DNA of 20,329 nucleotides from a virus, in IMG/VR virus record IMGVR_UViG_3300032083_000283, positions 1 to 20,329 of that record; one strand, given 5' to 3'. How positions within the stretch are numbered: the first letter of the stretch is position 1; each line of letters opens with the position of its first letter. Both the position numbers and the translations under genes were made by a program. Below the pieces are notes generated by a model. That model did no database searches. It had not been told where the DNA came from and saw only the letters and a list, made by a program, of their open reading frames with translations. Below are positions 1 through 20,329 of this stretch, piece by piece.

Positions 1-3000
1 TAGATAATCAAAACTTTGGGATGAATGGTTTAAGTATTGTTCCAGATACTATAAAAATTACACAACAATTAGCTCATTTACCTTTAGCTACGCTTTCTAG
101 TTTAACAGAAATTTTTATTCCTTTAACTCGTTTAAATACAGCTACATGGGCAAAAGGTGTAGCTCAAACTATTAAGTATTCAGTACAAAAACAAAGTGAA
201 GGCACGGTTAGAGAGCTTCAGGACAGATTTAATTTAAGTAAAGAAGATGCTCTTGCAGAAATGCATAGGGTGTTTTTAGGAATTAATCAAGCAGTAGCTC
301 AACGTATTGATGGCTTAGCTGGAGAAGGTATTCAAAGTACTAAAGGTAAAAAAATACAAAGTGGTTTTTTTAGATTAAATTTACTAGAGCAATGGACACG
401 TACTGTCCAACTTGCATCTTTTACAATGGGTAAAGATTTAATTACTCAGAATCTTAGAAAGATGAATAAATTAAAAGATATTGAAATAAGTAAAAGCGGA
501 AATCCTGATGCATTGCCTAGAAATAAAGAATTTTCTAGATTAACTCAAGAGTTATTAGATTTAGGTGTAGACATTAAAACAGGTTTGTTATGGGAAAAAG
601 CAGGAGCTAATAAATATACTGATAATGTAATAAATGGTTTAAGACAATGGGATGATTTTTACGAAACTAATGTAATGGGAGGTGCTGCACGTTTTACTAA
701 TGAAGTAATTCTAGATCCTTCTAAAGCAGCATCTATTAGACCTCATGTACAACAAACACCTATGGGTACTGTGTTGTTACAGTTTATGGGATACCCGACT
801 GCTTTTAGTAATACTGTTCTTAAAAACTTTTACGGTCAAGCAGCCAGAGACCCTATTCGTGGGGGAGGTAAAGTTTTAGGTACAGGCTTGTTAATGACTA
901 TGGCAGCAGCAGGTACTAATTGGGTTCGTAATGGTGGAAGTTTTAAAGATTCATCAGGTGAAGAACAAGACGCAGGAGAAATAGCATTTGAAGCTGTGTC
1001 TCGTTGGGGTGGGTTTGGCTATGGTGAGTATGTTAAGAATGCTAGAGAAAATGCAGAGATAGGTGGAGGTACGTTAGGTTCAGTAACTAAAGCAGTTACA
1101 GGGCCAATAGTAGGTGATGCTATTGATGCTATTTTATATCGTAAAGGGCCAGGAGAGCTTTTGGCAACTAATACGCCAGGATATAGTTTATATAGAGCCT
1201 TGCCAAGTTTAGTAGAAAATAATTCTTTTAAGCAAGATGTTAAAGAAGTAGGTAAGTCTATTGATAGAGCTATTGGATTAAAGCCTCCATTAAAAGAACA
1301 ATCTTATGATGCTTATTTACAACAAGGTAGACGAAAGTATTTAGAAGAAGTTAAGTTATACGCAGAAGGCGGGGAAGTATTTAGTAATGTTCCTAGAGCT
1401 TCTGTAAATCCTAGTAGTCGTATAGATCGTATGACAGGTATGCCTTATGAAGATCAGGCAGGAGATATAATTGATAATAGAGCTAAGTTTTCTAAGGGAA
1501 GGTTAGTTAAGGCTTTAAGAGAAATGTACAGTAGCACAGGTGATGCTCCTGATACAAGACTTATTGATCCTACACAAGAAAATAAGTTTGAGTTAGATGA
1601 TTTTGTAACTTATGAGTCTATACCTATCCAAGACAGAAAACAAGCAGAATTATTAAAAAGTTTAAACATCCAAGAATCTGCTGTCAAAGATGATGTTTAT
1701 TTAGTTAAAAATAAAACAGGTTGGATGGTAGCACAGACACAACCGCCTCAAGATATTTTAAGATCTTCAAAAGGAACAATTAGAACTTTAAAACCTTTTA
1801 TTTATGAAGGTGAATTAGATCAAGAGTTTAATCCTGTTGACTTGTTAGATAATGAAGAGTTTATATCTAAAATAAAAGATGCTGAATTAAAAAAAGAACT
1901 TAACAGATTACGTAAAGAAAAACTACGGATAGAAAATACAACTATTGAGGATATTCCTTTTGCAAGTCCTTTAGATAGTGTTCTATGGAACTCTTTTAGA
2001 ACATTAGATAAAGAAGTAGTAGATGTTTTAAAGAAGCAACAATATGATGCTATTCAATTTAAACCTAAACAGCAACAAACAAAAGATTTAGAAAAAGAAG
2101 CTGTTAGCGTTACAGAGCAAACAGTACAACAAGAAGTGCCTTCAGTACGTACTGCTTTTGAATCTACAGGAGCTACAGCAACTACTTTGTTGGAAGAAGC
2201 AGATAAAGCTATGCCAGGATCTAGAGAATTACTAGCAGGTGGAGTTAGGGAAATAGAAGCAGTAGACGTATTACCTCCTGAAAAACCAGACTTAATAGAC
2301 TCTACAGTAACAACATATAGTTTTGAAGGCCGTAATCAACCTTTACTTGCATCAGAAATACAACCAAATAAAAGCTGGTTTCTTTTAGATGACACAATGT
2401 TTATGGAAGATTCTACTTCACATGTATTATCAAATGAAGCATATGTTGATTTTAATTATAAATTAAATGAAGGAATGCGTAAAAAGTTTATTGATGAAAA
2501 TAAAATAGGATCTAATACTTCTACAAAAGCTTTAGTGGAAGAAATTAGTAATGGGCCTTTTCATATGGTAACTGCTTTAATTCCTAAAATGAATGATCCT
2601 GTTTCTGAAATAAAAGAGTACGAAGAAGCTTTTTCTGTTGTATATGATTCTTTGCCTAAAGGACAATCAGGTGTAAGTTATTTAGATAAACAAGAAGGAA
2701 TTATATACATTGATCCTGCTGTTATGGAACAGCAATATACAGAAAAAGCATGGACAAGTTCTTTGCCTGAAAAAGCTATTAAAACTAGAGAGGAATGGGA
2801 AAATTTTATTTTACGTCGTGAGTATGCTAAAGATAAATACTCAAAGGTTTTAGACCAGCAAAAAGATGACTATGTTAAAAAATTAGATCGTGTAGGTTTA
2901 GGTATTCCTGATACATACCCCAGTAAAACTATGTCATCTATTCCAGCCACTGAAAGAAGTTTAGCAGTTTTAAAATCTGAATTAAATTTAAAAGACCCTT

Positions 3001-3887
3001 TTCAAAATAAACTTTATGAAGACTTTAAAAAACAATTTGATGCTAGTTTACTTGTTCCAAACCGTCAAGTGCCTGTACCTTTACATTTTTTAGTTGAAGT
3101 AATTCCAGGACAAAGTTCTAAATACTTAAATGGTGAAGCAGGAAGACTTTTAACTGCTTCAGAAATGGCTGCATTTATTCAAGGTAGAGAAGCTACACAT
3201 CCTGTTGAAGCTTTGTATCATCCTATAAATAATAATATACGCCACCCTAATGCTAAAGCATTTGCTAGTATGGCTCCTTCATTGCTTGATCAGGAACAAA
3301 ACAAACAAGCAGCGCAAGAGTTTCTTAATAAAGTTGTAATTACAGAAGAACAGCCTTATACAATTTCTGCATTTGAAAAATTTGAAACAAGAAATCAAAT
3401 GAATATAGCAAGAGAAATAGAACCAGATAAATCTGAAGGTATGGCAGGATTTAGAGAAAGTAAAGATTTAGAAAGCTATGATCGTAAACAAGACCAAATT
3501 AAACGTGGTAAAGGTGGAGTTAGATATATGCGTACTCCTGAAGGAGACATTTTAGTAGAATATGATAAAGATACTAAACGCTTTGAACCTATATTATCCA
3601 ATCCTTTAGATAATCGAAGTTTTATTTATTATTCTCCTGATAAAGATATGTCAGCATTTAAACCTAAAAAACGTCGTAAAGCTAGAGTAGCTGCTAAAGC
3701 TCCTTCATTAAAACAACCTAAACAGCGTTCTATGCTTGCACCACCTGTAGAACTACCACGTAAAACAGAACTTACAGAACGTGTAAGAGATACTGTTGCT
3801 TATAAAGGAGCAAGTGAAGAAGCTAGAAAACGTATTGATGATCAACTCAATGAGTTAACTAGAAGACAAGAACAAGGTACGTTGTAA
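1..3887 (+). CDS. Very large probable internal virion (ejection) protein, N-terminus outside the window
   Basis: The frame is open to the left edge, and the first ATG (21) has no ribosome binding site, so this is probably the C-terminal 1,294 or so residues of a longer protein. Numbering here is from ATG 21. Residues about 1-450 are helix-rich with hydrophobic stretches near 255-310. A segment near 448-482 holds AEGGEV followed by RIDRMTGMPYEDQAG, a pattern I know from large virion proteins of marine phages, often near their C-terminus. Here some 800 further residues follow, which suggests a fusion of two modules. Residues about 880-945 resemble a metallopeptidase-like module of giant phage proteins but lack the zinc histidines. 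The C-terminus is basic and coiled-coil-like. No catalytic domain is certain. The position just before the lysis genes fits a late structural gene. The function is inferred from size, context and the motif; a polyvalent protein delivered with the DNA is the main alternative reading. Confidence 0.6.
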   Translation, partial: DNQNFGMNGLSIVPDTIKITQQLAHLPLATLSSLTEIFIPLTRLNTATWAKGVAQTIKYSVQKQSEGTVRELQDRFNLSKEDALAEMHRVFLGINQAVAQRIDGLAGEGIQSTKGKKIQSGFFRLNLLEQWTRTVQLASFTMGKDLITQNLRKMNKLKDIEISKSGNPDALPRNKEFSRLTQELLDLGVDIKTGLLWEKAGANKYTDNVINGLRQWDDFYETNVMGGAARFTNEVILDPSKAASIRPHVQQTPMGTVLLQFMGYPTAFSNTVLKNFYGQAARDPIRGGGKVLGTGLLMTMAAAGTNWVRNGGSFKDSSGEEQDAGEIAFEAVSRWGGFGYGEYVKNARENAEIGGGTLGSVTKAVTGPIVGDAIDAILYRKGPGELLATNTPGYSLYRALPSLVENNSFKQDVKEVGKSIDRAIGLKPPLKEQSYDAYLQQGRRKYLEEVKLYAEGGEVFSNVPRASVNPSSRIDRMTGMPYEDQAGDIIDNRAKFSKGRLVKALREMYSSTGDAPDTRLIDPTQENKFELDDFVTYESIPIQDRKQAELLKSLNIQESAVKDDVYLVKNKTGWMVAQTQPPQDILRSSKGTIRTLKPFIYEGELDQEFNPVDLLDNEEFISKIKDAELKKELNRLRKEKLRIENTTIEDIPFASPLDSVLWNSFRTLDKEVVDVLKKQQYDAIQFKPKQQQTKDLEKEAVSVTEQTVQQEVPSVRTAFESTGATATTLLEEADKAMPGSRELLAGGVREIEAVDVLPPEKPDLIDSTVTTYSFEGRNQPLLASEIQPNKSWFLLDDTMFMEDSTSHVLSNEAYVDFNYKLNEGMRKKFIDENKIGSNTSTKALVEEISNGPFHMVTALIPKMNDPVSEIKEYEEAFSVVYDSLPKGQSGVSYLDKQEGIIYIDPAVMEQQYTEKAWTSSLPEKAIKTREEWENFILRREYAKDKYSKVLDQQKDDYVKKLDRVGLGIPDTYPSKTMSSIPATERSLAVLKSELNLKDPFQNKLYEDFKKQFDASLLVPNRQVPVPLHFLVEVIPGQSSKYLNGEAGRLLTASEMAAFIQGREATHPVEALYHPINNNIRHPNAKAFASMAPSLLDQEQNKQAAQEFLNKVVITEEQPYTISAFEKFETRNQMNIAREIEPDKSEGMAGFRESKDLESYDRKQDQIKRGKGGVRYMRTPEGDILVEYDKDTKRFEPILSNPLDNRSFIYYSPDKDMSAFKPKKRRKARVAAKAPSLKQPKQRSMLAPPVELPRKTELTERVRDTVAYKGASEEARKRIDDQLNELTRRQEQGTL

Positions 3888-3942
3888 TGTTCAGATATTT
3901 TTTTTTGCGTTAATACCTTTATTAGCTTTATTAGGAATACAT
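3887..3942 (+). other. Possible frameshifted signal-anchor leader of the endolysin (T9 slippery tract)
   Basis: An ATG at 3887 overlaps the stop of the giant gene (TAATG) and has AAGG nine bases upstream. As written it encodes only eight residues (MFRYFFFL-like) before TAA at 3911-3913. A run of nine T (3898-3906) contains the canonical -1 slippery heptamer T TTT TTG. One -1 slip, or one extra T, joins this start in frame to the M15 peptidase at 3943 and gives the leader MFRYFFFALIPLLALLGIH, which has the form of a signal-anchor or signal peptide. A homopolymer sequencing error is the main alternative. Confidence 0.5.
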
Positions 3943-4311
3943 ATGTACAAATATTTTACAGACAAAGAACTAGAATGCAAGCACTGTGAGGCAGAAGGTA
4001 TCGACCCTACATTTATGCAAAAGGTTGATAAACTAAGAGGTGAGCTAGGTTTTGCTTTTCCTATTACTTCTGCCTATCGTTGTCCTGACCATCCCATAGA
4101 AGCTCGTAAAAACGCTCCTGGCGCGCATGCATCAGGAAGGGCTGTAGATATAGCGGTAAGAGGAGAACAAGCTTACAAGCTCTTACAGGCAGCTTTAAAC
4201 GCAGGTTTCACAGGAATAGGTGTAAGCCAAAAAGGTGGAGTACGTTTTATACATCTAGATGATTTACCAGATTCTAAAGAACGTCCTAGACCACACGTAT
4301 GGAGTTACTAA
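3943..4311 (+). CDS. M15 family peptidase, probable endolysin
   Basis: This 122-residue protein matches the peptidase M15A fold (Peptidase_M15_3 type), whose members cut the peptide side chains of peptidoglycan. The zinc-binding pattern is clear: H62 and D69 lie in GAHASGRAVDI, and a third histidine is H104 in FIHLD or H118 in RPHVWSY. Length and motif order are normal for single-domain phage endolysins. The ATG has AGGA seven bases upstream. The gene sits between a virion gene and a holin, the usual lysis cassette position. The protein as started here has no export signal and would need the holin to reach the wall, but an in-frame hydrophobic leader lies just upstream across a T9 tract. The enzyme class is secure; whether it cuts as an endopeptidase or a carboxypeptidase cannot be told. 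Confidence 0.9.
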   Translation: MYKYFTDKELECKHCEAEGIDPTFMQKVDKLRGELGFAFPITSAYRCPDHPIEARKNAPGAHASGRAVDIAVRGEQAYKLLQAALNAGFTGIGVSQKGGVRFIHLDDLPDSKERPRPHVWSY

Positions 4312-4487
4312 TGATTTTATACAGTGAAGATATGCTTGGTAAAGTTTACAGGCTTTACCAACTACACCAAGCAAAACACAACTTAGGCTTTATGCAATAC
4401 GAAGACTTTCGTGTTTTATTTGAAGAACAACAACAAACTATTTTAGATCAAATAGAGGAAGAAGTTAATGGCGATTCCAGTACTTGA
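4311..4487 (+). CDS. Small conserved phage protein in the lysis cassette
   Basis: This is a 58-residue hydrophilic protein with an acidic C-terminal half (EEQQQTILDQIEEEV). I place the start at ATG 4311, which overlaps the endolysin stop as TAATG; an earlier in-frame ATG at 4299 would lie inside the endolysin gene. It overlaps the holin start by 20 bases. The pattern 'Y-R-L-Y-Q-L-H-Q-A-K then M-x-Y-E-D-F-R-V-L-F-E' resembles small proteins that I recall in marine phage genomes near lysis genes, but I know no function. There is no membrane segment or signal peptide. It could modulate lysis or be unrelated to it; the tight packing suggests translation coupled to the endolysin. Confidence 0.75.
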   Translation: MILYSEDMLGKVYRLYQLHQAKHNLGFMQYEDFRVLFEEQQQTILDQIEEEVNGDSST

Positions 4488-4833
4488 TGGTCTTGTAAAA
4501 TTAGGAGGGACTTGGCTAGAAGGTAAAGTAGCTAAGACCAAAGCTAAAGCAGAAGCAGAAGCTACTGTAATGGTAAAGCAAGCTGAGTCTGCTGCTGATT
4601 GGGAAACTGCTATGGCTAGAGCATCCAATCAATCCTGGAAAGATGAGTGGCTTACACTTTTATTTAGTGTGCCTCTTATACTCTGTTTCTTTCCTGCTAC
4701 TGTGCAATATGTGCAAGCAGGATTTGAAGCTTTAGAAGCTATGCCAGATTGGTATCAGTACAGTTTATCTGTAATTATTGCTGCATCATTTGGCGTTAGA
4801 TCTGTAATGGGAATAATGAATAAAAGGAAATAA
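4468..4833 (+). CDS. Holin, GTA-type three transmembrane segment family
   Basis: This 121-residue protein has the features of the Holin of 3TMs (GTA_holin_3TM) family. It has an N-terminal amphipathic region, a charged helix rich in Lys/Ala/Glu (residues about 19-45), the landmark SWKDEWLTLLFSVPLILCFFP (about 56-76) containing a membrane segment, a WYQY motif (about 92-95), and a second hydrophobic segment ending in SFGVRSVMG. Holins form lesions in the inner membrane that time lysis and release the endolysin. The ATG follows AGAGGAAGAAG in the end of the preceding gene. Position directly after the endolysin supports the call. The number of true membrane crossings here may be two or three. 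Confidence 0.88.
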   Translation: MAIPVLDGLVKLGGTWLEGKVAKTKAKAEAEATVMVKQAESAADWETAMARASNQSWKDEWLTLLFSVPLILCFFPATVQYVQAGFEALEAMPDWYQYSLSVIIAASFGVRSVMGIMNKRK

Positions 4834-4835
4834 TT

Positions 4836-5135
4836 ATGAGTGACGGAACTATAAAGATACCTCAGTGGGGACTACCTATAGCAGCAGCAGCTGTAAGCCT
4901 AGCAGTTGCTTGGGGTGTACTACAAGCTAACACTGCACATGCTTCAGAAGATCGTGAGCGTATTGCAGCTATAGCGGAGGAGGCTGCAAAAAAAGCACAG
5001 GAGAACGGTCAAGCACAGGCAGTGACGAGCGCCAAAGTGGAGGCCATCGTGTCGAGCTTGGAGCGACAGGAAAAAATTCAAGAGAAGACAAACGAACAGA
5101 TCGCCGCACTGGTTCAAGCTCTCTTAGCCAAATAG
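4836..5135 (+). CDS. Single-membrane-span coiled-coil protein, candidate lysis accessory (spanin-like)
   Basis: This 99-residue protein has one predicted membrane segment (about residues 12-32, LPIAAAAVSLAVAWGV) followed by an Ala/Glu/Lys/Gln-rich helix that looks like a coiled coil to the end. A strong AAAGGA lies eight bases before ATG 4836, two bases after the holin stop. An N-terminal anchor plus coiled coil is the architecture of inner-membrane spanins (Rz type) and of haemolysin XhlA-like lysis proteins, but no family match is certain and no outer-membrane lipoprotein partner is seen beside it. The 3' part (from about 4970) is much richer in G+C than the neighbouring genes. The frame following this gene is unusual, see the next entry. 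Confidence 0.7.
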   Translation: MSDGTIKIPQWGLPIAAAAVSLAVAWGVLQANTAHASEDRERIAAIAEEAAKKAQENGQAQAVTSAKVEAIVSSLERQEKIQEKTNEQIAALVQALLAK

Positions 5136-5158
5136 ACTATGACCCAGAAAACCCAAAC

Positions 5159-5410
5159 TTGTTCTGCGACATGCGAGAGTACAGGATGCTACGCTATGTG
5201 CAACCACCATCGTACCGCCATGAAGTCGCAAGAAAATGGCTGTTGTACAACAAAGGCAAATGCGGGTACGGAGCGGAAGTGTATGTGCGCAACCAAGGCC
5301 CAAGAGTACTTGGAACAGCGTGGGACATCAAGTTAGTACTTCTTACTTGGGACTTGCGTAAACCTACTGCTGTTAAAACAGAAGCTGTTAAACAGAAAAG
5401 GAGACTGTAG
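5159..5410 (+). CDS. Protein-like reading frame of unknown function with no normal start
   Basis: From the only standard start, TTG 5159, this frame gives 83 residues with a natural composition (CDMREYRMLRY, PPSYRHEVARKWL, GYGAEVYVRN). The protein-like sequence begins upstream, at about 5132 (IDYDPENPNLF), where there is no ATG, GTG or TTG. Possible starts are AUA at 5132, which overlaps the preceding TAG as ATAG, a -1 frameshift from the coiled-coil gene (same frame relation; six A at 5071-5076), or the TTG, which lacks a ribosome binding site. The competing frame with ATG 5139 (65 residues, very rich in Cys/Thr) looks like a shadow. The 3' end carries the AAGGAG that serves the next gene. 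I recognise no domain with certainty. Confidence 0.5.
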   Translation: MFCDMREYRMLRYVQPPSYRHEVARKWLLYNKGKCGYGAEVYVRNQGPRVLGTAWDIKLVLLTWDLRKPTAVKTEAVKQKRRL

Positions 5411-5640
5411 TGGAAGCTATACCTCCTTTTCCTAACAGTGTAAATGCACATGACTATGTAGTATTAGATAAAGTACGTGACATACGCTCCATAAAGTATC
5501 AAACCCTTACAGGTAAAGATGATGTACAAGCTATTAACCAGTATGAGCAACTTTACTACGAGTATAGAAACGGGCAAGTTATGGTAACTATACTGAAAAT
5601 AAAAAGTCAGTTAAAATACACGGTAGATATAAAAGCATGA
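5410..5640 (+). CDS. Small hypothetical protein, GTG start
   Basis: This is a 76-residue soluble protein starting with GTG at 5410, which overlaps the preceding TAG as TAGTG and has AAGGAG seven bases upstream, a strong initiation signal. Sequence landmarks are HDYVVLDKVRDIRSIKYQTLTG and a Tyr-rich stretch (YEQLYYEYRNG) ending in a basic beta-like segment. There is no membrane segment and no motif I can name. It is followed by an ATGA overlap with the next gene, so the two are probably translated together. Function unknown. Confidence 0.65.
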   Translation: MEAIPPFPNSVNAHDYVVLDKVRDIRSIKYQTLTGKDDVQAINQYEQLYYEYRNGQVMVTILKIKSQLKYTVDIKA

Positions 5641-5885
5641 CTATGATGATCTTTGTCCTCATTATACTAGAAAGGGGGCAAGTTACAGGAGAAGAGTTTT
5701 ATTTCAGGGAACTAACTTCTTGTTTAGAATACTCTGCTGCTTTGAACAGTCAGTCGGTAGCTGACCATAACTCAATACTAGGTAATAATAATTATTTTAA
5801 AACATACTGTAAGGTTCGTCAGATCAATGTATCTGATGCAGGAAGTAAAATACTATTCAGAGATCCCGCAAAGAAAGAGGAATAA
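5637..5885 (+). CDS. Small probably exported or membrane-anchored protein
   Basis: This 82-residue protein starts with a hydrophobic stretch (MTMMIFVLIIL) like a short signal peptide or anchor, followed by a mature region with two cysteines (C29 and C58) that could form a disulfide outside the cytoplasm. The ATG overlaps the previous stop as ATGA; ATGs two and three codons later are possible starts. The layout, a short leader then about 60 residues with two Cys and several Tyr/Phe, resembles small secreted proteins seen near phage lysis genes, but I do not know a function. The leader lacks N-terminal positive charge, so export is uncertain. Confidence 0.6.
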   Translation: MTMMIFVLIILERGQVTGEEFYFRELTSCLEYSAALNSQSVADHNSILGNNNYFKTYCKVRQINVSDAGSKILFRDPAKKEE

Positions 5886-5886
5886 T

Positions 5887-6075
5887 ATGGCTGCTAAAAA
5901 GAAAACTAAATCTAGGGTTAATGAGGCTGGTAACTATACCAAGCCTACCATGCGTAAGCGTTTATTCAACAAGATTAAAGCAGGAACAAAGGGTGGTAAG
6001 GCTGGTCAATGGTCGGCGCGTAAAGCCCAGATGCTTGCTAAACAATACAAAGCCGCAGGTGGTGGGTATAAGTAA
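5887..6075 (+). CDS. Small lysine-rich conserved phage protein (NEAGNYTKP type)
   Basis: This 62-residue, strongly basic protein begins at ATG 5887, six bases after GAGG; an in-frame ATG at 5827 lies inside the preceding gene and is less likely. It has a lysine-rich N-terminus, then VNEAGNYTKPTMRKRLFNKI, a Gly/Lys segment (KAGTKGGKAGQWSARKAQ) and a Gly-rich tail. I recognise this as a conserved small protein of aquatic phages of unknown function. The charge suggests binding to nucleic acid or to the virion interior; that is inference. It is the first of a block of four very basic proteins and its stop overlaps the next start as TAATG. Confidence 0.8.
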   Translation: MAAKKKTKSRVNEAGNYTKPTMRKRLFNKIKAGTKGGKAGQWSARKAQMLAKQYKAAGGGYK

Positions 6076-6377
6076 TGGCTGATCCTAAAAAAGGAACAGG
6101 CAAAAAGCCTAAAGGCAGCGGTAGACGTTTATACACAGATGAGAATCCTAAAGATACTGTAAGTATTAAATATGCTACTGTTCAAGATGCCAGAGATACT
6201 GCTCGTAAAGTAAAAGGAATTAACAAACCTTATGCTCGTAAGATACAAATACTTACTGTAATGGAGCAGCGAGCTAAGGTAGCTGGCAAGTCTAAACAAG
6301 CAGAGATAGCTAAGAAAGCTAAAGAATCTCTTAGGAAAAAGCATGGCAAAACAAACCCATCAAAAAATAAAAAATAA
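6075..6377 (+). CDS. Small basic conserved phage protein (KGSGRRLYTDENPKDTV type)
   Basis: This 100-residue basic protein starts with a Gly/Lys/Arg-rich arm (KKGTGKKPKGSGRRLYTDEN) followed by KDTVSIKYATVQDARDT and a helical domain with KINKPYARKIQ-like basic residues, ending in a Lys/Asn tail. The N-terminal block is one I know from several marine phages; the function is unknown. ATG 6075 overlaps the previous stop (TAATG). Its last 35 bases contain the start of a 29-residue overlapping gene. A DNA- or RNA-binding or DNA-packaging role is possible from charge only. Confidence 0.8.
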   Translation: MADPKKGTGKKPKGSGRRLYTDENPKDTVSIKYATVQDARDTARKVKGINKPYARKIQILTVMEQRAKVAGKSKQAEIAKKAKESLRKKHGKTNPSKNKK

Positions 6378-6432
6378 AAAAGAACTTGCGGAGTGGATAA
6401 AGCAACAACAAGATAAGAGGCATGAGCAGTAA
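6343..6432 (+). CDS. Very small overlapping gene encoding 29 residues
   Basis: The frame starting at ATG 6343 encodes MAKQTHQKIKNKKELAEWI followed by a Gln/Lys/His-rich tail, 29 residues in all. It has TTAGGA about seven bases upstream, overlaps the end of the preceding gene by 35 bases, and its TAA overlaps the next ATG (TAATG at 6430-6434). It exactly fills an otherwise empty 54-base gap in a stretch where every gene touches the next, which supports it. The single predicted helix is basic. No family is recognised. Confidence 0.5.
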   Translation: MAKQTHQKIKNKKELAEWIKQQQDKRHEQ

Positions 6433-6677
6433 TGACACTTAAAAAATCTCAAAAATCTTTAAAGGCTTGGACAAAGCAGAAGTGGCGCACTAAGTCTGGT
6501 AAAAAATCTAGTGAAACAGGTGAGCGTTACCTGCCTGAAAAAGCTATAAAAGCTTTATCATCCTCTGAATATGCTGCTACTACTAAAAAGAAACGTGAAG
6601 ATACTAAAAAGGGTAAACAACATAGCAAACAACCTAAGAAGATTGCAAAGAAGACAGGGAGCTATAGAAAGAAATGA
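6432..6677 (+). CDS. Lysine-rich conserved phage protein (KWRTKSGK...TGERYLP type)
   Basis: This 81-residue protein contains 24 lysines. The core TKQKWRTKSGK, TGERYLPEKAIKALSSSEYA and KGKQHSKQPKKIAKKT is a pattern I recognise from small proteins conserved across marine phages; no function is known to me. It has no hydrophobic segment. ATG 6432 overlaps the preceding TAA, and the stop overlaps the next start as ATGA. The extreme charge and the place after the lysis block suggest a late-expressed nucleic-acid or virion-associated protein, by inference only. Confidence 0.8.
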   Translation: MTLKKSQKSLKAWTKQKWRTKSGKKSSETGERYLPEKAIKALSSSEYAATTKKKREDTKKGKQHSKQPKKIAKKTGSYRKK

Positions 6678-6988
6678 GAGAAGAATATAAAAAAGGAAGT
6701 AAAGCTAAAAAGAAAGATCCTAGATTAGCCAGGGCTGGAGTGTCTGGATATAACAAACCCAAACGAACTCCTAAGCACCCTACTAAATCCCATGTTGTTG
6801 TAGCTAAAGATGGTGATAAAATTAAAACCATACGTTTTGGACAACAAGGTGTCCGTGGTGCTGGTAAAAATCCTACATCTAAAAAAGACAAAGCTCGTAA
6901 AAAATCATATTATGCTAGACATAATGCACAAGACTCTAATCCCTCAAAACTTTCAGCCCGATACTGGTCACACAAAGTTAAATGGTAA
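6674..6988 (+). CDS. Basic conserved phage protein (DPRLARAGVSGYNKPKRTP type)
   Basis: This 104-residue basic protein has a conserved opening, DPRLARAGVSGYNKPKRTP (residues 15-33), then PTKSHVVVAKDGDKIKTIRFGQQGV, a beta-like stretch, and a C-terminal Lys/Arg/His-rich helix with ARHNAQ and SARYWSHKVKW. This combination is familiar from marine phage genomes as a protein of unknown function. The ATG overlaps the previous stop as ATGA. It is the last of the four basic proteins. The HVVVAK and IRFGQQG strands suggest a small folded core, unlike its lysine-rich neighbours. No catalytic residues are evident. Confidence 0.8.
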   Translation: MREEYKKGSKAKKKDPRLARAGVSGYNKPKRTPKHPTKSHVVVAKDGDKIKTIRFGQQGVRGAGKNPTSKKDKARKKSYYARHNAQDSNPSKLSARYWSHKVKW

Positions 6989-6998
6989 GGACTAAATT

Positions 6999-7217
6999 AT
7001 GGAAGACTCTGTAGTACTTTTTGAATCTCCAGAAGCAGGAACTATAAGATTAAATACTGAAGCAATCTCACATCTAAGCACAGCATTTGTTGAAGTTGAA
7101 GATGCTGATCTTAAACTGGCTATTTTTTCTTTAATACAAAAGCACTCTGATTATGTATTGGCTACAAGCGATAAAATATTATGTAAGCAAAAACTTCATT
7201 TGACTCAAATTAAATAA
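6999..7217 (+). CDS. Small acidic hypothetical protein, last gene of the + strand block
   Basis: This is a 72-residue protein with an acidic N-terminal half (VEVEDADLKLAIFSLIQKHSDYVL). ATG 6999 has AAGGA seven bases upstream, ten bases after the previous stop. No domain is recognised. It is soluble, with a short beta and helix pattern. It is the last rightward gene; its stop overlaps the stop of the first leftward gene by 8 bases. I see no hairpin with a T-run that could end transcription here. Confidence 0.65.
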   Translation: MEDSVVLFESPEAGTIRLNTEAISHLSTAFVEVEDADLKLAIFSLIQKHSDYVLATSDKILCKQKLHLTQIK

Positions 7218-7422
7218 AGCTTTCTAATTCTTTTTCTAATCTTTTATGCAACTTAGTAAACATAGGATCTAGTTCTTTAAAAACTTTATGCAGAAGAATA
7301 CTATCCTCACCATCAAAAAACTTTGTAATCTCTTTTTTGGGAAGATAGCTGTACTCTGTCATTAACTTTCCCTTCTTATCTATAAACACTTTAAATGATA
7401 TAATATTCCCCTCTTCATTCAT
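7210..7422 (-). CDS. Small hypothetical protein downstream of nrdB
   Basis: This is a 70-residue protein; ATG 7422 overlaps the nrdB stop as ATGA, with GAGG five bases upstream. The N-terminal half is beta-like (EGNIISFKVFIDKKGKLM) and the C-terminal half a charged helix (FTKLHKRLEKELESFI). I recognise no family. It is the last gene of the leftward transcription block, so it would be read together with nrdB, and its end overlaps the convergent + strand gene. Confidence 0.65.
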   Translation of the reverse strand: MNEEGNIISFKVFIDKKGKLMTEYSYLPKKEITKFFDGEDSILLHKVFKELDPMFTKLHKRLEKELESFI

Positions 7423-8381
7423 GCAAACCTCACTTTTTCTACATTACCACGTAGTCCTGCTTTCATATATGTAGTAGCTCGGCCTTCAAAGAAGTTTTGA
7501 TGCTCTACACCCAACACATCATCAAGCCAATCTAGTGGATTATCTTTTACATTGTAGTTAGGTTTCAAGCCTAGCTGTAGCAACCTACGATCTGCAATGT
7601 ACCTAATATACTGCTGCATCTCTTTCTTTGTTAGTCCACGTATGTCACCTTGTTCAAACACAAGATCCAAAAACCTATCTTCTAAGTCAACCATCTCACG
7701 ACATGCCTGATAGATCTCAGCTTTAAAATCATCAGTCCATAGCTCAATGTTTTCTTGAATAAATTCTCTAAATAGTTTTGTCATTGCTTCTACGTGCATA
7801 GACTCATCACGTATACTGTATGTAATAATCTGTCCCATACCTTTCATTTTACCGAAACGTGGAAAGTTTAACAAAATAATAAAGCTAGAAAATAATTGTA
7901 GTCCTTCAGTAAAAGCTGAGTAAATAGCCAGGGCTTTTGCAATAGACTGTCTATCGCCCTTAGTGACCCGTACAGCGTCGATATACTCATGCTTATCTGC
8001 CATAGCTTCATACTCTGCAAACGCCTTATACTCAAGCTCAGGCATTCCTACAGTGTCTAGTAACAGACTGTAAGCATGTTGGTGTATTGACTCCATATTA
8101 TGAAAAGCACCCATCATCATACGTGCTTCAGGTTTCTTAAAGATCTTCATATAACGGTCAACATAACCAGACCCTACATCTACATCAGACTGAGTGAACA
8201 GTCTAAAGATCTGTGTAAGTAAATTCTTTTCAGACTCATCTAAGTCTTGCCAATCTTTCACATCATTGTGCAATGGAACATCTTCTGGAAACCAATGCAT
8301 CTGGTTCTGCTGTGAGTAGTAGTCAAACATCCAAGGATGGTCAAATGGTTTGTAGTAATCTCTAGTATCTAATAAGCTCAA
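7419..8381 (-). CDS. nrdB: Class I ribonucleotide reductase small (beta) subunit
   Basis: This 320-residue protein carries the full set of metal ligands of the class I beta subunit: D66, E97, H100 (in ESIHQHAY), E159, E193 and H196 (in RDESMH). Tyr104 sits at the place of E. coli Y122, so a tyrosyl-radical enzyme (class Ia/Ib) is likely. The subunit makes and stores the radical that NrdA uses to reduce ribonucleotides to deoxyribonucleotides. The start is TTG 8381: the codon overlaps the MazG-like gene's stop as TTGA and has AAGGAG eight bases upstream. nrdA lies about 1.1 kb upstream in the same direction, separated by five small genes. The length is slightly short for the family, but all ligands are present. 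Confidence 0.95.
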   Translation of the reverse strand: MSLLDTRDYYKPFDHPWMFDYYSQQNQMHWFPEDVPLHNDVKDWQDLDESEKNLLTQIFRLFTQSDVDVGSGYVDRYMKIFKKPEARMMMGAFHNMESIHQHAYSLLLDTVGMPELEYKAFAEYEAMADKHEYIDAVRVTKGDRQSIAKALAIYSAFTEGLQLFSSFIILLNFPRFGKMKGMGQIITYSIRDESMHVEAMTKLFREFIQENIELWTDDFKAEIYQACREMVDLEDRFLDLVFEQGDIRGLTKKEMQQYIRYIADRRLLQLGLKPNYNVKDNPLDWLDDVLGVEHQNFFEGRATTYMKAGLRGNVEKVRFA

Positions 8382-8683
8382 GCTACATCTCCTTCTTTTA
8401 TAAAAACGCCATTACTATTCATATGACCTTTACGATCTTTAATATCTAAGTAAGCTACACGTAAACACTGGTCTAGGTCTGTGTTGTGCATAACTGCTAA
8501 TGTGTTTAACACCACAAGGCAGTCGCCTATATCATCTGCAACATCTCGCTGTTTAGCAATGTTATCTCCAAGCTCTCCTATTTCTGATACAAGCTTTGCA
8601 AACTGTGCAAGTGGATTACTGTTATTAATAATACCTTTGTCGTAGCTCCAAAGAGTTACCAAATCTACTAATGTTTTATTCAT
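8378..8683 (-). CDS. MazG-like nucleotide pyrophosphohydrolase
   Basis: This 101-residue protein matches the MazG-like all-alpha NTP pyrophosphohydrolase fold. It has the first acidic helix KLVSEIGELGDNIA and the second DVADDIGDCLVVLN, which give the E-x-x-E plus D-x-x-D magnesium site. Such enzymes remove pyrophosphate from (d)NTPs or, in some phages, act on alarmones; the substrate here is unknown. I place the start at ATG 8683, with GGAG nine bases upstream; an ATG at 8704 lies deeper in the preceding gene. It directly precedes nrdB and is coupled to it by TTGA, so a role in nucleotide pool control is reasonable. Confidence 0.85.
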   Translation of the reverse strand: MNKTLVDLVTLWSYDKGIINNSNPLAQFAKLVSEIGELGDNIAKQRDVADDIGDCLVVLNTLAVMHNTDLDQCLRVAYLDIKDRKGHMNSNGVFIKEGDVA

Positions 8684-8876
8684 TAAAAGAAGTCTCCAAA
8701 ACAACTAGTTTATCTTCTGCTTCAGCTATCTTGCCTACTAACTCATCCATAGTCTCAAGCATTGTATGTTCACCTACGGCTGCTGGATTGTCTAAATAGT
8801 TTTTAAGCTCTGAACCAGCCCACATAATCTGAGCTTTGTACATACTCTTTAATGCTTTTATCTTATGATCTTCCAT
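8676..8876 (-). CDS. Small helical hypothetical protein
   Basis: This is a 66-residue, mostly helical acidic protein (MEDHKIKALKSMYKAQIMW, then a DELVGKIAEAEDKLVVLE helix). I choose ATG 8876; a longer version from an upstream codon (8921) lies within the preceding gene and has no better signal. AAGGAG lies 13 bases upstream, rather far. It overlaps the gene before it by 14 bases and the MazG-like gene by 8. No domain is recognised. Confidence 0.6.
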   Translation of the reverse strand: MEDHKIKALKSMYKAQIMWAGSELKNYLDNPAAVGEHTMLETMDELVGKIAEAEDKLVVLETSFNE

Positions 8877-9105
8877 GTTTTTCTCGTAGCTCCTTTTCAT
8901 TCTTAGCAAGCCACACTGCATAGCTAAGCTTGTCTTCTTTGTTATAATTCATTGCGTACTCAGCCCACTCTTGGATACAGAAGTTTTTAAACTTAGTATC
9001 TTCTACGTCTTTCTTAGCGTAGAACTCTTTGAACTCTGTATATGAGGCAAGCCTATCCTCTTCCCACACGTAATACTGACAGTCTTCTATTGGATGTTTA
9101 GACAT
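8863..9105 (-). CDS. Hypothetical protein, acidic, Tyr/Trp-rich
   Basis: This is an 80-residue soluble protein with many aromatic and acidic residues (CQYYVWEEDRLASYTEFKEFY, then IQEWAEYAMNY). ATG 9105 is preferred because it overlaps the end of the lipoprotein gene (ATGTCTAA); a GTG at 9126 would add seven residues but has no ribosome binding site. The ending WLAKNEKELREKHGRS is helical and basic. No family is recognised. Confidence 0.6.
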   Translation of the reverse strand: MSKHPIEDCQYYVWEEDRLASYTEFKEFYAKKDVEDTKFKNFCIQEWAEYAMNYNKEDKLSYAVWLAKNEKELREKHGRS

Positions 9106-9277
9106 ATACTCTATCTCTACATTCACAAATTAGATGAGGCCCATATTGCCTACATATAGGAATGTAGTTATCAGGACACTTTGTATTCTTAGGTTTGTAA
9201 TAATCCCACTGACTGCGCTGTGTACCGTCTGTAGCACAGGCAGGAAGTAACAATAATATAAATAAAAATCTAATCAA
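9098..9277 (-). CDS. Small lipoprotein, TTG start
   Basis: Reading TTG 9277 gives 59 residues: a leader MIRFLFILLLLPAC with a lipobox LPAC (C14 the lipidated cysteine), then a short mature chain with four further cysteines (C34, C42, C51, C53). AAGGAG lies seven bases before the TTG. The gene overlaps the preceding stop by 8 bases and the following ATG by 8, so it precisely fills a 164-base gap. Positive charge then a hydrophobic core then the lipobox is a normal if short (13-residue) lipoprotein signal. Roles seen for phage lipoproteins include outer-membrane spanins and superinfection exclusion; the location among replication genes rather than lysis genes favours an early membrane function, by inference. 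The protein family is not recognised. Confidence 0.68.
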   Translation of the reverse strand: MIRFLFILLLLPACATDGTQRSQWDYYKPKNTKCPDNYIPICRQYGPHLICECRDRVYV

Positions 9278-9497
9278 AATCTGACTCCTTTAGTATAGGC
9301 TTATCAAAGGCTTTTGCTATAAGTGCTAAGTCTTTTTTTAGTTCCTCTATTGTTTCCCCATAAGGCTCAATACCGTTTAGTGTGGATGCTAGAGGCTTAT
9401 CTTCATGGTAATAAACTTCCCGTATTTCATAGCCGCCTAACTTACACTTAATCACTCTGTAATTCCAATGTGTTAGGTTTGGTGTTTTAACCTTCAC
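9270..9497 (-). CDS. Small conserved protein of unknown function, downstream of nrdA
   Basis: This 75-residue protein has the pattern WNYRVIK, then an aromatic EVYYHEDKPLAST stretch and GETIEELKKDLALIAKAFDKPIL. I have seen this pattern in small proteins of phages and bacteria, but no function is known to me. It starts with GTG 9497, which overlaps the end of nrdA by 11 bases, with GGGGAG ten bases upstream. The fold is probably a three-stranded sheet plus a helix. It could be co-translated with nrdA. Confidence 0.75.
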   Translation of the reverse strand: MKVKTPNLTHWNYRVIKCKLGGYEIREVYYHEDKPLASTLNGIEPYGETIEELKKDLALIAKAFDKPILKESDFD

Positions 9498-11376
9498 AAC
9501 TTAGGCACTCCCCGTCTTCTAAGTTAATCCTTGGTATCTTCACGTTAACATTCTCCGTATTACGCGCCGCTGTGGTACGGTAGTAGTACATAGACTTCAA
9601 CTTGTTTGCGCCAGCCCAATGTACGTTGTTGACGTACTCTAGGTATTCATCATGTACCTCCTGTTCTGCTGTAGCTGGTGGTGGTATGAAGAATAAGTTT
9701 ACTGACTGAGCTTGGCATACATACTTCTGTCTCTGGTATGCATGTTCAACGATCCAGATTTGATTGATCTCAGGTGCGGTTTTGAATACTTCTTTTTCTT
9801 CTTGAGATAGCGCCTCCAAGCCTTCAACAGAGCCTTCAGCAGCAGCAATATCTTTCCAAGTCTTTTCAGTATTTATCCCTTTCTCATCTAGTAACTTCTC
9901 CAAGTACTTGTTTTTTACTTTAAAAGAACCAGTTAAAGTCTTGTGTGTAAATACGTTAGCCCTCGTAGGCTCAATACTAGGACTCGTTCCACCACATATA
10001 ATGCTGCTGCTGGCGTTAGGAGCAATAGCAAGCAGATGTGAGTTACGCAGACCACTGCCAACCATATCAGGAGCTTCACCCCTAGATCCAGCCAACTGTA
10101 CACTAGCTTCAGTAGCTCTTTCCTTGATGTGTTTAAAGGCTCTATTGTTAAAGCTGGAAGCGTACATTCCTTCAAAAGGGATTCCATTACGTTGAAGATA
10201 AGAATGAAAGCCCATCGCACCAAGACCAATCGCCCGTTCTCTATATGCACTATAAGCGGCTTTTGCAAAACCTGTTTTATCTTTGTCGATTTCAATTTCA
10301 AAATCCTCCAAACTATTTATTTTATAGTTGTTTACATCACCATCAACAGCTAAAGCATTAGCAATAAAATGTTCTAGTGTGTTATCTAGCATGGTGACTA
10401 GATCACTGATGAACAATTCATCGTCTTTCCACTCATCAAAGTATTCTAAGTTAACGCTGGACAAGCAGCAAACTGCTGTACGCTCTTCACTGGTAGGAAG
10501 GGTAATCTCAGAACATAAATTACTTTGACATACTTTAAGTCCTAAATCTTTTTGCTGCTGTGGTAGAGCCTCGTTACAGCGGTCAAGATTAACAATATAT
10601 GGTTCACCTGTTTCTGCTCTGGTGTGTATTAACTGCCACCACAAATCCCTAGCTGAGATAGTTTTGACTGCCTGTTTAGACTTAGGGTCAATTAGACGCC
10701 AAGGTAAGTCATGCTCTACCGCATATAGGTATTCATCAGATAAAACGATACCGTTATGCAAGTTAAGGCACTTACGATTGAGATCGCCACCAGTAGTTTT
10801 TCGCATTGCAATAAACTCTTCAATCTCTGGATGACTAATATCCATATACGCTGCATAAGATCCTCTCCTAGTAACGCCTTGATTAAAGGCAAGCATTTGG
10901 CTGTCTACAACATGCATGAATGGAATGCTACCAGTAGACTCACTGCCGTTAGCAGTAGATATACCATTACTCCTAACATCACCCCAATATCCACCCAGGC
11001 CTCCACCTGAACTAGCCAACCATATGTTCTCGTCATAATGATCAGATAGACCACGCCTTGAGTCAGGAACATAATTAAGAAAGCAAGAGATAGGTAAACC
11101 ACGAGTAGTTCCCCCATTACTAAGGATAGGAGTGCTAAACATGAACCAATTAGAACTTGCGTAGTTATAAAGTCGCTGTGCAAGATCGAAGTCAGTATGT
11201 TCTTGATAAGTAGCACTATAAACAGCGGCCCTTGCAAAAGCTTCTTGAGCATATTCTTCATCTTCCCAAAAGTATCTGTCTTTTAATGTTTGAATAGAAA
11301 ATTCTGTAAGCAAACTTTCTTTATCGTAATCAATCTCTATCCCTAAATAATTCATCTTGCCAGTTTTTAATGTCAT
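9487..11376 (-). CDS. nrdA: Class I ribonucleotide reductase large (alpha) subunit, no ATP-cone
   Basis: This 629-residue protein is the catalytic subunit. Visible landmarks are C98 (GLPISCFLN), the N286-x-C288-x-E290 active-site triad (NLCSEI), C303 (the redox partner of C98), the tyrosine radical path YYYRTT near the C-terminus, and the C-terminal disulfide-shuttle pair C624/C627 (GECLSCEG). It begins just before the alpha/beta barrel, so the N-terminal ATP-cone found in E. coli NrdA (about 100 residues) is absent; the enzyme should then lack the dATP activity brake. I choose ATG 11376 with AAGG nine bases upstream; ATG 11385 and ATG 11355 are alternatives, and the region overlaps a small basic gene. 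The protein reduces ribonucleoside diphosphates for phage DNA synthesis with NrdB as partner. Confidence 0.93.
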   Translation of the reverse strand: MTLKTGKMNYLGIEIDYDKESLLTEFSIQTLKDRYFWEDEEYAQEAFARAAVYSATYQEHTDFDLAQRLYNYASSNWFMFSTPILSNGGTTRGLPISCFLNYVPDSRRGLSDHYDENIWLASSGGGLGGYWGDVRSNGISTANGSESTGSIPFMHVVDSQMLAFNQGVTRRGSYAAYMDISHPEIEEFIAMRKTTGGDLNRKCLNLHNGIVLSDEYLYAVEHDLPWRLIDPKSKQAVKTISARDLWWQLIHTRAETGEPYIVNLDRCNEALPQQQKDLGLKVCQSNLCSEITLPTSEERTAVCCLSSVNLEYFDEWKDDELFISDLVTMLDNTLEHFIANALAVDGDVNNYKINSLEDFEIEIDKDKTGFAKAAYSAYRERAIGLGAMGFHSYLQRNGIPFEGMYASSFNNRAFKHIKERATEASVQLAGSRGEAPDMVGSGLRNSHLLAIAPNASSSIICGGTSPSIEPTRANVFTHKTLTGSFKVKNKYLEKLLDEKGINTEKTWKDIAAAEGSVEGLEALSQEEKEVFKTAPEINQIWIVEHAYQRQKYVCQAQSVNLFFIPPPATAEQEVHDEYLEYVNNVHWAGANKLKSMYYYRTTAARNTENVNVKIPRINLEDGECLSCEG

Positions 11377-11494
11377 CAACGTCATCCTTTTCTCTTAACT
11401 GCGACTGCCTGTACCCTCTAGTACGTGCTTTATTTTTAGACTTTTTTCTTTTATTAAACTTTTCAGTGCGCTCTGCTTTCCTATCCCAAGACAT
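11330..11494 (-). CDS. Small basic gene overlapping the nrdA start
   Basis: Starting at ATG 11494 this frame encodes 54 residues with an Arg/Lys-rich first half (MSWDRKAERTEKFNKRKKSK and onward) and a mixed charged tail (KDDVDDIKNWQDELF). It overlaps the end of the DUF3310 gene by 14 bases and runs about 47 bases into nrdA in another frame. GGAG lies just upstream. Similar small Arg/Lys-rich proteins lie near replication genes in marine phages, in my recollection. If it is real, translation of nrdA starts inside it. No function is known. Confidence 0.55.
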   Translation of the reverse strand: MSWDRKAERTEKFNKRKKSKNKARTRGYRQSQLREKDDVDDIKNWQDELFRDRD

Positions 11495-11894
11495 CCTGAT
11501 TCTCCATCAAGAACTTGAGCAAACGCTCTTCGTACCAACGAGCTTTGCGCAGATCTTCTATGGGCTTTTTCTTGTACCTAAACCTCCAACGATACTTTAG
11601 AGAGTTACCACGCAGATAACCTACAAACTCATCAGGCGTAAGCATAGCCTCAATAGCTTCTATACATTCTACTTTGCCATTATTATAATGAGGAGGATGA
11701 TCTACCATATTATTTATTAATTTAGAATATGTTTTACCTAAAGGATTTTCATTATACACAGGATGCTCATTTGGTACGTCTTCTTCTTCTTCTTCGTCAA
11801 GCCACTCAACTGTGAACTTAGGGTCTGGGCTTCTGCCTATTTCTTTAGCTCTGAGAGTATCCCATTGCTCTTTGGTTATGTCATCAATACTCAT
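11481..11894 (-). CDS. DUF3310 (SaV-like) protein, T7 gp1.7-type
   Basis: This 137-residue protein has a poorly conserved acidic N-terminal arm (residues about 40-50 are a run of Glu/Asp) and a C-terminal DUF3310 domain. The latter shows the signature PPHYNNGKVECIEAIEAML, then YLRGNSLKYRWRFRYKKKP and EDLRKARWYEERL. Phage T7 gp1.7, which carries this domain, has been described as a nucleotide kinase; no P-loop is visible here, so I state only the domain. ATG 11894 overlaps the endonuclease stop as ATGA, with AAGGAG eight bases upstream; an ATG at 11933 is inside the neighbouring gene. The gene sits just before nrdA in the nucleotide-supply part of the operon. Confidence 0.85.
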   Translation of the reverse strand: MSIDDITKEQWDTLRAKEIGRSPDPKFTVEWLDEEEEEDVPNEHPVYNENPLGKTYSKLINNMVDHPPHYNNGKVECIEAIEAMLTPDEFVGYLRGNSLKYRWRFRYKKKPIEDLRKARWYEERLLKFLMENQDVLG

Positions 11895-12313
11895 TCCATC
11901 CACTCCTTTGGAAATGTTTTTTCTGAAAACCATCTGAACTTATTTTTTGTTGCCCATTCAGAATGGCTAAACTTAGTACCATTCTTTCTTTTCTTTGCTC
12001 CTGGCATAGGTGCATAAGGTGAAGCAAATAAAAATACTAATTCACAATCATCAGGCAAAGCTTTTTTAACCCAGATATATTTGTTATATTCTTGGTAATC
12101 CCAAAACCTTCCTTTAGATTCTAAAAGGATTGTTTTACCGTTTATAACTTTAATAAAATCAGGCCAATAAATATGCTCTACTACATAAGGCACAGACTTA
12201 TTATGTAAACTCCAAGTCTTTAATTGTTTCTTATGTAACTCAGCTTCCCATTTAGAATCATAACCTTTAGGTATATTTTTTTCTTTAGGTCTTTTGGCTC
12301 TAGGTTTACGCAT
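11891..12313 (-). CDS. Endonuclease I, T7 gp3-like Holliday junction resolvase
   Basis: This 140-residue protein aligns by eye with T7 endonuclease I, a structure-specific nuclease that cuts branched DNA. The PD-(D/E)XK catalytic residues are E23, D52 (WPDFIK), E65 and K67 (LLESKGRFW). The C-terminal part also matches T7, with TKFSHSEWATKN and FPKEWME. T7 uses this enzyme to resolve replication branches before packaging and to help break down host DNA. Length is close to the 149 residues of T7. The start ATG 12313 overlaps the preceding gene by 8 bases, and the stop overlaps the DUF3310 start as ATGA. Confidence 0.92.
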   Translation of the reverse strand: MRKPRAKRPKEKNIPKGYDSKWEAELHKKQLKTWSLHNKSVPYVVEHIYWPDFIKVINGKTILLESKGRFWDYQEYNKYIWVKKALPDDCELVFLFASPYAPMPGAKKRKNGTKFSHSEWATKNKFRWFSEKTFPKEWME

Positions 12314-12587
12314 TTATAATCTCATTCAATGTAATTGTCTCTAAAGTTTTATCAGACCTTTTAAGAACCTTCTTTATCTTTTTTCTAAACCATTTTAAAG
12401 TATAAGCATTAGTTCTTATTTGTCCTTGGCTAAAGAAATAAGGTTCTTTTGGCATTAACTCTTGGATTTTCTCAGGAGTTAAAAGCTTTAACTGATCTTC
12501 AGGTAATAAAGAATACAACCATTCCTGTATTAATCTAGTTATCGTATTGTTAAATTTTTGTTTTTTACTTTTATTTATACGCTGCAC
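12306..12587 (-). CDS. Small conserved phage protein, basic, unknown function
   Basis: This is a 93-residue basic protein. The GTG start at 12587 overlaps the preceding stop as TAGTG, with GAGG seven bases upstream. Landmarks are LLPEDQLKLLTPEKIQEL, a FFSQGQIRTNAYTLKW motif (residues about 51-66) and a basic helix KWFRKKIKKVLKR. I recall similar proteins in marine phage replication regions but cannot name one. The basic C-terminal region could bind DNA. Position between two nucleases suggests a replication-associated role, by inference. Confidence 0.75.
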   Translation of the reverse strand: MQRINKSKKQKFNNTITRLIQEWLYSLLPEDQLKLLTPEKIQELMPKEPYFFSQGQIRTNAYTLKWFRKKIKKVLKRSDKTLETITLNEIINA

Positions 12588-13444
12588 TATATTACCTCTT
12601 CGACTCTAGGTTCATTAACTACTTTAGTAAAGTATGTTAAACCTTTGGAATACTTAAAAGTTCTTAGATCAGGATAACATTTATGTTTATGATAACAGTA
12701 AACACAAGCTTTAGGAAGCTTCATATTCCCTGACTTGCCTTCAGGTACAGGCTCATAACACATCTGTTCTGGAGGACTGTCCTGGTCTATGGCTTTTTTA
12801 GCCCTACTTATTTTATATCTAATGTTAGGCTTATCAAGCTCATCAGGCTGATACAAAGTTAACTCGCCTGTTTCTTTATTGATAGCTAAGAAACCACCAT
12901 TAGAAGACTTCTCTGCTTCTTCATAACCACTTAACTGAGCAAGATAACCAAAGGGATCATCATCCCTAAGTGTGCCTTCTTTAAACTTTTTAAATGCAAA
13001 GTTAGAAGCAGTCTTTATGTCAACAACCTCACCATCAATTTTACAATCAATGTGTCCTTTAATGTTATCAACAACAACTTCCTTCTGCTCATCTGTTACT
13101 GTGTGTCCAGAAAGCTTTACTAAAAAGATTAAGATTTCTTCAAGCAAATGCCCATACAAAAACCTAATAGACAGAAAAGGATTTGATTGTTCTTTCTTTT
13201 TCTTTTCTTCTTTAAGATCAAAGTACAATTGTCTTAATGGTCTACCTACATTAGACATTCTGATATATTGCTTTGAGTTTTCTTGCGGTGTAGCCCAATG
13301 AGTAATACACTCTTTTAAATTATTAGTTAGTTCTTCTAATAATTCTTCTGGAATATCTACTGCTTTTTGATTAGATAAAGGCTCTAATGCTTTATAAATA
13401 TCTTCAACTACTGTGTTTACTTTTTTCATGTTTACTTTTTCCAT
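12587..13444 (-). CDS. RecB/Cas4-like PD-(D/E)XK nuclease with a cysteine cluster
   Basis: This 285-residue protein (from ATG 13444) has the motifs of the RecB/Cas4 nuclease family: GHLLEE (H99, E102), GHIDCKID (D133), VDIKTA (D142, K144) and YLAQLSGY (Q170, Y174). Four cysteines (C229, C247, C250, C256) are placed like those that hold an iron-sulfur cluster in Cas4 and AddB-type enzymes. The likely activity is exonuclease or nuclease on single-stranded ends; it may take the role of the T7 gp6 exonuclease, which is absent here. A 15-base direct repeat (ATG plus AAAGTAAAC) makes ATG 13429 an equally good start. It overlaps the preceding nuclease gene by 26-41 bases. The family is certain; the substrate is not. 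Confidence 0.87.
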   Translation of the reverse strand: MEKVNMKKVNTVVEDIYKALEPLSNQKAVDIPEELLEELTNNLKECITHWATPQENSKQYIRMSNVGRPLRQLYFDLKEEKKKKEQSNPFLSIRFLYGHLLEEILIFLVKLSGHTVTDEQKEVVVDNIKGHIDCKIDGEVVDIKTASNFAFKKFKEGTLRDDDPFGYLAQLSGYEEAEKSSNGGFLAINKETGELTLYQPDELDKPNIRYKISRAKKAIDQDSPPEQMCYEPVPEGKSGNMKLPKACVYCYHKHKCYPDLRTFKYSKGLTYFTKVVNEPRVEEVI

Positions 13445-13727
13445 GCCTATGTTTTACAAACCTTAATTTACGTGTGAGAGAATTATAATGAAGATACACT
13501 ACACCCATAGCTTTTTGTAAAGGAGTTCTTGCAGAAAGTCTACCATCTTTATAAGACTTGACATCTATTTTTTTAATGTTTCCATTTTCATCTATAGCAA
13601 TTAAATCTATAGGCCCTGTGCATCCACAGTTCTTAAAGACTTGGTAACCTTTATCCCACAACCATGTTATAGCATAATGCTCTGCTAGATCTCCAGTTCT
13701 ATTAGGGTCTGTTTTAGTGTGTATCAC
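13404..13727 (-). CDS. Small PD-(D/E)XK nuclease, Hjc/PDDEXK-type
   Basis: This 107-residue protein shows a compact PD-(D/E)XK core: E16 in GDLAEHYAI, D41 in GPIDLIAID, and D55-x-K57 in KKIDVKSYKDG. This arrangement is found in archaeal-type Holliday junction resolvases and in small phage-encoded restriction-like nucleases. The GTG start at 13727 has GGAG nine bases upstream and overlaps the end of the polymerase gene by 14 bases. The C-terminus is basic with a repeated Lys-His-Glu pattern (HGKSKHEKSKHSS). It lies between the polymerase and the RecB-like nuclease, so DNA processing is the likely role; whether it cuts branches or ends cannot be told. Confidence 0.8.
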   Translation of the reverse strand: MIHTKTDPNRTGDLAEHYAITWLWDKGYQVFKNCGCTGPIDLIAIDENGNIKKIDVKSYKDGRLSARTPLQKAMGVVYLHYNSLTRKLRFVKHRHGKSKHEKSKHSS

Positions 13728-15444
13728 TCCAGTTGTCTCCTATCTTATATTCTCCATCTAAAGGACAACGTAAATCAAAGTATATTCCTGCATCTACAAT
13801 AGCCTGGACACCTCTTTGACCTACTTCTTCTGCATCTTTTTCTAAACATTCTACCTGCCATTCGTCATGTACATTAGCTACGCACTGAGCATCTAAATGT
13901 TTAATAGAATCTACAAATAAAACCAAAGCTTTCTTCATAATTATTGCTCCTGCACTTTGCAGCAGTGTATTCAAAGCAGCATGTTCTGATCTTATAGTAA
14001 CTTTGCGACCATCTAATCCTTTTAAGAAACCTCTTTTAGACGCTCGTTCAACTCTATCTTTGAGATTTGCAAGTGCTGGTAAATTAGCAAGGAAAGATTC
14101 TCTAAGTCTTTTACCATCTTTTCTACTTCCTCCAACCACTGAGCCAAGTCGTTCATTTCCTGCTCCGTATAAGTATGCATAAATGAATTTTTTACTCTTA
14201 TCTCTTGATTCAAGTCCCGCAAGTTTTTGATTAGCGGTGTGAATGTCTCCGTTAAGGATTTCATTTGTATAACTCCTATCGTTCATGTAATGTGCAAGCA
14301 TTCTTAATTCTAAACCACTAGCATCTATACCTACTAATTTATACCCTTCAGGCACTGTCCAACAAGATCTACAGTCTTTTCCATAAGGACTATAGGTGGC
14401 TGGTATCTGTGCCATATTGGGCTTAAAATGCGTCATACGTCCTGTTACAGCGCCATTGTGCACTGCGTAACCATGAACTCTATCGCCCTTTAAATTTTTA
14501 AACCAGGAATCTACTAAAGCAACACGCTTGTTTAATAATAAAAACTCACTAATTAATTTGGCTTGAGATATATCTTCTATTGCATTGAGTGTTGATTCAT
14601 CTACAATAGGTTGTCCTGTTGGAGTAAACTTCTTAGGTTTCCAACCAAAGTCTTGTAAGTATTCTCCAATTTGTTTTCTTGAATTTAAATTGAAATCTTG
14701 TATCTTATATCTATCAAATGCAAGAACTTGAGTAGGATGTTTTTTAGAATAACATTCATACTCTTCTTCTGTCAACCCTTGTTTAGATAATGTACCATCT
14801 TTTTTAAACTTAGGTACTACTGTTTTTAACTTAACTTTTTTAGGTAAGAAAACTTTATGGACTTCTTCAACAATCTCTTGATTGGTTTGTTTTAATGTAG
14901 CCAAAAGCTTGTGCGCTTTTTCTACATCTAACATGAAGCCATAGTTTTCCTGATCTTTTAATATCTTTGCAACTTGATGCTCAAGCTTTATTGATTCTTC
15001 ATCAAAGTCCGTCAACTCAGTTAACAATGCTTGGAAAACTAACGCATTTAATTCGACATCATTTATACAATACTCTAACATTTCTGGTGTGTATTCTTTA
15101 AAGTCTTCTTCTTGCATAAGACCTTTATGATAATTTAATTTAAAGCCCCATGCTTTTAATCCATGCCCATCTCTTTCAGGGTTTGCAAGTCTAGAAAGAA
15201 CTAACGTATCTATTATCTTTTTATTCTTAAAAGATATGTCAGTAAGCTTTTCTAATACAGGAATATCAAATCCTAAAATGTTATGTCCTATAAGTATTTT
15301 AGACTTCGCCAACAACTCAATCCCTTCTTCTATATTAGAAGGAGAAAAAGAATATACTTGTTTTGTATCTATATCTTTAGCCACAATGCACCAGATAACT
15401 GATGCATCAAGACCGTCTGTTTCTATGTCAAAGACGAGATTCAT
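13714..15444 (-). CDS. Family A DNA polymerase with 3'-5' exonuclease domain
   Basis: This 576-residue replicative polymerase has an N-terminal DnaQ-like proofreading domain: Exo I D6-x-E8 (FDIET), Exo II D60 (GHNILGFD) and Exo III D129 (YCINDVE). The polymerase part has the conserved TGRMTHFKPNMAQIP (334-348), motif A D374 (DASGLELR), motif B R414-K418-Y422-Y426 (RDKSKKFIYAYLYG) and motif C H526-D527-E528. Y422 aligns with E. coli Pol I residue 762, where T7 also has Tyr. It is shorter than T7 gp5 (704), and no thioredoxin-binding loop is obvious. ATG 15444 has AAGGA nine bases upstream and follows the helix-turn-helix gene without a gap. It is the phage's own replicative polymerase, acting with the helicase and the SSB. 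Confidence 0.95.
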   Translation of the reverse strand: MNLVFDIETDGLDASVIWCIVAKDIDTKQVYSFSPSNIEEGIELLAKSKILIGHNILGFDIPVLEKLTDISFKNKKIIDTLVLSRLANPERDGHGLKAWGFKLNYHKGLMQEEDFKEYTPEMLEYCINDVELNALVFQALLTELTDFDEESIKLEHQVAKILKDQENYGFMLDVEKAHKLLATLKQTNQEIVEEVHKVFLPKKVKLKTVVPKFKKDGTLSKQGLTEEEYECYSKKHPTQVLAFDRYKIQDFNLNSRKQIGEYLQDFGWKPKKFTPTGQPIVDESTLNAIEDISQAKLISEFLLLNKRVALVDSWFKNLKGDRVHGYAVHNGAVTGRMTHFKPNMAQIPATYSPYGKDCRSCWTVPEGYKLVGIDASGLELRMLAHYMNDRSYTNEILNGDIHTANQKLAGLESRDKSKKFIYAYLYGAGNERLGSVVGGSRKDGKRLRESFLANLPALANLKDRVERASKRGFLKGLDGRKVTIRSEHAALNTLLQSAGAIIMKKALVLFVDSIKHLDAQCVANVHDEWQVECLEKDAEEVGQRGVQAIVDAGIYFDLRCPLDGEYKIGDNWSDTH

Positions 15445-15654
15445 TTATTTATTCCTTCGTTGTTCTTGCCTACGATAATTATATACTGTGGAATATCCCA
15501 AGTTTAACTTTTCAGCCATAGCTCCTACCTGCCAACCTTTTCTTGTTAGTTCAAATATCATTTCTTTTTCTTTATCTGTTAAAACTGTTCTGTGTATTTT
15601 TGCTTTCTTTAAATTCATATATCTTTGCTGTGCTGTGATTGCTTGATAAAACAT
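15445..15654 (-). CDS. Small helix-turn-helix protein
   Basis: This is a 69-residue basic protein with a helix-turn-helix near residues 26-62 (LTDKEKEMIFELTRKGWQV, then AMAEKLNLGYSTVYNYRRQ). This is the pattern of resolvase/transposase-type and small regulator HTH domains. ATG 15654 has AAGGA eight bases upstream in the end of the primase-helicase gene; a later ATG (15618) has none. It contains no catalytic domain, so regulation of phage or host transcription, or replication-associated DNA binding, is possible. It lies between primase-helicase and polymerase. Confidence 0.75.
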   Translation of the reverse strand: MFYQAITAQQRYMNLKKAKIHRTVLTDKEKEMIFELTRKGWQVGAMAEKLNLGYSTVYNYRRQEQRRNK

Positions 15655-15663
15655 CTTTCATCC

Positions 15664-17340
15664 TTAAAAAGGTATGTCATCTATAAGGGTATTTGTAAAC
15701 TCAGTCTCTACTAATCTTCCTGATATAGAATCATACAAAAGATTACCTGCTAAACCAACTTCACCTGTATGCCTAGACTTTAAGATTCTAATCCTGGTTG
15801 TATTAGCCTCAGTTTTATCTTCAGCTTGTTGGTTTCTTTCTAAAGCTATCACACAATCTGACAGTTGTGCAATGGCTCCACTACCACGTAGATGGCTGAT
15901 GTTTACTTCTGCACCATTCTCATGTCCTGCATTACCTTCTATCTTACGCAAGTGAGACACAAGTATAAGCCCTGCACCTGTTTCTTCTACAAGACTACGA
16001 AGCTGTGTCATTATATTATCTATCAGCCTTCTTTCATCACCACCTTCTAAGGCTGATACAAGCATGTGTAAGTGATCAAGAACTATCCATTTACATTCGC
16101 AACCTACAATTAAGTAACGTATCTTTGCAAAGATTTCTTCTACAGTATTGATCCCAAAATGTGAGTGAATAAAAAGTTTGTCATTAGACAATACTCTTTG
16201 ATAAAGATTATCTAGTTCTTCTTCTGTGTACTTAGCTCTGACTTCTTCTAAGTGAATCTTTTCATTACAATCAATTGCAAGGATACCGTCTACTGTACGC
16301 CTCCAATCTTCCTCTAATGCAATGATGCCTATATTGTCTTCACTGTTGTTAAGAATCCAATGCTCTAACTCTCTTGTCACACTAGTCTTACCAAGACCTG
16401 TACCACCACATACAGTTACTAGCTCACCTTTACGGATACCATGTAGCTTTTCATTAAGCACTCCCCAAGGATATGGAATACTTTCTTTTTCTGTACGATC
16501 TTTCCAAGCACTAAATTTTTCTGATACTCTGATAATACCCGCAGGTGTAATAGTCTTTGCTTGCCAAAAGCAATCAACAAACTTTTTATGTTGTGCTTTT
16601 CTAAGCATATCATTAGCATCTTTATACTCTGCTGGCAGTGTCATTATCTTTGCTTTGTTAGGTGGGAATAACCCTGCAACTGTTTTTGCTGCATCTCTCC
16701 CTGCTTTATCTGAATCAAAACAAATAATTACATTTTCAAACGAACTAAGAAACTCAAGATTCTTTTTAACATCTGCTGCTGCTGACTGTGCACCATTCTT
16801 AATAGAAACAACAGGCCATCTACTACCTGTAAGCTCATAAGCTGCCATAGCATCACACTCGCCTTCTGTAATCGTAATGTACTTAGCACCAGGATTACAA
16901 AGAGTCTGTCCAAATAACTCAGCTTCTTGAATCTTGCCTTGACTAGTAAAACCTTTTGTCTTTACTTTACGAATCTTGTGAGCAACTAATTCATTATTAG
17001 CGTAATAAGGATAATAATGTTTATCTATTTCTCCCTCAGAATTATATGTAACTCTAACGTTATAATGTCTTGCTGTATCCTCAGAGATACACCTATCTCT
17101 TAGATCTCCAAAGACACCTGTGTAAGAATCTTGTGATATAACGGGACTCGACATAGTTATATTCTCTCTACTGTATACTTCATTTAGATGTACAGGTTTC
17201 TGTACAACATTATCAGGTTCTTCATAGTTTGGAAAGAATGTTCCACAACTAAAACATTTTGCTGATCCATTATCATTTATGCTCACAGCATCACTACTGC
17301 CACATGCAGTACATGCAACATGAAACTTAACAAAAGCCAT
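15664..17340 (-). CDS. Bifunctional primase-helicase, T7 gp4-like
   Basis: This 558-residue replisome protein unwinds DNA and makes RNA primers. N-terminal four-cysteine zinc finger: C10, C13, C29, C32. TOPRIM primase centre: E159 in ITEGECD and D209/D211 in CFDSDKAGRD. DnaB/RecA-type helicase: Walker A GGTGLGKTS (K318), Walker B D422 in WIVLDHLHM, H463 in VSHLR and the RGSGAIAQLSD motif. The length is close to T7 gp4 (566). The last residues are LIDDIPF: the C-terminal Phe after acidic residues is functionally like T7 gp4, whose acidic tail contacts the polymerase, and the last five match the tip of E. coli SSB. ATG 17340 has GGAG seven bases upstream. A strong hairpin lies 30 bases before the start. 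Confidence 0.95.
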   Translation of the reverse strand: MAFVKFHVACTACGSSDAVSINDNGSAKCFSCGTFFPNYEEPDNVVQKPVHLNEVYSRENITMSSPVISQDSYTGVFGDLRDRCISEDTARHYNVRVTYNSEGEIDKHYYPYYANNELVAHKIRKVKTKGFTSQGKIQEAELFGQTLCNPGAKYITITEGECDAMAAYELTGSRWPVVSIKNGAQSAAADVKKNLEFLSSFENVIICFDSDKAGRDAAKTVAGLFPPNKAKIMTLPAEYKDANDMLRKAQHKKFVDCFWQAKTITPAGIIRVSEKFSAWKDRTEKESIPYPWGVLNEKLHGIRKGELVTVCGGTGLGKTSVTRELEHWILNNSEDNIGIIALEEDWRRTVDGILAIDCNEKIHLEEVRAKYTEEELDNLYQRVLSNDKLFIHSHFGINTVEEIFAKIRYLIVGCECKWIVLDHLHMLVSALEGGDERRLIDNIMTQLRSLVEETGAGLILVSHLRKIEGNAGHENGAEVNISHLRGSGAIAQLSDCVIALERNQQAEDKTEANTTRIRILKSRHTGEVGLAGNLLYDSISGRLVETEFTNTLIDDIPF

Positions 17341-17370
17341 TGCTTTCTCCGAATTATATTAAAGAAGTGA

Positions 17371-17399
17371 GGGACACCCCCCGCAGTGGAGGGTGACCC
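17371..17399. other. GC-rich hairpin ahead of primase-helicase
   Basis: In the - strand transcript an 8-base stem (17388-17395 with 17375-17382, one G-U pair) closes a five-base loop (17383-17387). Across one U-U mismatch it extends with three more G-C pairs (17397-17399 with 17371-17373). It lies in the 69-base gap between the small 17410 gene and primase-helicase. No T-run follows, so an ordinary intrinsic terminator is unlikely. RNase III processing or a control of helicase translation is possible. Confidence 0.7.
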
Positions 17400-17409
17400 G
17401 AATGGAAGG

Positions 17410-17676
17410 CTAGATCTCTCTGGAAGTATCTTCAAGTACTTCTGGATCAGGAAGTGCTGGTTCAGCTGTATCAATATCAACTAATGCATCTTTAGTTAAC
17501 ATACTATTTAATGTTGCAGTAAATGATTTACCTGCCCCACTAATAATAGCTAACTCTTTCTGCAAATTGTTTTGTCTTATTGCTACTTCTTTTAGCAACA
17601 CCCAAACGCTTTGAGCTTCTTCAGATAATAAAGAAACATCATAAGTACCACTATCTGTAATGAAATGTTCAGCCAT
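17410..17676 (-). CDS. Small hypothetical protein downstream of ssb
   Basis: This 88-residue acidic protein (start ATG 17676, CGGAG seven bases upstream, two bases after the ssb stop) has the pattern ITDSGTYDVSLLSEEAQ, then a helix with QNNLQKELAII. The order 'strand, Y-D-x-x-x-L-S-E-E-A, long helix' resembles DUF6447-type small proteins of phages, which I mention only as a similarity. The C-terminal 20 residues are acidic and proline-containing. An in-frame upstream ATG at 17745 lies in ssb and is unlikely. Function unknown; location suggests co-expression with ssb. Confidence 0.7.
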   Translation of the reverse strand: MAEHFITDSGTYDVSLLSEEAQSVWVLLKEVAIRQNNLQKELAIISGAGKSFTATLNSMLTKDALVDIDTAEPALPDPEVLEDTSREI

Positions 17677-17677
17677 T

Positions 17678-18112
17678 TTAAAACTCCGTTTCTTCTTCTT
17701 CGTAGCCAAACTCTGAACCATCAGCTGAGTCTCCACCACCACCATAAGGAACTAAGTCTAGCACCTGGACTGCTTGAAGGTCTAGACCTTTGAAGCTTCC
17801 ATAGTGATTAGTAGTTTCCCATTCACGATACTGAACTTTAACTTCAGAACCATTACCTACAAGCACATCTAATTCTTCATTATTAGAATCAAGAAGTTTA
17901 GGAACTTTATTAAGCTTCCCATTCTTTTGTGCTACTTTACGTTTGATTACAAGAGCAGGGCCTTCTTGCATTTGTTTAATGCCATAACCTTTACTTGCAA
18001 AGCTTTGTGCAATATCTTCATCAACAAGTAAGTTGATAGAAAACACTGGTTCAAACTTTGTGTTAGGTGTTGTGATAGAAGCCCAATAAGCTTTACCTTG
18101 TATTACAGCCAT
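17678..18112 (-). CDS. Single-stranded DNA binding protein, T7 gp2.5-like
   Basis: This 144-residue protein matches the phage SSB of gp2.5 type. It starts with a GKAYWASITTPN strand and has the central VLVGNGSEVKVQYREWE, then LQAVQVLDLVPYGGGG. It ends with the acidic tail and terminal Phe (EEEETEF) that such proteins use to contact polymerase and helicase. It coats single-stranded DNA in replication and recombination. ATG 18112 has AAAGGAG ten bases upstream, and a promoter-like sequence lies 30-60 bases upstream. It is the first gene of the replication block, which fits strong early expression. Confidence 0.9.
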   Translation of the reverse strand: MAVIQGKAYWASITTPNTKFEPVFSINLLVDEDIAQSFASKGYGIKQMQEGPALVIKRKVAQKNGKLNKVPKLLDSNNEELDVLVGNGSEVKVQYREWETTNHYGSFKGLDLQAVQVLDLVPYGGGGDSADGSEFGYEEEETEF

Positions 18113-18148
18113 GTTTTTATTACTCCTTTGCGTTAAAAACCTGTGCAG

Positions 18149-18175
18149 TTTATAGAGACTGATTAGCTATGTCAA
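18149..18175 (-). promoter_or_regulatory. Sigma70-like promoter for ssb and the replication block
   Basis: On the - strand TTGACA (18170-18175) is a perfect -35 box. TATAAA (18149-18154) is a good -10 box, but the spacer is 15 bases, shorter than the usual 16-18. It lies 37 bases before the ssb ATG in the largest gap of the replication region. The sequence TATAAACTGC (18145-18154) recurs at 19968-19977 before another gene start. Confidence 0.55.
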
Positions 18176-18194
18176 CACTTTTATGTGCGAACAT

Positions 18195-18219
18195 CCTACA
18201 ACACCAGTCTAGTTGTAGG
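18195..18219. repeat. Inverted repeat between the zinc-ribbon gene and the ssb promoter
   Basis: CCTACAAC (18195-18202) and GTTGTAGG (18212-18219) are perfect 8-base inverted repeats with a nine-base loop. They lie just downstream of the zinc-ribbon gene's stop and about 20 bases upstream of the ssb -35 box. No T-run follows on the - strand. It could be a binding site for a regulator or a weak transcription stop between the two gene groups. Confidence 0.5.
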
Positions 18220-18229
18220 TAATCATAGT

Positions 18230-18373
18230 TTAACGATACCTCCTTACGCCTAATAGCTTTGCACTAGCGCACTTATTACATAATGTTTTCATCCATAAAT
18301 GAACCATCTGCATAGGGTGGCCTTTACGACCACACTCTGCACACTTGATAGAATTATCTTTAAGATCTTTCAT
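18230..18373 (-). CDS. Small zinc-ribbon protein
   Basis: From ATG 18373 this 47-residue protein has two CxxC knuckles, C11-x2-C14 (KCAECGRKGHP) and C32-x2-C35 (LCNKCASAKL), spaced as in a small zinc ribbon, and a basic C-terminus (GVRRYR). The start overlaps the end of the preceding gene by 14 bases. It fills most of the 247-base gap between its neighbours. Small zinc-ribbon proteins of phages often bind nucleic acid or host transcription factors; which applies here is unknown. No strong ribosome binding site is visible, so translational coupling is assumed. Confidence 0.65.
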   Translation of the reverse strand: MKDLKDNSIKCAECGRKGHPMQMVHLWMKTLCNKCASAKLLGVRRYR

Positions 18374-18599
18374 AGTCTTTTACGTTCATTCTAGTCATGT
18401 TAAGTTTATACTCTGCATTTCTAATTACTACATTCTTTTGATGCATAAGTTCCCAAGCAAAGCTTTCATCTTCTAGACCTGCTTCTATTAACATTTCTTC
18501 AAGCCACCTGTGTTTAGCATCTGCGCTAAGACTATCAAGAATTTCATATACACTGTCTGCTAAACGCTCATCGTGAGCTTCTTTGTACTCGTTACTCAT
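18360..18599 (-). CDS. Small acidic helical hypothetical protein
   Basis: This is a 79-residue, mostly helical, acidic protein (YKEAHDERLADSVYEILDSL, then WLEEMLIEAGLEDESFAWEL). ATG 18599 overlaps the preceding stop as ATGA, and GAGG is about 12 bases upstream. No membrane segment or motif is recognised. It belongs to the chain of coupled small genes at the right of the window. Confidence 0.65.
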   Translation of the reverse strand: MSNEYKEAHDERLADSVYEILDSLSADAKHRWLEEMLIEAGLEDESFAWELMHQKNVVIRNAEYKLNMTRMNVKDYERS

Positions 18600-18826
18600 A
18601 TCGTCACTACCTCTAGTTCTGTTTCAATCCAAACCTTTGCACCACAAGGTAAGGGATTATCTGGTGAATAAATTACTTTTGCTAAAGCTTTGCCATCAGT
18701 ATTAACTATAGCTGCATGATTAGCTTTACGATTTTGCTTGTAATCTTTTACTGTTATTACAGGCCAGGAACCACCCTTATCATTTGCTTTTATGCTGTGC
18801 TGATTAACATGGATTCTAGTTTTCAT
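18596..18826 (-). CDS. Small conserved phage protein (MKTRIHVNQH type)
   Basis: This is a 76-residue beta-rich protein whose opening, MKTRIHVNQHSIKAND, and later KVIYSPDNPLPCGAKVWIET are patterns I know from small conserved proteins of many marine and soil phages. No function is known to me. ATG 18826 overlaps the previous stop as ATGA, and the stop overlaps the next start in the same way. The two ends of the protein are the conserved parts; the middle (KQNRKANHAAIVNTDG) varies. Confidence 0.8.
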   Translation of the reverse strand: MKTRIHVNQHSIKANDKGGSWPVITVKDYKQNRKANHAAIVNTDGKALAKVIYSPDNPLPCGAKVWIETELEVVTI

Positions 18827-19008
18827 AATGCTTCTACTTCCTCTAAAACTTTACCGTCTTTAGTTACAGTGTAGCCTGTTAGATGAGTTGCCTTTATTCT
18901 GTCTTCATAATCAGTAAACTTATAGTCACAACAAAGGACTACATCTTCAGCGTCTACTGACTCATCAACTAAAAGATTTACTTTAACCATGATTTGTTTG
19001 TACTTCAT
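18823..19008 (-). CDS. Small acidic hypothetical protein
   Basis: This is a 61-residue beta-like protein (MKYKQIMVKVNLLVDESVDA then DVVLCCDYKF). I choose ATG 19008, which overlaps the preceding TAA as TAATG and has GGAGG five bases upstream; the earlier in-frame ATG at 19020 precedes that signal. The two adjacent cysteines are C26 and C27. No family is recognised, but its neighbours on both sides are joined to it by overlaps. Confidence 0.65.
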   Translation of the reverse strand: MKYKQIMVKVNLLVDESVDAEDVVLCCDYKFTDYEDRIKATHLTGYTVTKDGKVLEEVEAL

Positions 19009-19400
19009 TATCCCTCCCATATTGCTCTGTCTTTGTCGTACTGTTTCGCTTGCTCATCTTCATGCTCCACAATAGGGAATCCAATTACAATTGCACCATA
19101 ATTATCTTCATGGATGTCATAGTCACCAAGAGTGTGAGTATCTAACCAAGTCCAAAATTCTTCTCTAGTCATCTTGCCTTTTTCTTTTGGTTTAAGTTCC
19201 ATAATTTTAATTAAAATGTCACCAAGTTGTTGCTTAGTACAATGACCAATAACATCACTTGTTATAGGTGTGTCGTACACTAGCTCTTCTTTACTATCAG
19301 TTACTGCTATCTCAAACAGACCCTTAGAGCCACCGTATGAAAACTCATTACTTATGATGCTCGCTCCGTATCCGTTAGAGAACATGATTTTATTTTGCAT
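19008..19400 (-). CDS. Conserved phage protein with FSNGYGASII motif
   Basis: This is a 130-residue protein in two parts. The first has FSNGYGASIISNEFSYGGSKG and LFEIAV, then YDTPITSDVIG (conserved in small phage proteins that I recall from marine genomes, function unknown). The second, EEFWTWLDTHTLGDYDIHEDNYGAIVIGFP, looks like a separate small domain. I choose ATG 19400, with AGGAG six bases upstream; ATG 19406 overlaps the same signal. The first module is usually alone; the second may be a fusion. Confidence 0.75.
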   Translation of the reverse strand: MQNKIMFSNGYGASIISNEFSYGGSKGLFEIAVTDSKEELVYDTPITSDVIGHCTKQQLGDILIKIMELKPKEKGKMTREEFWTWLDTHTLGDYDIHEDNYGAIVIGFPIVEHEDEQAKQYDKDRAIWEG

Positions 19401-19402
19401 AT

Positions 19403-19720
19403 TCATCTCCTGTTTCCTTTAAACTTAATAGGTTTATTAGCCCGTTCACGCCACCTTTTTTCGTCTAAAGCATGTGCTATTTCTAACATATCTGTCATAG
19501 ACATATCACAGTATTTACAATCAATAAGTTTAATGCTAAATCCTAGATCATCAAATACTTCAGAAGGATTTTCAAATAAACTAACTCCGTCATCACCATC
19601 AAAGTATAAAGCTGCATATGAATTTTCATCAGTATGTAAGACAAACTGTGGTAAAAATCCATATCTAAGTTTTTCATACTCTTCTTTAGTAAGGCCAAAC
19701 TTTTCGTATACTTTATCCAT
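19403..19720 (-). CDS. Hypothetical protein, DEKRWRERANK ending
   Basis: This is a 105-residue protein (LTKEEYEKLRYGFLPQFVLH, then YAALYFDGDDGVSLF and EVFDDLGFSIKLIDCKYCDM) ending in a basic tail. ATG 19720 overlaps the preceding stop as TAATG and has GGAAG seven bases upstream. Two cysteines (C68, C71 in CKYC) could hold a metal, but no partner pair is obvious. No family is recognised. Confidence 0.65.
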   Translation of the reverse strand: MDKVYEKFGLTKEEYEKLRYGFLPQFVLHTDENSYAALYFDGDDGVSLFENPSEVFDDLGFSIKLIDCKYCDMSMTDMLEIAHALDEKRWRERANKPIKFKGNRR

Positions 19721-19929
19721 TAAACTTCTTCCCTTGTAAAACCAATTCTGTACAAAATGTTTTCAGCTTCCTCATAGTAAGGCTCCAAACGCTCTAAAGA
19801 TTTTTCAGTATATTCTTCATTGCCTTCATCATCAGTTACTACTTCAAGAGGGCCATCTCCATACTCTTCAGCTAATATAACTGCAAGTTCTGAATAAGCT
19901 AAAACCCATTCCTCATCTAAAACTTTCAT
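19720..19929 (-). CDS. Small acidic hypothetical protein
   Basis: This is a 69-residue, strongly acidic protein (VLAYSELAVILAEEYGDGPLEV then DDEGNEEYTEKSLERLEPYYEEAEN). The start is unclear: ATG 19929 lies 11 bases after GAGG and ATG 19938 only two bases after it. It is the first gene after the 65-base gap at 19939-20003, which holds a candidate promoter motif. Short acidic phage proteins sometimes mimic DNA; that is a guess here. Confidence 0.6.
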   Translation of the reverse strand: MKVLDEEWVLAYSELAVILAEEYGDGPLEVVTDDEGNEEYTEKSLERLEPYYEEAENILYRIGFTREEV

Positions 19930-19967
19930 GCGTAGCATATCCTCAAAAATTAATTAGATTAAAGTAA

Positions 19968-19977
19968 GCAGTTTATA
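19968..19977 (-). promoter_or_regulatory. Candidate promoter core TATAAACTGC
   Basis: On the - strand TATAAACTGC lies about 30-40 bases upstream of the 19929 gene and is identical to the -10 region of the candidate ssb promoter (18145-18154). No clear -35 box is found 15-18 bases upstream here. The shared core, at a similar distance from a start codon in the two real gaps of the - strand block, suggests a phage promoter or regulator site. Confidence 0.4.
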
Positions 19978-20003
19978 CACATGCTTAGGTGCCGGAGATA
20001 ACT

Positions 20004-20329
20004 TTATGCAGCTAGTCTGAATACGTTATTAGTTGTAATAACTTTTCTAACTCTTCCTAGTGCTTCAGTCTGTAGAGAGGTAACAGTCGCTGGACTGCTA
20101 GATGATGGTGCCTGGCACTTGGTACTCCAATCTGTTAGGACATTGTATAACGACCATAGATTGCCGCCAAGAGAAGGCTTGTACTCTGTCTTCCATAGAG
20201 TCCACAAAGTAGCTAATGGGCTGTGCTTACGCTCATCGCCATTCTTATTCTTTGTAGCATCACGTAGAACTTCATACATATTAGTTGTACGATTGTTAAT
20301 CATATCAATGTGACCAACAGCATACTGGT
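20004..20329 (-). CDS. DUF932-like phage protein, C-terminal part, cut by the window edge
   Basis: The frame is open to the right edge (upstream residues read QYAVGHID before the first in-window ATG at 20303), so only the last 108 residues are seen. The segment GHIDMINNRTTNMYEVLRDA, then a Trp-rich NLWSLYNVLTDWSTKC and a Ser-rich VTSLQTEALGRVRKV ending, resembles the C-terminal region of DUF932/phage-plasmid-like proteins, which occur widely in phages without a known activity. The N-terminal domain needed to confirm the family is outside. The gene ends 65 bases before the next one, a gap with a promoter-like motif. Confidence 0.6.
   Translation of the reverse strand, partial: QYAVGHIDMINNRTTNMYEVLRDATKNKNGDERKHSPLATLWTLWKTEYKPSLGGNLWSLYNVLTDWSTKCQAPSSSSPATVTSLQTEALGRVRKVITTNNVFRLAA

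Follow-up and report, generated by a model that had tools for sequence, protein, structure and literature searches.

Leaky intrinsic terminators within operons combine a GC-rich stem with a small loop and directly follow a stop codon, with genes of the same direction on either side, and the RNase III sites of phage T7 are stable hairpins between the genes of a replication operon. Efficient RNase III sites span about two helical turns. In E. coli, shortening the distance between a translated stop codon and a terminator from 28 to 5 bp reduces termination efficiency from ~90% to under 10%, an effect exerted by ribosomes (PMC4824070). In phage T4, genes 32 and 43 are under translational regulation: a structured leader lies directly upstream of the replication gene, and an AU-rich stretch for ribosome binding comes next (PMC3014915, PMC535899). 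Both gp32 and gp43 act as translational repressors via a leader pseudoknot and a hairpin, and a 2010 review regarded T4-type gene 32 as perhaps the sole viral example of translational control through a leader pseudoknot (PMC3014915).

The hairpin described here, located upstream of the primase-helicase gene of a marine phage, resembles each of these systems in part. It shares with leaky intra-operon terminators the GC-rich stem, the small loop and the location just past a stop codon with genes of the same direction on both sides, and U-tailed forms occupy the same spot in relatives; however, in the clade of the phage under study the U tail is interrupted and starts with UCAC, and no A-tract lies upstream. 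As with the T7 sites, a stable hairpin separates genes within the replication operon of a phage, but its stem is much shorter, many of its homologues are U-tailed, and in a near relative (G001) no T7-type RNA polymerase was detected. The structured leader and the ensuing AU-rich ribosome-binding region recall the T4 operators, whereas no pseudoknot was found in the sequence analyzed, the loop is not conserved, and a pseudoknot-like layout is confined to a sister clade, where the pairing involves the Shine-Dalgarno sequence itself. Our literature searches found nothing on this ssb/primase-helicase gap.

Gene context and structure of the hairpin

We analyzed a 20,329-nt stretch of viral DNA (IMG/VR record IMGVR_UViG_3300032083_000283), hereafter the window, in which the minus-strand transcript runs from ssb through an 88-aa ORF and a 69-nt gap into the primase-helicase gene (Table 1). 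The original prediction placed the hairpin in a gap between ssb and primase-helicase; it does lie upstream of primase-helicase, but the 88-aa ORF intervenes after ssb. ORFs of similar size are found at this position in the relatives examined, and the relatives read generally share the gene order of ssb, small ORF and primase-helicase. The small ORFs of these relatives are partly alike in sequence (YDV..L, and an acidic ..AL(V/I).. end).

Table 1. Positions of the hairpin, the surrounding features and related elements in other loci
Feature	Position	Strand	Remarks
ssb	18112-17678	minus	PHROG 112 (gp2.5-like), E = 1.4e-12
88-aa ORF between ssb and hairpin	17676-17410	minus	no PHROG match
69-nt gap, 88-aa ORF to primase-helicase	17409-17341	minus	
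5' flank CCUUCCAUUC, ORF stop codon to hairpin	17400..17409	minus	conserved in clade B
Hairpin	17399-17371	minus	loop ACUGC closed by 8 pairs (one U-G), then U-U mismatch and 3 G-C pairs
3' flank UCACUUCUUUAAUAU	17356..17370	minus	degenerate U-rich tail (6 U in first 10)
TATAAT in AT-rich spacer	17353..17358	minus	also in most clade A/B relatives
Shine-Dalgarno GGAG of primase-helicase	17347..17350	minus	read from the sequence; kept in all clade A/B alignment rows
Primase-helicase gene, 3' of hairpin	15664..17340, ATG at 17340	minus	PHROG 239, E = 3.9e-181
Long gap hairpin of sister clade, loop CCUCCUUG	L028:2122-2212, L045:3199-3286, L199:614-703, L202:617-703		
Long gap hairpin of sister clade, loop CCUCCUUG	L203:614-703, L206:162-252, L212:576-703		
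Long gap hairpin of sister clade, loop CCUCCUUG	L368 near 3923-3998	reverse complement	
GC-rich hairpin in a different gap of G001	L110:7023-7078	minus	followed by CUUUUUAU

The gap RNA has the order CCUUCCAUUC-GGGUCACCCUCC-ACUGC-GGGGGGUGUCCC-UCACUUCUUUAAUAUAAUUCGGAGAAAGCA-AUG, and the hairpin within it reads GGG-U-CACCCUCC-ACUGC-GGGGGGUG-U-CCC. Both sequence and folding bear out the predicted architecture, namely, an 8-pair stem with a five-base loop, extended by three G-C pairs across a U-U mismatch. The hairpin starts 10 nt past the stop codon of the 88-aa ORF, outside the coding sequence, and its 3' end lies exactly 30 bases ahead of the primase-helicase ATG, as had been claimed. A folding calculation, which had been proposed as a check, yielded -22.2 kcal/mol for the 33-nt element (z = -3.9; 0/200 shuffles as good), and the 69-nt gap as a whole is also more stable than its shuffles (z = -2.8; 1/200). 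The description of the hairpin as very stable holds as well: among hairpins of up to 36 nt on both strands of the window it ranks first, at -20.8 to -22.2 kcal/mol versus -15.9 kcal/mol for the next. Stability alone is modest evidence, because an equally strong hairpin occurs somewhere in 2 of 100 dinucleotide-shuffled windows; conservation is the stronger argument. The plus strand folds worse (-16.9 vs -22.2), because the U-G wobble becomes an A-C mismatch there. A DNA-level hairpin or origin was rejected, considering the wobble on the mRNA strand, the poorer folding of the other strand and the lack of a turn in the cumulative skew. At the gathering score, Rfam gave no match in the window, and no tRNA was found there.

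Regarding the sequence that follows the stem, the original prediction that no T-run is present stands insofar as a continuous run is lacking, but U makes up six of the ten bases past the stem (UCACUUCUUU; four U in eight), and a terminator scan of the window lists a shorter version of the hairpin site. The 5' flank of the window is pyrimidine-rich rather than A-rich.

Conservation in two clades of close relatives

The same hairpin as in the window is present throughout clade A (L001-L009), and in two of its members (L006 and L009) an extra A turns the U-U mismatch into an A-U pair and leaves one U bulged. In clade B (L010-L018 and L099), with primase-helicase DNA ~72% identical to that of the window's clade, the stem arms are GGGACUUC..GAAGUCCC. 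The mismatch position is an A-U pair in this clade, and two inner pairs are altered on both sides compared to clade A (A-U to U-A and C-G to U-A), which are the compensatory changes that the original prediction had proposed to look for. Loss of pairing in relatives, which would have spoken against that prediction, was not observed in these two clades: 91.5% of the cells in the clade A/B alignment are paired, compared to 84.3% in shuffles (0/500). These comparisons suggest that the hairpin has been kept with compensatory changes, although the covarying pairs number only two and the statistical case amounts to few events. The loop sequence differs between relatives.

The two flanks, CUUCC.UUC and UCACUUCYUUAA, differ less between clades A and B than do the hairpin (62-72%) and the coding DNA. 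In four of the five clade B representatives, identity to the window is 13-14/15 in the 3' flank, with 10/15 in L014, and four of the five share 8-9/10 positions of the 5' flank. The TATAAT between the hairpin and the Shine-Dalgarno sequence recurs in most clade A/B relatives despite differing spacer lengths. A promoter at this site was considered and rejected, given that no -35 element was seen, that the transcription start would fall at the ribosome-binding site and that the site did not appear promoter-like in a scan; the motif probably reflects spacer composition.

Probable termination and alternative roles of the hairpin

Primase-helicase queries, run in four scans against viral contigs, yielded 304 usable loci from related marine phages, which fall into 91 clusters that are not independent lineages. 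In 37 of the 91 clusters, the gap is 20 nt or shorter and has no room for a hairpin. We defined a terminator-like hairpin by a score above zero and at least 5 U in the 8-nt tail (U8), the score serving for ranking only. Where the stretch ahead of primase-helicase measures 30 nt or more (53 clusters), 25 clusters hold such a hairpin, and several of these are of textbook form; examples from relatives include GGGGC-UUCG-GCCCC-UUCUUUU, GAGGUAG..AUACCUC-UUUUUUUU and UGGGGUAGG..CCUGCCCCA-UUUUU. Hairpins at the same spot are often short (down to 5 pairs) and followed by U-runs, and the terminator-like hairpins of distant relatives have U8 values of 5-8. Pelagibacter phage HTVC103P carries a hairpin ending in CAGUCC-UUUUUU between ssb and primase, and HTVC115P has a 21-nt gap without a hairpin. 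In 36 clusters, the median distance from the preceding stop codon to the hairpin is 10 nt, with 25 of them at 12 nt or below, and the hairpin ends ~20 nt ahead of the start codon. In a different gap of G001, a GC-rich hairpin followed by CUUUUUAU (Table 1) comes closer to a canonical terminator than does the hairpin separating ssb from primase.

On balance, we lean towards reading the hairpin as an intrinsic (Rho-independent) terminator, weak and leaky, that divides the ssb-ORF pair from the genes for primase-helicase and polymerase. On the transcribed strand, it has the stable GC-rich stem-loop of such terminators, with stem pairs that covary between the two clades, and it lies downstream of an ORF stop codon. 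The site scores slightly positive (2.0), and within clade B the L014 cluster reaches 7.2 (U8 = 5). Under this scenario, host RNA polymerase would proceed through ssb and the 88-aa ORF, and part of the polymerases would halt at the hairpin, such that ssb mRNA would exceed primase-helicase mRNA; the stem would also shield the 3' end of the shorter mRNA. Because the hairpin begins so close to the ORF stop codon, a ribosome completing the 88-aa ORF could block its folding and favor read-through. A terminator that is possibly gated by ribosomes in this manner is attractive by analogy, given that the hairpins of the family sit ~10 nt past a stop codon and that stop distance has such an effect in E. 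coli. The host polymerase is the likely reader of the region, because a search for T7-type RNA polymerase (PF00940) detected the control phage HTVC200P but not G001, a 48-kb relative; nor was this polymerase found in G002-G007, and all seven records may be incomplete.

Several observations count against termination. The tail has no unbroken U-run in the window's clade, the 5' flank is rich in pyrimidines instead of A, and the conservation of the two flanks from clade A to clade B is not required of a plain terminator. Furthermore, L010, L011, L012 and L018 score between -10 and -16, and a shuffle of the window's own gap outscored the real site (4.4 vs 2.0).

The interrupted tail, together with a very stable GC stem that is kept with compensation and a sister-clade gap hairpin without any U tail, would fit a different fate of the RNA, in which transcription runs to completion and the hairpin becomes a target of an RNase III-like enzyme or blocks 3' exonucleases, prolonging the life of the ssb-ORF mRNA. 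This is close to the original prediction, which regarded the hairpin as a processing site or stabilizer separating ssb from helicase. The separating role is in line with the gene-group boundary that the hairpin marks in many relatives, but the RNase III part is poorly supported, because the stem of ~11 pairs with one mismatch is short of two helical turns and because many homologous hairpins, indeed most of them, bear terminator-like U tails. We consider it unlikely overall that processing or stabilization in place of termination accounts for the hairpin. It may nonetheless act as a general 3'-end stabilizer, because terminator hairpins stabilize 3' ends too.

The conservation of the flanks over and above that of the hairpin points in another direction, namely, to an operator or to hiding of the primase-helicase Shine-Dalgarno sequence, as in T4 genes 32 and 43, where the gene products repress translation through leader structures (PMC3014915). 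Pairing between CUUC and GGAG appears in the consensus fold, and the loop of the sister-clade hairpin is complementary to the primase Shine-Dalgarno sequence. However, the probability that the Shine-Dalgarno sequence of the window is unpaired is 0.10 versus 0.15 in shuffled leaders, with 41% of the shuffles as low, its longest perfect complement in the window is 4 bases (p = 0.94), and the loop varies among relatives. Sequestration of the Shine-Dalgarno sequence is accordingly not apparent in the window, strong complementarity being restricted to the sister clade. Two specific arrangements were rejected: hiding by nested folds, which did not exceed shuffles, except for a low value in L021, and a loop-to-Shine-Dalgarno pseudoknot in the window, which was not above chance. 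Thus, we doubt that translational control explains the window's hairpin.

The sister-clade element itself has a different appearance. The gap hairpin is long and lacks a U tail. All 12 pairs of its stem form in each of seven distinct sequences, and nine of the pairs show both-side changes; these counts come from hand-cut segments in a chosen register, and slides of 1-3 bases lose the signal. The loop retains CCUCCUUG, which can pair with the primase Shine-Dalgarno sequence over 7-10 bases. This anti-Shine-Dalgarno pairing hardly varies, so that it is supported by complementarity rather than by covariation. A pattern search for the combination of hairpin and anti-Shine-Dalgarno sequence returned well-formed cases only upstream of primase-helicase. 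Rfam searches of ten relatives, including the sister clade, gave only two matches, both at chance level and located elsewhere. We propose the sister-clade element, which is absent from Rfam, as a candidate ribosome-site-hiding pseudoknot.

Finally, a functionless chance or relic structure is very improbable: although shuffled windows occasionally match the hairpin in strength (see above), it lies in the right gap, is kept with compensatory pairs across clades with coding DNA ~72% identical, and has counterparts at the same spot in many lineages.

The junction as a possible control point

We tentatively suggest that, in this phage group, the junction between the ssb-ORF pair and primase-helicase might be a general control point filled with different RNA devices, which would include translation-gated terminators ~10 nt past the stop codon, the conserved-flank hairpin of the window, or the Shine-Dalgarno-hiding pseudoknot, all setting the output of primase-helicase relative to that of SSB. 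The sister-clade pseudoknot, if real, would be an added phage case of translational control by a leader pseudoknot. If the terminator reading is correct, phages that apparently lack their own RNA polymerase would use a leaky terminator in a fixed position to tune SSB levels against those of the replisome enzymes, and the junction would offer a simple test case for ribosome-gated termination in marine phages.
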